From an uncultured Fibrobacter sp. (GTDB lineage: Bacteria > Fibrobacterota > Fibrobacteria > Fibrobacterales > Fibrobacteraceae): DNA of 64,000 nucleotides. Of this stretch, positions 1-64,000 are shown piece by piece. Made by a program: the position numbers and the translations under genes. Every line of letters starts with the position of its first letter. Position 1 is the first letter of the stretch. The notes under the pieces were generated by a model that saw nothing but the letters and a program-made list of their open reading frames with translations, did no database searches and was not told the origin of the DNA. The DNA is taken from assembly GCF_947166265.1 (NCBI RefSeq), contig NZ_CAMVDO010000001.1, positions 124,001-188,000 on the forward strand, written 5' to 3'.

Positions 1-793
1 CCATCGGGCGACCATAAATGTCCTCGCTAAAGTCAAGCAGGTACGCCTCGATTGCAAGTTGCTGATTTCCCGTAGAAGGCTGCGTACCGATATTCACCAC
101 GGCACGGAATACGCGTTCATCGTGGGCGCCATCGGCATCGACGACACCCGGAAGGCGCGCCGTCGCCACATACACGCCACGCTTGGGCAGGAACTTGTAC
201 TTTTCCACCTGAAGATTCGCTGTCGGAAAGCCGATCGTATGTCCAAGACGCTTTCCCGAAACAATCGTTCCGGACAAACGATAAGGGCGCCCCAGATAAG
301 TCTGCGCTCGCGACACGTCGCCATTCAACAGCGCATTACGCACGGCAGAAGAACTCACGCGTTCCCCCTTATGGAGCACGATCGAAAGCATCGCCGTCGA
401 TAGTTCGGGGAAAGCCGCGGTAATCGTCTCATAGTTCCCCTTGCCACCGGCACCAAAGCAATGGTCATGTCCAAAGAACATGGCGCACACACCACGCTTT
501 TCGATAAGTTCGTTTCTAACAAAATCGTCAAACGGAAGCTTCGCCACTTCAGGAGTAAAAGGAAGCACCAAAAAATCAAGGCCAAGGCTCTCGATAAATT
601 CGCGTTTTTCTTCGGTAGTCGTCAAAAGCAGCGGATCGCCGGGGCCACGCAGAACGTAATTGGAATGGGGTTCAAAACTGATAACCGTCGGAGTCCAGCC
701 GTTCACTTCGGCAACGGCCTTGAGCGTACGGAAAAGCGCCTGGTGTCCCAGGTGGCATCCGTCAAAATTTCCCATCGTTACCGCACGCTTCAT
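1..793 (-). CDS. ribF: bifunctional riboflavin kinase / FAD synthetase (partial)
   Basis: RibF makes FMN from riboflavin and then FAD, in the cytoplasm. The frame is open from an ATG at 793 to the window edge, so about 264 residues are visible and the C-terminus lies outside. The N-terminal nucleotidyltransferase half shows TMGNFDGCHLGH near residue 6, FFGHDHCFGAGGKGN in the middle and SSSAVRNALL, the usual FAD-synthetase signature. The riboflavin-kinase half begins at GHTIGFPTANL, and KRGVYVATARL and VVNIGTQPS follow. It is the last visible gene of the rimP-nusA-infB-rbfA-truB run, a common bacterial position (often with rpsO after it). A repeat-filled gap of 108 bp separates it from truB. 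The identification is secure; only the missing end is unknown. Confidence 0.93.
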   Translation of the reverse strand, partial: MKRAVTMGNFDGCHLGHQALFRTLKAVAEVNGWTPTVISFEPHSNYVLRGPGDPLLLTTTEEKREFIESLGLDFLVLPFTPEVAKLPFDDFVRNELIEKRGVCAMFFGHDHCFGAGGKGNYETITAAFPELSTAMLSIVLHKGERVSSSAVRNALLNGDVSRAQTYLGRPYRLSGTIVSGKRLGHTIGFPTANLQVEKYKFLPKRGVYVATARLPGVVDADGAHDERVFRAVVNIGTQPSTGNQQLAIEAYLLDFSEDIYGRPM

Positions 794-807
794 TTTTACC
801 TCATTTA

Positions 808-904
808 TCATTCCCGCGACCCATCACTATCATGCCAGTCTCTTTTCTGTCATTCCCGCAGCCCTACACTGTCATCCCCGCGAAGGCGGGGATCACCTTT
901 TTTA
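808..904. repeat. short direct repeats ending in a perfect hairpin
   Basis: The truB-ribF gap holds three near copies of GTCATTCCCGC (808-817, 849-859, 871-881). The last forms a perfect stem, ATCCCCGC / GCGGGGAT, with a GAAG loop (874-893). A T run follows on the plus strand only, although both flanking genes are on the minus strand. It therefore reads as a dispersed REP-like repeat rather than the truB terminator. Confidence 0.6.
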
Positions 905-2068
905 TTCATCTTCCCCTAAGTAGAACTTCGGCTTAATGCGCCCCGGTTCATAGTGACATAGGCTCAGGACTTCGCCCTGCATATTCGCGACAAACACATG
1001 GCCCTCGGGGCCTACGCCCTCGATTTTCTCTTTCCACGGGAGCCAATTGCCCTGGCGAATGACGGCCACCTGTTCATCGGTCAGGCGCACCACCGGAAAA
1101 TCGAGCACCGCATCGACCGGCAACAGGTTTTCTCGGGTCAAGTCCTCGCCACGCACCGCCTTATCGAGAGTCACGTTACCGATGCGGTGTCTGCGAATCT
1201 GCGATACGCAGGCGTAGGTCCCGAGGGCTCGTCCGATGTCGCGTCCAAGAGCGCGGATGTATGTTCCCTTGGAACATTCGCAAATCAAGTCGAATGTCGC
1301 AAATTCCTTGCCGGAACAGCCCTCGGTTACATTTCCCTCGCCAATCACCTTGAGTTCGCTAATGCGAATCTTGCGGGGTTTTAATTCAATGTTGCGGCCG
1401 CGCTCCATCAAGTCGCTTGCACGGACACCGTTGATTTTGACGGCACAGTATTTCGGCGGCACCTGTTCGATATCGCCAACAAACTGCGGGAGCACCGCTT
1501 CGAGCATTTCGCGAGAAACGCCCTGGATCCTTCGACTACGAGCCTCCGGCTCTTCGCTCAGGATGACACTTTCATTTTTTCCATCTTTCGGCCCTTCGAC
1601 AAACTCAGGGACCTTACTAGCAACATCGCCCTGGATGCCAATGTCTTTATCTGGCATAGGCTGCGAATCGCTAAGCGAGCATTCATCGGCCGAAGGCCGA
1701 GGCCATGCGAGCGTGCAATTTGCAGCCGGAGCCACAACAACGCCTTCGGCTCTAGGATGACGTTCGTCAGCCGAAGCCACATCAACAGCACGTTCATCCT
1801 GCGCGACGACTTCGCCATCCCACTCGAGGGTATCGGTTTCGTAGCCCAAGTGCAGCCTAAAACTATAGCACTTGTCCTTCGCCTCGACAAACGGCAAAAG
1901 ACGCGTGCAGCGGCCGGTCGCCGCAATAATCAAGCCAGACGCGCGCAAGTCAAGCGTACCCGCATGACCTACGCGTTTCGTAGAAAAGACCCTTTTCAGT
2001 GGGAAAAGGGCCTTAAAAGAAGTTTCGCCAGCAGTCTTGTCCAAAAGAACGAAGCCGGAATTGCTCAA
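902..2068 (-). CDS. truB: tRNA pseudouridine-55 synthase with a large in-frame repeat insert
   Basis: TruB isomerises U55 in the T-loop of tRNAs. The N-terminal catalytic region is intact: VGHAGTLDLRASG carries the nucleophile Asp40 (the usual P after LD is L here), followed by GRCTRLLPFV. The C-terminal part has CSKGTYIRALGRDIG and QIRRHRIG. At 388 residues it is much longer than the usual ~300, because residues about 91-183 (1520-1798) are an insert of low-complexity, repeat-derived sequence between LEWDGEVVAQ and VSREMLEAVLPQF. The start is a TTG at 2068 directly abutting the rbfA stop codon, so translation is probably coupled. Function is probably retained, since the frame is open and all core motifs are present. 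Confidence 0.92.
   Translation of the reverse strand: MSNSGFVLLDKTAGETSFKALFPLKRVFSTKRVGHAGTLDLRASGLIIAATGRCTRLLPFVEAKDKCYSFRLHLGYETDTLEWDGEVVAQDERAVDVASADERHPRAEGVVVAPAANCTLAWPRPSADECSLSDSQPMPDKDIGIQGDVASKVPEFVEGPKDGKNESVILSEEPEARSRRIQGVSREMLEAVLPQFVGDIEQVPPKYCAVKINGVRASDLMERGRNIELKPRKIRISELKVIGEGNVTEGCSGKEFATFDLICECSKGTYIRALGRDIGRALGTYACVSQIRRHRIGNVTLDKAVRGEDLTRENLLPVDAVLDFPVVRLTDEQVAVIRQGNWLPWKEKIEGVGPEGHVFVANMQGEVLSLCHYEPGRIKPKFYLGEDE
1520..1798 (-). repeat. palindromic repeat insert inside truB
   Basis: This stretch of truB contains the same CCTTCGACNNGCTCAGG-type words found in intergenic gaps (near 8468, 18753, 18805 and 35149). It also has the stem CTTCGGCT ... AGCCGAAG around 1745-1778 and GGCCGAAGGCC near 1690. 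A 9-bp direct repeat, GCCCTGGAT, flanks one unit at 1520-1528 and 1628-1636, an offset of 108 bp or exactly 36 codons, so the frame is kept. Confidence 0.7.
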
Positions 2069-2422
2069 CTAGAGGTCCCCTTTCTGCTTCAGTTCGGCCA
2101 AGATGCTTTCGATATGCATGGCGTGTTCCAGGTTTTCATCCAGAACAAAATTCAGTTCCGGAATTTTACGGATCTTAAGCGCCTTGCCTAAAACAGTGCG
2201 GATATAACCCGCCGAATTCTTGAGGCCAATCAGCGAATCACGCTTTTCCTTGTCGGAACCCATCACGGACACCATGACCTTGGCGTAGCTCAGGTCATCG
2301 GTAATCGTCACGCGCGTGATGCTTGCGAGGCTGCTCACACGAGGATCCTTCAAGCCCTTCTGCAAGAGCTTGCCGATTTCCTCGCGGAACTGTTCGTCCA
2401 ATCTGTCAGTTCTTCTACTCAT
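2069..2422 (-). CDS. rbfA: 30S ribosome-binding factor A
   Basis: RbfA is a small KH-fold protein that helps 16S rRNA 5'-end maturation and 30S assembly, notably in the cold. The 117-residue length is typical. The N-terminus MSRRTDRLDEQFREEIGKLL and the DPRVSSLASITRVTITDDLSYAKVMVS region (about residues 26-52) are family hallmarks, with the KIRKIPELNFVLDENLEHAMHIESIL C-terminal signature shown here in part: RKIPELNFVLDE. It sits between infB and truB, as in many bacteria, and its TAG stop touches the truB TTG start. Confidence 0.95.
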   Translation of the reverse strand: MSRRTDRLDEQFREEIGKLLQKGLKDPRVSSLASITRVTITDDLSYAKVMVSVMGSDKEKRDSLIGLKNSAGYIRTVLGKALKIRKIPELNFVLDENLEHAMHIESILAELKQKGDL

Positions 2423-2429
2423 TGATACT

Positions 2430-2574
2430 AAAAGGTATGAGGTTTGAGGACGGTCGTCTTACGACTCCCTTTGAGGATTGAGCTTTTTATAATCGCGCCT
2501 TTGGCGCCTGAATCTTCTCAGAGCGACCAAAAGTCGCGACCTCACACCTCAAAGTGCGAAGCACGACCTCATCT
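2430..2574. repeat. series of mini-hairpins in the infB-rbfA gap
   Basis: The 152-bp gap holds at least four short perfect stem-loops: GTCGT-ctt-ACGAC, GCGCC-ttt-GGCGC, GCGAC-caaaa-GTCGC and GTGC-gaa-GCAC. They lie between partly inverted copies of the word GAGGTTTGAGG / CCTCACACCTC at the two ends. No coding frame is plausible. It may be a mosaic repeat or an RNA processing or attenuation element within the operon. Confidence 0.5.
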
Positions 2575-5500
2575 CTACGTTGCACTTTCCTCTTCCGCGG
2601 CTTTCTTCGCCTTTTCTTCGGCTTCTTCGCGAGCGACATCCTTCAGGGTACGGGCAACCTTGATTTCCTTGAAGAAGATCAAGCTATCGCCTTCCTTGAT
2701 GTCTTCGTAACCCTTAAGACCGATACCGCATTCAAAGCCACGAGCGACAGACTTGACGTCGTCCTTCATGCGCTTCAAGGACTGGACCACGGTCGTACCG
2801 AGTTCCACACCGTTGCGGTACACGCGCACATGGCTGGTACGGTCGACTTCGCCGTCGGTAACCATACAGCCTGCGATGAGACCGATCTTCGGAATCTTGA
2901 ACACCTGGCGAATTTCTGCTTCGCCGGAGAGTTCTTCGCGCATGGTCGGCTTCAAGAGGCCTTCCACAGCGTTGGTGATATCTTCAATGCAGTCGTAAAT
3001 CACGCGGTAGTTGCGGATCTCGATGCCTTCCTTCTGGGCCATTTCGCGGATAGAGAGCGACGGCATCAAATGGAAGGAAATAATGATTGCCTGTGCGGTC
3101 GTAGCGAGCAAGATATCGGATTCCGTAATGGTACCCACACCCTTGCGGATAATGTTGACGCGCACTTCCTTGTTGGTAAGCTTTTCGAGGCTTGCTGCAA
3201 GAGCTTCTGCAGAACCGCCCACGTCGGCCTTAACAATAAGGTTGAGTTCGGAGAGCTTACCTTCCTTACGATCGTTGAAGGTATCTTCCAAAGTCTTCAC
3301 GTTACGAGAACGCAGGTCGCGTTCACGAGCAGCCATACGGCGCTTGGAGGCAATTTCACGTGCGGTCTTTTCATCTTCGACCACGATCAAGTCATCACCG
3401 GCCTGCGGAGTACCGTCAAAGCCGAGTACCTGACACGGAGCAGACGGAGGAGCTTCCTTCATCTGTTCGCCACGTTCGTTAAACATAGCACGGACACGAC
3501 CAGCGTAAATACCGCAAACAAACGGGTCACCCACATGGAGCGTACCGTTCTGCACGAGGATCGTGGCCATAGAACCCTTACCCACGTCGAGCTTGGATTC
3601 CACCACGGCGCCGCGAGCGTGAGCATCGGGGTTAGCCTTGAGTTCGAGCACTTCGGCTTCGAGGGCGAGCGTTTCCAAGAGGTCGTCCATACCCTGGCCC
3701 GTACGTGCAGAAACTTCGATACAGCTGGTAGAACCACCCCACTGTTCCACTTCCACGCCGCGTTCAGCGAGCTGGGCGCGAATCTTGTCGGGGTTAGCGG
3801 TCGGCAAGTCGATCTTCGTGATAGCCACGACCATCGGCACCTTTTCACGCTTAGCAAGTTCAATAGATTCAACCGTCTGCGGCATCACCATGGAGTCGGC
3901 AGCCACCACGAGCACGATCACGTCGGTCACCTGAGAACCACGAGCACGCATAGCACTGAATGCTTCGTGACCCGGAGTATCGAGGAAGGTCACCTTACCC
4001 TGCTTGGTCGTGACTTCGTATGCACCGATGTGCTGCGTAATGCCACCCGATTCGCCGGACACCACATGGGTTTTACGAATCCAGTCGAGCAAAGAAGTTT
4101 TACCGTGGTCAACGTGGCCCATCACCGTCACCACCGGGTGACGCGGCTTCAGGTTTTCAGAAGATTCTTCTTCCACGCCGAGCACTTCTTCTTCGTATTC
4201 TTCCATCAGCTGGGCTTCGTAACCGAATTCGTCAGCCAAGAGCTGGATGGTTTCAAAATCGAGGCGGGCGTTGATGGTCACCATCATGCCCATTTCCATG
4301 CACTTCGCGATCACGCGGGCCGGCATCTGGTCCATAAGGCCAGCGAGTTCGCCCACGGTAATAAAGTCGGAAGTCTTGAGGATTTTCTTTTCTTCGCCCG
4401 GAGTATTGTCGTTATGCTCCTTGCGGTAAACTTTCTTGACAGGCTTCTTGGACAGGTCAGCCATCACGCGGGAAACGTTCTGACGAACGACTTCCTGCTG
4501 GATTTCCTTCTGCTGGTCCTGACGGTCCTTGCCATTGCCGCGACGGTTCTTGTCGTTCTGGCCGTGGCGACCGTTCTGCTGCTTGCCACCCTTGCCGCCC
4601 TGGTTCTGGCCGCCAAATCCCTGGCCGCCACCATTGCTTGCGTTAAAGGCATCCTGCATGGAACTGCCGGTAAAGCCGCTGGCGCGTCCCGTAAAGGTAC
4701 GACCGCCATTGTTGCCGCCATTACCACCATTGCCGTTACGGTTGTCATTACGACGTCCACCGTTTCGATTGTCGCCGTTATTGGAAAGACGACCAAATGT
4801 ACCCGTGTAGCCTTGCTGGTTTCCACCGCCGCGGTGTCCGCCACGGTTTGCCTGGGCCTGTTGCTGGGATTTCTTGATACGGGCGAGAATCGCTTCGTCG
4901 GGCTTGAACACCTGAGCCTTCATCGGAGGCTGCTTGAGTTCCATGCCGGGGGTCACCATGGCAGGCTTTGCCGGAGCGTTCTGAACTGCAGGCTTTGCAG
5001 CCGGTGCCGCAGCAGGAGCTTCTGCCTTCGGAGCCACATTGGCGGGAGCAGCAGGGGCAGCGGGCTTTACTTCGGCGGCAGGAGCCTTCGGAGTTTCGCT
5101 CACCTGCGGGGCAGCGGCAGGAGCTTCGGCCTTCGATGCAGCAGGAGCTGCAGGGGCAGCGGGTTTCACTTCGGCGACAGGGGCCTTCGGAGCCTCCACC
5201 GGAGCACTTACTTTCGGAGCTGCGGCAGGAGCCTCGACCTTCGGGGTCGAAGGTGTTGCAGCCGGAGTTTCAGCCTTTGGAGCCGGTTTTGCGGGAGCGG
5301 GCTTTGCTGCAGGAGTGGCAGGCTTTACAGTAGCCTTCTTGCCCTTAATCAGCGTCACCTTGAGCTTTCCATTTCCCGCAGTCGCGGATTCTTTCTTCTT
5401 TGCCGAAGAACCACTGGAAGCATCGGAAGGCGTAGCCTTTTTCAGATTCTTGTTGCGGGCTTCGGCCTTCTGACGTTCGCTTTCGGCGGCCGCTTCGATT

Positions 5501-5643
5501 TTCTCATAGTCCGCGGCATCCACCTTGGACATGTGAGTACGGACAGTAACGCCCGCATCGCGCAGCAACTTCATCACGACGTCGACTTTGACACCGTGGG
5601 ATTCAGCCCAATCTACCGGTTTAATTTGATCTTCAATAGCCAT
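2575..5643 (-). CDS. infB: translation initiation factor IF-2
   Basis: IF-2 is the GTPase that brings initiator tRNA to the 30S subunit and promotes 50S joining. The protein is 1022 residues, long because residues about 70-400 are an Ala/Pro/Lys-rich then Gly/Asn/Arg-rich disordered linker after an IF2-N-type start (WAESHGVKVDVVMKLLRDAG). The G domain starts near residue 500 with G1 GHVDHGKTS (about 509-517), G3 DTPGHEAF and G4 TKID. The C-terminal domains II-IV end in LKGYEDIKEGDSLIFF. It is 30 bp downstream of nusA. The linker's biased composition gives long false frames on the opposite strand. Confidence 0.97.
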   Translation of the reverse strand: MAIEDQIKPVDWAESHGVKVDVVMKLLRDAGVTVRTHMSKVDAADYEKIEAAAESERQKAEARNKNLKKATPSDASSGSSAKKKESATAGNGKLKVTLIKGKKATVKPATPAAKPAPAKPAPKAETPAATPSTPKVEAPAAAPKVSAPVEAPKAPVAEVKPAAPAAPAASKAEAPAAAPQVSETPKAPAAEVKPAAPAAPANVAPKAEAPAAAPAAKPAVQNAPAKPAMVTPGMELKQPPMKAQVFKPDEAILARIKKSQQQAQANRGGHRGGGNQQGYTGTFGRLSNNGDNRNGGRRNDNRNGNGGNGGNNGGRTFTGRASGFTGSSMQDAFNASNGGGQGFGGQNQGGKGGKQQNGRHGQNDKNRRGNGKDRQDQQKEIQQEVVRQNVSRVMADLSKKPVKKVYRKEHNDNTPGEEKKILKTSDFITVGELAGLMDQMPARVIAKCMEMGMMVTINARLDFETIQLLADEFGYEAQLMEEYEEEVLGVEEESSENLKPRHPVVTVMGHVDHGKTSLLDWIRKTHVVSGESGGITQHIGAYEVTTKQGKVTFLDTPGHEAFSAMRARGSQVTDVIVLVVAADSMVMPQTVESIELAKREKVPMVVAITKIDLPTANPDKIRAQLAERGVEVEQWGGSTSCIEVSARTGQGMDDLLETLALEAEVLELKANPDAHARGAVVESKLDVGKGSMATILVQNGTLHVGDPFVCGIYAGRVRAMFNERGEQMKEAPPSAPCQVLGFDGTPQAGDDLIVVEDEKTAREIASKRRMAARERDLRSRNVKTLEDTFNDRKEGKLSELNLIVKADVGGSAEALAASLEKLTNKEVRVNIIRKGVGTITESDILLATTAQAIIISFHLMPSLSIREMAQKEGIEIRNYRVIYDCIEDITNAVEGLLKPTMREELSGEAEIRQVFKIPKIGLIAGCMVTDGEVDRTSHVRVYRNGVELGTTVVQSLKRMKDDVKSVARGFECGIGLKGYEDIKEGDSLIFFKEIKVARTLKDVAREEAEEKAKKAAEEESAT

Positions 5644-5673
5644 GAATAGCTTCCAATGTTCCTTTTTTAAAAC

Positions 5674-6843
5674 TTAGCGTGCAGCCCTGCGGTTCTGGTT
5701 CAAGTCGGCGGCAGACGGAGATGTAATCCTAGCCTTCGTTTCGTCATCCTTTTCGGACCATTCCTTTTCGCCAAAGACATCCAGGTTGCGTTGCACCAGT
5801 TCGGCAGCGAGTTTCACGTTCTGGCCGTTCTTGCCAATCGCAAGAGCCAGGTTTTCGTCGCTGATAATCACCACCACGCGGCGCGTTTCCGGCACGGGAA
5901 TCTGCTTTACGACCTTAGCCGGAGTAAGAGCGCGTTCGATAAAGGTATCGAGGTTTGCATCCCACTGCACAATGTCAATGCGTTCGTTGCCCAATTCACG
6001 GACAATCGTCTGGACACGGGCACCCTTCATGCCAACGCAGGCGCCGACCGGGTCAATCTTTTCGTCACGGGCATGCACGGCAATCTTGGCGCGGAAACCC
6101 GGTTCGCGGGCAACGCCCTTGATTTCCACGGAACCTTCGTAAATTTCGGGAACTTCCTGACGGAACAGTTCCTTGAGGAAGTCGCCATTTGCACGGGAGA
6201 GAATCACCTGTGCACCGTTCTTGGAAGATTCTTCCACGCGGGCGACAACGGCCTTAATCGAGTTACCCTGTTCCCAGCGTTCACGCTTAATTTGTTCACG
6301 ATACGGAATCATCGCTTCGGTCTTCTTGCCGAGCTTCACGATGATGTTATTTTGTTCGTTACGCAGCACTTCGCCACTGACCATGGAACCGATACGGCCA
6401 CGGTAGTCGTCCATAATCTTCTGACGTTCAGCATCGCGAATCTGCTGGTTCAAAAGCTGCTTTGCCGTCTGAATGGCCTGACGTCCAAATGCAGAAATAG
6501 GAATTTCCATTTCGAGGAAGTCGCCCGCCTGAGCGTCTTCGTTGAAGTCGCGAGCTTCTTCGACCAGCATATAACCCTGGTCGAGCTTTTCCACTTCGGC
6601 AGCAGTCATGTTCGGGTCGTAGTCCGGATAGTCGTCGACCACGTCCACACGCAGGTACACATGCACCTCGTTGGTTTCCATGTCGAAATCCACATCGATT
6701 TTCTTTTCGATGTGCAAGTACTTACGGGCTGCCGTGACAAGCGCTTCCTTCAGCGCATTCAGCACAACGGAATCATCCATATCCTTGGCTTCGACAACAC
6801 TTTTCAGCACTTCGAGCAAGTTCACCTTCGGTTCGTTCTTCAT
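5674..6843 (-). CDS. nusA: transcription termination/antitermination factor NusA
   Basis: NusA binds RNA polymerase and the nascent RNA to control pausing, termination and antitermination. At 389 residues it has the core only: an N-terminal polymerase-binding domain (MKNEPKVNLLEVLKSVVEAK start), an S1 domain (GEVLRNEQNNIIVKLGKKTEA, about residues 135-200, quoted here in short as NIIVKLGKKTEAMIP), and two KH domains with GVKMKGARVQ-like GACVGMKGARVQTIV and LAIGKNGQNVKLAA. The acidic C-terminal repeats of enterobacterial NusA are absent, which is common outside Proteobacteria. It lies between rimP and infB. Confidence 0.96.
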   Translation of the reverse strand: MKNEPKVNLLEVLKSVVEAKDMDDSVVLNALKEALVTAARKYLHIEKKIDVDFDMETNEVHVYLRVDVVDDYPDYDPNMTAAEVEKLDQGYMLVEEARDFNEDAQAGDFLEMEIPISAFGRQAIQTAKQLLNQQIRDAERQKIMDDYRGRIGSMVSGEVLRNEQNNIIVKLGKKTEAMIPYREQIKRERWEQGNSIKAVVARVEESSKNGAQVILSRANGDFLKELFRQEVPEIYEGSVEIKGVAREPGFRAKIAVHARDEKIDPVGACVGMKGARVQTIVRELGNERIDIVQWDANLDTFIERALTPAKVVKQIPVPETRRVVVIISDENLALAIGKNGQNVKLAAELVQRNLDVFGEKEWSEKDDETKARITSPSAADLNQNRRAAR

Positions 6844-6858
6844 AACATGACCTTCCTA

Positions 6859-7305
6859 TTAAATTTGTACATCCACTTTCGCCACCAGCACCTCGGAACG
6901 GGGCACGACAACGTCGCCAGCATTCCCCTTGAGGGTGAGCGTCAAATTTTCTTCGTCTGCAGCAACAAGCTTACCGACCACGGGCTTTCCTGTACTGCGG
7001 GTCACCCGCACAAAACGTCCGATATTGCGGGTAAAATCGGCGACCGACTTCAAGGGGCGGTCCAACCCCGGCGACGACACTTCAAGCGTGTAGGCACCTT
7101 CAATAATGTCTGGGTCCAGGTCCAGAGCATCGGACAAATGACGGCTCACATTCGAGCAATCGTCGATAGTGACCCCTTCGGGCTTGTCTATGTAAAGGCG
7201 AAGCGTCTTGCGTTTACCGGCGCGGAACATATCCTGTTCCACCAAGGTGACACCGGCGGATTCGCACGCCTGGGCGATAAGTGTATCCAATTTCTGGGCT
7301 ACCAA
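6859..7305 (-). CDS. rimP: ribosome maturation factor RimP
   Basis: RimP helps early 30S subunit assembly. The 148-residue protein has the two-domain layout: the N-terminal part with TLRLYIDKPEGVTIDDCSNV and YTLEVSSPGLDRPL (about residues 87-100), then a small SH3-like C-terminal barrel. The start is probably the TTG at 7305, which has a GAGG Shine-Dalgarno sequence five bases upstream; no better ATG is in frame. It is the first gene of the nusA-infB cluster, so the operon promoter should lie in 7306-7410, but no clear box pair was found there. Confidence 0.93.
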   Translation of the reverse strand: MVAQKLDTLIAQACESAGVTLVEQDMFRAGKRKTLRLYIDKPEGVTIDDCSNVSRHLSDALDLDPDIIEGAYTLEVSSPGLDRPLKSVADFTRNIGRFVRVTRSTGKPVVGKLVAADEENLTLTLKGNAGDVVVPRSEVLVAKVDVQI

Positions 7306-7411
7306 ATAGACCTCGTATAATAAACGGCGTTCGCATACGGGCCCGACTTTTGCTCATTCAAGCGAAAATTGCACCCACGAACGTCAGTACATACCAAATA
7401 GAGAAATTTTT

Positions 7412-7442
7412 TTGACCTTGGGCAACCGGGATTGATTAAAAT
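7412..7442 (+). promoter_or_regulatory. possible sigma70-type promoter
   Basis: TTGACC at 7412-7417 and TTAAAA/TAAAAT around 7436-7442 are spaced 18-19 bp, about 27 bp upstream of the ATG at 7469. The fit is moderate. A run of eight or nine G lies between the -10 element and the gene. Confidence 0.35.
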
Positions 7443-7468
7443 GGGGGGGGAAAAGCTATATTTGGCGC

Positions 7469-7681
7469 ATGGCTTACGTACTTCTGATGATTGCTTCCCT
7501 GGTCGGACTTGCCGGCTGCGCCTATTTTTTACGCAAGAACATCCTTGTCATCCGCGAAAAAAACAAGAATGAACCCAAGGCCTACAAGCGTAAGCTGAAC
7601 TACGTACTCACCGGTCTCTGGTACGGGTACCTGACGGTCTTCTTTATCGGACTCACCGTCAACAATCTCGGCAATTGGTAA
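7469..7681 (+). CDS. small membrane protein of unknown function
   Basis: This 70-residue protein is not recognised. It has two hydrophobic segments, about residues 3-20 (YVLLMIASLVGLAGCAYF) and 46-64 (YVLTGLWYGYLTVFFIGLT), joined by a strongly basic loop rich in Lys/Arg/Asn. LAGC near residue 17 resembles a lipobox, but the N-terminus lacks positive charges, so a two-helix inner-membrane hairpin is more likely. It stands alone between the divergent rimP operon and the convergent Nudix gene, preceded by a plausible promoter. Coding status rests on frame, hydrophobic pattern and promoter only. Confidence 0.6.
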   Translation: MAYVLLMIASLVGLAGCAYFLRKNILVIREKNKNEPKAYKRKLNYVLTGLWYGYLTVFFIGLTVNNLGNW

Positions 7682-7684
7682 AAC

Positions 7685-7724
7685 CTCTAGTCTCTCGTCT
7701 GTAGCGAAGCGTTCTCTCGTCTAG
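7685..7724. repeat. AGACGAGAGA-family palindromic repeat
   Basis: The sequence overlapping the end of the Nudix gene reads TCTCTCGTCTGTAGCGAAGC then GTTCTCTCGTCT. Related copies occur on the other strand at 56431-56478 and, in part, at 51619-51700. All three lie at gene 3' ends. Confidence 0.5.
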
Positions 7725-8427
7725 AATCGAGCCAGCGTTCGTACAGGAACAGCGCAATCAGGTTCTTTCCGTCGATAAATTCGTGTGCGGCTTCTTCGTA
7801 AGGGAGCACCACGGTCTTGATCCACTCAATTTCCTCGGTATACTCCTGGTCGCGACCATCCATCGCCTTTAGCTGTTCAGGCGTCACGTCGCGTTCTATC
7901 GCATACAAACGAATACGTTCATCCAACAATCCGCAACTTGCCGCGAAGCCTTCACTCTTGCCCTTGTACCAAAAATCCATCAGGTCGATAAGTTCCGAAT
8001 CGTCTGCCTTTATCTGGGCTTCTTCTTCGAGTTCGCTGAGAGCAACCTTGCGGTAATCCCCAGTCCAGTCAAGAATTCCCGCCGGGATTTCAAGAGAGGC
8101 CTGTTCACCGATGGCAAAGCGCGGCTGACGCACCAGAAGCAGATATTTCTTTCCTTCGCAACGCAGCACCACCAATACACCCACCGCATTCCCACGGACA
8201 AGCACAATTCCATGAACCGGGCGACCGTCGGGAAGAGTTGCCGTCGCGGAAAGCTTAATAAACAGGGGCTGCCGCCCCTTGCGTAAAAAATCAGCCGAAG
8301 AAAAATGAACCTTGGTGACCACGAACTTTTCTTGGGAACGTTCAAGCCACTCCTTGTAAATGCGGGATTCCAACAGGACCGGGCGATCCGCCTCGGCAAT
8401 TTCAGGAGAGAAGGAATATTCAATCAT
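7687..8427 (-). CDS. Nudix hydrolase, NUDT14/ADP-sugar pyrophosphatase-like
   Basis: A probable nucleoside-diphosphate-sugar hydrolase of 246 residues. The sequence around QPRFAIGEQASLEIPAGILD (residues 101-120) matches ADP-ribose/ADP-sugar pyrophosphatases, which have QxRxxxGxxxLExPAG there. The Nudix box (about 117-139) is imperfect: the metal-binding SELEEEAQI core keeps the Glu residues, but the usual Arg before the first Glu is Ser, the Gly near the end is Gln, and the early Glu is Gly. The long N-terminal part (about 75 residues) and the 'KSEGFAASCGLLDERI' region resemble plant and animal NUDT14-type enzymes. It may act on nucleotide sugars; the exact substrate is not evident. Confidence 0.75.
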   Translation of the reverse strand: MIEYSFSPEIAEADRPVLLESRIYKEWLERSQEKFVVTKVHFSSADFLRKGRQPLFIKLSATATLPDGRPVHGIVLVRGNAVGVLVVLRCEGKKYLLLVRQPRFAIGEQASLEIPAGILDWTGDYRKVALSELEEEAQIKADDSELIDLMDFWYKGKSEGFAASCGLLDERIRLYAIERDVTPEQLKAMDGRDQEYTEEIEWIKTVVLPYEEAAHEFIDGKNLIALFLYERWLDSRRENASLQTRD

Positions 8428-8467
8428 AGTCGTTTTATCTAGAGAATTCTGTACCTTCGAACCTTGC

Positions 8468-8491
8468 GGCCCTTCGGCAAGCTCAGGGACC
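8468..8491. repeat. CCTTCG...CTCAGGGACC dispersed repeat
   Basis: GGCCCTTCGGCAAGCTCAGG followed by GACC, between the Nudix gene and the next minus-strand gene. Near-identical copies are at 18753-18776 and 18805-18828, with related sequence inside truB and at 35149-35197. Confidence 0.65.
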
Positions 8492-8503
8492 TTATTCTAA
8501 GTT

Positions 8504-9622
8504 CTAATCTTTTTTCAACGTGTCCGGGGCGACAGTCGCCTTCTTCCATATCTTGGACAAAGTATCCAATATGGCAACATCACCCGTATCGAGCACCATC
8601 CTATTGTTTTGCAGGTTGTAGACCATCCACTTTTTCTGCGATGCTGGCCCGCAGAAGGTCTCATCGCCGTCGGGAGTCATCAATTCCCTTATGAAGCGTA
8701 CCCGCTGCCCCACCGAGTAGCTACTGACCGCAAAGGAATTGTAGGTTCCGCATTCCGGGATTTTTTCGGTATAGTAGGTGCTGTAGTGCCAAATGGTATC
8801 GGGGCGTTCCTGTACACGGCCTAGTTCCGTCGAATCATTTTCCCACTTGGAATTGACGCAGTATACCGAATCGGAATCGGCACAAACATAATGCACCGGA
8901 ACAAGGTTCGTATCGTTTAAATCCCAGTATTTCGGGTAAATCGTATCGGGAAGCGTTTTCTTGCACATATCCACACGGTGCGTACAAGTGGATTTCATGA
9001 TGCGCCAGTAAAAGACACGGGGCGTAATCGAATCGAGTACACGTAAAATCGAGGGAATTTGTTCACCCTTCTTCTTATTCTTTGTCCGCAACGGATACGC
9101 CTTAGGATCGGCAAACGAAGAATCCATATACACATAGAACGTGTCGATTTCAAACGACCCGCGACGCAGTAGAATCGAATCCATCACCGAGTCCGCATCG
9201 TTTTTCACCTTGATGAGTCCGATATCTTTCACCTGGTCTACAGGAAGCGTTATCTTCAACGTCGTATCGGGGCGGTAATAAGGAGCGGCGCAGTCTTCAG
9301 CCGTCGCATGTATGGCAAGCGTCGGGGAAATCCACAAGACGGTGTCCTGTTTGCTGAAATTCAAGTTTATCGATTTCAGGGCGCAGTTCGAGAATGTCCA
9401 CATCTTGCCCAAATCCAGATACAGGGTATCCTTCACCAAATGAATGGTCCTGCCAGAATCGAGCTTCGCCTGCAAAAAGAATCCATCTCCATCGTAATAA
9501 AAGCCCTCTTTCGACACTTCGAGCGGGCCATCGCTATCCTTTTCGCAACCGACAAAAAAAGCGGCAACGCAGATAAGCCACAGCAACGCAAAGAGCACGA
9601 ATTTAGGGCAAAGACGGTTCAT
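8504..9622 (-). CDS. putative lipoprotein of unknown function
   Basis: A 372-residue predicted lipoprotein. The ATG at 9622 is preferred over the upstream in-frame ATG at 9820 because it begins a textbook type II signal peptide: MNRLCPKF, a hydrophobic core, then FFVGC with Cys at about residue 27. The upstream extension would overlap the preceding gene. The mature protein is Asp/Ser/Thr-rich with scattered Cys pairs and no recognised domain. It is the third gene of a minus-strand operon (13 bp gap) after a STAS protein and a degenerate LytM-like protein, so it probably belongs to one envelope process. Confidence 0.75.
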   Translation of the reverse strand: MNRLCPKFVLFALLWLICVAAFFVGCEKDSDGPLEVSKEGFYYDGDGFFLQAKLDSGRTIHLVKDTLYLDLGKMWTFSNCALKSINLNFSKQDTVLWISPTLAIHATAEDCAAPYYRPDTTLKITLPVDQVKDIGLIKVKNDADSVMDSILLRRGSFEIDTFYVYMDSSFADPKAYPLRTKNKKKGEQIPSILRVLDSITPRVFYWRIMKSTCTHRVDMCKKTLPDTIYPKYWDLNDTNLVPVHYVCADSDSVYCVNSKWENDSTELGRVQERPDTIWHYSTYYTEKIPECGTYNSFAVSSYSVGQRVRFIRELMTPDGDETFCGPASQKKWMVYNLQNNRMVLDTGDVAILDTLSKIWKKATVAPDTLKKD

Positions 9623-9635
9623 GAGACCAAAAGTA

Positions 9636-10556
9636 TTAAAAACCCATCTTTTTTTCAAAGGATAGAAGCGAATCCGGAACCACAGGATGCGTCGATGCAT
9701 AAAAATCGTTCCAACGCACAAACAAGCCGTTCTGTCGCACCGTGAGCAAGAAAGCGGCGCTGTCCTTTGGAGAAATTCGACCGATAACCGTCTTAAGTCC
9801 AACGGTATCGCCCACCGCAAGCGAATCTACCGGGAAACCCATTCCCGAAGTCCTGCTAGTCACATTATAGCCATGATCAATCTCGACGAAATAGCCCAGG
9901 GAATCCTTTCCCATTTCAAGAATGCGTCCCGATAGCACGGGGTAAATGGGAGCCTCGCCAATGCCGTAAAAGACGTCCATGGCCAAAAGAGATTCCTGAC
10001 CCTCGAAGTCGAAACCTTCGGCGATATGGAGCGAAGACCATGACAAGGGAAGCCTCGGACACACTCCCGGAAAACGGCACCCAGAGCTTTTAGACACCCA
10101 CACATAGCTCGAATCTTCTTTCATATAGCGGAAATATACGGAGCGGACGCTATCTTCATGCATCACGAGCACCACGTTTCCAAAATCCTTCACGGGGGCC
10201 ACCCAATGCAACTTGGACTTGGGAGAGGTACGGAGCGAAGAAACGTAGCGCAAGAACGGATTGGGCAAGAGCGATACATCCGTAGAATCGTCGATCACCC
10301 AGGAACATTGGGCTAGTCCCTGTTTTAATTCAAAAGGCTTTCCGCCATAGACCTTGCACCGGTAGTCCCATGTATCCGCCGGAGCTTCTTCGTCATTTCC
10401 CGGCAACGGAAGCGCGTTCGCTATTTTCGAAGCGAGTCCCGACCAATACGCAAAAAAAGCTGCAACAGCAAGAGCCAGCAGCCGTATAAGCGGAAACTTA
10501 TGATTTTTATTGATGGGCTTGCGCTTTCCCTTGTATTCCTGAAAATCGACAGGCAT
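9636..10556 (-). CDS. membrane-anchored LytM/M23-like protein, probably catalytically inactive
   Basis: A 306-residue protein with a short basic cytoplasmic N-terminus, one membrane helix (FPLIRLLALAVAAFFAYWSG, about 21-40) and a periplasmic part. The C-terminal third contains GRILEMGKDSLGYFVEIDHG (about 206-225), which follows the M23 peptidase pattern GxVxxxGxxxxGxxVxIxHG, and later VGDTVGLKTVIGRI, matching the VxxGxxIG turn. The HxxxD and HxH zinc ligands of active lysostaphin-type enzymes are not visible. It may therefore act as a regulator of cell-wall amidases, as other degenerate LytM proteins do. It lies six bases after the STAS gene in the same operon. Confidence 0.6.
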   Translation of the reverse strand: MPVDFQEYKGKRKPINKNHKFPLIRLLALAVAAFFAYWSGLASKIANALPLPGNDEEAPADTWDYRCKVYGGKPFELKQGLAQCSWVIDDSTDVSLLPNPFLRYVSSLRTSPKSKLHWVAPVKDFGNVVLVMHEDSVRSVYFRYMKEDSSYVWVSKSSGCRFPGVCPRLPLSWSSLHIAEGFDFEGQESLLAMDVFYGIGEAPIYPVLSGRILEMGKDSLGYFVEIDHGYNVTSRTSGMGFPVDSLAVGDTVGLKTVIGRISPKDSAAFLLTVRQNGLFVRWNDFYASTHPVVPDSLLSFEKKMGF

Positions 10557-10562
10557 CTTGAA

Positions 10563-11210
10563 CTAGATGTAGAAGAAAGCGAGGACACCGCCAATTGCAG
10601 CGAGCAAAAGCAGGACTACGATAATGACAGTCTTTGCCGAGGAAGGTTCTTCGTCGAACGGAACATCCAGTCCTTTCTTCTTAGGATTGTCCTCTTCTTT
10701 CGCAATGGCGTTAAAGCTCTTGGTAAAGCGACGGTGCTGTCCCGTGGAATGTCTATCCAGGTGGCGAGGAGGTTCGCTTTCGGTTCCGATATTCTGGGAG
10801 GCAACCGCCGAAGGTTCCTCGAGAGTTTCCGACGGAGCCGAATTTTCAGGAGCCTGCGTATGCAGCGAAAAGGACATCATGTCCGCTTCCAGGGCAAACA
10901 CCTTGATATTCTTGTCGAGCCCTGCCTTGCGGAGTCCATCGACAATAGTCTTGTTGTTAGTAAGGACCGCAAACAGCCCCTTCCGGTCTTCCATTTCCTG
11001 CTGGAACTGGATAAAGGCGTTGTACGCATCGCTGTAGACAAAGTCAAGCCCGGTCAGGTCGACCGCCAAGAACTGTTCGTCCTTCTTTTCAGCAAGGAGC
11101 GCGCGAACATCTTTCTTAAACTGCTCAGCATCAAAAGCCCCGATAGGATTCAAGGGGGCTGAAATCAAATCAAAAACACCAACTTCGCGATAGTTCTTTA
11201 ATTGCGGCAT
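10563..11210 (-). CDS. STAS-domain protein with C-terminal membrane anchor
   Basis: A 215-residue protein. Residues about 10-115 look like a STAS (anti-sigma-factor antagonist) fold: AVDLTGLDFVYSDAYNAF (48-65) matches the DLSGVxFxDSSGLxAL core, with Ser59 near the site phosphorylated in SpoIIAA-type proteins, and LTNNKTIVDGLRKAGLDKNI follows. A charged, disordered linker (115-190) leads to a single C-terminal helix, TVIIVVLLLLAAIGGVLAFF. A tail-anchored STAS protein could tether a partner kinase or anti-sigma factor to the inner membrane. It is first in the operon with the LytM-like gene and the lipoprotein. Confidence 0.65.
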   Translation of the reverse strand: MPQLKNYREVGVFDLISAPLNPIGAFDAEQFKKDVRALLAEKKDEQFLAVDLTGLDFVYSDAYNAFIQFQQEMEDRKGLFAVLTNNKTIVDGLRKAGLDKNIKVFALEADMMSFSLHTQAPENSAPSETLEEPSAVASQNIGTESEPPRHLDRHSTGQHRRFTKSFNAIAKEEDNPKKKGLDVPFDEEPSSAKTVIIVVLLLLAAIGGVLAFFYI

Positions 11211-11299
11211 ACTAGAAATATAAACTAAAATTTGTCAATGTGTGCGATATATCACAAAAAAAATCAAAAAAACAACATTAAACCGGCCACGGCCATTCC

Positions 11300-12634
11300 C
11301 TACTCAAGAACCTCATCGTCGGTTTCAATAACGGCACCCCCTACAGGCGGAACGGACGAAGTTTCACTTTCTTCGGGAACGGTCTCTGCCGCAGGGACTT
11401 GTGCGGAATTCGATTCGGATGCTTTATCCAAAGCCTCTTCCGACACCGGTTCCTCTTCTACCGGAGGAGCTCCCTCGTAGGTTTCCTTTTCCATTTCTTC
11501 GTAAGAGGCATCCTCATCCGTTTCTTCGGTCAGGATACGGCTATAAGCGGAGGCGGCCTCCGGAGTTCCCTGCCTAGGCGCATGCGAGAACAGGTACGGG
11601 CTTACACTCACGCTGACCCGGTGCACCGGCGAAAGTACCGGATGCGATTCAAACGCATAGTCGATCTTTACAAACTTCGCAATGGTTAGACCCGCACCCG
11701 CAGTCACGCTCTGGAACGTGGTAAAACTCGAAAGACCCGCCCTAAGGGAAAGACCGAAATCAAAGGCGTACTCGATACCGCCATGCCCACCCGAAAGCCA
11801 GTCCAGCGGATCTTCCCAGACACGTTTTCCACGGTCCTTGTCCGTTTCGAAGTCCATGTCACGGGCTTCGCGATGCAAGAGTTCCGCACCCTGCCAGTAA
11901 AGGTTCAACCGACCATAAAGGTACGGGACAGGAAGAGAGTAACTTGCCGCAATATAGAGTTCCGGAGAGGAATACTCAAACTCGCCCGACTCCCAGCTGG
12001 TCGCCGAAGAGGTCCAGCCTTTCAGGAAAGTCGAAAAGTAGAGTTCGTCGATAGCCCGAACACGAAGTCCCGCGTCGCCACGGAAACCCCAACCCGTCTG
12101 GTCGATTTCACGGTAGAGCCCGTGGAAGCCAATACCCAGTTCCAGGCGATCGTTCAGACGGTGGCCAAAGGTCGCCGAGAAAACCCAGTCGGCAATCGAA
12201 AGCGTATTGTAGTTAGAACCTTCGGGAAGCGGCTCCCCTTCCTTGATATAGGGGATGTCGTCGGCGCCGAACCGGGAAAAAGAAAGTCCAAGGCCATCGC
12301 CCTTACCGAGCGGAACCACGGCAGACGCGTAATCGTACTTGGTGTCCTCGTAGTATTCCGTATGCGAAAAGGACGCCCAGGCGTAGTTCACGTTCGCAAG
12401 CTGGTACGGGTTGGACATGAGCCCCAGGTAGTCCCCGTCAACCGCCATGGTCGCAGAACCCAATGCCGCCGAGCGCGCCCCCGGTTCAATGTCGAGAGTG
12501 GCGTTCGCACCCACGACGCGGTCGGCCGCCATCAACGGAGAGAAAAAAGCCACAGACAAGACACACGACAACAGAATCACCGGGCGACGGTGACCCTTAC
12601 AGGTAAAGGAGTCTAGAAATCTTGTCCATGTCAT
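11300..12634 (-). CDS. PorV/PorQ-like outer membrane protein
   Basis: A 444-residue secreted protein. The ATG at 12634 is chosen because a G-rich Shine-Dalgarno sequence precedes it and it starts a signal peptide ending near LMAADR; an upstream TTG at 12649 is less likely. After cleavage comes DIEPGARSAALGSATMAV and LMSNPYQLA, the N-terminal signature of PorV/PorQ-type barrels (GARxxALGxA ... NPA). The rest alternates in barrel fashion (SLRAGLSSFTTFQSV, VKIDYAFESHP) up to about residue 365. The last ~75 residues are a Glu/Ser-rich acidic tail. PorV proteins work with type IX secretion in Bacteroidetes; that role here is inference. Confidence 0.75.
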   Translation of the reverse strand: MTWTRFLDSFTCKGHRRPVILLSCVLSVAFFSPLMAADRVVGANATLDIEPGARSAALGSATMAVDGDYLGLMSNPYQLANVNYAWASFSHTEYYEDTKYDYASAVVPLGKGDGLGLSFSRFGADDIPYIKEGEPLPEGSNYNTLSIADWVFSATFGHRLNDRLELGIGFHGLYREIDQTGWGFRGDAGLRVRAIDELYFSTFLKGWTSSATSWESGEFEYSSPELYIAASYSLPVPYLYGRLNLYWQGAELLHREARDMDFETDKDRGKRVWEDPLDWLSGGHGGIEYAFDFGLSLRAGLSSFTTFQSVTAGAGLTIAKFVKIDYAFESHPVLSPVHRVSVSVSPYLFSHAPRQGTPEAASAYSRILTEETDEDASYEEMEKETYEGAPPVEEEPVSEEALDKASESNSAQVPAAETVPEESETSSVPPVGGAVIETDDEVLE

Positions 12635-12691
12635 AACTTGCACCCCCAAGATAGATTATTTTTGATTCAGAGACCAATCCAGAATGCGCCC

Positions 12692-13642
12692 ATGAACCTT
12701 TCAGAACACATCGAGCAATATTTACTTTACATTGAGAACCGCCGAAGGTTCTCGCCGAAAACGGTAGACACCTACCGCAAGTCGCTCACGAAGTTCCTGG
12801 TTCATCTGGGCGCCTTCCCCGTACCGGACGCTCCCCACAAGGAAGAAACCTCTCCGCAGTTCGAAAACGTTCCGGAGCTATCCGCATTTTCAGAAACAAA
12901 TGTCAAGACCTTCGTATGGGACCTAAAGATGAAACAGAAGCTTGCCCCCACAAGCATCTGCGAGCACCTCGCCGCCCTGAAAAGTTTCGGCAAGTACCTG
13001 GTCAAGAGCAAGATTACCGAGAACAACCCCGCCGAAAATGTACCGATGCCCAAGCGCCCCAAGCGCCTGGTAAATGTACTCGGACAGAAGGACCTCGCCG
13101 AAGAAAAATTTCCGGAACTCCCCGAAAACGCCACCCTTCCGCAAGTGCGGGCCCGCATTTTACTCGAACTGATCTACGGTTCGGGGCTGCGTATTTCGGA
13201 ATGCCAGACGCTCACCTGGGACCGCATCAACGAGCACGAGCTGCTAGTACGGGTCCTCGGCAAAGGCAACAAGGAACGAATCGTTCCCCTCACCGAAAGT
13301 TTTGTCAGGCGTATCGCGAATTACAAACAAATGCAGCTTGATGCAGGGCATATCCCCACGGCTACGGGCTACGTATTCCTGAGCGAAGACGGGAAGCCCT
13401 TCGGGCTACGCACCCTGAGGAACGACATCCAGCATCTGCTTCGCGAAATCGGCTGGGAAGGCAAGGCCAGTCCACACGTACTGCGCCACAGTTTTGCAAC
13501 TCACCTGCTCGAAAACGGCGCCGAAATCATGAGCGTCAAAGAGATGCTCGGACATTCCAGCATATCGACCACCCAAGTCTACACACACGTAAACGCAGAA
13601 CGCCTAAGAGCCGCGTTCAAGAAAACTCACCCTAGAGCATAA
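12692..13642 (+). CDS. xerC: site-specific tyrosine recombinase XerC/XerD
   Basis: A 316-residue recombinase of the chromosome-dimer-resolution type. The start at 12692 (MNLSEHIEQYL) is chosen over an upstream TTG frame that would overlap the divergent PorV gene. The N-terminal SAM-like domain (about 1-110) binds DNA. The catalytic set is complete: Arg167 in GSGLRISE, Lys191 in GKGNKER, His262 and Arg265 in HVLRH, His288 in MLGHSS and Tyr297 in VYTHV. XerC and XerD cannot be told apart from sequence alone here. There is no sign of a flanking integrated element, which favours a housekeeping role. Confidence 0.9.
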   Translation: MNLSEHIEQYLLYIENRRRFSPKTVDTYRKSLTKFLVHLGAFPVPDAPHKEETSPQFENVPELSAFSETNVKTFVWDLKMKQKLAPTSICEHLAALKSFGKYLVKSKITENNPAENVPMPKRPKRLVNVLGQKDLAEEKFPELPENATLPQVRARILLELIYGSGLRISECQTLTWDRINEHELLVRVLGKGNKERIVPLTESFVRRIANYKQMQLDAGHIPTATGYVFLSEDGKPFGLRTLRNDIQHLLREIGWEGKASPHVLRHSFATHLLENGAEIMSVKEMLGHSSISTTQVYTHVNAERLRAAFKKTHPRA

Positions 13643-13651
13643 AAAGTGGCT

Positions 13652-13714
13652 AGTGATTAGTGGCTAGTGGTTAGGATCATCAACCTGTTTACTAACCACT
13701 GTTTACTAATCACT
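13652..13714. terminator. long imperfect palindrome between convergent genes
   Basis: A 23-base arm at 13652-13674 (AGTGATTAGTGGCTAGTGG...) pairs with 13692-13714 (CTAACCACTGTTTACTAATC...) with about four mismatches. It lies between xerC and the convergent barrel gene and could terminate both. The word TAGTGATTAGTGG suggests a dispersed repeat family. Confidence 0.55.
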
Positions 13715-13720
13715 GTCTAA

Positions 13721-14854
13721 CTAGAAGAAGCTTCCCTTGATGCCGACGGCAATGGTCCACTGTTCCCCAAAATCATTCCAGTCGGGAGCGTCCCACTTGC
13801 GCATGGGGCTTTCGTCGTATTCGTCATCGGGATCAGCCGCATTGGCCTTGTCATGCAGAGGTAGCGATACGGCGAGGAACACCGGAAAATCCGTATTAGA
13901 GAACTCGATACCATAGGCGAATGCCACGGACCAAGCCTGATGATCGGGGTCCGGACGCGGATCGTAGGTACCGACCTTTTCGGAGTTAATCCAGGCGACT
14001 CCGAGCGGAATCGAGAAGTTCACGCCGAAGCTCTGCACGATTCCCGGACGTCCACGGTAACCGTAAGCAATGGAACCGCCCACAGACGGTGGCGTATACG
14101 CACCAAGGTCGTTTTCGCCATAAGGCTTGAAGCGGTATTCAAAGCGCTTGTCATCGTGATCCAAGTCCTTCCAGTAGGAATCGTTAAATTCGTTTTCACC
14201 CGAAATCAGGTGCATGGCAAACGGATGCGTGTACGAAAGTCCGTAAAGCCAGATTCCCTGGTCGGTATCGCGGCTGTAGTCCCAGCCGAGGGTGAGCGAA
14301 TAAAGTCCCGACCCCTTCTGAAAACTGCTTGGCAAAAACTCTTCGGCGGCATCAGTTCCGCGCTTGATATCGTACTGCCCCGTCGGAACAGAAAGGCTTG
14401 CCGAAAGCGAAGCCGCACCACCGCTACCGATAGTCTTGCTGAAATCAAAGGACATATCGCCCATGCCGCCCGTCGTGCGGTCCGTCGGAATCTGGTTACT
14501 GCGGTACTGCACTTCGCCACTGTGGCTCATCCACGGAATCGACACGCCAAGCTTTGTAGACCAGGTCGGCTTGATAGAGAAATGCGGCGTAAAGGTCAAC
14601 CCCGAAAAATTCTGGCCGACACTGTACTTGGTAAAGACCTCAGTTTCAAGATATCCGCCCGAAACACCCTGGCCAATCCACTTGATACCATCTCCGGAGC
14701 CGCCCCCCGAGCCACCGGCGCCACAACCGCCAATAGACTCCCACGGAGTCGCCACCTCGACAGGAGAATTGAAGCCGGCATAAAAAGCAACGCCTGCGAG
14801 AGCCGCCACGGCAGCCCCCGACAAAATCCCGCTAAACAAATTCTTCTTCATCAT
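13721..14854 (-). CDS. putative outer-membrane beta-barrel protein
   Basis: A 377-residue exported protein with an N-terminal signal (MMKKNLFSGILSGAAVAALA) followed by a Gly-rich stretch near residues 42-56. The body is rich in alternating polar and aromatic residues: SIKPTWSTKLGVSIPW, SLTLGWDYSRDTDQGIWLYG, VNFSIPLGVAWI. The chain ends in the aromatic VGIKGSFF expected of BAM-assembled barrels. No specific family was recognised. It lies five bases after an upstream lipoprotein gene, so the two probably form a functional pair. Confidence 0.6.
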   Translation of the reverse strand: MMKKNLFSGILSGAAVAALAGVAFYAGFNSPVEVATPWESIGGCGAGGSGGGSGDGIKWIGQGVSGGYLETEVFTKYSVGQNFSGLTFTPHFSIKPTWSTKLGVSIPWMSHSGEVQYRSNQIPTDRTTGGMGDMSFDFSKTIGSGGAASLSASLSVPTGQYDIKRGTDAAEEFLPSSFQKGSGLYSLTLGWDYSRDTDQGIWLYGLSYTHPFAMHLISGENEFNDSYWKDLDHDDKRFEYRFKPYGENDLGAYTPPSVGGSIAYGYRGRPGIVQSFGVNFSIPLGVAWINSEKVGTYDPRPDPDHQAWSVAFAYGIEFSNTDFPVFLAVSLPLHDKANAADPDDEYDESPMRKWDAPDWNDFGEQWTIAVGIKGSFF

Positions 14855-14859
14855 TTACC

Positions 14860-16065
14860 TCACGGGAGTTCAAGCAAGTAACCGTAATTCGTTCCGGCCG
14901 CTAGGAAACGACCATCGGGCGAACGCCCACCAATCATGGGGACAGGAGCAATTTCAACCACATCGCCAACCCAGGCAAACGCAAGGTCCGAGGGAGCCCC
15001 CGACACAAGCGAAATTTCGCGCATCGCCGTACGGCCGGCACTACCGTCCTGCACAGAGGGGTTCGACAAATCGTTTCTGTTCAAGAACGGAGAACCCTGC
15101 GGGAATTCAGTCCATTCCACAAAGAGACGCCCCCTATAGCTAAACCAATGAGGTTGCACGGGTTCTGACATCATCGTCGACGTCTTTTCGATTTCAATCG
15201 GATTGGAATTGCCGGACAGTTCCTGTACGAATGACCTCCAGCCCAACATGGATGGTTCAATTACGTTATACACCACGAAATGACCATCCGGAGAAATAAG
15301 CGGACTGTCCATCATCCAGTCATCGACACCCGAAGGCTTCTTGAGAATTTTAGCCTTCTTGAGTCCACCGTTTGCAAAATCCACAAAAACAATCTGGTCC
15401 TTCTTGTTCACGTAAACGAGACGCACCTGTTTCGTACCGAAGAAACCTTCCACGGTAGCGTCCGTTGCACCTGTATCGGGTTCAGCCCCCGATTCCACCC
15501 ACAGGTGAGGCGTCGCAAGTTCGCTAATATCCTTGTCGTAGAAGAAAAACTTTTTCTTGTCGGACATGCGGACCGCGAACATGCCGTAATCCAGATCGCT
15601 TTCCTTGCAGCCCTTTCCGCCCTTGGAATTGAAGGCCCGCAGCGCAACGATATAACCAGGATGCGTACTCCATTCCGGATCCTGGAAAAGACAATCCCCC
15701 GCGTCGGTATCGCGCATCAGGTACCAGAGGACATTCCCCGCCGTATCGGAAACGGAAAGGCGGTCATGCTGAATCACCTTCGAAAGCGTATAGATAGAAT
15801 CCGGGGCTTTCACGCACAGCGTTCCGCTAAAATTCAGCCACAGCATCGATGCAGGATAGTTGACCGTATCCTGAGACACCGACGGATTGCAAATCTGCTT
15901 GCATCCCTTAGGTATATTGAGGTTCACAGGATAGAGCGTTCCGATTTCCGAAGCGTCCCTAGAACTCGACGAAACGCTATCCGATGCGACAAACTGTTCC
16001 GGCTCGTAGACACAAGCAGAAAGCGCAAGCAGCAAAGACAAGGTAACTATTTTCTTATAACGCAT
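14860..16065 (-). CDS. lipoprotein with beta-propeller-like (TolB/WD40-like) repeats
   Basis: A 401-residue lipoprotein. The ATG at 16065 is used because MRYKKIVTLSLLLALSAC gives a clean type II signal peptide with LSAC at the lipobox; the in-frame ATG at 16092 would overlap the upstream MATE gene. Ser-rich spacing follows the Cys. SPDGHFVVYN and SPDGRFLAAG are typical of TolB-type propeller blades, and four Cys in the first half may form disulfides. It is translated just before the barrel gene and probably sits in the same envelope. It may belong to the lineage-specific Fibrobacter lipoprotein families, which is a guess. Confidence 0.6.
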   Translation of the reverse strand: MRYKKIVTLSLLLALSACVYEPEQFVASDSVSSSSRDASEIGTLYPVNLNIPKGCKQICNPSVSQDTVNYPASMLWLNFSGTLCVKAPDSIYTLSKVIQHDRLSVSDTAGNVLWYLMRDTDAGDCLFQDPEWSTHPGYIVALRAFNSKGGKGCKESDLDYGMFAVRMSDKKKFFFYDKDISELATPHLWVESGAEPDTGATDATVEGFFGTKQVRLVYVNKKDQIVFVDFANGGLKKAKILKKPSGVDDWMMDSPLISPDGHFVVYNVIEPSMLGWRSFVQELSGNSNPIEIEKTSTMMSEPVQPHWFSYRGRLFVEWTEFPQGSPFLNRNDLSNPSVQDGSAGRTAMREISLVSGAPSDLAFAWVGDVVEIAPVPMIGGRSPDGRFLAAGTNYGYLLELP

Positions 16066-16078
16066 TATCCGAAATATA

Positions 16079-17416
16079 CTAAAACTTCGCATGCCTTACG
16101 TGGTAAAAATAGATGCCCACTATCACTGAAATCGTAATAACCCAGCTTATCGGATAAACCACCATCAACGAAGTAAAGGATTTATACCTGGGGAAAACGA
16201 AAAACACCCAAAGGATTCGAAAACCGCACACCCCCGCCATACACGTAAGCGCGGGGGCAAGAGACTTGCCCATTCCCGAAAGTGCCCCGGAAAACACATC
16301 CAGGAAAACGTTGATAAACAGAAGCCCGACCACCACATACATGCGGATGGATGCGATTTCGATAATTTCGGCATTCGACGTAAACACCGAAAGCAACGGG
16401 TAGGCAAAAATGCAACAAAGGGCACTCAGCACAATGGTGGACAAGCATCCCAACAGAAGAGTCCAGCGAACGCTTCGGCGACAGCGTTCCATATTCTTTG
16501 CGCCATAGTTTTGCCCGACAAAGGTGACGCACGCCTGGGAAAAGGAACTCAGCCAGTAATACACCACGAATTCGTAATTGAGTGCCGCCGCAGACGCCGC
16601 CACCGTCAAGGAACCGAGGCTATTGATGGCCGATTGCAGACACACGTTGCTAAACGAGAACACGACGCCCCGAAGCCCCGACGGAAGCCCCACGCGCATA
16701 ATGCGGCTAAGGAACAGCGGCGTGATTCGAAGCTTCCAGAATTCCAGCTTGAAAGGCCCCACCTCGTGCAGCAAAAAATAGAACAAAGTAATTCCGCTGA
16801 TAGCCGTAGCAAAGACCGTCGCAATCGCAACCCCGGACACCCCCATGTCAAAGCCCGCTACAAGAATCAAGTTCAGCACCACGTTCACCGCACCCGCCAC
16901 CATCAACACGTATAGCGGACGCTTTGTATCGCCCTTGCCGCGCAGAATCGCCGCAATAAAGTTGTAGACCATGGCAAAGGGCATCCCCACAAAGTAGATT
17001 TGCAGGTAAAGGACTGCGTTGTCGAAAATGTCGGACGGAGTCGAAATGGCCGAAAGAATCGGGCGCGCAAAAAAGACGCCCACGAACGAAAGGAATATTC
17101 CGCTAAAGAACGACACCATCACCGAGGTATGTACACTGCGGGTCACGGAGCGGTAACTGCGTTCGCCGATGGAATGGGCGACCACGACGTTCGCACCGAC
17201 AGAAATTCCCACGAACAGGTTGATGAGCAAATTGATGACGAAGGTATTTGCACCGACCGCCGCCAGGGCCTTGTCACCAGCGAACTGCCCCACCACGGCA
17301 ATATCCGTCAAATTGAACAGCTGCTGAAAAATGCTGCTCAAGGCAATCGGAACGGCAAACCACAGGATCTTTCTACCCAGGGGGCCATTCAACATGTCTA
17401 CATTGGTCTTCGCCAT
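16079..17416 (-). CDS. MATE-family efflux transporter
   Basis: A 445-residue inner-membrane transporter with about twelve hydrophobic segments in two homologous halves. Family signatures are visible: PLGRKILWFAVPIALSSIF at the N-terminus, FNLTDIAVVGQFAGDKALAA (about 39-58) and SQACVTFVGQNYGA in the second half. Such proteins export cationic compounds or drugs in exchange for Na+ or H+. The ATG at 17416 is preferred to a GTG at 17422 because AAGGTG lies six bases upstream. The stop is 13 bp before the lipoprotein start, so it may lead a three-gene unit, though the functions look unrelated. Confidence 0.88.
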   Translation of the reverse strand: MAKTNVDMLNGPLGRKILWFAVPIALSSIFQQLFNLTDIAVVGQFAGDKALAAVGANTFVINLLINLFVGISVGANVVVAHSIGERSYRSVTRSVHTSVMVSFFSGIFLSFVGVFFARPILSAISTPSDIFDNAVLYLQIYFVGMPFAMVYNFIAAILRGKGDTKRPLYVLMVAGAVNVVLNLILVAGFDMGVSGVAIATVFATAISGITLFYFLLHEVGPFKLEFWKLRITPLFLSRIMRVGLPSGLRGVVFSFSNVCLQSAINSLGSLTVAASAAALNYEFVVYYWLSSFSQACVTFVGQNYGAKNMERCRRSVRWTLLLGCLSTIVLSALCCIFAYPLLSVFTSNAEIIEIASIRMYVVVGLLFINVFLDVFSGALSGMGKSLAPALTCMAGVCGFRILWVFFVFPRYKSFTSLMVVYPISWVITISVIVGIYFYHVRHAKF

Positions 17417-17547
17417 ACTCACCTTAAAATCGGGCGTAAATTTAGATTTTCACTCAGTCACCTACAAGGGCTTTTTTCTACCTTTACAACGCAAAAAATA
17501 GAGCGGCCCACCCCAGTTTTCCGGGTCGCCATAAAACGGAGATTATC

Positions 17548-18645
17548 ATGGGTTTTAAATGCGGTATCGTAGGCCTCCCGAACGTAGGCAAGTCCACCAT
17601 CTTTAACGCCATCACCAACGCCGGCGCCGAAGCGGCCAACTACCCCTTCTGCACCATCGAACCGAACGTGGGCATGGTAAGCGTGCCGGACAGCCGCCTC
17701 GATGAACTGGTCAAGGTCTACAACCCGAAATCCATCGTTCCCGCCGTTACAGAATTTGTGGACATCGCAGGCCTTGTAAAGGGCGCCGCCCAGGGCGAAG
17801 GCCTCGGCAACCAGTTCCTGACCCACATCCGTGAATGCGAAGCCATCATGGAAGTCATCCGCTGCTTCGACGACGAAAACATCGTGCACGTCCACGGTTC
17901 CGTGGATCCGGTCCGCGACGTGGAAATCATCGAAACCGAACTCATCTTGAAGGACCTCGACTCCGTCGAAAAGCGCCTCGCCACCGAAGCCAAGGCTGCC
18001 CGCATGGGTGGTGCCGAAGCCAAGGCCCGCCTCGCCGCTTGCGAAAAGCTCCGCGACGCCTTCCAGGAAGGCAAGGCAGCCCGCACCGTGATGCACGACA
18101 GCGAAGAAATGGAACTCATCGTGAAAGATTTGGCCCTGCTGACGGCAAAGCCGCTCTTCTACTGCGCAAACGTGAAGGAAGACGACATCCTCACCGGTAA
18201 CGCCTACGTGGAAAAGCTGAAGGAATACGCCGCCGCAAACGGCCACGAAGTCATCATGATCAGCGGCAAGATCGAAGAAGAACTTTCTGCCATGGAACCC
18301 GACGAGAAGGCCGAATTCCTCAAGGAACTCGGTATGAAGGAATCGGGCCTCGACGCCGTGGTGCGCAAGGGCTACGAAATCCTCGGGCTCCGCACCTTCT
18401 TTACCGCCGGCGAAAAGGAATGCCGCGCCTGGACGTTCCACGCAGGCTACAAGGCCCCGCAGTGCGCAGGCGTGATTCACACCGACTTCGAACGCGGCTT
18501 CATCCGCGCCGAAACCTTGAGCTACAGCGACTTCCTGAAGCACGGCAGCTGGAACGCCGCCAAGGAAGCAGGCCTCGTCCGCACCGAAGGCAAGGACTAT
18601 GTGGTACAGGATGGCGACATCATGTACTTCCTGTTCAATGTTTAG
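17548..18645 (+). CDS. ychF: redox-regulated ATPase/GTPase YchF
   Basis: YchF (OLA1 family) is an Obg-related P-loop NTPase that prefers ATP and associates with ribosomes. The 365-residue length is typical. G1 is GLPNVGKST (residues 8-16), NYPFCTIEPN follows, and G3 is DIAGLVKGAAQGEGLGNQFL. The C-terminal TGS domain includes FFTAGEKECRAWTF and GWIH-like GVIHTDFERGFIRAE. It is a single gene with its own intrinsic terminator at 18724-18751. A long open frame on the opposite strand (17458-18543) is a shadow of it. Confidence 0.96.
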   Translation: MGFKCGIVGLPNVGKSTIFNAITNAGAEAANYPFCTIEPNVGMVSVPDSRLDELVKVYNPKSIVPAVTEFVDIAGLVKGAAQGEGLGNQFLTHIRECEAIMEVIRCFDDENIVHVHGSVDPVRDVEIIETELILKDLDSVEKRLATEAKAARMGGAEAKARLAACEKLRDAFQEGKAARTVMHDSEEMELIVKDLALLTAKPLFYCANVKEDDILTGNAYVEKLKEYAAANGHEVIMISGKIEEELSAMEPDEKAEFLKELGMKESGLDAVVRKGYEILGLRTFFTAGEKECRAWTFHAGYKAPQCAGVIHTDFERGFIRAETLSYSDFLKHGSWNAAKEAGLVRTEGKDYVVQDGDIMYFLFNV

Positions 18646-18657
18646 TGGTTTCGCCGA

Positions 18658-18706
18658 TTAGGTATCAGGCTTCAGGTACCAGGCTTTAGGTTTTAGGTAT
18701 CAGGAA
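18658..18706. repeat. GGTATCAGG tandem-like degenerate repeat
   Basis: Four degenerate copies of the word (T)AGGTATCAGGCTTCAGG occur in 49 bases just after ychF. No coding sequence is present. The words resemble the degenerate repeats at other gene ends in this window. Confidence 0.5.
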
Positions 18707-18723
18707 ACAGACCTATTAAAATC

Positions 18724-18751
18724 AGCTCGCCTTAAGGCGAGCTTTCTTTTT
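18724..18751 (+). terminator. intrinsic terminator after ychF
   Basis: Stem AGCTCGCC (18724-18731), loop TTAA, stem GGCGAGCT (18736-18743), then TTCTTTTT. Confidence 0.85.
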
Positions 18752-18832
18752 AGGCCCTTCGGCAAGCTCAGGGACCTTAATAAGATTAACGAGCTTTCTT
18801 TTTAGGCCCTTCGACAGGCTCAGGGACCTTAA
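18738..18832. repeat. 52-bp tandem duplication carrying the CTCAGGGACC repeat
   Basis: CGAGCTTTCTTTTTAGGCCC and the following CTTCG...CTCAGGGACCTTAA occur at 18738-18780 and again at 18790-18832. The unit joins the terminator tail to a dispersed repeat. A further degenerate inverted piece (GTGAGCTTGTCGAACCACCG) lies near 18850-18869. Confidence 0.65.
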
Positions 18833-18891
18833 GATGTTGGTAAAGGTTGGTGAGCTTGTCGAACCACCGGGACCTTAATAAGGTTGGGATT

Positions 18892-19494
18892 CTACGATTT
18901 CTTCTTAGCGGCGCGTTTCGCCTTAATTTCGTCTACAATCGGCCGAATGATGCTAGCTAGGTTCATCGCGGTTCCTATGAGAATCATAAACGTTGCCGCG
19001 TGGATTCCGACGCCAGGTTCAACCTTCAGTAGCGGCAGTCCCATCGCCGCATTGAGTTGCCCTAGTTTCGACAGGAAAAACCACATCGAAACCATCGTAA
19101 GCATTCCCATCGCAATGGACCCTAGCGGAGTAAAGCAGGCAAACAGCCCCGCAAGTACAGCACCGGCAACAATCGCAAACAGGAACGGTACCGGTTCCAT
19201 TTTTGGGAAATTCGGCATGCTCTGCTTGAACTTTTTCATCGCGAAAGAATTTCCTTCCTGCATCTTGTGAAGCGTTCCCAGGGCAGGTTCCTTCAGTTCC
19301 TGTTCCAAGTCAAGTCCCATCGCAAAGTCGTACAGCGACGGTTCGGCGATTACACTTTCATCGGAGCAGGAAACATTCGCCACGGGCATCAACAACGCAA
19401 GGACGACCAACAGGTAAGGAATCGCGGTCAGCCTTTTAAAAAGGCGCATTCCTCGTGCGCCCTTTACAGAATTTTCTTTTGGGCTTTCAGCCAT
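18892..19494 (-). CDS. membrane protein of unknown function, coupled to the FGE-domain gene
   Basis: A 200-residue protein with about four hydrophobic segments: LTAIPYLLVVLALLMPVANV (about 23-42), FLFAIVAGAVLAGLFACF, GMLTMVSMWFFL and ATFMILIGTAMNLASIIRPI. It ends in a basic KAKRAAKKKS tail. An extracytoplasmic loop with conserved-looking Asp/Glu lies between the first two. The start ATG at 19494 overlaps the stop of the upstream gene as TAATG, so translation is coupled; an internal ATG at 19449 is possible. No family was recognised. Its partner is the exported FGE-domain protein. Confidence 0.65.
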   Translation of the reverse strand: MAESPKENSVKGARGMRLFKRLTAIPYLLVVLALLMPVANVSCSDESVIAEPSLYDFAMGLDLEQELKEPALGTLHKMQEGNSFAMKKFKQSMPNFPKMEPVPFLFAIVAGAVLAGLFACFTPLGSIAMGMLTMVSMWFFLSKLGQLNAAMGLPLLKVEPGVGIHAATFMILIGTAMNLASIIRPIVDEIKAKRAAKKKS

Positions 19495-21860
19495 TACTTA
19501 TTTCCTTCGAAAACGGAGCGAGGGAAGGCGCAGCGGAATCCAATCCAGTCAGACCAGTAACGCGGATCTTCGTCGTCGTAGTCCGTCAGGTTCAGATCGT
19601 CTTCCTTGTCTTTCCAGGAACCGCCCTTATATACCTTGTTCGAGCCGAACATGGCTCCCGTCGGGTTTGAATCTTCAACCCAGAGCGAGAACATGAAGTA
19701 CGAGTCGCGAGTCCATTCTGCCACGTTACCCGACATATCGAAAATACCCCAAGCATTGGACTTTTTGCCACTGACAGGCTGCGGTCCATAACCCGGATTT
19801 TTCTTGCCTAGGCTATAGGAGTTCGCCTTATAGACTGCATATACGCCCGGATTGGGTTCTGCATCCAGATTCCAGAGGGCACCTTCGTTATTGTCGGCAC
19901 GGCCCGCAAATTCCCACTGGGCTTCCGTCGGAAGATCGCCGCCAATAGCCTTACAGAATGCAGAAGCATCGTTCCAAGTGATGTTGTGCACCGGAACGCG
20001 GGCACCCTTGAACACGGACCTATCCTTGATCTGTTTCGTCGAATCCAGGCGTTCCATCGTTTCCCTGAAGAACTGCTGCGTCACTTCTGTCGTCTGGATT
20101 CCAAATCCGGACATAGCGACCACCTTACCCTTGTAGCGGAAAGAGCCTGAATCAATCAAGGCCACGTTGCCATGAATCTTGTCACGAATGACGCGCGGTA
20201 CATTCAAGGCCATATCGAGAGCAAAGCCGTCATCTTCCTTCTGGACCTTTTCCTTGGGTTCCTTGAGCATTCGAGGAGATTCTTCAGCAGGACGGTTCAG
20301 CCATTCCTGAACTTCAAAGTGGTCGAAAATGTAATTTGGCAGTTCAAACACACCACGGCAGGCCACCTCATTATTACTGATAACCAAGGAGAGGCCTGCA
20401 TAGCGGTAATGGTGACGTCCCGTCAAGGCACCCTGATTATAAATCCAGACGGGCTTATTGTTTTCAAGGTTTACAACCGCGCGCACAGAAGCTCCCGCAG
20501 CAAGAATCGCATAAAGGGAATCAGCCGAATACCCACGGGCGTTACCAGACCAGGAGAAGTCAAAACGTTCACCCGATTGTCCAAACGTCAGGCGAACCGC
20601 CTTCAGGGGACAAACCGTAGCAGGCTGTTCGGCAACGGGCTGTTCCGTAGCAGGCTGCTCGGTAGCGGCGGTACTCACCGAGTCGGAAACCTGTTTCGAA
20701 GAATCTGCGGCCACCGTAGAATCGGGAACAGGCGCCGGAGCCACCTCTGCCGGAGCAGGCTTAGACGCTACACAAGATTCATCCTCATAGACAGGTTCCA
20801 CCTTTGTCGGAGTCAAGGACACCTGCAGAGGCAGAGCCTGCAAGCTGTCGAGTTTTGCGCGAATGGCGCGGTTCACGATGCTGGCAGAGCCCATCTGGCT
20901 CATGCGCCACATCAGCAAGGCTTCTTCACGCTTGTTTTCGTAGCGGATCATGTAGTTGACATAGACGCTATCGTCAGAAGCAACGCCAAGCATCAGGTTC
21001 TTGCGCGGCTTCGGGTAGATTTTGGCAAACTTACTCGAGTCCACCTGCGGGATCGTTTGCTGGACATCCTTGGAAAGGCGGTCGAACAGCACTTCCGTTT
21101 CTTCCAGAGTCTTAGCGGAATTCACCTCAGCCATCGTCACAGTAGTCGTCGCCTTGACCATCGATGCGGTATCAAGGACCGGCAATTCCGGTTTAAGCAC
21201 GACTTCGCCGCCACCGGGAAGCGAAACGGCATCTACGTACGGAAGATGGTTGGGCGCATAGAAGGAAAACGCATACATGCCGGGAGACAGGGGGTAAATC
21301 TTAGACGGGACCTCTCTCATACGAACAGAGAGCGACGTGGTTTCAAGATCCGGAATTGAGGAGTCGATGGTAATAACGCCCGGCTTGTCCGTTTCCTGCA
21401 AAGCCTGCCACTGGCCGTTCTTCTTAAAGTAAAGCTTCGGAACACGCGGAGAATAGATATAGTCCTTGTCGAAATAGATGTCCGCCTCATCCTGGAAAGC
21501 CCTGGACTTCTGCGTTGCATAGAAACGCATCAGCATCACGTCGGAGGCTTTCAGGTAGTTGTCCGCCATACTGAAAGCGTGGAGCTTCTCAAAATTTTCG
21601 ACATTGATCGAACCGGAGAACCAAAGGTATTCCTTAGGCCCGTTCTTATGGCGCAAGAACATAATACTCGTCTTGAGCGGAACCATGGGAGGCTCCGAAA
21701 GGATCATATTCCCCTCTTTGACAATAGCCATATTGGCAATAGGCTGCATCAGGACCCCCTCCTTGAACATCACCGGGGCAATCCTGAAGTTCTTGTCGCT
21801 ATCGGCAAAAGCAAGAGCCGAGAACAAGAGCAAGAAAGGAAGCAATCGAGTAAAGGACAT
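19494..21860 (-). CDS. exported protein with C-terminal formylglycine-generating-enzyme (SUMF1) domain
   Basis: A 788-residue exported protein. The ATG at 21860 is chosen for its AGGAG sequence and for the signal peptide MSFTRLLPFLLLFSALAFAD; an ORF extension to 21914 lacks support. The middle part contains a Thr/Val/Ala/Pro-rich linker (about residues 370-430). The last ~240 residues form an FGE-sulfatase domain: GIQTTEVTQQFF, NITWNDASAFCKAIGGDLPT, EAQWEFAGR, WGIFDMSGNVAEWTRD, VYKGGSWKD and WIGFRCA. In most secreted homologues this fold is not a true formylglycine enzyme but a binding or structural module, as in GldK. Several paralogous families of this kind are known in Fibrobacter. Function unknown. 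Confidence 0.75.
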   Translation of the reverse strand: MSFTRLLPFLLLFSALAFADSDKNFRIAPVMFKEGVLMQPIANMAIVKEGNMILSEPPMVPLKTSIMFLRHKNGPKEYLWFSGSINVENFEKLHAFSMADNYLKASDVMLMRFYATQKSRAFQDEADIYFDKDYIYSPRVPKLYFKKNGQWQALQETDKPGVITIDSSIPDLETTSLSVRMREVPSKIYPLSPGMYAFSFYAPNHLPYVDAVSLPGGGEVVLKPELPVLDTASMVKATTTVTMAEVNSAKTLEETEVLFDRLSKDVQQTIPQVDSSKFAKIYPKPRKNLMLGVASDDSVYVNYMIRYENKREEALLMWRMSQMGSASIVNRAIRAKLDSLQALPLQVSLTPTKVEPVYEDESCVASKPAPAEVAPAPVPDSTVAADSSKQVSDSVSTAATEQPATEQPVAEQPATVCPLKAVRLTFGQSGERFDFSWSGNARGYSADSLYAILAAGASVRAVVNLENNKPVWIYNQGALTGRHHYRYAGLSLVISNNEVACRGVFELPNYIFDHFEVQEWLNRPAEESPRMLKEPKEKVQKEDDGFALDMALNVPRVIRDKIHGNVALIDSGSFRYKGKVVAMSGFGIQTTEVTQQFFRETMERLDSTKQIKDRSVFKGARVPVHNITWNDASAFCKAIGGDLPTEAQWEFAGRADNNEGALWNLDAEPNPGVYAVYKANSYSLGKKNPGYGPQPVSGKKSNAWGIFDMSGNVAEWTRDSYFMFSLWVEDSNPTGAMFGSNKVYKGGSWKDKEDDLNLTDYDDEDPRYWSDWIGFRCAFPRSVFEGNK

Positions 21861-21942
21861 AATAACTCCTGTATTCAAATCACTGGAACACGCAGAATGT
21901 TCCATTTTTCTCACATAAAGATAACATTTTTGCTAAACGGAT

Positions 21943-24900
21943 TTAGTCATTTGGGCCCATTTTGAGCAAATAACCGCCTTCGGAGCCCCCGACAGGGCCC
22001 AATTCCACCTTCCAGTCCGAAAGTCGGATGATATCGGGGTGGTGTTCGATGACAATGACGGTATCGCCACGGGCAGACAGCTTGCGGAGCATATTCCAGA
22101 GAATCTGGATATCCTTGAGGTGGAGGCCCGTTGTCGGTTCGTCGAGCAGGTAGACCATTTCCTGAGCTGGCTTGCGGGCAAGTTCCGCAGCCAATTTCAG
22201 GCGCTGGGATTCACCGCCGCTGAGGGTCGTCACGGACTGGCCGAGTTTCACATACGGGAGGCCCACATCGCGCAGACATTCGAGCTTCGGCAAAATTTTC
22301 GGCTGGTCCTTGAAGAATTCGCAGGCTTCGGCGACGCGCATGTCAAGTACATCGGCAATATTCTTGCCCTTGAAGGTGACGGTGAGGGTTTCCTGATTGT
22401 AGCGTTTGCCGCCGCAGACATCGCAGACTTCCCACACGTCCGAAAGGAAGTGCATTTCCACCGAGATAGCGCCACGACCTTCACAGGCCTCGCAGCGGCC
22501 GCGGGCTAAGTTGTAACTGAAGCGCCCATAGTCGAAGCCTTTCAACTTGGCTTGCGGCAGTTTGGCGAACAGCTTGCGGATGTCGTCAAACACGCCCGTG
22601 AAACTCGCGGGCGTGCTGCGAGGAGTTCCCGAAATCGGACTTTGGTCAACCAAAAGAACTTCGCCGTTCTGTTTCTTGCGTCCGCGAGCCTGGAATTTCT
22701 TTTTGAGGCGCGGGTAAATTTCGTCCATGACCATGGAGCTCTTACCCGAGCCGGAAACGCCGCAGACTACACTGATGGCGCCCTTCGGGAACTTTACAGA
22801 CAAATTCTTAAGGTTATTATGATTCAGCTTTTCAAATTCGTAGAATTCTGTGGAATCGGTGATGGGCTTTGCCGCAATCTCATTCGCCATCGGGATAGTA
22901 TGCGTCAGGTACTTGACCGTTTCGCTGCGCGGGAACTGTTGCAAGGCGTATGGCTTGGAGAGCTGTTCGGGAGAACCTTCGGCGACGACTTCACCGCCGA
23001 ACTCACCCGCCGCGGGGCCCATATCGATAATATGGTCCGCCGCCTGCATCATTTTCATGTCATGTTCCACGACCACGAGCGTATTGCCGAGGTCGCGCAG
23101 ACGGTAAAGCGTATTGAGCAACATGGCGGTATCGCTTTCGTGGAGTCCCACCGTGGGTTCATCAAGCACGTAGAGTACACCTTCAAGGCCGCTACCGATC
23201 TGGCTTGCCAGGCGAATACGCTGGGATTCACCGCCGCTGAGCGTGTCGCCCGCGCGGTCGAGGCCGATATAGCCGAGGCCTACCCCCTTGAGGAAGTTCA
23301 GGCGTCCTACAATCTCGCGGAGCAAAGGTTCGGCGACCGTCATCTTGCCGTCGGGATTTTTGTCTTTCCCGAAATTGTCTCGCTTAAAGTTTTCGTTGCT
23401 GAACCATTCGAGCGCCTGGGCGATGCTCATGTGGTTCACATCCATGATATTCTTGTCGCCGATACGAACCGCCAGATATTCCGGTTTCAAGCGTTCACCA
23501 TGGCAATCGGGGCAAACTTCGCCATCTTTAAAATGACCGAGGCCAAGGCAAGTTTCGCAAGCGCCCCAGTGCGTGTTAAAGCTGAAGTGTTTCGGATTGA
23601 GCGCCGAATCCATGTACCAGCCGCATTCCGGGCAGCCCGGCTTTTCGGAGCAGGCCAAACGATTTCCGCTTTCGTCTTCCACATACAAGATTCCGTTACC
23701 GTCGCGGTAGCCGCGTTCAAACGCTTCTACCAAGCGGGCGCGATTGTCTTCTTTCACCACAACCGTATCGACCACAGCGAACAGCTGCTTTTCGCGGGTC
23801 GGAATTTTCGGCAGCGGGAGTTCCACGAGCTTGTCGCCGAGGTAAACCTTGCGATAGCCTTTTTCCGTGAGAATCTTGGAAAGCTTCAGCACGTCCTTGA
23901 TTTCGAACGGGGCAAGCACCGTGACCATTTTATTCAAGTCGCGGTCGAAAGCGTATTGCATCAGGTCGCCCGCGCTGTACGAAGACACAGGCTTCCCGCA
24001 TTTCAGGCAATGCGGGGTCCCGACCCTCGCCCAGAAAATGCGGAAGTAGTCATAAATTTCGGTGAGGGTCGCGACCGTACTGCGCGGACTCTTGCTCGCA
24101 CTCTTCTGGTCAATGGCGATGGCCGGAGCGAGGCCCGAAATGGAATCGATGCTTCCGTGATCGGGGCGTCCGAGGAATCGGCGGGCGTACGTACTTAACG
24201 TTTCGACAAAACGGCGCTGGCCTTCGCTAAAGAGTGTATGGAAAGCGAGGCTCGATTTTCCGGAGCCCGAAACGCCTGTCACCACCGTGAGCTTGTGCCG
24301 CGGAATCGTGACATCGATGTTCTTGAGGTTATGCTTACGAGCACCATGCACCTCAATGTCGAGCGACAAGTCTTCGCCGCCCTTGAGCGTACGGTCAAAA
24401 TGATGGTTTTCGCCATGCTTTTTCGCTAACACCGGCGCAAGGTACTTACCCGTCTCGGACTTCTTGCATTTGGCAATCTGCTCCGGCGTTCCCGTCGCAA
24501 TGATTTTACCGCCGTGGATACCCGCATTCGGGCCCAAGTCGATAATCCAGTCGGCACACTTGATCACATCCAGATTGTGTTCGATAATCACGACGCTATT
24601 GCCGAGGCTACGCAAGCGATTCAGGCAATCCATAAGCTTGCGGATGTCTTCAAAATGCAAGCCCGTCGTTGGTTCGTCAAGCAGATAAAGCGTCTTGCCT
24701 GTTCCTGGGCGGCGCAGTTCCGACGCAATCTTGATACGCTGCGCTTCACCGCCGCTAAGCGTCGTTGAAGGCTGGCCCAAAGTCAAATAGCCAAGCCCCA
24801 CTTCCACCAGCAGGTTCAGTGGTTGCGCAATCTTCGGAATGTCCTTGAAGAACTCCGCCGCATCGGCGATGCTCAAGTCGAGAATTTCAGAAACGTTCTT

Positions 24901-27243
24901 GCCCTTATAATAGACTTCGCGCGTAGCATCGTTAAAGCGCTTGCCGCCGCACACATCGCAAGTCACCTGCACACTCGGAAGAATATGCATATCGACGATT
25001 TTCACGCCCGCGCCTTCGCAGGCATCGCAGCGGCCACCCTTCACGTTAAAGCTGAAACGGCTCTTGCTGTAACCGCGAATCTTGCTTTCTTCCATGCTCG
25101 CGAAAAGGTCGCGCACATCGTCCCAAATCTTGGTGTAAGTCGCAGGATTGCTTCGCGGTGTGCGGCCAATCGGCGTCTGATCGATTTCAATCACCTTGTC
25201 GATATTCTCGAGACCTTCAAGGTGGTCGAATTTTCCGACAGGTTCTTCGGCATTATAGAATACTCGGGCCAATTCGCGACGAAGAATCTGATTGATGAGC
25301 GTACTCTTGCCGGAGCCCGAAACGCCCGTCACTACCGTCAGCGCACCATCAAGCGGAATTTCGACATCGATATTCTTGAGGTTGTTTTCGGCGGCACCGC
25401 AAATCTTTAATTTCGGAGTATCCTTATCAATCTTCTTGCGGGTCGCAGGAATTTCAATTGCCTTGCGTCCGCTCAAATAAGCGCCCGTCAGCGAAGCCTT
25501 ATTCTTCTCGAGTTCCTCGACAGTTCCTGCCGCAATCACGCGACCGCCTTCCACGCCGGCACCCGGCCCCACGTCAATCACGCAGTCCGCATGGCGCATG
25601 GTATCTTCGTCGTGTTCCACGATAATCAGGGAGTTGCCCTGCGCACGCAAATGTTCCAGCATCCCGAGCAGTTTATCGTTATCGCGGGGGTGGAGCCCGA
25701 TGCTCGGCTCGTCAAGTACGTAAAGTACGCCCTGCAGGCCGGCACCCACAGCGCTTGCAAGCCTAATTCGCTGCGCCTCACCGCCCGAAAGCGTGGACGC
25801 CTTGCGGTTGATAGTCAGGTACCCCAGCCCCACTGCATTCAAGAAACTCAAACGCCCACGAATCTCTTTCAGGATTTCCTTGCCGATTCGCTTTTCCTTT
25901 TCGGACAAGTCAACCTTATTGAAAAAATCCACCGACTTTTCAACGGACCATTCCGTCATCTCGGTCAGATTCACACCATGGAAAGTGACCGCATTCGCCG
26001 TGCGGTTGATTCGCGTGCCGTGACATTCAGGGCAAACGCCAATCTGCATATACTTGCGGAAGTGGAAAATGTGCCACATGTCCCACAATTCCTGCATAAT
26101 CGGGATGATACCGCGTTCCGATTCGCTAGGCGTGCCGTACAACACCGCATCCTGTTGCGCTTTCTTGAGTTTGTTCCACGGCGTATCGAGCGAAAAATGC
26201 ATCTCGTTAGCGATGTTACGCAAGTTGCGGCGGCCGAAGTCGCTGAAAATCAGCGTACCGTCATCCTTCTTAATGGTCGCGATGCAGCCATCCTTGATGG
26301 ACTTCGTCTTGTCCGGGATAATCAAATCCAGATCAAACTTGTAGCTTTCGCCCATGCCCTTACAAGCGGGGCAGCGACCCTTCGGGTCGTTAAAGCTGAA
26401 GAAACGCGGTTCTAATTCTGGAATAGAAATGCCGCACTTGGGACAAGCGAGCAACGTCCCCTGCAGGCGATATTCTTCCTTCGCACCAGTCTGCGACGCC
26501 TCCCCCGCACCTGCGGAACCGCCCGCCGACAATAAAAAGCTCACCAGTTTTCCGTCGGTCAGCTTCAGCGCACCTTCCAGAGCCTCGCGCAGACGGCTCA
26601 TATTCTTGCGTTCAAGCGTCAGGCGGTCAATCACAGCTTCAATCGTATGCTTCTCGTAACGCACGAGCGCGGGAACATCTTCCAGGCGGTAAATCGTCCC
26701 GTCTACACGGGCACGCACAAATCCGTTTTCCTTGAGTTCGGCGAGTTCCTTGCGGTATTCACCCTTGCGTTCCTGCACAATCGGCGCCATCACCGTAATC
26801 TGCTTCCCCTCGTCGCTCACATACAAATTATCGACAATCTGGTCCACCGTCTGCGCCTGGATCACGCGCCCACAATCGGGGCAATGCGGCACGCCCAAGC
26901 GCGCAAAAAGCAAGCGGTAATGGTCCAAAATTTCTACCACCGTACCCACTGTGGAACGCGGGTTACGGTTCACCGTTTTCTGATCGATCGAAATCGTCGG
27001 CGAGATACCGCGTACGCTCTCCACCTCGGGGTGTTTCATACGGCCGATGAACTGGCGCGCATACGCCGAAAGCGACTCCACAAAGCGGCGCTGGCCTTCC
27101 TGGAACACCGTATCGAACGCAAGGCTCGACTTGCCCGAACCGGAAACACCGGTCACCACCACGATAGAATCGCGGGGAATGGAAAGGTTCACATGGCGAA
27201 GGTTATGCTCGTGCGCATCGCGGATTTCGATAGATTTGGTCAT
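21943..27243 (-). CDS. uvrA: excinuclease ABC subunit A, tandem double-length form
   Basis: UvrA is the damage-recognition ATPase of nucleotide excision repair and normally works as a dimer of ~940-residue subunits. This protein is 1766 residues and contains two complete UvrA units in tandem, the second starting near residue 965. Walker A sites [10 protein letters not shown] lie near residues 32, 638, 992 and 1492. LSGGEAQRI-type ABC signatures occur in each half. Zinc-finger pairs are present in both: [18 protein letters not shown] and CDVCGG in the first, and [18 protein letters not shown] and CDVCGG in the second. Fused UvrA of about this size is known in Chlamydia. It is a single gene followed by the FGE operon. 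Confidence 0.95.
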
Positions 27244-27254
27244 GCCCCCAATAT

Positions 27255-27277
27255 AGAAAAAGACGGCAAAGCCGTCT
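27255..27277 (-). terminator. intrinsic terminator for minus-strand transcripts
   Basis: On the minus strand AGACGGC-TTT-GCCGTCT is followed by TTTTC. It lies just upstream of uvrA and would end transcripts from the Rpn nuclease gene. The stem is also followed by AATTTTTAG on the plus strand. Confidence 0.7.
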
Positions 27278-27360
27278 AATTTTTAGTGAACATTTGTGTA
27301 GAAAACATTAAATCTTGAACTGCAGGATTTCATCAGCAGTCATAATTGCGGGCATCATCT

Positions 27361-28284
27361 TTACATTTCGAGTTGGCTACGAAGAACAACGACGTCTTCC
27401 AAAGAAAGCCCCGTGGCCGCGACAATTTTCTCGTCAGAATCACCGAGTTTTATCAGATTTTTCGCAATTTCACGAGTACGATCTTCAATCTTCGCATTGA
27501 TATCTTCCGCGAATTCCTTGAAGATGCCGCGCCTCATGGCGTTATGATCCCAGATTTTGTGATACATATCCCGATAAACCTCGAACTCTCTCTTGGAAAA
27601 CTTAGACACTTTTGCGCTTTCTGTCAAGTCCTTGAATTTTTCTTCGTTCAACTCCGCAGGAAGTTCCTTGAGACGATTCAAATAGCGAAAGAAAAACAGC
27701 CACTTGCTCAGGTCGCTAGACGTCTTTTCAATAAAGAAAGGAACCTTTGAAAGTTCAATAGCGGTAAAGTTGTAGGTGTCTACAAGCTGTTCCCCGCTTT
27801 CCAAATCAATTACCGTCCCCCGATGGACAGCACGTTCATCGGGGAAAACCGAGAAACGCGTCAGCGCAATCACGTAAGTCGGCTGAATATCGTAATCCCA
27901 ATCCTGACCGGGTTCGGCCTGATTTGCCACCATCTCGCTCGCATAGAACGCAAGACGCTTCATGAAGTTATCCACTTCGCGAATCTGCACTTCAATTTCA
28001 ATCAAATCACCCGCATCGTCCTTACAATGCAAATCAAAAATCGCCGTACGAGACGCCTTACTTCCACTCAGGTTTTTCGCCACATTACGGGTCCATACGT
28101 TTTTGATGGGCAACTTGAGTTGCGGTTCAAGTAAGTCATTCAGCAAATTTATGAGATTTTGCCGACTGGTAGGCTTGTCTGGGTCAAAGGCCTTCTTGAA
28201 CGCCAAATCAACAAGCAGATTTGCGTACGGGCTCATTTCGCCCGGTTTCACGATACAGTCCTTAAAGGACTTACTTTCTTTCAT
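27361..28284 (-). CDS. Rpn family recombination-promoting nuclease / PD-(D/E)XK transposase-like protein
   Basis: A 307-residue protein of the Rpn/PDDEXK_9 group, restriction-like nucleases often labelled transposases. The N-terminus MSPYANLLVDLAFKKAF is typical of the family. The catalytic core is seen at TAIFDLHCKDDAGDLIEIEVQ (about residues 79-99, one residue over a short quote; key residues are Asp83 and the Glu-x-Gln of IEVQ). Then come the family's FYASEMV and TYVIALTRFSVF. Rpn proteins nick DNA and have been linked to RecA-independent recombination and phage defence. GGAAGGAG precedes the start. It is downstream of, but not overlapping, the methylase-helicase-nuclease operon and has its own terminator. 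Confidence 0.8.
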   Translation of the reverse strand: MKESKSFKDCIVKPGEMSPYANLLVDLAFKKAFDPDKPTSRQNLINLLNDLLEPQLKLPIKNVWTRNVAKNLSGSKASRTAIFDLHCKDDAGDLIEIEVQIREVDNFMKRLAFYASEMVANQAEPGQDWDYDIQPTYVIALTRFSVFPDERAVHRGTVIDLESGEQLVDTYNFTAIELSKVPFFIEKTSSDLSKWLFFFRYLNRLKELPAELNEEKFKDLTESAKVSKFSKREFEVYRDMYHKIWDHNAMRRGIFKEFAEDINAKIEDRTREIAKNLIKLGDSDEKIVAATGLSLEDVVVLRSQLEM

Positions 28285-28427
28285 TTTTCACTCCTTCCGC
28301 CTACAAGCATAAAAAGGCGGAGCTTAACGGTCAATAGCTCAAAATAGGTAAATACACATTTGAGCACTAGCAAATATAAATCAAGAAGAAATGATTGTCA
28401 AGAGGTTAGGGCAAATTATTTTCATAA

Positions 28428-28454
28428 AATTTTGCAAGTGGCACTTGCAAAATT
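28428..28454 (-). terminator. perfect 13-bp stem palindrome ending the helicase-nuclease operon
   Basis: AATTTTGCAAGTG-(one base)-CACTTGCAAAATT, followed on the minus strand by TTATG with several T. It is 57 bp past the GIY-YIG stop codon, as expected for the terminator of that operon. Confidence 0.7.
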
Positions 28455-28510
28455 GGTTCACTTCTAAATTACACTACGTACAACGTCTTTTGGAAATCGG
28501 TGAAGAAAAC

Positions 28511-29722
28511 TTACCGTTCCACTATCTGCTGTATTTTGGCATCGTAGCGGTATTTGACGATCTGCCCCGTGATTATCATTTCAACAGCTCGTTCTATAAC
28601 TGGGAGCGGGACAACAAACCATTCCTTCGGGACATGGCGACGACCTTTTTCATCAAACACATCCACATTCAAACAGCAGGTTCCAAAGAAATTATGAATC
28701 AACTGTTCAAATTTTTGAGGATTCATGTTGAAGCATTTCCAACTCGTAACATGCTTAACGGGGGCCATCAAATATGTTGGCTCCATTTCAGCATTCTTAA
28801 TGCGCTCCTGAACAGATGTCGTGCAGAATCCAATTTTATACAAATTTTCGATGCTAGAAATATTCGGGTCACGACTCAGTGATTTACAGACATAAATAAA
28901 ACCACAAGCCTGGTCATTCTCGTTTATTCCACCAAGCATGTTTTCGACTTCATTGGCTACATCTTCGCTGCTTTCCGTTACCGTTTTTCCATTCAAGTAG
29001 AGCAGTTTTTCAACTGATCGTTTGAGAAGTGCCGCTTCAGTTCCATTTTCAAAAATACAGCGGGTTCGTCCATTCTTGTAAATATGTTTGCCCTCAGGCG
29101 TCACACCGTCATATTGCGAAATTTCAATACTTTCGACAAAGAACAACAAACCGTTATAAACGTAATATCCGCCTGCTTTCAAATCAGAAAGTTTAGAGCC
29201 GATAAGTTTTCTTTTGCCCGCCTTCAAATCCTGCTGAACACGTATAAAATTAGATTCGTATTTTGCAAAATCCTTGCACGGCGTTCTTTGAGCAACAAAA
29301 TCAGCCTCATCTCGGCCAATCGCTTTCTTTACCGCAGGGCGCAAAGCAAATATAGACGAATCTCCCCCTAGCAGCCCTAAGTCATCACCAGCCAGAATAT
29401 CATCAATACTCGCAGGAACAGTTTCTTTATTTAACTCGCCCGAACGTTTTGACACCAAGCCATGAATATCAGCATTATATATGGCTTGATTGTCCTTCAC
29501 CGCTCCGTTTCTAAATGTCTCTAGACGTTTAGCTAAGCGATACTCACCAATATCACCACTATCCGAAGATGGTTCCTTGCCGTGAGACTCATAGAACGCG
29601 TTTATTTCATACAACTCCTGCAAAAGGCGGTCATAATCCGTCGGAGCCGCACTCTTAGGCTTTACATTCAAAAGCCCATCAGGATCATTTGCAAAAATAG
29701 AATCTAGAATATCACTGGCCAT
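28511..29722 (-). CDS. GIY-YIG nuclease, T5orf172-type, of a restriction-like operon
   Basis: A 403-residue protein. The C-terminal domain (about 270-375) fits the T5orf172/GIY-YIG fold: GFIYV (274-278), LYKIGF (294-299), the catalytic-type Arg308 in QERI, and Glu339 in FEQLIHNFF, with KEWF at the end. Residues 35-73 (NAFYESHGKEP ... RLAKRLETFR) match the extreme C-terminus of the adjacent helicase in 15 of 39 positions. The central part is unassigned. It overlaps the helicase gene by 11 bp, so the two are co-translated. It is probably the DNA-cutting subunit of a system with the helicase and the methyltransferase; this is inference from context. Confidence 0.8.
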   Translation of the reverse strand: MASDILDSIFANDPDGLLNVKPKSAAPTDYDRLLQELYEINAFYESHGKEPSSDSGDIGEYRLAKRLETFRNGAVKDNQAIYNADIHGLVSKRSGELNKETVPASIDDILAGDDLGLLGGDSSIFALRPAVKKAIGRDEADFVAQRTPCKDFAKYESNFIRVQQDLKAGKRKLIGSKLSDLKAGGYYVYNGLLFFVESIEISQYDGVTPEGKHIYKNGRTRCIFENGTEAALLKRSVEKLLYLNGKTVTESSEDVANEVENMLGGINENDQACGFIYVCKSLSRDPNISSIENLYKIGFCTTSVQERIKNAEMEPTYLMAPVKHVTSWKCFNMNPQKFEQLIHNFFGTCCLNVDVFDEKGRRHVPKEWFVVPLPVIERAVEMIITGQIVKYRYDAKIQQIVER

Positions 29723-31658
29723 CTCGTTCTCTCTTCTTCTTCCGCAAATAGATCAGGCATTGAGCCAAACGGCTTTCATTAAAATCCATGGAATCAATGT
29801 TCGGTTCTTTTCCGTTCTGCTTGACAAAAGCTTGAACTTTCGGCCATAGAATAAGAGCTTCTTCGTCGGTCATTTCAATACGGGTTGATTCAATCGTCTC
29901 ACGAATCATTTTCAGCACGGCAGGTGTCACCGACTTGGAAAGAACTTCAAAAGCAGCCTGGAACGGATTTATAGAATCAATAAGGTCTATGTGAAGGTCA
30001 TCGATATTCACGAACTTATTTGCCATTCGAATAAAGCGACGATCCACACCATCTTCCCCCTTTACCGTTTCGATGGTCGACTTGCGAATTACGGAATCAA
30101 CAACAACCTGTTCGCGAAGTTCTTCAACTTCTTCATCATTCAAGTCAGGATACTTGGCACGGATGATTTTGGGGATAATGACCTTATTGATTACTTCAGG
30201 GTCACACGCCCCCGGCATTGCTGTTTGCATTGTCTTATCCTGCAATATGGTCGCCTTCAAATCATCAAGGTCAGTCTCTACAATCGCCTTAACACGCTTG
30301 GAAGTAGGTTCCTTGAAGCCTCTTATCTTGATAGTCCCCGGTTCATCCTCGTCATCGTCAGAAACTTTAGTCTTAAAATCCCATTGCGGCGCAAGAACCT
30401 GTTCCATCAAGAGTGAAGCCGTTATCGCCTTGAGCATATTATTTACTGCGACAACAACTTCATCATCCTTCGCTTCGGGCTGCGCGATCAAATTTGTGAA
30501 TTGTGCGTGAGTCTTGTTTTCACTATCACGGGTACAACGCCCGATAATTTGGATGATTTCGGTTAGAGAACCTCGATAACCTACGGTAAGGGCATGTTCG
30601 CAATAAGGCCAATCGAAACCTTCCTTTGCCATACCCAAAGCGATAATCAAGTCCATATCGTCCGGTTTCTCAATTTTTCGCAGATAATCAACAATCTTAT
30701 TGCGGTTACGCGGTTCATCGTCAACCAAGTCAGCAACCTTCAAGATTTTACCATCTTTTTTGCGGCGAACGTAAATAACACCTGTTGCAGAATCCTGTTT
30801 ATCAACAGTTCCTATGCTATCCAGGATAAAATCGACCTCGGAACGCTTGTCCTTCGTTGATTCGCCAGAATTCACATTCGGGATATGGAGAATCGTCTTC
30901 TTGTCAGTATTGAGAACCTCAGTTATGGCGCTTGTATATTTTCCTTGATAGAAATTGTACCCTATGCCAAGCGATTTCAGATACTTATAACCGTTTAATT
31001 GCTCATAATAATTGTAGGTTATCTTGGTAAATTTAGCCTCATCTTCTGCGGTAAGCACAGGCACGGAATCGCCACGGAAATACGAACCCGTCATGGCGAC
31101 AATATGCACACTAGATTTCGCCATTATTGCTCGGAGCATCTCGCCCAAGCGACTAGATTCATCGGCAGAAACATGATGAAATTCATCTATAGCAAGCAGG
31201 CAGTCGTCAAAATCCTTTTCTGGAAAGCCCTCCGTCGCAAAACGTAGCGTCGCATGGGTGCAAATAAGGATTTTTTCGTTACCATTCTTCATAAAATTTT
31301 TGAAGGCATCGACTTTTCCTGTGCTAGAATCGCTCCCTGCCGTGCACAAATTATATTCATCAGACGGGGTCCAATCAGCAAAGAATCCGTTTTTACGTAG
31401 TTCCGTAGGAGCAAAAGACGATCCGATGGAACGTTCCGGCACAGCAACGATTACCTTCTTAAGCCCCTGATGATACAATTTATCAAGAGCAATAAACATA
31501 AGGGCGCGGGATTTACCAGATGCCGGAGGCGACTTAAGCAACAAATATTGCTCTGCACGAGCCGCATAGGCCCTCGCCTGCATTTCACGCATCCCCATAG
31601 AATCCGTTCTAGAGGAATTACCTGTCTGAGCATATTCAAAATGAACAATATCTGGCAT
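29712..31658 (-). CDS. SF2 DEAD/DEAH-type helicase of a restriction-like operon
   Basis: A 648-residue ATPase. Motif I is SPPASGKS (43-50), motif II DEFHH (158-162), motif III-like MTGSY (189-193), motif V GMAKEGFDW (342-350) and motif VI QIIGRCTRD (370-378). This layout resembles the translocase subunits of type I and III restriction enzymes. The last 45 residues carry a small module (AFVKQNGKEPNIDS ... RLAQCLIYLRKK) also found at the N-terminus of the adjacent nuclease. A good GGAGG Shine-Dalgarno sequence precedes the ATG. It is the middle gene of three, 14 bp after the methyltransferase gene and overlapping the nuclease gene by 11 bp. No nuclease motif was seen within it. Confidence 0.85.
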   Translation of the reverse strand: MPDIVHFEYAQTGNSSRTDSMGMREMQARAYAARAEQYLLLKSPPASGKSRALMFIALDKLYHQGLKKVIVAVPERSIGSSFAPTELRKNGFFADWTPSDEYNLCTAGSDSSTGKVDAFKNFMKNGNEKILICTHATLRFATEGFPEKDFDDCLLAIDEFHHVSADESSRLGEMLRAIMAKSSVHIVAMTGSYFRGDSVPVLTAEDEAKFTKITYNYYEQLNGYKYLKSLGIGYNFYQGKYTSAITEVLNTDKKTILHIPNVNSGESTKDKRSEVDFILDSIGTVDKQDSATGVIYVRRKKDGKILKVADLVDDEPRNRNKIVDYLRKIEKPDDMDLIIALGMAKEGFDWPYCEHALTVGYRGSLTEIIQIIGRCTRDSENKTHAQFTNLIAQPEAKDDEVVVAVNNMLKAITASLLMEQVLAPQWDFKTKVSDDDEDEPGTIKIRGFKEPTSKRVKAIVETDLDDLKATILQDKTMQTAMPGACDPEVINKVIIPKIIRAKYPDLNDEEVEELREQVVVDSVIRKSTIETVKGEDGVDRRFIRMANKFVNIDDLHIDLIDSINPFQAAFEVLSKSVTPAVLKMIRETIESTRIEMTDEEALILWPKVQAFVKQNGKEPNIDSMDFNESRLAQCLIYLRKKKRERDGQ

Positions 31659-31672
31659 AATTTAGCCTCCGA

Positions 31673-34378
31673 TTAAACCTTTTTTGTCCGCATACCCGAC
31701 TTTTTCTGGGCTTCAAAAAATGTTTCCTTGTCCCGTTCTTCCTTAATCATCTGTTCATAAAGTTTGAACAGGAATTCAAGACGTTCCTCGTCACTCGAAA
31801 ATGGTTTTGCACGATACAATTTTTCAATGGCAAGATCGTTTGCCTCGTGTGCAGCCTTCAAATCTTCGGGCATTGACTCGGGATCGTATAAGTCAGCGAG
31901 CGTCTTTCCTGGATGATTCTCTCGAGCAGCTATAATGTCAAAAGCTTTTCGTTTAAGGACATTCTTTTGGTCTTCATTGATGTGAGGGAAAGGGAATGTA
32001 TTATAAACAAGTTGAACGGAATAACGAATACGTTCTTCCAACGTTCCTCCGACACTTCGCGCCCAAACATTATGCATTTTCGAGTTTATGACACTAAAAA
32101 TCCAGGATTCAGCATCATAGATTGCGAATGCAGCATTTGAAATAACAACCCCCGAAGAAAAAATATCCGTCGGTATATAAATTCGCTTTTCTGAAGACGT
32201 TTCAGGTAGAATAATAGAATCAGCATTTTTATATCGAATTTCACCAAATTTATATGGAGTATCAGCTAATTTTTGCGTAGCTTTTTTGGGGCTTTTTAAA
32301 CGAAATTCCCTGCATTTTTCAATGCGATTTTTTATTTCAGGATTATCTTTTAAAATTTCATATTGGCCATCTTCAATCCAAAAACAATATCGATTTACCC
32401 CATTAATAAACTCTTCCGCTCCAATATATCGTTTTATACATTGACATAATTCTGGATACCTCACAACAAGGTCTTTTTTATCATTTTCCGAAAGAGCCAA
32501 AAGACCTTTATTGTCAACAGCCTTTGACCCATAACACATTTGAGGAAAGAAACATGTCAGATTCTTATTCCGTTTTTTGATTATTATATCATCATAATCT
32601 AACAGATAGGCATTTTGATTTTTTACCAATTGTTTTCTTGATTCATGATAATGGTATTTGGGCGCATTGCTCTTATTTCTCAATCCAATAACGGTCACAG
32701 CAACACCCGCGTTATGTTGTGCATTGTTAGACCATTTGAAAGAATCATAAGAAAAGAAAATTTCTAGACCAAGTGCGAATATGTTCGGCCATAAAATGGC
32801 AACTTGTTCCCCCTGACATATTGAATTTGTGCTAACAAAAGCGAATTTGGCATTATTCTTTGAGCGAATATAATTCGTTCCTTTATAAAACCAGCAAGTA
32901 ATATAATCTAAATTTTTAAATCCTTTAACATCGCCTACAGCAATTTCTCTATCTTCTTTCTGTTTTTCATCAAGTAAGTTTCCTCCCAAATATGGAGGAT
33001 TTCCCAGCACAAAGATTTCATCGCCTTCATTTTTAGGGCAAACATCTTCCCAATCCAATCGGCACGCATTTCCTTTGACAATATGCCCCGCTTCTTTCAA
33101 GGGTAGCGTCGGGCAGAGTACACCAGTCTTATTAATGAATTCAACATTCATCTGGTGCTCGGTTAACCATAGAGAGAGTTTTGCCGTTTCACAAGCAAAA
33201 TCGTCTATTTCAATTCCATAAAAATGATCAAGATGAATTCCTGTAAGGCCTAATTCGCCTAGTTTTAAAAGAATTTCCATCTCCAGCTTACGCAATTCTT
33301 TGTAAGCAATAATCAAAAAATTTCCCGAACCGCAAGCAGGGTCGAAAACGCGAATACCACGTATACGCATCAGCAATTTTTTCAGTCTCGAAACATTAGA
33401 TCCCGCAATTTCAAATTCTTCCCGCAACTCATTCAAGAACAACGGCTCTATCACCTTCATGATATTGGGAACGCTGGTATAATGCTGCCCCAAGTTACTC
33501 CGCTGCTCCTCGTCGATAACCGTTTGGAACATAGAGCCAAAGATATCTGGATTGATATCCTTCCAATCCAATTCACCACATTCAATAATTTTGTTGCGGC
33601 TATGGGCAGAAAACTTCGGAATCTCAATGCGTGTGCGGAAAAGGCCGCCATTCACATAAGGGAACTTTTCCAAATAATCAGGCAAACCATTTCGTTTGTC
33701 AGCCGGAGTATCAAGCACAACAAAGAGACGACTCAGAAACTCATCTAAGTCCGAACCATCGTCGTGGGTTGATTTCGAAAGAGTATTTACAAACAGATTG
33801 TCCGTAAAAATTCCTGTATCTTCGGCGAAAAAACAGAAAAGTAACCTGGAGAGGAACAAGTTCAAATCGTGGGGAGTAATTGATGTATTCTCGTTATCTT
33901 TCCTGATTTCATCAAAAAGTTTCGCCATCTTGCGGGCTGCACGAACATCGGCAGGGTTTTCATCGATGTATTCCGCCTTTTCGATGCCAGCCCACGGTAG
34001 GAAGAACGCATAATGTTTGGGTAAATCCTTGTAAGGCGTTTCCAATGTATCGCCATTCTTTGTATCAACACAAAGCAGTAAATCGCCATCGGTAAGTATG
34101 ACGAACCTTTCATTATACTTGATTGCTTTCGCCGTAGCAAGAGCAACCCCGATATTCAACTCACCCTTAAAGAACGACTTATAAAGAAGTTTATCCTTCC
34201 AATTAATCTCACCGGGCCGTGTCGCACGGTTCAGCGTTCCATTCTGGAGTCTTGAAACCGATGCCTTGGGGAGACCGTACGCAAGAATCAAATCGTAGAT
34301 AAAAGATTCGTCAACGCCCTCAGGATAACGTTCGACAAGGGCAGCAACCTGGGATTCAATCTCTGATACATTCGGCAT
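31673..34378 (-). CDS. MmeI-like N6-adenine DNA methyltransferase
   Basis: A 901-residue class I methyltransferase. From the ATG at 34378 (AGGAG eight bases upstream; an in-frame TTG at 34384 is less likely) motif I is FDPACGSGNF (about 345-354) and motif IV is GNPPY (about 459-463), the gamma-class N6-adenine pattern. LGQHYTSVPNIMKVIEPLFL and GIEIDDFACETAKLSLWLTE match MmeI-type enzymes, and a target-recognition region should lie at about 600-830. MmeI itself has an N-terminal D...ExK nuclease; here the corresponding first ~150 residues show only RFVILTDGDLLLCVDTKNGD and no clear nuclease set. The gene is AT-rich compared with its surroundings and leads the operon with the helicase and GIY-YIG nuclease. 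Confidence 0.85.
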   Translation of the reverse strand: MPNVSEIESQVAALVERYPEGVDESFIYDLILAYGLPKASVSRLQNGTLNRATRPGEINWKDKLLYKSFFKGELNIGVALATAKAIKYNERFVILTDGDLLLCVDTKNGDTLETPYKDLPKHYAFFLPWAGIEKAEYIDENPADVRAARKMAKLFDEIRKDNENTSITPHDLNLFLSRLLFCFFAEDTGIFTDNLFVNTLSKSTHDDGSDLDEFLSRLFVVLDTPADKRNGLPDYLEKFPYVNGGLFRTRIEIPKFSAHSRNKIIECGELDWKDINPDIFGSMFQTVIDEEQRSNLGQHYTSVPNIMKVIEPLFLNELREEFEIAGSNVSRLKKLLMRIRGIRVFDPACGSGNFLIIAYKELRKLEMEILLKLGELGLTGIHLDHFYGIEIDDFACETAKLSLWLTEHQMNVEFINKTGVLCPTLPLKEAGHIVKGNACRLDWEDVCPKNEGDEIFVLGNPPYLGGNLLDEKQKEDREIAVGDVKGFKNLDYITCWFYKGTNYIRSKNNAKFAFVSTNSICQGEQVAILWPNIFALGLEIFFSYDSFKWSNNAQHNAGVAVTVIGLRNKSNAPKYHYHESRKQLVKNQNAYLLDYDDIIIKKRNKNLTCFFPQMCYGSKAVDNKGLLALSENDKKDLVVRYPELCQCIKRYIGAEEFINGVNRYCFWIEDGQYEILKDNPEIKNRIEKCREFRLKSPKKATQKLADTPYKFGEIRYKNADSIILPETSSEKRIYIPTDIFSSGVVISNAAFAIYDAESWIFSVINSKMHNVWARSVGGTLEERIRYSVQLVYNTFPFPHINEDQKNVLKRKAFDIIAARENHPGKTLADLYDPESMPEDLKAAHEANDLAIEKLYRAKPFSSDEERLEFLFKLYEQMIKEERDKETFFEAQKKSGMRTKKV

Positions 34379-34384
34379 AAACAA

Positions 34385-35016
34385 GGCTCCTGTTTACGCC
34401 TCTTGCCCTGACGTTCAATCCACGCTTTTAATGCAATAGAAAAAGGCGTGAGTCAATACGTTTACCACGACTGCGGCCCTAGACTAAGCCTTAACCCGAT
34501 AAACGCACGACCCACGCCCCATAAAGGGCACAATGCACCAAAGACCCAGACTGAATCTGGGCATGGACATAGCGATGCACTAGCTTGCACCAATGCATGC
34601 GTGAGCGTTCGCCTTGTTCTCGGGTTTGAAATTGTCTAGGTTTCAGTCGTGAGAACAAGAGACAAAACTCTTTATACTGATAATATAAGTAAATATGCGA
34701 GAATTAGATTGCCACAGTCCTTAAAAGGACCTTGCAATGACGTGCGAGGCGAGAGCAGCAGAATCGCATGCGAGTTCTATTGTCGAGCCGATGCAGTCAT
34801 GCGTTCTGCGCAATGGCAAAACAAGGCGTGACAAATTGGGGGGGTGGACTGGGTAAGCCGGGCGTTACGGGTGTGGCGTATGAACACCCGTTAGAAGGGG
34901 TGGCGGATGGTTCGGCAGGCTCACCAACCTTTTCCGTCACTTTTCGCCTGACGAAACAGAAGTCAGGGGGAGGCCTCCCCCATCAAACAAGAACTCTTTC
35001 CGTACAGTTCATAGGC
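34385..35016. other. gene-free region with strong stem-loops; possible structured RNA
   Basis: No convincing coding frame was found. Structures seen: CCCAGA-ctgaa-TCTGGG near 34547-34563; a GTTCTC ... GAGAAC stem with inner TTTGAAA/TTTCA pairing (34616-34656); GCAGAATCGCATG (34758-34770) with CATGCGTTCTGC (34798-34809), 12 pairs with one bulge; ACGGGTGT (34867-34874) with ACACCCGT (34884-34891); CCTGAC with GTCAGG (34947-34967); and the perfect GGGGGAGGCCTCCCCC (34966-34981). The cluster of stems between 34740 and 34985 is dense enough to suggest a non-coding RNA or a mobile-element remnant. It does not match tmRNA, RNase P RNA or SRP RNA signatures that I know. Confidence 0.4.
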
Positions 35017-35046
35017 TTGCGCAATAACGCTCCATAAATTTATATT
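35017..35046 (+). promoter_or_regulatory. possible sigma70-type promoter for a short ORF
   Basis: TTGCGC at 35017-35022 and TATATT at 35041-35046 with 18-bp spacing. They lie 32 bp upstream of a short frame that has a good Shine-Dalgarno sequence. Confidence 0.4.
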
Positions 35047-35077
35047 CCATACAGAGCCATAATTTATCGGAGGCAGG

Positions 35078-35173
35078 ATGAGCAATATGACAAACATTGC
35101 AGATACAAAAAGAGGAATGCCTTGCGACATTCCCCTATTGAAACTAGAGATCCTTCGACGGAGTTTACCCTGA
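35078..35173 (+). pseudogene. 31-codon ORF truncated by a dispersed repeat
   Basis: A frame with CGGAGGCAGG upstream starts MSNMTNIADTKRGMPCDIPL and ends after 31 codons inside a CCTTCGAC...CCTGAGCC-type repeat (35149 onward). The good promoter and ribosome site with a normal-looking N-terminus suggest a gene start cut off by the repeat. A genuine short peptide is the alternative. Confidence 0.3.
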
Positions 35174-35197
35174 GCCAGTAGAAGGGCCTGGATGACA
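35149..35197. repeat. dispersed CCTTCGAC...CCTGAGCC repeat
   Basis: ATCCTTCGACGGAGTTTACC followed by CTGAGCCAGTAGAAGGGCC and TGGATGAC. It is related to the truB insert and to 8468 and 18753. It lies just past the nuoN stop codon side of the gap. Confidence 0.55.
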
Positions 35198-35225
35198 CGT
35201 TCGCGTCACTTTTTACCGTCTGCTA

Positions 35226-36695
35226 TTACACAATCAGTGCAAGCTTCGGGAAGACGCCGATCACAATCAGGGCGATTGCAGCGAGCGTCACGGCAAAGCG
35301 GAGCAAGTAGGCATACACCGTATTCTTGCAGCAGCACTTGCATGCACATTCAGCCTTCAAGGGCATGAAGAGCACAAAGGCGATGCGCAGGTAGAATACC
35401 GCAGCAATGAGCGAAAGGCCAAATGCGATTCCCGCGATCATACCAAGTCCACCCGCAAGGGCGTCGGTAAAGAGCGTGAACTTTGCAAGGAATCCCGCTA
35501 CAGGCGGCATACCGGCGAGGCTTGCCAAGCAGACCGTCGTCGCCACAGCCACGTAGGGGCGCTTGCGACCGCGACCCTGGATGTCTTCGAGGGTTTCGTT
35601 CTTGTCATCTTTACCGGCAAGGTAGGCAATACCCGTAAGGGCGCCCGCACTTGCAATCGCGTAGGTCACCAGGAAATAATACATGGCACCCATCTGCACC
35701 GTGCCCTCGGTCGCATAGTCCGGGAGCAACAGGCCGATCACGATAAAGCCTGCATTCATCACGGCAGAGTAAGCCATAATGCGGCGAATCGACTTCTGGG
35801 CGAGACCGCCAAAAGCGCCGATTGCCATCGAAAGAACCGACACCACAATAATCACGTAGAACAGGCTCTTGTTTTCGGAATGAATCGTCACCTGTTCGGC
35901 CAGGTTCCAAGCCGGAGCGGAACCGATGCGGGTAACCAGGGAGCCAAGCCAAAGAGTTCCGAGAGCAGCCAAGGCCCCCACCTTCACGACTGCAGCCATA
36001 AAGCCCGTCACCGCCACAGAGGCACCCGTGTAGACGTCGGCCACCCAGAAGTGCACCGGAGCGGCACCCGCCTTAAACAGGAGAGCGAACAGGGCAAGGA
36101 GAACGCCAATGCCGTAAACCAGTCCACGGCCGGCAATCACAGCGGCAAAGATACTGGTCGAACCCGTTGCACCATAAATCAGGGCGACACCGTAAAGGAA
36201 GATGGCACTGAAAATAGAACCCGACACAAAGTACTTGAAAGCACCTTCGCCCGCGTTCACATCCTTACGGCGAAGGCCCACCAAGGCGTAAATCGGGAAA
36301 CTGGCAAGTTCCATGCCCAGGTAAAGGGCCAAGAAATCGATCGCCTGGGTCATCAGGAGGGCGCCACTCGTTGCAAGCATCAGCAAGCCGTAAGCTTCGC
36401 CACCCTTGAACTTTTCATGGCCAAGCGTCCACTGGAGCCCGGCAATGCCAAGGAATGCGCAGAGCACAATGGATGCCCCGAGCACGCGACGAATCGGATC
36501 CATGGCATAGAGGTTCATAAACGTATCGGTCGTCGTGAGGAAATAAGCCCCAAGAGCAAGCGCGATAAAGAAACTTGCAACCCAGGGGAGCACCTTGTGC
36601 TTGTTTTCATCCTTAAGGAACGGTTCTGCAGCAAGGGACACCAGGGCTCCTGCGGCAATCAGAATGACCGGCAAGAGATTAACGATATTACTCAT
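35226..36695 (-). CDS. nuoN: NADH-quinone oxidoreductase subunit N
   Basis: An antiporter-like membrane subunit of complex I, 489 residues with about fourteen hydrophobic segments. Family signatures include LALYLGMELASFPIYALVG with the key Glu in the fifth helix region (about residue 129), followed by EGAFKYFVSGSIFSAIFLYG and the KAGAAPVHFWVADVYTGA loop with its conserved Lys. LVTYAIASAGALTGIAYLAG and SLAGMPPVAGFLAKFTLF complete the pattern. It is the last gene of the operon and overlaps nuoM by 8 bp. Confidence 0.94.
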   Translation of the reverse strand: MSNIVNLLPVILIAAGALVSLAAEPFLKDENKHKVLPWVASFFIALALGAYFLTTTDTFMNLYAMDPIRRVLGASIVLCAFLGIAGLQWTLGHEKFKGGEAYGLLMLATSGALLMTQAIDFLALYLGMELASFPIYALVGLRRKDVNAGEGAFKYFVSGSIFSAIFLYGVALIYGATGSTSIFAAVIAGRGLVYGIGVLLALFALLFKAGAAPVHFWVADVYTGASVAVTGFMAAVVKVGALAALGTLWLGSLVTRIGSAPAWNLAEQVTIHSENKSLFYVIIVVSVLSMAIGAFGGLAQKSIRRIMAYSAVMNAGFIVIGLLLPDYATEGTVQMGAMYYFLVTYAIASAGALTGIAYLAGKDDKNETLEDIQGRGRKRPYVAVATTVCLASLAGMPPVAGFLAKFTLFTDALAGGLGMIAGIAFGLSLIAAVFYLRIAFVLFMPLKAECACKCCCKNTVYAYLLRFAVTLAAIALIVIGVFPKLALIV

Positions 36696-38424
36696 TTTCA
36701 GAAGCCTCCTCGTTTACTTTGGCCTCGTTAGATTCAGACGCATTTTCCTGAGCGTCGGCGACATCGGTTTCACTCATCGCCTTGAGCTGTGCAATCAGAG
36801 AGGCGCGTTCCTCGTCGGTAAAACCATTCGCCTTCAGGTTGGAATCCAGCTGATGCAAGTCTTCTTCGGTCATGGGCTGAGCCACGGCGGCGATATTTTC
36901 GTCCACAGCAATGTCACCTGTCGTATCGACAGATGCTTCGACCGTCGCATCGGCTGCGGCATCGGAGGGGTGCGTCACCTTGTTCATTTCCTGCACGGCG
37001 GACTCGTCAAAGAGCTGAAGCGCGTTGGTAATGAAAGCAGGATGCATACCGAACACCACAAGGAGAATTCCCATGATGCCGATCGAAGAACCTTCGAGAG
37101 CGGTCATGCGCTTGCCATCTTCGTACTGGCGAGCCGGCGTACCGAAGATAACCTTCTGCACAAAGCGGAGCATGTAGGCCGCCGAAAGAATCAGGCAAAG
37201 GCCCACGACGAGAGCCGGAAGCGGCCCCATATCCCACAGGGACATCAGCACCGTGAATTCACCGACAAATCCTGCCGTTCCCGGAACCGCCAAAGAAAGC
37301 ACGGCCAAGAAGCCGAACAAGGAACCGAACACCGGATTGCGCTTAGCAAGTCCACCGAGCTGTTCGATATCGCGCGTACCCGCAAAGCGTTCCGCAATGC
37401 CCATCAGGTAGAACTGCGCACCGGCGCTGATACCGTGAGCAACCAGAAGCACGAGCACTGCAGGGAGCATCGATTCGGACAAGCTGAACACACCTGCCAC
37501 CGCAAGGCCCAGGTGACCCATGGAGCTATACGCCAGGAGTTTCTTACCGTCGGTTGCACGAAGCGCCATCAGGGCTCCGTAAACAGCGGTAAGGAGGCCA
37601 AGCCACATCATGGCATCGACCACTTCCATCGAAAGCGGGAAAATCGGGAGAATCCAGGCGATAAATCCGAAAACGCCCGCCTTGCTCATGGCACCCGTAA
37701 GGATTGCCGAAAGCGGAGCCGGAGCTTCGGCGTAGGTAATCGCCTGCCAGCCGTGGAACGGGAATACGGGGGTCTTCACCATAAAGGCGAGCAAGAAGCA
37801 AGCCAAAAGCGTTGCCTGCATCGCGGGGTCCAGATTCTGGAGCGCCACCGCCAAGGAAAGCACCAAGGAATTATCCGCAACCGTAAGAAGGTACCACAGG
37901 GCAACCATCATCGGAGCAGAACCCACCAAGGTGTAAATGGCAAACGTCATCGCCGCATTACGGCGATCTTTACCGCCAAAGCCTGCAATCAGGACCGCGG
38001 CAGGGAACACCATCGCTTCAAAGAAGAAGAAAAACAGGACCGCATCTGCCGCGAGGAAGGTACCGTTCATGGCACCCATCAGGGCAAAGATGGCGATCGC
38101 AAAATTGCGGTAGTTCTTTTCAAAGGTATTACGCCCCGTAACCAGGGACACCAGGGAAAGGCCCGTAGAAAGGAACACCATCCAGGCGCCCAGTCCGTGA
38201 CTGTACAGGTAGTAGTAAACGGATCCCTTCGCACCCGGAATACGGAACCATTCAATGGCCTCCGTAGCCTGGTTTCCGGAAGCAATCAAGGCAATGGACA
38301 TCGCCACGAAAGCAATACCGAACAAGAAGGCAAGCCTAGAAGAAGACTTCGCGTCTTCCTTGGAAGTCGCCATCATCAAAATGGCGGCTGCAAAAGGAGC
38401 CAAGACGAGGAAATGCAACAGCAT
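36688..38424 (-). CDS. nuoM: NADH-quinone oxidoreductase subunit M with acidic C-terminal tail
   Basis: An antiporter-like proton-pumping subunit of complex I. Residues 1 to about 475 are the usual membrane domain: ADAVLFFFFFEAMVFPAAVL holds the conserved Glu, with VKTPVFPFHGWQAITYAEAP and LLAYSSMGHLGLAVAGVFSL. The remaining ~100 residues (nucleotides 36688-36987) are a hydrophilic tail rich in Ala, Asp and Glu, ending ESNEAKVNEEASENE. Typical NuoM ends soon after the last helix, so the tail is an addition. The start overlaps the nuoL stop by one base, so these genes are translationally coupled. Confidence 0.93.
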   Translation of the reverse strand: MLLHFLVLAPFAAAILMMATSKEDAKSSSRLAFLFGIAFVAMSIALIASGNQATEAIEWFRIPGAKGSVYYYLYSHGLGAWMVFLSTGLSLVSLVTGRNTFEKNYRNFAIAIFALMGAMNGTFLAADAVLFFFFFEAMVFPAAVLIAGFGGKDRRNAAMTFAIYTLVGSAPMMVALWYLLTVADNSLVLSLAVALQNLDPAMQATLLACFLLAFMVKTPVFPFHGWQAITYAEAPAPLSAILTGAMSKAGVFGFIAWILPIFPLSMEVVDAMMWLGLLTAVYGALMALRATDGKKLLAYSSMGHLGLAVAGVFSLSESMLPAVLVLLVAHGISAGAQFYLMGIAERFAGTRDIEQLGGLAKRNPVFGSLFGFLAVLSLAVPGTAGFVGEFTVLMSLWDMGPLPALVVGLCLILSAAYMLRFVQKVIFGTPARQYEDGKRMTALEGSSIGIMGILLVVFGMHPAFITNALQLFDESAVQEMNKVTHPSDAAADATVEASVDTTGDIAVDENIAAVAQPMTEEDLHQLDSNLKANGFTDEERASLIAQLKAMSETDVADAQENASESNEAKVNEEASENE

Positions 38425-40379
38425 TAGAACAATCCTCCAGTCAAAAGTACAACAGCGATTAACGCGACGACACCGACCAGGCTAAGCGTAAGCTGCACAC
38501 GCACCTTGCGCGCCTGGAAAGAGCTGACTCCGTCGCCCACGATTTCGACAATGGCACCCACCGTCCATTGAGCGGCCTGCAAGACCTTGTCAACGAACAT
38601 ATCCGCAACAAAGGCGAGAGCCTTCGTGATGACAATGAAAATTTCGTGGATGTAGTCAAAGAAGAACGTCCAGTCGGCCTTGAAGCCTTCGGGAGCGCTC
38701 CCCCACTTGGCATGCAGGCGCGGCAGGCGCTTGAGTCCATAAACCATGTATGCGATCATCATACCGAGCAGGGCTGCGGCCGTACCGAAGCAGGCAAACG
38801 CCAGCGGATTCACGTGCGCAATTTCGAGCTTGCCCAGCATGTAGTTCTGAGCCTCCCCAACCACCGGGGCAAGGGTCGCTTCAAAGAACTTGATGCCCAT
38901 GGAGTCAGCCCACAGGTAACCGGCAAACACAGCACCGAAGGCAAGAATCACCATCGGGATAAGCATGCTGGCCGGAGCTTCGTGGATATGGGCTTCCTTT
39001 TCCTTGGGGCCACGGTATTCGCCGAAGAAGGTCATAATGATGAGGCGACCCATGTAGACTGCCGTAATCACGGCGGTCAGGAGGCCCACCACGTAGAAGA
39101 ACTCGCCGCACGGAGCGTTCGTATAGAGACGTTCCAGGATCAGGTCCTTAGACCAGAAACCGGCAAAGCCCGGGAAGCCGATAATCGCAAGGAATGCAAA
39201 AATCATCACGCAGGCCGTAACCGGAGTCTTCTTGAGAAGTCCACCCATGCGGCGCATATCCTGTTCCCCTGCAAGGGAATGAATCACGGCACCGGCACCC
39301 AAGAAGAGGGCAGCCTTGAAGAAGGCGTGAGTGAACACGTGGAAGATAGAGGCGTCGAATGCCGAAGCACCCGCAGCCATGAACATGTAACCGAGCTGAG
39401 AAATGGTCGAGTAGGCAAGCACCTTCTTGATGTCGTTCTGGAAAAGGCCTGCGACAGCCGCCCAGAAAGCCGTGAGCATACCCACGATCAAGACGATAAT
39501 CAGCACTTCGGGAATCACCGTGAACATACGGGAAAGACGTGCGAGCAGGTAAACGCCCGAGGTCACCATGGTTGCGGCATGGATAAGGGCAGACACAGGA
39601 GTCGGACCCGCCATGGCATCCGGAAGCCAGGTGAGGAGCGGAATCTGGGCGGACTTACCAGTACAACCCAGGAAGAACAGAAGACCTGCAACCGCGATAA
39701 TCGGAGTCGCCAGTTGCACATGGCCACCGGCAATCAACATCTCGATGAACTTGTTCAGGGCATCGTAGTTGAGGATCGCGGAACCGCCAAGAGTTGCAAG
39801 ACAAAGCATACCGAGCAGGAACCCGATATCGCCCACGCGGTTCACAATGAAGGCCTTGTTTGCAGCCTTGCAGTTATTGAGATCATGGTTCCAGAAACCG
39901 ATAAGCAGGTAGGAGCAGAGGCCCACGCCTTCCCAACCGAGGAAGGTGAGCAAGAGGCTATCGGAAAGAACGAGCACCACCATGCTGAACAGGAAGAGGT
40001 TGATGTAGGCGAAGAAGCGGGCAAAGCCGCGGTCACCGTGCATGTAACCAATCGAGTAGAGCGCGATAAGCGAACCGATGCCGGTCACGAACAGGAGCAT
40101 CACGCGGGAAAGGCCGTCGAACAGGAATCCGATATCGACCTTGAGCATCGGGATGTCAATCCAGTTGCAGAGCGTCTGACGGATGCCTTCTTCGGGCATG
40201 CCGAAGGCGAGCAACACGACACTCACAAACGAAAGCACCGGGAACAGCACCGAGAGCGCCCCCACGAAACCTTCGGAAGGGCCCTTCTTGCTACCCGACG
40301 AGACAACGGCTATGGTGCCGAGCAGAATCGTTCCCAGAAGCGGGAAAAGAGGAATGATCCAAAGCGGTAAATTTGTCAT
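38424..40379 (-). CDS. nuoL: NADH-quinone oxidoreductase subunit L
   Basis: The largest antiporter-like subunit of complex I, with the long lateral helix and proton channel. 651 residues, a normal length. Signatures: LTFLGWEGVGLCSYLLIGFW with the key Glu (about residue 150), CLATLGG, GKSAQIPLLTWLPDAMAGPTP... seen here as GKSAQIPLLTWLPDAM, and KVLAYSTISQLGYMF. HAFFKAALFLGAGAVIHSL follows, then a long C-terminal helix region and a final membrane segment. It is next to nuoK and nuoM as in other bacteria. Confidence 0.95.
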   Translation of the reverse strand: MTNLPLWIIPLFPLLGTILLGTIAVVSSGSKKGPSEGFVGALSVLFPVLSFVSVVLLAFGMPEEGIRQTLCNWIDIPMLKVDIGFLFDGLSRVMLLFVTGIGSLIALYSIGYMHGDRGFARFFAYINLFLFSMVVLVLSDSLLLTFLGWEGVGLCSYLLIGFWNHDLNNCKAANKAFIVNRVGDIGFLLGMLCLATLGGSAILNYDALNKFIEMLIAGGHVQLATPIIAVAGLLFFLGCTGKSAQIPLLTWLPDAMAGPTPVSALIHAATMVTSGVYLLARLSRMFTVIPEVLIIVLIVGMLTAFWAAVAGLFQNDIKKVLAYSTISQLGYMFMAAGASAFDASIFHVFTHAFFKAALFLGAGAVIHSLAGEQDMRRMGGLLKKTPVTACVMIFAFLAIIGFPGFAGFWSKDLILERLYTNAPCGEFFYVVGLLTAVITAVYMGRLIIMTFFGEYRGPKEKEAHIHEAPASMLIPMVILAFGAVFAGYLWADSMGIKFFEATLAPVVGEAQNYMLGKLEIAHVNPLAFACFGTAAALLGMMIAYMVYGLKRLPRLHAKWGSAPEGFKADWTFFFDYIHEIFIVITKALAFVADMFVDKVLQAAQWTVGAIVEIVGDGVSSFQARKVRVQLTLSLVGVVALIAVVLLTGGLF

Positions 40380-40382
40380 TGC

Positions 40383-40697
40383 TTACCCCTTCATATTGGA
40401 ATAGTTGTCGGAATCGACACTTTCACGGTTGCGGAAAATGAGGATCACGAGTGCAAGGCCCACGCAAGCTTCGGCAGCGGCAACGGCGATCGAGAACAGC
40501 GGCACAATCTGGCCCGCGACACTCAAATCGGCAGGAAGCGTCTTGGCAAAGCCCACGAAACTGAGGTTCACTGCGTTCAGGGCAAGCTCAACACCCATCA
40601 GCACAAAGAACACGTTGCGGCGGGAAAGAGCCACAATCAGTCCGATGCTAAAGATAACCAGGGCAAGAATCTGGATATAGATCGGTTGGAGTTCCAT
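40383..40697 (-). CDS. nuoK: NADH-quinone oxidoreductase subunit K
   Basis: A small MrpC-like membrane subunit, 104 residues with three helices. NVFFVLMGVELALNAVNLSF carries the conserved Glu of helix 2 and VAAAEACVGLALVIL the Glu of helix 3, both needed for proton transfer in well-studied complexes. Its start overlaps the nuoJ stop by one base. Confidence 0.95.
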   Translation of the reverse strand: MELQPIYIQILALVIFSIGLIVALSRRNVFFVLMGVELALNAVNLSFVGFAKTLPADLSVAGQIVPLFSIAVAAAEACVGLALVILIFRNRESVDSDNYSNMKG

Positions 40698-41251
40698 TAC
40701 TTATCCTCCTTTTCTTCCGAAACAGCTTCTTCAGAAGCTTCGGAACCCAGGTGCTTTTTCGCCATGAGGACCGCAGCCCCCATCGAAGAAAGCAGCAACA
40801 AGCCAAGCACTTCGAAAAGGACGAAGTAGCCGGGACCCGTCTGGGCCGTATTGAACAAGTTCGAAGAAGTCATCTCGACGGAGCCGCGAAGCGTGGAAAC
40901 GTCGAAGCCCATCGGAGACATCACGAGGGCAAAGCCCACGAGGCCGGCCAAGACAAGCACGCCGATGACCACGAAAATGGAAACACCGTCGAACATGGGA
41001 GTCTTATTGTCCTTCGCCGCGTTCAAGACCGAAATCACGAACACGAGAAGCATCATGATTGCACCGGCATAGACCATCACCTGGACAACCCCGATAAAGG
41101 GGCTTCCCAACAGGCCATAAATACCCGCGAGCGAGAGCATGGTAAGAATCAGAGAAAGGCCACCATAAAGCGGATGCTTCGAGAAAAGCACGCCAAAGGC
41201 CGCCACCACGGCAATCACCGCAAGAACGATGAAATAAATCAGGGCAAGCAT
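40697..41251 (-). CDS. nuoJ: NADH-quinone oxidoreductase subunit J
   Basis: A five-helix membrane subunit of complex I, 184 residues. It shows the usual HPLYGGLSLILTMLSLAGIY near residue 27 and VVQVMVYAGAIMMLLVFVIS, whose helix forms part of the E-channel. The C-terminus carries a short charged tail, SEASEEAVSEEKEDK. It shares one base with nuoI. Confidence 0.94.
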   Translation of the reverse strand: MLALIYFIVLAVIAVVAAFGVLFSKHPLYGGLSLILTMLSLAGIYGLLGSPFIGVVQVMVYAGAIMMLLVFVISVLNAAKDNKTPMFDGVSIFVVIGVLVLAGLVGFALVMSPMGFDVSTLRGSVEMTSSNLFNTAQTGPGYFVLFEVLGLLLLSSMGAAVLMAKKHLGSEASEEAVSEEKEDK

Positions 41252-41820
41252 TACTTTACCTCCATTCCCCAGACCGCGCGGGCCTGGGCATTCTTTGTAC
41301 CACCCGGAGCCTTCTGGCTCTGTTCGTCATCGGGGTAATCCTTCGGGTCCCAAGCAGTGAGGGTCTTGAGGTTTGCCACGAATTCGTCGCGGGTGCGGTG
41401 TTCAAAGATGATTTCCTTGGTATCCATGCGGAGCGCATCGACCGGGCAGGCTTCAACGCAAAGGCCACAGAACACGCAAGTCAGATGGTCAATGTCGAAG
41501 CGTTTCACCTTCTTTTCGATACGCGGATCGTCACTGGCGGTCGCTTCGATATAAATGCAGTGGGCAGGGCAAGCCGCAGCGCACATGCCACAGGCAACGC
41601 AACGGGGGCTGCCATCGGGGCGAAGCATCAGGCGGTGCTTTGCACGGTAAGTGCTACGGACTTCGGGCTGACCTTCCGGATAGGAAATGGTCGGCAGAGT
41701 TTCGTAGCGGAAAAGACCACGGGCGGCGTGCTTGAGCGTCGTCCACAGGCCGCGAATCGCCTCGAAGATGTAGAGGCGTTCTACCCAGTTCATGGGTCTT
41801 TGTCTAATAACGCGGGCCAT
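41251..41820 (-). CDS. nuoI: NADH-quinone oxidoreductase subunit I, two [4Fe-4S] clusters
   Basis: The ferredoxin-like peripheral subunit that carries clusters N6a and N6b. 189 residues, with CVACGMCAAACP (about 74-85) and CVFCGLCVEACP (about 114-125) as the two cluster motifs. An N-terminal amphipathic stretch binds the membrane arm. It is coupled to nuoH and nuoJ by one-base overlaps. Confidence 0.95.
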   Translation of the reverse strand: MARVIRQRPMNWVERLYIFEAIRGLWTTLKHAARGLFRYETLPTISYPEGQPEVRSTYRAKHRLMLRPDGSPRCVACGMCAAACPAHCIYIEATASDDPRIEKKVKRFDIDHLTCVFCGLCVEACPVDALRMDTKEIIFEHRTRDEFVANLKTLTAWDPKDYPDDEQSQKAPGGTKNAQARAVWGMEVK

Positions 41821-43175
41821 TAGTTACCTCCCAAGAGCTTCGCGACCACGGCGGTCACGACGAGGTTCAAAATCGCGATATTCAGGATAATCTTCCAGCC
41901 AAGGTGCATAATGTGATCGTAGCGGAAGCGCGGAAGCGTCCAGCGGACCCAGATCCACACCCAGCAGAAGAACACGCTCTTCACCAGGAGCACCAGCAGG
42001 TGGATGAGAGCCGTACCGAGGGCAGCACCCAAGGTGTTCACGGCAACACCGTTCACCATAGTCACCTGCGGGTTGTAAAGCATCCAGGAGGCAACACCGG
42101 CGCAGATAAGCACCACGGCGGCGATCCAGCCGATACCCTTGTAAAGCTTATATTCCTGCAAGATTTCCATCTTGTTTACCTGGGCCGCAGCACGGAGCTT
42201 GCGGGAGTAGCGGTAAATCATATGGAGGAATGCGAGAGCGAAGAAAGCGAGCACCCAGCAGAGGATAGCGAGCGAGCCACCCATGTGAGCCTGGATGGTT
42301 TCGGTCGGCACGAACGGGACCGAGTAGCCGCCCAGGAAGAGGGTCGCCACCAGAAGGCTGCTGATGCAGATGTGGGAGTATTCACCCATGTAGAACAGGC
42401 CGAACTGCATGGCACCATATTCAGTGTGATAACCGGCAACGAGTTCAGGTTCACCTTCGGCAACGTCGAACGGAGCACGGCCCGTTTCGGCAATCGTCGC
42501 AATGAGGAAGCAGAAGAATGCCACCGGCTGGGCGACAATGCCCCACACGTGGTGTTCCTGCCAGCTCACGATATCGGTGAGGCTGAAGGAGCCCGCGAGC
42601 ACCAGGAGGCCCATCATCGAAAGGCCCTGGCAGACTTCGTAGCTGATCGTCATCGCGGTCGTACGCAAAGAACCGAGGTAGCTGTACTTGGAACGGGAGC
42701 TAAGACCCGCAAGCACGGCACCATAGGCGGAAAGCGAACTGAAACCGAACAGGAGCAGAATGCCCACTTCGGAATCCACGATCGGACCTGCAATGCGCAC
42801 CACCTGGCCACCCCATTCAAAGACCATCGGGCCAAACCAGGGAATCACGCACGGAGAAAGGAACACGATGGCAAACGGGATTGCCGGCGCCACGTAGTAA
42901 AGGAACTTCTTTGCACCCTTCGGAGCAAACATTTCCTTGAAGAACAACTTGGTACCGTCGCACATGTTCTGCACATAGCCGAGCAGGCGGACCTTACCAA
43001 AATACGGAACCTTGATGTAGGAGCGGTTCGGGCCCTGACGGTCCTGCATGAAACCCGCACCACGGCGTTCCATAGGAATCAACAACAGGATGTAGAGCAC
43101 CGGCACGAAGCAGAAGCCGAACTTCGCAATCGTGATAAGCCATTCCACCCAGGTTTTGGATTCGATGATATCCAT
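41820..43175 (-). CDS. nuoH: NADH-quinone oxidoreductase subunit H with an extra membrane segment
   Basis: The membrane subunit that forms the quinone site with NuoB and NuoD. The core is normal: PMERRGAGFMQDRQGPNRS (about 34-52), KLFFKEMF, IAETGRAPFDVAEGEPELVAG around 228-248 and, at the end, VWVR-like WVRWTLPRFRYDHIMHLGWK. At 451 residues it is about 100 longer than usual because of an insert at about residues 288-388 (nucleotides 42012-42314). The insert has two hydrophobic stretches, LAILCWVLAFFALAFLHMIY and GIGWIAAVVLICAGVASWML, with a basic loop (RKLRAAAQVNK) between them. It overlaps nuoG and nuoI by one base each. Confidence 0.93.
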   Translation of the reverse strand: MDIIESKTWVEWLITIAKFGFCFVPVLYILLLIPMERRGAGFMQDRQGPNRSYIKVPYFGKVRLLGYVQNMCDGTKLFFKEMFAPKGAKKFLYYVAPAIPFAIVFLSPCVIPWFGPMVFEWGGQVVRIAGPIVDSEVGILLLFGFSSLSAYGAVLAGLSSRSKYSYLGSLRTTAMTISYEVCQGLSMMGLLVLAGSFSLTDIVSWQEHHVWGIVAQPVAFFCFLIATIAETGRAPFDVAEGEPELVAGYHTEYGAMQFGLFYMGEYSHICISSLLVATLFLGGYSVPFVPTETIQAHMGGSLAILCWVLAFFALAFLHMIYRYSRKLRAAAQVNKMEILQEYKLYKGIGWIAAVVLICAGVASWMLYNPQVTMVNGVAVNTLGAALGTALIHLLVLLVKSVFFCWVWIWVRWTLPRFRYDHIMHLGWKIILNIAILNLVVTAVVAKLLGGN

Positions 43176-44818
43176 TAGGCGTTACCTCCTTCGAGCAACT
43201 TGCCTGTACTCTTGATGGTATCGTAAGAAAGTCCTGCAAGCACGCCTGCATATTCGCCCGCATGTCTGAAGGCTTCGAACGCACTTTCGAATTTGCTTCC
43301 GGCGAGTTCCGAAAGAACATCGTAAGCGGCGCGGATCTTTTCATCGGGGCATACCGGGCATGCATTCAACTTTTGCAGAATGTTCAGGCTGTTCACCATG
43401 GTACCCTGGACTTCGCTCCAGTGGCGGATACCGAAGGCAAGCGTTGCCTTTTGTGCAGTCGCATCGTTGAACGGAGTGAGAGCGATTCGGGTCGGAATCT
43501 TTTCGAGGGCGGCGACAGCGGCACCACCTTCGCCGAAGATATCCATATTCACCGTGAGGAGTACCTTGAATTCGGGAGCACCCTTCACGACATCCTTTCT
43601 GCAACGGTCAACGAGATTGTCGAGGTTGTCATCGGGAATACCGAGCAGCTTGAATGCGGCGCGGTTTGCAAGCGGGTCGCCACTCATGGCAATGCCATCG
43701 GGGGCACCAACCTTCTTGAAGGTCCCGCCGAAAAGTTCGGCGGAGTCGCCCAAGGCTTCTTTCAGCATGCGGAGCGCAGCGAGGTCTTCGATGGTGCAGG
43801 AGCCACCGGCAACGAGGGCGACCTTGCCCCCATTCTTCTTGGCTTCTGCAAGGGCTTCTTGAATCACGTGGAAGCCCATCGCCGGGAGACGGTTCTTGTC
43901 GAATTCCTGGAAAGCGAGGCGGCTCGTATTAGAGAGCCAGCTGCGGTTCACTTCGGGGTTGCAACGCGGCATCACACGGTAGATGTGACCATCGGCATGA
44001 TCCAGCCAAATGTTAGCACCGAGAGAGTCATCCATCGAAACCGTCGGCGTGTGACTCAAGAGCCATACACGCTTCTGGAAACGGAAGTACTTCGCGGTCA
44101 TGGCACCCACGGGGCAAACATCGGTCACGCACAAGTCGTATTCGTGATCGAGCTTTTCACCCGGGAACGTCGTAATGTAGGTATGGTCGGCGCGGCCGGC
44201 AAGCTGCAGCTGTTCGGAACCGGCGATCGTACGCATAAAGCGTACGCAACGGTCGCACTGCACGCAGCGTTCTTCGTCGAGCAAAACGCGGGGACCGAGG
44301 TCCACGTGCTTACCGCCACGGAGCTGACCCTTTGCATCGATAAACTGATGGGCCGGATTGCCGTGGTAGTTCTTGCCGTATTCGGGGCGCATGCGGGATT
44401 CGTTCTGGCCCGCTTCCATGTAGTTCTCTTGCAGGGTGCATTCACCGGCCTTGTCGCAAATCGGGCAATCGAGCGGGTGGTTCACCAGCATGAATTCCTG
44501 CGTTGCCTTGCGGGCATTCTTCACACGGGCGCTGGAGGCCGGCGTGTAGATTTTCATACCCGGCATAACCGGCGTGTAGCAGGCAATCACGAGCATACGG
44601 CCACGCGGGCCTTCTTGCTCCACCAGGCACTGGCGGCAGTTACCGGACACCGGCAAATACGGGTGGTAACAGACGTGAGGAGTTTCAATCCCGATAGCCT
44701 TCAGGGCTTCGAGCAGGTTCGTATCGCCAGGAACCATCACGGCCTTGTCGTCCACGAAGATTTCCACCTTCGGGCTATTCTCGGTCGGGAGTTTCGGCAT
44801 GTTGTAGAAGTTACTCAT
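43175..44818 (-). CDS. nuoG: NADH-quinone oxidoreductase subunit G, short form
   Basis: The iron-sulfur subunit of the NADH dehydrogenase arm. The ATG at 44818 (MSNFYNMPKLP) fits the gap to nuoF; an extension to 44860 would overlap nuoF. Cluster ligands are present: CYHPYLPVSGNCRQC for the [2Fe-2S] site, HPLDCPICDKAGECTLQ for a [4Fe-4S] site and CVQCDRCVRFMRTIAGS for another. The remaining ~350 residues are a shortened molybdopterin-oxidoreductase-like domain. At 547 residues it is far shorter than the ~900 of E. coli. It is flanked by nuoF and nuoH. Confidence 0.92.
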   Translation of the reverse strand: MSNFYNMPKLPTENSPKVEIFVDDKAVMVPGDTNLLEALKAIGIETPHVCYHPYLPVSGNCRQCLVEQEGPRGRMLVIACYTPVMPGMKIYTPASSARVKNARKATQEFMLVNHPLDCPICDKAGECTLQENYMEAGQNESRMRPEYGKNYHGNPAHQFIDAKGQLRGGKHVDLGPRVLLDEERCVQCDRCVRFMRTIAGSEQLQLAGRADHTYITTFPGEKLDHEYDLCVTDVCPVGAMTAKYFRFQKRVWLLSHTPTVSMDDSLGANIWLDHADGHIYRVMPRCNPEVNRSWLSNTSRLAFQEFDKNRLPAMGFHVIQEALAEAKKNGGKVALVAGGSCTIEDLAALRMLKEALGDSAELFGGTFKKVGAPDGIAMSGDPLANRAAFKLLGIPDDNLDNLVDRCRKDVVKGAPEFKVLLTVNMDIFGEGGAAVAALEKIPTRIALTPFNDATAQKATLAFGIRHWSEVQGTMVNSLNILQKLNACPVCPDEKIRAAYDVLSELAGSKFESAFEAFRHAGEYAGVLAGLSYDTIKSTGKLLEGGNA

Positions 44819-44822
44819 ATTA

Positions 44823-46130
44823 TTACCAGAAAATTCCAGGACGATAGTTTTCCTGAACACGCGGCTTGGCGTGGTCGGGGTTCTTTGCGATTAATTCATC
44901 AAAGTCGGCTCTGAACTTTGCAGTGTAGCTAGACACCGGGCCACCGAGCGAGATAGACAGCGGGCAAATCGTCACGCCGCCAAATCCACCGGAGAGGCTC
45001 TGCATCAGTTCCACGTCGCCATCGTGGCCCTTGCCTTCCACAATCTGGTTCAGAATGCGGTGCAGAAGGCCCGTACCTTCGCGGCACGGAGTGCACTGGC
45101 CGCAAGATTCGTGGCTGTAGAAGTTGCCGAGCACGTTCAGGAGTTCAGCCATGTTGTGCGTATCGTTAATCACGATCATGGCGCCCGAACCGAACATCGT
45201 CTTCATCGAGGCAAGGCATTCGTAGTCCATGGTGGCCACGGCACATTCGCCTGCATTCAGCGGAGCGCAAGAAGAACCCCCCGGAAGCACAGCCTTCAGG
45301 TTTCCGCCCACGACACCGCCGGCATAATCATTAATCATCGTCATCATCGGAGTGCCGAGCGGAGCTTCGTACACACCCGGATTCTTGACATCACCCGAGA
45401 TGCAGAACACCTTGGTACCGCCTGCACGGGGAGTACCCATCTTAGCGTATTCGCTCGGGTCATGCTGGAAAATCCACGGGAGAGCCATGATGGTTTCCAC
45501 GTTGTTCACGCAAGTCGGAGACTTCCATGCACCGCTCACCGCCGGGAAAGGCGGCTTCAGGCGGGGCTGACCCTTCTGGCCTTCGAGCGAGTTGATAAGA
45601 GCAGTTTCTTCACCGCAGATGTAGGCGCCTGCACCGCGATGCACGAAGATATCGAAGCAGAACTTGGTGCCCATGATATTTTCGCCGAGGTAACCGGCAG
45701 CGTATGCCTGGTTCAGCGCCTTGTTCATGCTCTCGATGCAGGGCAGGAACTCGCCACGGCAGTAGATGTAAGCCGCACGGGTACCGAGCGCCCAAGCCGC
45801 GATAATCAGGCCTTCGATGAGGCGGTGCGGATCTTCCATCATCAGGAAGTGATCCTTGAACGTACCGCCTTCGCCTTCGTCAGCGTTCACCACGATATAC
45901 ACGGGCTTGCCGGAATTACGCGGAACAAAACTCCACTTCATACCGGTCGGGAAGCCTGCACCGCCACGGCCACGGAGACCGGAACGTTGTACGTAGTCAA
46001 TCACTTCGAACTGGCTCATGTTGAACAAGCGATCCGAAATGTTTGCGTAGCCACCCAGTTTCTTGTAGACTTCAATGTCCTGGGCGCCCTTGCCAAAATT
46101 TCCTGTACAAACTTTTACTACTTCAGCCAT
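44823..46130 (-). CDS. nuoF: NADH-quinone oxidoreductase subunit F
   Basis: The subunit that binds NADH and FMN. 435 residues. GLRGRGGAGFPTGMKWSF is the FMN/NADH glycine-rich motif, YICGEETALINSLEG the second FMN motif, and ESCGQCTPCREGTG with the later Cys in GGVTICPLS the N3 [4Fe-4S] cluster. It follows nuoE by two bases and precedes nuoG by four, in the order nuoE-nuoF-nuoG. Confidence 0.95.
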   Translation of the reverse strand: MAEVVKVCTGNFGKGAQDIEVYKKLGGYANISDRLFNMSQFEVIDYVQRSGLRGRGGAGFPTGMKWSFVPRNSGKPVYIVVNADEGEGGTFKDHFLMMEDPHRLIEGLIIAAWALGTRAAYIYCRGEFLPCIESMNKALNQAYAAGYLGENIMGTKFCFDIFVHRGAGAYICGEETALINSLEGQKGQPRLKPPFPAVSGAWKSPTCVNNVETIMALPWIFQHDPSEYAKMGTPRAGGTKVFCISGDVKNPGVYEAPLGTPMMTMINDYAGGVVGGNLKAVLPGGSSCAPLNAGECAVATMDYECLASMKTMFGSGAMIVINDTHNMAELLNVLGNFYSHESCGQCTPCREGTGLLHRILNQIVEGKGHDGDVELMQSLSGGFGGVTICPLSISLGGPVSSYTAKFRADFDELIAKNPDHAKPRVQENYRPGIFW

Positions 46131-46132
46131 AA

Positions 46133-47194
46133 TTACTTAGCCTCCTCTACGGTCGCGGGCTTCTGGGTGGTAACCGCTTCCTTGGAAGGTTTTGCAGTGC
46201 GTTCGCCCGAAGTGGCAATCATGCGGTACACGTCACCGACCTTACCGGCAGCGTCTACAAAAGCCTTGTCCTTCACGCCGGGTTCACCGACAGCGACCCA
46301 GGAAGAACCATCCTTCTTTTCGACGACAATCTTCGTGAATTCGGGAGCGCCCTTCCAAGTGAGGGTGGCACCGTTTTCGTCGGCTTCGGCCTTCACGTTC
46401 AGAACCGGAGAAGGCGGAGCATAGTCAGCGACCTGCGGCTTAGCCGTAGCGCCCGGAGCACCGGGATGGCCGCCGTGGCCCTTCACCACACCACCGAGCA
46501 CGTCATGCTTCGGAACATTGTTCGCGTGAGCCTTGCACCAGTCAATAATGCGGTCGATGCTTGCTTCGGTAAGAGTCGTACCGCGCTTCATCTTGAGCTG
46601 ACCGTCGACCACGTCGGTGGCAAAGTCATCGTTCACGAGCATCATCGGGCCGTTGCCGCAGCTACCGAGGCATTCCACCTGGAGCACGGTAAACATGCCA
46701 TCGGGAGTCGTCTCGCCACTCTTGATGCCAAGCTTGTTTTCCACATACTTGATGAGCGGCTGGGCACCCTTGATAGCGCAGCTGATGTTGCGGCAGAACT
46801 GCAACAGGAACTTGCCCTTCGGGGCATGGTTATACATGGTATAGAAAGTAGCGACGCCGAGAGCATGAGCCGGAGCGCAACCGCAGACGTTTGCAGCCCA
46901 GCGGATACCTTCGGTCGGAACCCAACCGAACACGCCCTGCACCAGCCAAAGGACTTCGAGGAGAGCGCCCTGGCCCACCGGGTAACGGCTGAGCAAGTCG
47001 GCGCAACGTTCCTTGATTTCAGGAGTGTCAAGCTTTGCAAGCACTTCCTTCGGGGCGGGCTGCGGAACAGCCTTGTTCACGTAGCCAAAAGTCTGACCCG
47101 GATCCGGGAGAGCGGGAATCGCTTCGCTCGGACCGTCGAACTTCAAGTGGTTATTCGATACAAACTGAACTGCACCTTGAATATGTTGTGTCAT
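46133..47194 (-). CDS. nuoE: NADH-quinone oxidoreductase subunit E fused to an FN3-like domain
   Basis: The thioredoxin-fold subunit that carries the N1a [2Fe-2S] cluster. Cys134, Cys139, Cys175 and Cys179 (FCRNISC ... ECLGSC) give the C-x4-C ... C-x3-C motif. At 353 residues it is about twice the usual ~170. It has an extra N-terminal ~45 residues and a C-terminal addition of ~115. Residues about 260-335 (PPSPVLNVKAEADENGATLT, then WKGAPEF and YRMIATSG) look like a fibronectin type III sandwich. This domain is joined by a Gly/His/Pro-rich linker. The ATGA overlap with nuoD (4 bp) supports the start. Confidence 0.9.
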   Translation of the reverse strand: MTQHIQGAVQFVSNNHLKFDGPSEAIPALPDPGQTFGYVNKAVPQPAPKEVLAKLDTPEIKERCADLLSRYPVGQGALLEVLWLVQGVFGWVPTEGIRWAANVCGCAPAHALGVATFYTMYNHAPKGKFLLQFCRNISCAIKGAQPLIKYVENKLGIKSGETTPDGMFTVLQVECLGSCGNGPMMLVNDDFATDVVDGQLKMKRGTTLTEASIDRIIDWCKAHANNVPKHDVLGGVVKGHGGHPGAPGATAKPQVADYAPPSPVLNVKAEADENGATLTWKGAPEFTKIVVEKKDGSSWVAVGEPGVKDKAFVDAAGKVGDVYRMIATSGERTAKPSKEAVTTQKPATVEEAK

Positions 47195-48384
47195 CGGTCA
47201 AGTTCTCCAGCAATCATGTTGAGGCCAGGCAGTGTTGCCATAGAGTCGGCAAGGGTAAGGCCTTCGACGAGTTCGTTAAATGCAGACACATGGGCAAACG
47301 AAGGTGAACGCACCTTGATGCGGTATGGGTGGCCAGAACCATCGCTCACGATGGTAAAGCCAAGTTCGCCGTTCGCGCATTCGCTTGCGCAGTAGTATTC
47401 GCCTTCGGGCACGCGGATACCTTCGTACACGCTCTTGAAGCGGCCGATAAGGGCTTCCATGTCCTGGTAGGCAAGCTTGTGCGCGGGCACGCGGATGCGT
47501 GGGTCGACGATGTCGACCGGGCCCGGAGCGAGGCGCTTCAGGGCCTGGCGCACAATCTTCACAGATTCTTCGATTTCGGCAAGGCGCACCTGCAGACGGT
47601 CGTTGGCGTCGCCCTGTGTGCCGACCACGACTTCCCAGTCGTAGGTTTCGTAGTCGTAGTAAGGTTCATCCTTGCGGAGGTCGCTTTCGACACCCGTGGC
47701 ACGGAGACACGGACCGGTCCAGCCGTAGCTGATGGCGCGTTCGGCAGAAATCTTGCCGACACCCACGGTACGGTCGAGGAAGATACGGTTACGGTCCAAG
47801 CAGGCATGCAGGTCCTTGAGGGCCTTTTCCACCGATTTGCAAGCTGCGAGTACGTCGTTTTCGAAGCCGTCGTAGCTGTCGCGGTAGAGGCCGCCGATGC
47901 GGGCAAAGCTGTTGGTGAGGCGTGCTCCCGTGAGCTTTTCCCAAATCAGCATGATTTCTTCACGCGGGTTGAAGGCGTACATGAACGGAGTCGTACCGCC
48001 CAAGTCCTGGAAAGCTGCAGCGACGCAAATAAAGTGGTCGTTGATACGGGAGAGTTCGTTCACAATCACGCGGAGCACCTTGGTACGTTCCGGGATTTCG
48101 ATACCGTACATGTTTTCGACTGCGCGGCAGAACGCAATGTTGTTCATCATTGCAGAGCAGTAGTTGAGGCGGTCGGTGTACGGAATCACCTGCTGCCAGG
48201 TGCCGCGTTCGACCATCTTTTCAAAGCCGCGGTGCATAAAGCCAATTTCATGGACACCGGCCACGATGGTTTCGCCATCGAGAGCAGCCAGCAGGCGCAC
48301 GCAGTGGTGAGTCGCCGGATGCGTCGGGCCCACGTTCAGGGCCATCAGGTTCATCTTTTCGCCATTCGGGTCAAGTACGATCAT
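47191..48384 (-). CDS. nuoD: NADH-quinone oxidoreductase subunit D
   Basis: The 49-kDa-type subunit, related to hydrogenase large subunits, which forms the quinone pocket with NuoB. 397 residues. NVGPTHPATHHCVRLLAALDG (key residues His-Pro and His-His near 20-27) and EIGFMHRGFEK are the N-terminal hallmarks, with DRLNYCSAMMNN and RIGGLYRD after them. It is separate from nuoC, not fused, and overlaps both nuoC and nuoE by 4 bp. Confidence 0.95.
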   Translation of the reverse strand: MIVLDPNGEKMNLMALNVGPTHPATHHCVRLLAALDGETIVAGVHEIGFMHRGFEKMVERGTWQQVIPYTDRLNYCSAMMNNIAFCRAVENMYGIEIPERTKVLRVIVNELSRINDHFICVAAAFQDLGGTTPFMYAFNPREEIMLIWEKLTGARLTNSFARIGGLYRDSYDGFENDVLAACKSVEKALKDLHACLDRNRIFLDRTVGVGKISAERAISYGWTGPCLRATGVESDLRKDEPYYDYETYDWEVVVGTQGDANDRLQVRLAEIEESVKIVRQALKRLAPGPVDIVDPRIRVPAHKLAYQDMEALIGRFKSVYEGIRVPEGEYYCASECANGELGFTIVSDGSGHPYRIKVRSPSFAHVSAFNELVEGLTLADSMATLPGLNMIAGELDR

Positions 48385-49004
48385 TCTCTGATACTCCCTT
48401 CAAGATATTCTTCTTCGACAGGCATGATTTCCTTGGAGCGCTGGATAACCCTGTAGCCCTTGTCTTCCAGACGCTTTTCGAGTTCCGGAATCAAGAAATC
48501 GGTCGTCGAGAGCCACTGACGCTTCTGGGCAGGATAATCCTTGCGAAGCGGATGGCCCACAAATTCAACATGGTTCAGAATGCGACGCAGGTCGGGGTGG
48601 CCTTCGAATTTGACACCGTATTGGTCATAAACTTCGCGTTCGAGCCAGTTCGCGCTTGCATACAAATCAGTAACGGTCGGCACCTTCAGGTCGGCTTCGC
48701 TGACCAGCACCTTAAGACGGACGCGGTGTCCCGGATTCTTGGTGCTCTTGAAAGCATACGAGACCGCAAAACGAGGGCCCTCATGGTTCGGGTAAGTGAG
48801 GTAGTCGATACCCGCAAGGTCCAGAAGCATATCCATCTGGGTGGAGCTGTCGTTCTTCAAAAATTCAACCGCATTGTGCAGGTATTCCTTGGGGACCACC
48901 ACGCAGGCATCCCACTTGGCCGCATCGTCCTTCTTACCACCAAACTTGGAGGTGAGGACAGAAACGACCGTTTCTGCAAAAGTCATTTCATTGGCTTCCA
49001 TCAT
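48381..49004 (-). CDS. nuoC: NADH-quinone oxidoreductase subunit C
   Basis: The 30-kDa-type peripheral subunit, 207 residues. The 30-kDa signature is seen at ASANWLEREVYDQYGVKFEGHPDLRRIL (about 117-144; key residues Glu-Arg-Glu, Asp-x-x-Gly and His-Pro-Asp-Leu-Arg-Arg) and HPLRKDYP. The start codon overlaps the nuoB stop by one base. Confidence 0.94.
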   Translation of the reverse strand: MMEANEMTFAETVVSVLTSKFGGKKDDAAKWDACVVVPKEYLHNAVEFLKNDSSTQMDMLLDLAGIDYLTYPNHEGPRFAVSYAFKSTKNPGHRVRLKVLVSEADLKVPTVTDLYASANWLEREVYDQYGVKFEGHPDLRRILNHVEFVGHPLRKDYPAQKRQWLSTTDFLIPELEKRLEDKGYRVIQRSKEIMPVEEEYLEGSIRE

Positions 49005-49639
49005 TACTCCTTCCAGAACTGGGCCTTCTTCACAAGTTTCTGTTCTTTTTCGGCCACAAATTCCTTGATTTCCTCGCGCTTTTCACGAGCAAACTCACGG
49101 GCTTCCGCCTTAGCCTGTTCGGTCTTCGCCTTGATCATTTCGAGCTGGTCCTTGACGCGTTCGGCACGCTGTTTCATGTAGGACTCGTCCTTGATCTTCT
49201 TCTGGAGGTCAAACATCGCCTCGAAGAACGCTTCCGGACGGGAGGGGCAACCACCGATATACACGTCTACCGGGATAATATGGTCGATACCCGGCACGGT
49301 GCAGTAGCAGTCGTAGAATCCGCCCGAACTTGCACAGGCACCCATGGCGATGACCCAGCGGGGTTCAGCCATCTGTTCGTACATGCGCTTGAGAATCGGC
49401 GCCTGCTTATAGGAAATGGTTCCCGCGACCAGCAGCACATCGGACTGACGCGGCGTAAAGCGCACGTATTCCGACCCGATACGGGACAAGTCGTAACGGC
49501 CCACTTCGGTACTCATGAATTCGATTGCACAACATGCCGTACCATAAGGGAACGGCCACAGGGAGTTCGTTCGGCCCCAATTGACTAGGAAGTCAAGCGA
49601 GGTCGTGATGAAATTCGGCTTTTCTGCCTCATTACTCAT
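49004..49639 (-). CDS. nuoB: NADH-quinone oxidoreductase subunit B with coiled-coil tail
   Basis: The PSST-type subunit that holds cluster N2, the last electron carrier before quinone. The ligands are Cys36-Cys37 (TACCAIEF), Cys102 (GACASSGG) and Cys131 (GGCPSRPEA). The last ~62 residues (about 150-211) are very rich in Lys and Glu and should form a coiled coil; typical NuoB ends soon after the last Cys region. It is the first gene of the operon in this window: no nuoA precedes it. GAGG lies upstream within a GAGGTAACCTC palindrome. Confidence 0.94.
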   Translation of the reverse strand: MSNEAEKPNFITTSLDFLVNWGRTNSLWPFPYGTACCAIEFMSTEVGRYDLSRIGSEYVRFTPRQSDVLLVAGTISYKQAPILKRMYEQMAEPRWVIAMGACASSGGFYDCYCTVPGIDHIIPVDVYIGGCPSRPEAFFEAMFDLQKKIKDESYMKQRAERVKDQLEMIKAKTEQAKAEAREFAREKREEIKEFVAEKEQKLVKKAQFWKE

Positions 49640-49686
49640 AGGAGGTTACCTCATAAAATGCGGGCTAAAAGATAGAATTTTAAGAA

Positions 49687-49717
49687 GTAGACCGTAGGCC
49701 GCAGACTGTAGGCCGTG
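49687..49717. repeat. short degenerate direct repeat GTAGGCCG
   Basis: GACCGTAGGCCGCAGACTGT followed by AGGCCGTGG gives two near copies (ACCGTAGGCCG, ACTGTAGGCCG). It lies in the nuoB leader on the minus strand. Resembles other low-complexity repeats in this genome. Confidence 0.4.
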
Positions 49718-49740
49718 GTAGATTTTCAAGAGAATGAAAA

Positions 49741-49754
49741 TTAGATAAATCTAA
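49741..49754. promoter_or_regulatory. palindromic operator-like site upstream of nuoB
   Basis: TTAGAT-AA-ATCTAA is a 6-2-6 palindrome lying in the intergenic region between nuoB and the divergent EAL-domain gene. It could bind a dimeric regulator. No regulator is identified. Confidence 0.3.
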
Positions 49755-49850
49755 CAAAATAAAAGCCTGCCACGAAGCGGAGCCCCCTCCTGAATACGGG
49801 AAATGCACCCCAACACCAAAAAAAACGGACCTATTTATTTTACATTCAAC

Positions 49851-49879
49851 TTGCTATGGATGTAGTTTTTTTGTAAATT
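49851..49879 (+). promoter_or_regulatory. sigma70-type promoter for the GGDEF/EAL gene
   Basis: TTGCTA at 49851-49856 and TAAATT at 49874-49879 with 17-bp spacing, 30 bp upstream of the ATG at 49909. A GAGGATG ribosome site follows. Confidence 0.55.
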
Positions 49880-49908
49880 TCACGCCGTTTCGGTCTATTG
49901 AGGATGTA

Positions 49909-51597
49909 ATGGATTATTCTATTCTAAACAGCATGTACCTTGACTTCAGGTCCAAATTCCTGGGGCCCGTATTTACTACCGATGAACTTTTTGCCATGCT
50001 GTCAAAACACATTTCCACCCTTACCCAAAGAACAAACGTCGGTTACATCAACTGCATATACTATATACCGGCAAGCCAGTTCGCGCCCAACGGCATTTCT
50101 GGCCAGTTCACGGTCTACCACGACAAGGAAAGGCTTCCAGAGATTCCAGAAGCCACGGATTTTTCCGAAACCATGAGTACGGGGGAACACGGGTCGTTCA
50201 CCTTCCAGGCCCACCCAATCGCAGGGCACACCTTTAACGACATCGAAAAACAGTTCATCCAGATTCTTAGCTGGGACTCCTTTATCCTCTCCGGCCGCGC
50301 ACGCCTCATGGGCAACACCCGCAAGGCCGCCATTTCCGACCCCATGACCGGGGCCTACAATCAGGCAGGCATCTTTATGTTCTGCCAGATGACGATCGGC
50401 GAAAACCTGAAGGACTACACCGCCTACTTTATCAACCTCAAGAATTTCAAGTACATCAACAAGTCCATGGGCAGCCAGATGGGCGACCTCGCCCTCAAGA
50501 TGTATGTACAACAAATTCTCTTATTCATGGACAAAACGGAAATTATCGCCCGACTCGGCGGCGACAACTTTTTCGCATTAGTCAAAAAAGAACGCCAGGA
50601 AAGCTTCATTTCCAAGTTCAGCATCTGCGAGCTGTCCCTTAGCCAGGGCCCCAAGCCCATGAATATTCGCATCCAGGCACGCATGGGCGTCTACCCCGTC
50701 GAAGAAAAGGTGGAAATCGGGGACGTGCTGAACAACGCCGCCACAGCATTGCAAGCGGCAAGGACCATCAAAACGCGCGACGTCATGTACTTTACCAAGG
50801 ACATGCTCATCCGCTCGATGCATCAGAAAGAAATTTCCAGCGAATTCCACAACGCCATCCGCAACAAGGAATTCGTCGTTTTCTACCAGCCGAAGGTAGA
50901 CCTGCTTTCCAAACGTGTTTGCGGCGCGGAAGCGCTGGTACGTTGGATCCGCCACAGGACCATTGTCCCCCCCATGGATTTTATTCCCGTGTTGGAACGC
51001 GAAGGCACCATTTGCGACCTCGACTTTTACGTTTTCGAAACAGCCTGCTCCGATATCCGTCAATGGCTTGACGCAGGCATCGAGCCCAAACGTATTTCGA
51101 CCAACTTTTCAAAGCTCCACCTGCAAAATCCGGAACTTGCCGACCATGTGCTGAGCATTATGCGCAAGTACGATATCGAAAGCAAGTATGTCGAAGTGGA
51201 ATTGACCGAAGTTTCCGATTTCGACGACACCGTCGCCATGCAGAAATTCGTGAACGCGATGTACGAAAATGGCATCGCCGTATCTATTGACGATTTTGGA
51301 ACTGGTTACTCGACGCTCAACGTTCTCAAGGACTTCAACATCAGCACCATCAAGCTGGACAAGTCGCTCCTCAACAACATCGGCATTCCCAATTCGAAGG
51401 ACGAAGTCATTATCCGCAACGTGGTGAAAATGGCAAACGAGCTCAAGAAAGAAGTGATCGCCGAAGGAGTCGAAACGGAAAAGCAGGCTAAATACCTCAA
51501 GAGCATTCAATGCAACAATGTTCAGGGATTCCTGTTCGACAAGCCGCTTATTCACGACGAATTCCAGAAGCGCCTGACCGGCGAAGTGGTGTACTAG
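49909..51597 (+). CDS. GGDEF/EAL protein, likely c-di-GMP phosphodiesterase
   Basis: A 562-residue signalling protein. Residues 1-135 form an unassigned sensory part without clear membrane helices. The GGDEF domain (about 137-300) has GGDNF (217-221) in place of GGDEF, so cyclase activity is doubtful. The EAL domain (about 305-560) keeps the catalytic set: EALVRW (341-346), Asn399 in NFS, Glu431 and Glu434 in ELTE, DDFGTG (461-466), Lys482 and Asp484 in KLDK, and EGVET. It therefore probably hydrolyses c-di-GMP, with the degenerate domain as a possible GTP sensor. It is a single gene, divergent from nuoB. Confidence 0.88.
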   Translation: MDYSILNSMYLDFRSKFLGPVFTTDELFAMLSKHISTLTQRTNVGYINCIYYIPASQFAPNGISGQFTVYHDKERLPEIPEATDFSETMSTGEHGSFTFQAHPIAGHTFNDIEKQFIQILSWDSFILSGRARLMGNTRKAAISDPMTGAYNQAGIFMFCQMTIGENLKDYTAYFINLKNFKYINKSMGSQMGDLALKMYVQQILLFMDKTEIIARLGGDNFFALVKKERQESFISKFSICELSLSQGPKPMNIRIQARMGVYPVEEKVEIGDVLNNAATALQAARTIKTRDVMYFTKDMLIRSMHQKEISSEFHNAIRNKEFVVFYQPKVDLLSKRVCGAEALVRWIRHRTIVPPMDFIPVLEREGTICDLDFYVFETACSDIRQWLDAGIEPKRISTNFSKLHLQNPELADHVLSIMRKYDIESKYVEVELTEVSDFDDTVAMQKFVNAMYENGIAVSIDDFGTGYSTLNVLKDFNISTIKLDKSLLNNIGIPNSKDEVIIRNVVKMANELKKEVIAEGVETEKQAKYLKSIQCNNVQGFLFDKPLIHDEFQKRLTGEVVY

Positions 51598-51607
51598 ACT
51601 AAAGAAC

Positions 51608-51705
51608 GGCCCTACGGGCCTACAGACGAAAGACGAAAGATTTCTTCATTTTTCTTCTACAGAGCCTCTCTCGTCTCTCGTCTTTTGTCTCTCGTCTTAG
51701 TAACT
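51608..51705. repeat. AGACGAGAGA-family palindromic repeat
   Basis: After a small GGCCC-tac-GGGCC hairpin (51608-51620) come GACGAAAGACGAAAG and, inverted, CTCTCGTCTCTCGTC and CTCTCGTCTT. It lies between the EAL gene and the ferredoxin gene. It is related to 7685-7724 and 56431-56478. Confidence 0.5.
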
Positions 51706-51723
51706 TTTCTATATTCGTCTCTA

Positions 51724-51915
51724 ATGAAGAAGCTTGTTCACGACAGAAAGGTTTGTCTCGCCTGTGCGGGATGCGTAGGCATTTGCCCCAAAATGGCCCT
51801 CGACATGTACGGCCTTGACTTGCAGATTAATTCCGAAAAATGCATCCGGTGCGGCATTTGCACCAGGGCCTGTCCTGTAGGCGCACTGAAACTCACGGAG
51901 GTGAACGATGCTTGA
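51724..51915 (+). CDS. small 2[4Fe-4S] ferredoxin
   Basis: A 63-residue ferredoxin beginning MKKLVHDRKVCLACAGC. The two cluster motifs are CLACAGCVGICP and CIRCGICTRACP, with little else. The ATG at 51724 is chosen because the longer frame from 51685 only adds repeat-derived sequence. The stop overlaps the next gene by 8 bp, so the ferredoxin probably donates electrons to that flavoprotein. Confidence 0.88.
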   Translation: MKKLVHDRKVCLACAGCVGICPKMALDMYGLDLQINSEKCIRCGICTRACPVGALKLTEVNDA

Positions 51916-53110
51916 TTCCCGTTACGATGTCGTCGTGATTGGCGCAGGCCCCGGCGGATCTGTTGCCGCAAGAAACCTCGCCCGTGCAGGCCACAAGGTT
52001 CTGCTCCTCGAAAAACGCGAAAAGATTGGCTACCCGGTGCGTTGTGGCGAAGCGAGCACCAAGCTTTCGGATTTGCAGACCTACGGTCCAATTGACGACA
52101 GTTGCATCGAAAGCATTATCAACGGTCTCTACATTTACGGCCCCGCCGGCGTGAACATCGAAGCTCCGCAGCCGGAAACGGGCATCATGCTGAACCGTGA
52201 AATTTTTGACCCGTGGCTTGCAAAGCTAGCGGCCGACGATGGAGCCCAGGTGGAGACCTGCGCTCGCGCCGACTACGTGAGCGATGTCGAAGGCGATACT
52301 CGCATGGTTCGCGTTGTTCTCGGTAAAGGCGATGGTAACGGCTCTGTCACCGAAACCGCCACGCAGGAAATCTTTGCGAAGATGGTTATCGCGGCAGATG
52401 GTGTCGAAAGCCGCATTGGCCGCATAGTCGGACTTGACTGCGGACAGAAGCCCAATACGACCTGCACCGGTGTCGATATTGAAGTGCAAGGAATCTTGAC
52501 CAAGCCCGATTACCTGACCTTCTGGCAAGGTCACGACTTTATCAACGACGGATACATCTGGAGTTTCCCGAAGCAGAAGTCGAACGTCACGAACTTCGGC
52601 GCAGGATTCCTCGTGAATGGAGCGAACCGTCCGAACATTCTGGAAGTGACTCTCGAATGGCTCGAAAAACTTTTCCCCGGTTCTAAGGTCAACCACACTG
52701 TCGGCGGACTCATCCCCGTTTCGAGCGTTCTCAAGAACTACACGCTCGACCGTTTTGCCCTTGTCGGCGACGCCGCCCACCACACCAACCCGCTTACGGG
52801 TGGTGGCATCGCTGCCGCGATGCGCGCCGGCCGCTTCTGCGCCGAATACGTGGACCAGGGCCTCAAAGCAGGCGACCTTTCGAAGCCGTTCCTAAAGCAG
52901 TATGAAAAACGCTGCTACGACTACTTCGGCAAGATGCATGACTTTGAATACAAGTTCCGCAGGTTCCTGCTAGCCATCAACCGCGAAGAGCAAATCGGAC
53001 TTTACAAGGTTCTGCAGGGATTCGCCCTGAGCGGATACAAGAAGAGCGCCTTCCTCAAGACGCCCGTGCAGACTACAAAATACCTGTACAAATTCTGGAA
53101 GTTCAAGTAG
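51908..53110 (+). CDS. geranylgeranyl-reductase-family FAD oxidoreductase
   Basis: A 400-residue flavoprotein of the GGR family, which reduces isoprenoid double bonds in archaeal lipids, chlorophyll side chains or menaquinones. The FAD Rossmann motif is VVVIGAGPGGSVAARNLA (residues 8-25), followed by YPVRCGEA, the Cys-containing family signature. LVGDAAHHTNPLTGGGI near 285-300 is the second FAD motif. Ferredoxin is the known donor for several archaeal GGRs, which fits the overlapping ferredoxin gene. In a bacterium the likely substrate is the menaquinone side chain; reduction of membrane-lipid isoprenoids is an alternative. Confidence 0.82.
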   Translation: MLDSRYDVVVIGAGPGGSVAARNLARAGHKVLLLEKREKIGYPVRCGEASTKLSDLQTYGPIDDSCIESIINGLYIYGPAGVNIEAPQPETGIMLNREIFDPWLAKLAADDGAQVETCARADYVSDVEGDTRMVRVVLGKGDGNGSVTETATQEIFAKMVIAADGVESRIGRIVGLDCGQKPNTTCTGVDIEVQGILTKPDYLTFWQGHDFINDGYIWSFPKQKSNVTNFGAGFLVNGANRPNILEVTLEWLEKLFPGSKVNHTVGGLIPVSSVLKNYTLDRFALVGDAAHHTNPLTGGGIAAAMRAGRFCAEYVDQGLKAGDLSKPFLKQYEKRCYDYFGKMHDFEYKFRRFLLAINREEQIGLYKVLQGFALSGYKKSAFLKTPVQTTKYLYKFWKFK

Positions 53111-53113
53111 TCG

Positions 53114-53839
53114 CTAGAACAAATCATCCACTTTCGTCTGGGCGAGTACGCGGTTGTAGATAATCCGCTTGCCTTTCACGCCGTCGGTTGCGCAGATATG
53201 ATCCGTAGGTGGTCTCAACAGGGACGCCACCAGATGTGCCGCCACCGTCTCGGCATGCACCGGGCGCACATAGACGGGAATCCATTCAGGGTGTGCGCCG
53301 ATTGTTTTTTGAAGCAGTTCTTCACCAAAGCGTTTATCCTTGTGTTTACCGAGCAATAGCGACGGACGCACGAGCGTAAGCGCCTCAAAATTGATCAAGG
53401 TCAGTCCCTCTTCGAGCATTCCCTTTAGTTTATTGTAAAAGAAGAATGAATGACTGTCGGCCCCTTGCGCGCTCACACACAGGAAATGCTTCACTCCCGC
53501 TTTCTTGGCAATGGCAGCCAACGTAAGCGGAAGTCTCAAGTCTATTTTTTCTTGCGCGGCCTTGCCACCCGCTTGTTTCCGCGTCGTTCCTAGACAACAG
53601 ACTACAGAATCACACCCTACAAAACCGGCATAGAACTTTTCACGGGCATCCCCATTAGCTTGTTCAAAGTCAACTTGTTCGAAATCAAACTTGGAAGCCC
53701 CTTCCATTATGCCGAAACTAGCAATGTTTGGACACTCGCGAACGGGACAATAGACGCGTACCACTTGCGGAAGGCGAGATAGCAATTTCAGGACATTTTT
53801 TCCAATTAAGCCGGTAGAGCCAAGAACAGCAACTTTCAT
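53114..53839 (-). CDS. atypical short-chain dehydrogenase, NmrA/HTATIP2-like
   Basis: A 241-residue Rossmann protein. The nucleotide-binding turn is GSTGLIGKNVL (7-17). CVSAQGADSH and YNKLKGMLEEGL give the YxxxK pair of atypical SDRs, and TLVRPSLLLG is a family landmark. It resembles NAD(P)-binding proteins of the HTATIP2/YwnB type; the substrate is unknown. It is convergent with the GGR gene (3 bp between stops) and divergent from glgP. Confidence 0.8.
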   Translation of the reverse strand: MKVAVLGSTGLIGKNVLKLLSRLPQVVRVYCPVRECPNIASFGIMEGASKFDFEQVDFEQANGDAREKFYAGFVGCDSVVCCLGTTRKQAGGKAAQEKIDLRLPLTLAAIAKKAGVKHFLCVSAQGADSHSFFFYNKLKGMLEEGLTLINFEALTLVRPSLLLGKHKDKRFGEELLQKTIGAHPEWIPVYVRPVHAETVAAHLVASLLRPPTDHICATDGVKGKRIIYNRVLAQTKVDDLF

Positions 53840-53951
53840 ACTTTGAATATAGAAAAAGGCTCAAAAAAAACGCTACAATCTGCACAACACCCGTAAAAAT
53901 TTCTAAACTTGAATTAGAAAAATTTTAACCCTAAACCCATAGGACCCTCTT

Positions 53952-56426
53952 ATGGCAAAATCATTCAAGAAAGCAGAAGAAGTGACCGTGCTCGGCAACG
54001 ACGCGGAATCGTTCCGCAAAGCCTTTACCGACCACATCCACCACACGCTCGCCCGTAACAGCGCGACCGTGACCGACCACGAAAAGTTCCTCGCCGTGGC
54101 ATACGCCGTGCGCGACCGCCTCGTAGACCGCTGGATCAAGACGCAGGAAACCTATTACCAGAAAGACGTGAAGCGCGTCTACTACCTGTCCCTCGAATTT
54201 TTGATTGGCCGTACCCTCGGTAACTCCGTTCTGAACCTCGACGTCGAAAGCGCCGTTTCCGAAGCTCTCGATGAACTCGGCATGACGCTCGAAGAACTCC
54301 GCGAACAGGAAGTCGATGCCGGCCTCGGCAACGGTGGCCTCGGCCGCCTCGCCGCTTGCTTCCTCGACTCCATGGCCACGCTCGAACTCCCGGCCACCGG
54401 TATGGGCATCCGCTACGAATACGGTATGTTCAGCCAGAAGATCGTGAACGGCGAACAGGAAGAACAGCCGGATAACTGGCTGCGCCTCACCAACCCGTGG
54501 GAAATCGCCCGTCCGTCGAACGAAGTCAAGGTTCCGATGTACGGCTACGTGGTAAGCTGGATGGACGAAAAGGGCAGACTCCGTAACCGTTGGGAAACCA
54601 AGGACTACGTGCTCGCTCTCCCCTACGACACTCCGATTCCGGGTTACAAGAACAACACCGTGAACAACCTGCGCCTCTGGAGCGCCAAGTCCACCGACGA
54701 CTTCGGCCTCTCCTACTTCAACAACGGTGACTACATCGCCGCTGTGCAGGACATGGAACTTTCCGAAACCATCTCCAAGGTTCTCTATCCGAACGACGCC
54801 TCCATGAACGGTAAGGAACTGCGCCTCAAGCAGCAGTACTTCCTCTGCTCTGCATCTCTGCAGGACATCATCCGCCGCTTCAAGAAGCTCCACGAAGGCG
54901 AATGGAAGGTGTTCCCTGAAAAGGTCGCCATCCAGTTGAACGACACGCACCCGGCAATCTCTATCGCCGAAATGATGCGTATCCTCCTCGACGAAGAAAA
55001 CCTGGAATGGGACGAAGCTTGGGAAATCGTGACGCACACGTTTGCCTACACGAACCACACCTTGATGCCCGAAGCTCTCGAAAAGTGGCCGGTCAGCCTC
55101 TTCGAAAAGCTCCTGCCGCGTCATCTCCAGATCATTTATGAAATCAACGCTCGCTTCCTGCGTCAGGTGTCCCTCAAGTGGCCCGGCGACAATGCTCGCC
55201 TCGCCCGCATGAGCCTCATCGAAGAAGGCGGCTGCAAGATGGTCCGCATGGCTTACCTCTCCATCGTGGGTTCGTTCGCCGTGAACGGCGTGGCTGCTCT
55301 CCACTCCGACCTCCTGAAGACCACCCTCTTCAAGGACTTCTACGAACTGTGGCCTGAAAAGTTCAACAACAAGACGAACGGCGTGACGCCGCGTCGCTGG
55401 GTCCGCAAGGCAAACCCGGCTATGTCCGAGCTCATCTCTTCCAAGATTGGCGAATCCTGGGTCAAGGATTTGGACGACCTGAAGAAGCTCGAAAAGTTCG
55501 CGAAGGACGCCCAATTCCAGAAGGAATTCATGGCGGTCAAGAAGCAGAACAAGGAACGCCTCGCCAAGTACCTCAAGGCAACGCAGGGCGTGGATGTCGA
55601 CGTGAACACGTTCTTCGACGTGCAGGTCAAGCGTATCCACGAATACAAGCGCCAGCTCCTGAACATTCTGCACGCCATTCACCTGTACATCCAGCTGAAA
55701 GACGGCAAGGAAATCATGCCGCGTACCATCATGATCGGTGGTAAGTCCGCTCCGGGTTACTGGATGGCCAAGCAGATCATCCGTCTTGCCAACGCCGTGG
55801 CAGCCATCATCGATGCCGATCCGGTTTGCAAGGGCAAGCTCAAGATGGTGTTCCTCGAGAACTACCGCGTGTCTTTCGCCGAAAAGATCATTCCGGCGGC
55901 AGACCTCTCCGAACAGATTTCCACCGCAGGCACCGAAGCCTCTGGTACCGGTAACATGAAGTTCGCCCTCAACGGCGCACTCACCATCGGTACGCTCGAC
56001 GGCGCCAACGTCGAAATGAAGGAAGAAGTCGGTGACGAAAACATCTTCATCTTCGGTCTCACCGTTGAAGAAGTGACCGACCTCCTCGCCAAGGGCTACC
56101 GTCCGCGCGACTTCTACGAAAAGGACGACGATCTCCGCCGCGTGATCGACCTGATTGGTTCCGGCTTCTTCAGCCCCGACCGTCCGGACCTCTTCAAGCA
56201 CATTGCAGACAAGCTCCTCACCAACGACAACTACCTGCTCTGCGCAGACTTCCGCAGCTACGTGGACATGCAGAAGAAGGTCGCCGAGGAATACATGGAC
56301 AAGAAGACCTGGGCAGAAAAGGCTATCCTGAACGTCGCTCGCATGGGCAAGTTCAGCTCCGACCGTACCATCAAGCAGTACGCCGAAGAAATCTGGAACG
56401 CCAAGGGCTGCAGCATCAAGCTGTAG
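53952..56426 (+). CDS. glgP: glycogen/starch/alpha-glucan phosphorylase
   Basis: GlgP releases glucose-1-phosphate from glycogen. 824 residues, normal for GT35. The pyridoxal-phosphate site is GTGNMKFALNGALTIGTLDG with Lys670 as the Schiff-base residue, preceded by EASG. The N-terminal half shows RVYYLSLEFLIGRTL and NGGLGRLAACFLDSMATL. Glycogen storage is well known in Fibrobacter, and the gene has strongly biased codon use that suggests high expression. It is monocistronic with a terminator at 56480-56508. The 746-codon frame on the opposite strand is a shadow. Confidence 0.97.
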   Translation: MAKSFKKAEEVTVLGNDAESFRKAFTDHIHHTLARNSATVTDHEKFLAVAYAVRDRLVDRWIKTQETYYQKDVKRVYYLSLEFLIGRTLGNSVLNLDVESAVSEALDELGMTLEELREQEVDAGLGNGGLGRLAACFLDSMATLELPATGMGIRYEYGMFSQKIVNGEQEEQPDNWLRLTNPWEIARPSNEVKVPMYGYVVSWMDEKGRLRNRWETKDYVLALPYDTPIPGYKNNTVNNLRLWSAKSTDDFGLSYFNNGDYIAAVQDMELSETISKVLYPNDASMNGKELRLKQQYFLCSASLQDIIRRFKKLHEGEWKVFPEKVAIQLNDTHPAISIAEMMRILLDEENLEWDEAWEIVTHTFAYTNHTLMPEALEKWPVSLFEKLLPRHLQIIYEINARFLRQVSLKWPGDNARLARMSLIEEGGCKMVRMAYLSIVGSFAVNGVAALHSDLLKTTLFKDFYELWPEKFNNKTNGVTPRRWVRKANPAMSELISSKIGESWVKDLDDLKKLEKFAKDAQFQKEFMAVKKQNKERLAKYLKATQGVDVDVNTFFDVQVKRIHEYKRQLLNILHAIHLYIQLKDGKEIMPRTIMIGGKSAPGYWMAKQIIRLANAVAAIIDADPVCKGKLKMVFLENYRVSFAEKIIPAADLSEQISTAGTEASGTGNMKFALNGALTIGTLDGANVEMKEEVGDENIFIFGLTVEEVTDLLAKGYRPRDFYEKDDDLRRVIDLIGSGFFSPDRPDLFKHIADKLLTNDNYLLCADFRSYVDMQKKVAEEYMDKKTWAEKAILNVARMGKFSSDRTIKQYAEEIWNAKGCSIKL

Positions 56427-56430
56427 TTTA

Positions 56431-56478
56431 GACGGGAGACTAGAGAACGCTCACTGCGTTCGCTACAGACGAAAGATT
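56431..56478. repeat. AGACGAGAGA-family repeat after glgP
   Basis: GACGGGAGACTAGAGAACGC, then TCACTGCGTTCGCTACAGAC and GAAAGATT. The inner GAACGC...GCGTTC is palindromic. The same word order is found inverted at 7685-7724. Confidence 0.5.
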
Positions 56479-56479
56479 A

Positions 56480-56508
56480 GGTCGCGATTTCTATCGCGAC
56501 CTTTCTTA
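56480..56508 (+). terminator. intrinsic terminator after glgP
   Basis: GGTCGCGAT (56480-56488), loop TTCT, ATCGCGACC (56493-56501), then TTTCTTAT. Confidence 0.85.
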
Positions 56509-56630
56509 TATGACCGCTCGGCTCTATTGCAATTATAAAATGTGATATCGCCTCGCTCTCGCCATCACGGCACGCTTACGCCGTGCCGCTTATGGCTCAC
56601 GATATTATATTTGGGCCAAAGGACATTTTT

Positions 56631-57131
56631 ATGGAAATCAAGAAGACGAACGCGGCGAGAATTCTAGACCGCCAGAAAATTTCTTACGAGCTTATCCCCT
56701 ACAAGGTCGACGAAAACGACCTGGGCGCACAGCACGTTGCCGACAGCCTCGGCGAAGACATCAACCAGGTTTTCAAGACGATTCTTGTGCACGGCGACAA
56801 GATCGGCTACCTGATTTGCGTGGTGCCGGGGAACCTCGAAGTGGACTTGAAGGGAGCCGCCAAGGTGAGCGGCAACAAGAAAATCGACACCGTTCCGCTC
56901 AAGGATTTGACACCGCTGACCGGCTACATCCGCGGCGGTTGCAGTCCGCTTGGACTCAAGAAGAACTTTCCCATTTTCATTCACGAAACCGCGATGCAGT
57001 TCCCCTACATCTACGTGAGTGCAGGCGAACGTGGCTTGCAGCTGAAAGTCGCGCCCGCTGACCTTGTCAAGGCGACTCGCGCGACTGTGGGCGTTATCGC
57101 GAGAGTTCCTCCCGAAGCCCCCGAGGACTAA
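56631..57131 (+). CDS. YbaK/EbsC-type aminoacyl-tRNA deacylase
   Basis: A 166-residue protein that should remove mischarged Cys from tRNA-Pro in trans. The ATG at 56631 (AGGA ten bases upstream) is preferred to an in-frame ATG at 56583. The fold is marked by HVADSLGEDINQVFKTILVH (about 35-54), DLKGAAKVSGNKKI, with the Lys needed for activity, and TGYIRGGCSPLGLKK, the YbaK hallmark GGxSPxG with Cys in place of the middle residue. It is close to, but not overlapping, the GH16 lipoprotein gene four bases downstream; functions appear unrelated. Confidence 0.88.
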   Translation: MEIKKTNAARILDRQKISYELIPYKVDENDLGAQHVADSLGEDINQVFKTILVHGDKIGYLICVVPGNLEVDLKGAAKVSGNKKIDTVPLKDLTPLTGYIRGGCSPLGLKKNFPIFIHETAMQFPYIYVSAGERGLQLKVAPADLVKATRATVGVIARVPPEAPED

Positions 57132-57135
57132 TCCC

Positions 57136-58206
57136 ATGCGCAAAGGAATGCTCGTTTCTCTTTCGGCGATTGCCGCTACGGCATTCCTTGCCGCGTGTTC
57201 ATCCGACGACAGCTCGGCCACAGAACCGGCAAATTTTGCCGAAACTCAATTATCCAGTAGTTCCGACGAAGGCTCCAAACCCGCCGACAAAAATTCTTCC
57301 GATTCGAGCAGTTCCTTTACCGAATCGGAATCGTCTTCCGATGCTCGCCCAGCGTCACCGTCTTCAGCCATCGAGCTTTCCGAATCGTCTAGCAGCAAGG
57401 CAAGTCCCGAATCCAGCTATTCATCCTGGACGGCCACGAACTCTTCGAGTTCACTCGAAAACGTTGAATCAAGTTCTTCCCCAAACCTCTGGAACGACGA
57501 ATTCGACGGAGCCGCCATTGACGCAAGCAAATGGACTTTCGAAACAGGCGCCACCGGCTGGGGCAACAACGAATGGCAAAACTACACCGCCCGTAGCGAA
57601 AACGCCTACGTGCAAGACGGCATTCTCCACATCCGCGCAAGCAAGGAACGCTACGAAAGTTCCGACTACACCTCGGCCCGCATCATCACCAAAGGAAAGT
57701 TCAGCTTCACCTACGGCACCGTAGAAGCCCGCATCGCGCTCCCCGTAGGCAAGGGAATCTGGCCCGCCTTCTGGATGCTTGGCGAAAACATCGATGACGT
57801 CAGCTGGCCCGCCTGCGGCGAAACGGACATCATCGAAACAGTAAACGACGAAAACATCGTCTACGGCACGAACCACTGGGCTTACGAAGGAAACCATGTC
57901 GAATATGGCAACAAAACCAAAGACTATTACGGAACAAGCCTAACGCTCGATATCACTCAGTTCCACACCTACAAACTCATCTGGAACGAGAAGAAGATCG
58001 CCATGTACGTAGACGATTTCAAGTACCACGAAATGAGCATCGAACTAGACGCCAACGGAAAAAGCGCCGGCGGAACCGACGCTTTCCATAAGCCTTTCTT
58101 CTTTATCTTGAACGTTGCCGTTGCAGGCAACTGGCCAGGCTTCGAAGTAGACGACTCGCAATTTCCGAACGAGATGCTAGTCGACTACATCCGAGTCTAC
58201 CGGTAA
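57136..58206 (+). CDS. GH16 endo-beta-1,3(4)-glucanase lipoprotein with Ser-rich linker
   Basis: A 356-residue surface or periplasmic enzyme that should cut laminarin or mixed-linkage beta-glucan. The ATG at 57136 begins a type II signal, MRKGMLVSLSAIAATAFLAAC, key residues LAAC for lipidation (an ORF extension to 57064 lacks this). About 90 residues of Ser/Ala/Pro linker follow, typical of Fibrobacter glycanases. The catalytic domain starts near LWNDEFDGAAIDASKW. The active site is GETDIIE with nucleophile Glu229, Asp231 and acid/base Glu234. KGIWPAFWMLG, NHWAYEGNH and MLVDYIRVYR complete the GH16 fold. Confidence 0.9.
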   Translation: MRKGMLVSLSAIAATAFLAACSSDDSSATEPANFAETQLSSSSDEGSKPADKNSSDSSSSFTESESSSDARPASPSSAIELSESSSSKASPESSYSSWTATNSSSSLENVESSSSPNLWNDEFDGAAIDASKWTFETGATGWGNNEWQNYTARSENAYVQDGILHIRASKERYESSDYTSARIITKGKFSFTYGTVEARIALPVGKGIWPAFWMLGENIDDVSWPACGETDIIETVNDENIVYGTNHWAYEGNHVEYGNKTKDYYGTSLTLDITQFHTYKLIWNEKKIAMYVDDFKYHEMSIELDANGKSAGGTDAFHKPFFFILNVAVAGNWPGFEVDDSQFPNEMLVDYIRVYR

Positions 58207-58217
58207 TCAGTAGAATT

Positions 58218-58928
58218 CTACTTCACTTCCACTTCGACTTCGTCGTCATTCAGCACGCGAAGTTCAATGCGACGGTTCTTGATGCGGCCCGCCTCGGTGC
58301 TGTTGTCTGCCTTGGGCTGAGAAGAGCCATAGCCACTTGCCGAAAGACGTCCCCTGTCGATTCCCTTGGAAGTCATGTAGAGGAACACGGCGTATGCACG
58401 CTGTTCCGAAAGGGTCTGGTTCATGTTTTCGTCACCCTCGGAACTGGTATGCCCCTGGATTTCGATTCTTGCCTTGGGGTTACGCTTGATTCCCGCCACC
58501 GCGGCATCCAGGATTTCCATCGATTCCGGTTCCAGCTCAGCGCTCCCGGCCTTGAAATTCACGCCCTTCAGTTCCACGCGGGTATCATCGAAGGCGACCG
58601 TTATGCCACCCGTACTCGCCGTGGGCGAAACATAGGGCGTATTGCCACATTCGAACAGTCCCGTAATGCTTTCGCAAAAAATGGTGTACGTCTCTTCGCG
58701 GGGAATATGGAAGGTCACTTCGCCTTCTTCGTCGGTTACAACGGACACCTTGTTCTTCGGATTTTTCTGTCCAATGAAGACGAGTCTTTTCTTTGCCTGG
58801 GGAACATCGTCAAAATTGGTATAGGTCACGGTCAACACGGCATGAGTCTTGTTCGGCAGAAGATCGCGCGCCATAACGGGCATCGAAAGCAAAAAGAACG
58901 CCGCAAGCAGCACCACAATATTTTTCAT
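58218..58928 (-). CDS. OmpA-family peptidoglycan-binding protein
   Basis: A 236-residue exported protein. The ATG at 58928 (MKNIVVLLAAFFLLSMPVMA) gives a clean signal peptide. The first ~85 mature residues form a beta-rich domain (HAVLTVTYTNFDDVP; VSVVTDEEGEVTFHIP), like a carboxypeptidase-regulatory fold. The C-terminal OmpA domain has VNFKAGSAELEPESMEIL, IEIQGHTSSEGDENMNQTLS and SEQRAYAVFLYM, ending NRRIELRV with the Arg that contacts peptidoglycan. It is convergent with the GH16 gene (11 bp apart) and divergent from the porin gene. Confidence 0.88.
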   Translation of the reverse strand: MKNIVVLLAAFFLLSMPVMARDLLPNKTHAVLTVTYTNFDDVPQAKKRLVFIGQKNPKNKVSVVTDEEGEVTFHIPREETYTIFCESITGLFECGNTPYVSPTASTGGITVAFDDTRVELKGVNFKAGSAELEPESMEILDAAVAGIKRNPKARIEIQGHTSSEGDENMNQTLSEQRAYAVFLYMTSKGIDRGRLSASGYGSSQPKADNSTEAGRIKNRRIELRVLNDDEVEVEVK

Positions 58929-59004
58929 AGAATAAATCAACCTTCAAAAAAGGGAAATGTTCAAAAACGCGGCTAAAAATAGAAAAACGTTCGATAAAAC
59001 GTCC

Positions 59005-59032
59005 TTGCAAAAAGCATTCAAAATTCTAAATT
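59005..59032 (+). promoter_or_regulatory. sigma70-type promoter for the porin gene
   Basis: TTGCAA (59005-59010) and TAAATT (59027-59032), 16-bp spacing, followed by AAGGAG eight bases before the ATG at 59067. Confidence 0.55.
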
Positions 59033-59066
59033 TTGCGCGAAAATTGCATCACTCCAAGGAGTTATC

Positions 59067-60131
59067 ATGAAATTCAAGAAATTCGCGGCGATGACACTCA
59101 TCGCAGGACTTGCCACGACGGCCTTCGCAGCCGATGTCACCGACAACATGACCCTCAAGGGCAACGTGCAGACCCAGGTCACCAAGTCCATCGCGGACGA
59201 TGACAACAACTTCAGCAGCGGCTGGATCCGCGCCAACATCGGCGGACAGTACAAGAGCGAAAACCTGGACGGAACCATCATGCTCCGCATCTTCGCTCCC
59301 GAATTCGGCAACAAGATTAAGGACGGCGACGGCAAAACAAGCAGCTACGACAAGATTCTCGCGGATCTCTATTGGGTGAACTACAAGTGGAACGTCAGCG
59401 AAAACGACCTCGTGAACCTGAAAATCGGTCGCTGGAAAACCGACTGGTCGCAATCCACCAACTTCGGTACCTACGTAGACAAGGACCTCACCAAGCGCGG
59501 CCTCTGGATGCGCGACTATAGCCACAACGCACTGGAACTCGGCTGGAAGCACGGCCTGAACCAGCTGAACGCCATGGTCGCCGCCAAGAACGGCACCGCA
59601 AACCAAGGCTACATCCGCGTCGAAGACGACATGAAGTTCACGTTCCCCCTGGAAGTCAAGGTCGCCTACCGTTCCAACCTGGTTGACGTGGTACAGAACA
59701 CCGCCTACGTGACCCACCGCATGGCCGCCTACGCAAGCTACGACCTGCTTTCTTTCCTGCGCGCCTACGGTGAATACGCCTGCATCTACACGCAAGACGA
59801 CGATATCAATACACAGGCCGACAACTACGTCGCTCCCGAATCCAAGTATTTCCAGCCGGGCATTTACTACCAGCCGTTCTACCTGGGCCTTGATCTTGCC
59901 CCCAAGAGCGGAATCGCCAACACCCTCATGAGCCACCTCATGGTGGAATGGGAATACATCAACAAGCGCGACAACCTCTACGCCGCCACGGAACACACCT
60001 ATGACGATTGGGCATGGACCGTTGCCTGGGTGAAAAGCATCGGCAAGTCCAAGCTCCAGTTCAGCGTCTATAGCGAAAACGAAATGAGCGACGTGGGTCT
60101 CGCCTTCCGCCTGACGAGCACCATCAAGTAA
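59067..60131 (+). CDS. porin-like major outer-membrane protein
   Basis: A 354-residue exported barrel with a signal peptide, MKFKKFAAMTLIAGLATTAF, cut near AFAAD. The mature protein has many alternating strands (GTIMLRIFAPEFG; LVNLKIGRWKTDW; SKLQFSVYSENEM) and ends in DVGLAFRLTSTIK. The strong Shine-Dalgarno sequence, promoter, biased codons and strong terminator suggest high expression, as for a general porin. The family is not recognised more precisely. No cargo is suggested by its neighbours. Confidence 0.7.
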   Translation: MKFKKFAAMTLIAGLATTAFAADVTDNMTLKGNVQTQVTKSIADDDNNFSSGWIRANIGGQYKSENLDGTIMLRIFAPEFGNKIKDGDGKTSSYDKILADLYWVNYKWNVSENDLVNLKIGRWKTDWSQSTNFGTYVDKDLTKRGLWMRDYSHNALELGWKHGLNQLNAMVAAKNGTANQGYIRVEDDMKFTFPLEVKVAYRSNLVDVVQNTAYVTHRMAAYASYDLLSFLRAYGEYACIYTQDDDINTQADNYVAPESKYFQPGIYYQPFYLGLDLAPKSGIANTLMSHLMVEWEYINKRDNLYAATEHTYDDWAWTVAWVKSIGKSKLQFSVYSENEMSDVGLAFRLTSTIK

Positions 60132-60157
60132 GTTTCAGGAATTATTCCAGGACATTT

Positions 60158-60186
60158 AAAACGGCTCCCCATTGGGGAGCCGTTTT
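60158..60186 (+). terminator. intrinsic terminator after the porin gene
   Basis: AAAACGGCTCCCC-ATT-GGGGAGCCGTTTT, a symmetrical 13-bp stem with A and T runs on both sides. Confidence 0.9.
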
Positions 60187-60200
60187 CATATCCAGCGGAC

Positions 60201-60234
60201 ATAAAAAAGCCCAACCGAAATCTACGGCTGGGCC
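60201..60234 (-). terminator. intrinsic terminator after hisB
   Basis: On the minus strand GCCCAGCCG-tagattt-CGGTTGGGC is followed by TTTTTTAT, 12 bases past the hisB stop codon. Confidence 0.85.
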
Positions 60235-60245
60235 TTCATGAATTT

Positions 60246-60830
60246 CTACAGGACACCCTTGCTGCTGGGGATTCCCTTCACGTTACGGCTCGGAGAAACG
60301 GCCATCGCAACGGCACGGGCAAAGGCCTTGAAAATCGATTCGAGGCAGTGATGGTTGTCGTTACCGTAAAAGAGTTCCACGTGCAGGTTCATACGGGCAT
60401 TTTCACAGAGGCTCTTGAAGAAGTGTTCGAACATCGAAGCCTCGATGCCACCCGCCATCGCAGCCGGGAGTTTCACGTTCCAGACAAAACCGATACGGTT
60501 GCTGAAGTCGATGCACACGCGGCTCAAGGCCTCGTCCATCGGAACAAAGTAGAAGCCGTAGCGTTCGATTCCTTTCTTGTCGCCAAGGCATTCCACCAGA
60601 GCCTGGCCGAGCACAATCGCAATGTCTTCCATGCTGTGGTGCATATCCACGTGGACATCGCCCTTGCAGGTCAAATCCAGGTGAATTCCGCCATGGACCT
60701 GGAACAGGTTCAGCATGTGGTCCAGAAAACCGTTACCGGAGCTGATTTGACCCGGAGTGGAATCGTCCAGGTTCAAGGACAGGGAAATATCGGTTTCTGA
60801 AGTTTTTCGGGTAATCGTCGTGCTACGCAT
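60246..60830 (-). CDS. hisB: imidazoleglycerol-phosphate dehydratase
   Basis: HisB dehydrates imidazoleglycerol phosphate in histidine biosynthesis; this is the monofunctional form (194 residues), without the phosphatase domain. Metal-binding His motifs are GNGFLDHMLNLFQVHGG (33-49), GDVHVDMHHSMEDIAI (with HHSMED) and, near the C-terminus, GNDNHHCLESIFKAFARA. MRSTTITRKTSETDISLSLN is the typical start. It is the last gene of the lptD-maf-rodZ-like unit, 10 bp after it; no other his gene is nearby. Confidence 0.96.
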   Translation of the reverse strand: MRSTTITRKTSETDISLSLNLDDSTPGQISSGNGFLDHMLNLFQVHGGIHLDLTCKGDVHVDMHHSMEDIAIVLGQALVECLGDKKGIERYGFYFVPMDEALSRVCIDFSNRIGFVWNVKLPAAMAGGIEASMFEHFFKSLCENARMNLHVELFYGNDNHHCLESIFKAFARAVAMAVSPSRNVKGIPSSKGVL

Positions 60831-60839
60831 AATAAATCC

Positions 60840-61829
60840 TTACTTTACAATCATTCCACCGAACACGCGGAAACGGGTGACGCGGCCAGACTTCATTTCG
60901 GGAAGCGGAGTTTCCTCGCCGTTCAGCAGCATCTTCGCAATCGCCTTCGGGTCGCCAATCGTCACGCACAAGGTGTCGTTCGTATTGTAGACCATTTTCA
61001 CGCCGGCACGGGAGATATTCGCTTCTTTCAAGAAAGAACTGGAATCTTCACGGCGCTTGAGTCCTACCCACGAAAGGGCTTCGCCCGAACCCACCAGCAC
61101 AAAGTTCGTCTTGTTCGTTTTCGGGGCTTCGGCTTTTTCAGCATTCTTCTTGGAATCCGAAGAAATGAAAATCGTCGCAGAAGCGGGCAGGTCGGATTTT
61201 TTGACCGCAGAATCGACTTCCGCCTGGCTCATCACGGTAGTCTTCAAAGAGAACTGATCCGCCGAAGAGTCCTTTGCCGTAGAATCTGCCACAAGGGAAT
61301 CGACCGGAACAGCCTCGGCTCCGTCGGGAATTTCCTGAGTCATCGTATCTTCGACTACCGCGGGCACCTTTTCTTCGGGCTGCTGTTCAGCCGTCTGCTT
61401 GAGGGCGAGCGATTCCAAGTCCAGGAAGTGGGAAACAACAAGGAACGCCAGTATAAGAACGACGATTACGACAGGAACCGCCATGCTCTTTTTCTTGGTT
61501 TCGCCTTCTTTCAGCGGAGCAATCTTTTGTTCGCCCGAAACATTCTCATAGTCATTTTCAACCGGAGCGCCAATCTCAGAACCAAAGGCCTTGAGAACCT
61601 GATCCGCGTTCAAGTTGAGCTTGTTGCTGATGGAACGCAAATATCCGCGCACGTAGGCAGCCACCGGGAAAGCCTTCCACTGACCCGCCTCGATAGACCT
61701 GATATAGGACACGGCAACCTTGGTCGCATCCGAAAGTTCCTCAACAGTCATTCCGCGAGATTCGCGGACCCTTGCAATAAATTCGCCCAACTTTTCATCG
61801 GGACGTTTTTCTTCTGCCGGAATCGACAT
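60840..61829 (-). CDS. RodZ-like helix-turn-helix membrane protein
   Basis: A 329-residue bitopic protein. Residues about 12-85 are an HTH_25-type Cro-like domain (LGEFIARVRESRGMTVEELS ... YIRSIEAGQW), followed by AAYVRGYLRSISNKLNL, typical of RodZ. One membrane helix (MAVPVVIVVLILAFLVVSHF, about 115-134) precedes an Asp/Glu/Ser-rich linker and a C-terminal beta domain with SGEALSWVGLKRREDSSSF and TNDTLCVTIGDPKAI, a DUF4115-type fold. RodZ anchors MreB for rod shape. The start overlaps the maf stop as TAATG. Confidence 0.8.
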   Translation of the reverse strand: MSIPAEEKRPDEKLGEFIARVRESRGMTVEELSDATKVAVSYIRSIEAGQWKAFPVAAYVRGYLRSISNKLNLNADQVLKAFGSEIGAPVENDYENVSGEQKIAPLKEGETKKKSMAVPVVIVVLILAFLVVSHFLDLESLALKQTAEQQPEEKVPAVVEDTMTQEIPDGAEAVPVDSLVADSTAKDSSADQFSLKTTVMSQAEVDSAVKKSDLPASATIFISSDSKKNAEKAEAPKTNKTNFVLVGSGEALSWVGLKRREDSSSFLKEANISRAGVKMVYNTNDTLCVTIGDPKAIAKMLLNGEETPLPEMKSGRVTRFRVFGGMIVK

Positions 61830-62404
61830 TATACCTCTACCTTCAAATCACTCAGCATCTGGAGCATACGCGCAACGGGCAGCCCCACAACGTTGTAATA
61901 GCACCCCCGAATCTCCTTGATAAGCCTCGCCCCTGCGGTCTGAATTCCGTAGGCGCCAGCCTTGTCCATCGGGTCCCTAGAATTTACATAATTTTCGAGT
62001 TCCTGTAAGGAGCAATTTCTAAAAATGACCTCCGTTTCCTCGCATCCGACCGAAAGCACCTTGCCACCGTGGGCGACCGCCACCCCGGTCATTACTTTGT
62101 GCGACCGGCCGTTCAGCTCCTGAAGCATTTCTAAGGCTTCCGCTTCATCGTGCGGCTTTCCCAGGGGGCGGTTATCCAGGAACACAAGCGTATCGAAACC
62201 CAGAACAATTTCGGACGGGCGCTTCCGCGAAACCGAGAGCGCCTTGATCGAGGCGATTTCCTTCGGGAAATCCAGCGGGTTCGTCGAAGCAGGCTTTTCT
62301 TCTTCGTTCGAGACAACCACTTCAAAATCCACGCCGATCAGTTGCAGAATCTCTCTGCGCCGAGGCGAACCACTCGCTAAAATCACTTTCGTTTTTCCCA
62401 TCAT
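61829..62404 (-). CDS. maf: Maf-family nucleoside triphosphate pyrophosphatase
   Basis: Maf proteins hydrolyse non-canonical or pyrimidine nucleoside triphosphates. 191 residues. ILASGSPRRREILQLIG (9-25) is the N-terminal signature, VLGFDTLVFLDNRPLGKP holds the catalytic Asp, and DPMDKAGAYGIQ the family's DKAGAYGIQ. The DTLV variant suggests the YhdE-like dTTP/UTP type, with modest certainty. It is coupled to the rodZ-like gene downstream. Confidence 0.92.
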   Translation of the reverse strand: MMGKTKVILASGSPRRREILQLIGVDFEVVVSNEEEKPASTNPLDFPKEIASIKALSVSRKRPSEIVLGFDTLVFLDNRPLGKPHDEAEALEMLQELNGRSHKVMTGVAVAHGGKVLSVGCEETEVIFRNCSLQELENYVNSRDPMDKAGAYGIQTAGARLIKEIRGCYYNVVGLPVARMLQMLSDLKVEV

Positions 62405-62480
62405 AGCATCCTTTTTTACTCAGAGGGAGCTTTCTGCGACCGCCCTCACTGCTCAAAGCACCACAGGTGCGCCCTCATCG

Positions 62481-64000
62481 CTAATTCGTTTCCGTGCTAC
62501 CCGCGTTCAGCTTGATGTCCGGCAGATCCCTCACGTAAATCGAGAAACTCCAGCCCGCGGCAGGTCCCGTCGGGGTCCAGCTAAAGTCAAGTTGCCAGCA
62601 ATGCAACACTCGGTTGAACGTAAAGCTATGCGTCACGAAACGGCCTTCGTTATAGTTGTAGCGCGTACTGTAAGTCATTTCCCAGTTGCGCGTCGGTTGC
62701 AGGCTCGCGCTGATTCCCGTAGAATGCGACACCTGATCCTGGAACAAGTCCTTCGCTACACGCGTACTGCTAAAACTGTAGCTGTAGTCGAAGCCAAAAG
62801 TCCACTTGAGCATTTCGTACTTGCCCATCTGCGAAGGGAGGCCCCCATTGAATTCGCCGCTCCAGCTAAAGCGCTTCGAAAAATCGTAACCCCAGTAAGT
62901 GAGTTCCGGCACCTGCACCTTGTTCGGGTCATCGCTGAACTTGTGGTAAACGCTATGCCGCGTATAGATAGTGAACAAGTAGTCCGGCAAGATCTGGAAA
63001 CCGAACGAAGACGTAATGTCCGAGAACTGCAACGAGTCCGCCGCAAAGTTATACGAAACATTATGACGCGTCGTCAGGAGGCGGCGTGTACCGTACTGAT
63101 CCTCGACCGCCTTCGCCGTATCGCCCTTGGTGGTATCGGCAGCATGGCCCACCACCTTGAGGTACTTGATATCGAAGTCGTTGTTCAGTCCGAAGCCGAC
63201 CGTTTTCTGCTCTATCTGATAAGGAGTCTGCCCCAGGAGAGGGTGCGGAGCAAACTTTTTCACCGTATCGATTTCGGGCGCATACGTATAGGACACGCTC
63301 GGCGAAAGCACATGCCTTGCACCCGTGAAGCGTCCAATTTCAGGCACCCAAATGCCGTAAAGCTTGGTGTCCGCCGTAATGCTGTAATTGTGGTTATAGG
63401 CGACCTGACCGTATTCGTCATGTTCAGGGTCCAGGCTCATGTAACGCCTACGGTACTTGAGGGAATCCTCGGGATTGATCCAGCCCGTTCCCGTCCAGTA
63501 ACCCGTGAAGGTCGCACGCGGCGTGAGGTTGATGACATCGAAAATCGATCCCGAATAATCTACGGAATAGGTACCCGTGTAACCCACGTATTCCGCCGTC
63601 GTATCTTTCACGTTCACCGTATCGCGGGCACGACGCGTGTAATAGTTGAAACGGTTATTGAAGCTATAGTTGAACTTTTCCATGTAGCTGATAAACGAAC
63701 CGTCTTCGTAAGCTTCTTCGTCCTCGTCGTACTCGAACGTAAAAAGCTGTCCGCTCATACGGTACTGGATATCGGGAATTTCGCGTTCCATCATGTCGGT
63801 CACCAGGTTGTGGCTCTGGCGCGCCTTCACGGTCAAGCTCTTGTTGGTACCGAACTTGCCCGAATAAGTGAGCTGGGCATTCGCCTGCTGGTTCAAGATG
63901 GTTTCGGCATCGAGGGCCTTGTCCTTACGAATGCTCTGGCTAGAAACAAACGAACCCGAGCCGCTCAACGTCTGCTTTCCGTCGGGAGTCAAGTTCTGGT
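62481..64000 (-). CDS. LptD-like LPS-assembly outer-membrane protein (partial)
   Basis: The C-terminal ~505 residues of a large barrel; the frame stays open through the right edge, so the N-terminus is missing. Strands alternate throughout (NYSFNNRFNYYTRRARDT; FTGYWTGTGWINPEDS; HSTGISASLQPTRNWEMTYS). HSFTFNRVLHCWQLDFSW and, near the end, WSFSIYVRDLPDIKLN match the C-terminal part of LptD-type proteins (RLDLPDIKL). LptD inserts lipopolysaccharide in the outer leaflet. It is probably the first gene of the unit followed by maf, rodZ-like and hisB. A short palindromic gap of 76 bp (62405-62480) lies before maf. Confidence 0.75.
   Translation of the reverse strand, partial: QNLTPDGKQTLSGSGSFVSSQSIRKDKALDAETILNQQANAQLTYSGKFGTNKSLTVKARQSHNLVTDMMEREIPDIQYRMSGQLFTFEYDEDEEAYEDGSFISYMEKFNYSFNNRFNYYTRRARDTVNVKDTTAEYVGYTGTYSVDYSGSIFDVINLTPRATFTGYWTGTGWINPEDSLKYRRRYMSLDPEHDEYGQVAYNHNYSITADTKLYGIWVPEIGRFTGARHVLSPSVSYTYAPEIDTVKKFAPHPLLGQTPYQIEQKTVGFGLNNDFDIKYLKVVGHAADTTKGDTAKAVEDQYGTRRLLTTRHNVSYNFAADSLQFSDITSSFGFQILPDYLFTIYTRHSVYHKFSDDPNKVQVPELTYWGYDFSKRFSWSGEFNGGLPSQMGKYEMLKWTFGFDYSYSFSSTRVAKDLFQDQVSHSTGISASLQPTRNWEMTYSTRYNYNEGRFVTHSFTFNRVLHCWQLDFSWTPTGPAAGWSFSIYVRDLPDIKLNAGSTETN

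What the first reader, a model, noticed from the sequence alone, without database searches (positions are those of the whole stretch)
28511..34378. Three-gene methylase-helicase-GIY-YIG nuclease operon that looks like an uncommon restriction-type defence system
Seen directly: three adjacent minus-strand genes, spaced 14 bp and then overlapping 11 bp, encode an MmeI-like adenine methyltransferase, an SF2 helicase with complete motifs and a T5orf172/GIY-YIG nuclease, ending at a perfect palindromic terminator. Established: methylase plus translocase plus nuclease is the logic of restriction-modification. The combination of an MmeI-type methylase with a separate helicase and GIY-YIG nuclease does not fit the usual type I, II or III layout, BREX or DISARM. 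Inference: a self-methylating anti-phage system in which the GIY-YIG protein cuts.
Basis: partly seen in the sequence, partly recalled or inferred. Interest (0 to 1): 0.75.

Follow-up and report, generated by a model that had tools for sequence, protein, structure and literature searches.

The report
Known DnmA–YeeB–YeeC system, new leader RNA
The three genes are a new copy of an already described, widespread and probably phage-fighting DNA-modification cluster (DnmA-YeeB-YeeC), but in this Fibrobacter genome they sit behind an undescribed, repeatedly used structured RNA that also precedes several unrelated restriction systems and surface-protein genes.

Summary
In detail: three minus-strand genes, spaced 14 bp and then overlapping by 11 bp, encode an MmeI-type adenine methyltransferase, an SF2 helicase and a GIY-YIG protein with intact motifs. 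"Uncommon" is wrong. This is the DnmA(YeeA)-YeeB-YeeC cluster of Bacillus subtilis (PMC7261158, PMC9973331). At least 589 helicase relatives turned up in a genome collection, and 67 of 80 loci kept hold all three genes. All 58 trio methyltransferases aligned lack the PD-ExK motif of MmeI. Fibrobacter copies are horizontally moved, with replaced target-recognition domains. Other phyla insert guest defence genes only between methyltransferase and helicase, as type I operons do. Best reading: a type I-like restriction-modification system with a split restriction part. Activity is untested.

The new element lies just upstream (34440-34665): a ~226-nt RNA ending in its own terminator, with three covarying long-range helices and no Rfam match. 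It occurs in 89 of 168 Fibrobacterota genomes, in one family only. Elsewhere it precedes type III, type ISP-like and Tsp45I-type systems, cytosine methyltransferases and Fib_succ_major surface proteins. I propose a shared leader or attenuator; its function is inferred.

The parts
31673..34378 (-). DnmA/YeeA-type MmeI-family N6-adenine DNA methyltransferase with built-in target-recognition domain (aa 596-799); N-terminal PD-ExK motif absent
   Evidence: Pfam MmeI_N/hel/Mtase/TRD/C; 628 bits to MmeI 5hr4, aligned from residue 90 on only; no D..ExK in any of 58 trio methyltransferases while the genome's other MmeI keeps it
29712..31658 (-). YeeB-type SF2 helicase/translocase
   Evidence: Pfam DEAD/ResIII/Helicase_C; motifs invariant; SF2 fold, with HsdR and LlaBIII among many generic structural matches
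28511..29722 (-). YeeC-type T5orf172/GIY-YIG putative nuclease
   Evidence: Pfam MUG113 2.7e-12, T5orf172 2.1e-09; G274, Y277, K296, I297, G298, R307, E339 invariant in 57 sequences; GIY-YIG region pLDDT above 90
34440..34665 (-). Structured leader RNA: 5' hairpin, variable middle hairpins, 3' terminator stem (34520-34440) ending in TTTTT about 60 nt before the methyltransferase ATG; three long-range covarying helices
   Evidence: no Rfam match
28466..34703 (.). Horizontally shared block: leader RNA with its upstream region plus the three genes
   Evidence: about 89% nt identity to G138:C20 (L130) and, except the target-recognition segment, to G068:C18 (L129), with non-homologous flanks; nuoN of those genomes is only 85% / 71% identical and on other contigs; G+C of the genes 0.39-0.44 against 0.525 for the window
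28428..28454 (-). A+T-rich 13-nt inverted repeat downstream of the last gene; terminator function unsupported

Best explanation
The locus is a DnmA-YeeB-YeeC restriction-modification cassette. The MmeI-type protein reads a short asymmetric site through its own target-recognition domain and methylates one adenine. Its nuclease motif is lost and the nuclease is supplied in trans: when it meets an unmethylated site it recruits the YeeB translocase, which moves along DNA, and the GIY-YIG protein YeeC cuts. It therefore works like a type I system with the specificity part fused to the methyltransferase and the restriction subunit split in two. Shown: domains, loss of PD-ExK, intact active-site residues, conserved order and coupling, target-domain replacement, horizontal transfer. 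Inferred: methylation, complex formation, translocation, cutting, phage defence. In Fibrobacter the cassette is probably transcribed through a host-lineage leader RNA that ends in a terminator and may gate its expression (inferred).
For: Domain and motif conservation. PD-ExK absent in 58 of 58 trio methyltransferases, while the same genome's stand-alone MmeI keeps D...IEQK. All three genes in 67 of 80 loci; where nothing is inserted the gene joins are tight, and the helicase-nuclease join typically overlaps by 8-11 nt. Guest genes (Schlafen/AlbA, RhuM, Bro-N, Fic, AAA_13, a GajA-like OLD ATPase, YhcG) sit between methyltransferase and helicase, a layout also reported for type I operons (PMC11411939). 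Target-domain identity is 0.43 against 0.77-0.98 elsewhere in the same protein between window and G068. On 147 plasmid records at 80% coverage or more. Published: DnmA methylates GACGAG, and V. crassostreae deletions sensitise to phages (PMC7261158, PMC9973331).
Against: B. subtilis dnmA, yeeB and yeeC deletions had no phage or transformation phenotype (PMC9973331, PMC7261158). The window locus is not in an obvious defence island; its neighbours are the nuo genes, a double-length UvrA and an Rpn-family gene. No methylation or phage data exist for this strain. No solved structure resembles YeeC by sequence.
Confidence: 0.65

Rival explanations
1. The cluster is a restriction relic: the methyltransferase is kept as an orphan epigenetic regulator, and the helicase and GIY-YIG genes are inactive or do something else.
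For: Conclusion reached for B. subtilis (PMC9973331), including no phage avoidance of the motif and no phage phenotype.
Against: Helicase and GIY-YIG catalytic residues are invariant across phyla, the Fibrobacter copies are intact and were transferred as a whole, and the B. subtilis proteins are reported to lack stretches present in the Vibrio ones (PMC9973331).
Confidence: 0.15
2. The GIY-YIG protein is a DNA-binding sensor or recruiter rather than the cutter; the cluster blocks phage without cutting at specific sites, more like BREX.
For: T5orf172 domains are described as largely uncharacterised domains with predicted DNA-binding roles (PMC9973331); the N-terminal 250 residues of YeeC have no assigned fold, with only weak matches to small beta-barrel proteins.
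Against: The residues expected for GIY-YIG catalysis are invariant; no PglZ- or BrxC-type gene is next to the trio.
Confidence: 0.15
3. The conserved element upstream of the trio is not a cis-regulator but a separate small RNA or a DNA-level site (for example an attachment site) used to load accessory genes.
For: It has its own terminator, is nearly palindromic so that the model also hits the opposite strand weakly, and nearly the same RNA (97%) precedes an unrelated type III system in another species.
Against: The nearest downstream ORF is on the same strand in 33 of 39 copies, at a modal distance of about 50-77 nt; G-U outnumber A-C oppositions 22 to 8 in the covarying helices, pointing to RNA of this strand.
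Confidence: 0.3

Closest known systems
DnmA(YeeA)-YeeB-YeeC cluster of Bacillus subtilis, with a homologous cluster in Vibrio crassostreae (PMC7261158, PMC9973331)
   Same: Nuclease-less MmeI-family methyltransferase, SF2 helicase and T5orf172/GIY-YIG gene in the same order and orientation
   Different: The Fibrobacter copy has its own target-recognition domain and a lineage-specific leader RNA; no direct alignment to the B. subtilis proteins was made here
MmeI, type IIL restriction-modification enzyme (PDB 5hr4)
   Same: Methyltransferase, target-recognition and C-terminal domains (628 bits)
   Different: PD-ExK nuclease motif lost; helicase and nuclease supplied by separate genes
Type I restriction-modification (HsdRMS)
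   Same: Logic of methyltransferase plus translocase plus nuclease; guest defence genes embedded in the operon
   Different: No HsdS; no nuclease domain found on the translocase; GIY-YIG nuclease on its own gene
Attenuator or riboswitch leaders, for the RNA at 34440-34665
   Same: 5' structured RNA followed by an intrinsic-type terminator before the ORF, with two competing folds predicted
   Different: No Rfam family matches; heads unrelated accessory genes in one bacterial family only

Membership tests
DnmA-YeeB-YeeC cluster | MmeI-family methyltransferase without PD-ExK | tested here: met
DnmA-YeeB-YeeC cluster | SF2 helicase gene directly downstream, same strand | tested here: met
DnmA-YeeB-YeeC cluster | T5orf172/GIY-YIG gene next, same strand | tested here: met
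DnmA-YeeB-YeeC cluster | m6A at a non-palindromic motif | not testable with these tools
   needs native long-read data
DnmA-YeeB-YeeC cluster | direct sequence homology of all three proteins to B. subtilis YeeA, YeeB and YeeC | not tested
   the B. subtilis sequences were not fetched; placement rests on family assignment, gene order and the published description
[quoted passage not shown]
Type I RM | separate HsdS and an HsdR with PD-ExK fused to the helicase | tested here: not met
   the target-recognition domain is in the methyltransferase; the helicase matches only DEAD/ResIII/Helicase_C
BREX | PglZ and BrxC-type ATPase beside the methyltransferase | tested here: not met
   no such domain in the neighbouring genes scanned
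DISARM | DrmA, DrmB and DrmC | tested here: not met
   none by PADLOC in the trio; only partial methyltransferase similarity to DrmMI; neighbours scanned by Pfam only
Rfam RNA families (leader RNA) | match to any of 4227 models | tested here: not met
   no match at E<=1 for the window copy; in five further loci only one chance-level match elsewhere in L012

The most novel reading that the evidence does not exclude
The RNA at 34440-34665 is a member of an undescribed class of leader RNA, restricted to Fibrobacteraceae, that jointly controls many horizontally acquired restriction systems and surface proteins. Its terminator stem competes with a long-range fold held by three hypervariable but covarying helices, so that expression of DNA-modifying and surface genes is gated by a common signal.
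Probability: 0.4. Interest if true: 0.8.

Novelty: new member of a known kind. Interest (0 to 1): 0.55.

Why it matters
The trio adds comparative evidence (motif invariance across phyla, target-domain replacement, guest-gene insertion at one joint) that DnmA-YeeB-YeeC is a working type I-like defence system and not a relic, an open question since the B. subtilis work. The leader RNA, if regulatory, would show how one bacterial lineage puts unrelated restriction systems and surface proteins under one RNA-based control; it is testable with simple reporter fusions.

Tried and rejected
Rejected: a new trio architecture (it is published). Rejected: BREX, DISARM, type IIL and classical type I membership (feature tests). 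Rejected: the 3' palindrome as a supported terminator. Papers on a Fibrobacter structured RNA: none among the results listed. A cis-acting leader could not be separated from a stand-alone small RNA by computation.

Full report
OBSERVATION. Methyltransferase 31673-34378, helicase 29712-31658 and GIY-YIG gene 28511-29722 all lie on the minus strand, with a 14-bp gap and an 11-bp overlap. Pfam assigns all five MmeI domains to the first, DEAD/ResIII/Helicase_C to the second and MUG113/T5orf172 to the third. The palindrome after the last gene is real (13-nt arms), but it is not called as a terminator and is not conserved in sister copies.

IDENTITY. Gene content, order and orientation match the dnmA(yeeA)-yeeB-yeeC cluster of Bacillus subtilis. 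There the methyltransferase makes m6A at GACGAG, the cluster was suggested to be a type I-like system, and neighbours of DnmA homologs are most often YeeB- and YeeC-like (PMC7261158; PMC9973331). PMC9973331 reports no phage effect of the deletions in B. subtilis, but cites phage sensitisation on deletion of dnmA and yeeB in Vibrio crassostreae. The system is not rare. Of the 80 loci kept (62-98% identity; many bacterial phyla and an archaeal MAG), 67 also encode the other two proteins; most of the rest end near a contig edge. It is on 147 plasmid records at 80% coverage or more. I did not align the window proteins to the B. subtilis ones directly.

THE METHYLTRANSFERASE HAS LOST ITS NUCLEASE. 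In an alignment of the window protein with 57 other trio methyltransferases, none has the D...ExK motif in the N-terminal region, whereas the second MmeI-type protein of the same genome (L131, G000:C2) reads RADGYISATRVLIEQK. Alignment to MmeI itself starts only at residue 90. The GIY-YIG residues G274, Y277, K296-I297-G298, R307 and E339 are invariant in 57 sequences, and so are the main helicase motifs. So the nuclease seems to be supplied by the third gene. A short two-helix segment at the end of the helicase resembles one at the start of the GIY-YIG protein, but the profile match is weak (probability 18%).

MOBILITY AND SPECIFICITY CHANGE. In 168 Fibrobacterota genomes the helicase was found in only five (including the window's own), three of them in the window's genus. 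That genus is Fibrobacter: the G138 contig has the length and match of a F. succinogenes MAG record. The block 28466-34703 is about 89% identical to blocks in G138 and G068 with unrelated flanks, while nuoN of those genomes is 85% and 71% identical and lies elsewhere. The trio genes have 39-44% G+C against 52.5% for the window. Between window and G068 the target-recognition domain is 43% identical, while the N-terminal, spacer and C-terminal parts are 91-98%: the specificity domain has been replaced.

GUEST GENES. In 35 of 68 loci where both genes were measured, more than 150 bp separates methyltransferase and helicase, and this gap usually holds other genes (two of the 35 are frameshifted methyltransferases). 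In contrast, the helicase-nuclease joint is nearly always a short overlap. Guests include Schlafen/AlbA plus HATPase_c_4, RhuM, Bro-N, Fic, AAA_13, an AAA_15/OLD-TOPRIM protein next to a UvrD-like ORF (the latter by eye) and YhcG. Defence genes embedded in type I operons are known (PMC11411939). The window copy has no guest.

MECHANISM. I therefore favour a type I-like system with fused methylation and specificity and a split restriction part (helicase plus GIY-YIG). The rest of the cycle (one-strand methylation, recruitment, translocation, cutting) is inferred from MmeI and from type I, III and ISP enzymes. A methyltransferase that modifies one strand leaves one daughter duplex unmodified after replication, so a safeguard such as a need for two sites or for translocation is expected (my inference).

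THE LEADER RNA. Comparing sister copies showed that the shared block begins about 320 bp upstream of the methyltransferase, in non-coding DNA conserved also in a rumen contig labelled Treponema. This element recurs in the window's genome and in 39 of 41 Fibrobacter genomes tested by DNA search. Aligned copies show a 5' hairpin, a variable middle and a 3' stem ending in a T run. Three segments of the 5' part (X, Y, Z) are complementary to three of the 3' part (Z', Y', X'). Their sequences differ from copy to copy, yet complementarity is kept. On the first 34 parsed copies: X 23 distinct pairs, all fully paired; Y 11 (97% paired); Z 18 (95%). Permuted partners gave about 60%, and none of 20,000 permutations reached the observed values. 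On 83 copies: 38, 14 and 29 distinct pairs with 97, 87 and 93% paired, again 0 of 20,000, and 22 G-U against 8 A-C oppositions, which favours RNA of this strand. The permutation does not model relatedness of copies. The terminator stem is also maintained, mostly by exchanges such as G-C to G-U. Single-sequence folds give either the long-range fold (window copy) or the local hairpin plus terminator (others), so a two-state attenuator is plausible but not shown.

DISTRIBUTION AND TARGETS OF THE RNA. A covariance model of the 3' part (R1) hits 89 of 168 Fibrobacterota genomes in 4 of 41 genera, all in one family, with up to 27 hits per genome; opposite-strand hits on the near-palindrome inflate some counts. 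Of the first downstream ORFs of 67 copies, 21 carry Fib_succ_major, 13 are C5 cytosine methyltransferases, 2 EcoRI-type methyltransferases, 1 is the MmeI-type of this window, 1 a type III methyltransferase and 1 a UvrD-PDDEXK gene followed by another N6_N4 methylase. C5 methyltransferases number about two per genome (88 matched pieces in 41 genomes), so 13 of 67 is a strong enrichment, though several of the 13 look like the same gene in different species. In the window's own genome the RNA also precedes a Tsp45I-type restriction enzyme with its methylase and a type ISP-like methyltransferase. An RNA 97% identical to the window's precedes a type III system in another species. First ORFs were picked by my own script and some starts are uncertain; copies were taken from the best DNA matches, not at random.

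LIMITS. There are no expression, methylation or phage data here. The Treponema-labelled contig may be mis-binned; that MAG has a second, divergent copy of the RNA. The covariation is the strongest evidence; regulation is inferred.

VERDICT. The trio is a new member of a known kind. The leader RNA is the unexpected part.

Noticed in passing
window 34440-34665 (-): Structured leader RNA family with three covarying long-range helices and its own terminator; no Rfam match; present in 89 of 168 Fibrobacterota genomes.
   Followed up: yes
L258 (G000:C48), L259 (G000:C9): In the same genome the RNA precedes a type ISP-like methyltransferase and a Tsp45I-type restriction enzyme with its methylase.
   Followed up: yes
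L178 2056-6941, L179: RNAs 97% and 89% identical to the window's precede a type III Mod/Res pair in two other Fibrobacter genomes in which the trio helicase was not found.
   Followed up: partly
L194, L200, L216: RNAs in front of C5 cytosine methyltransferases are followed by a longer gap (260-400 nt) and, in three checked, by a second partial copy of the 5' block.
   Followed up: partly
L260 2360-5125 (-): The RNA precedes a pair of septin/MMR_HSR1-type GTPase genes in the window's genome.
   Followed up: no
L041 4265-7958: A Gabija-like pair (AAA_15 + OLD TOPRIM ATPase, UvrD-like ORF by eye) is nested between methyltransferase and helicase of the trio.
   Followed up: partly
L131 7303-10086 (G000:C2): Second MmeI-type enzyme of the same genome, with PD-ExK kept and no leader RNA hit on its contig.
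   Followed up: partly
window 21943-27243 (-): Double-length UvrA of 1766 aa.
   Followed up: no
window 27361-28284 (-): Rpn/PDDEXK_2 family gene next to the trio.
   Followed up: no
L012, G168: A rumen MAG labelled Treponema carries the trio at about 80% helicase identity with the leader RNA and a second divergent RNA copy; mis-binning or transfer.
   Followed up: partly
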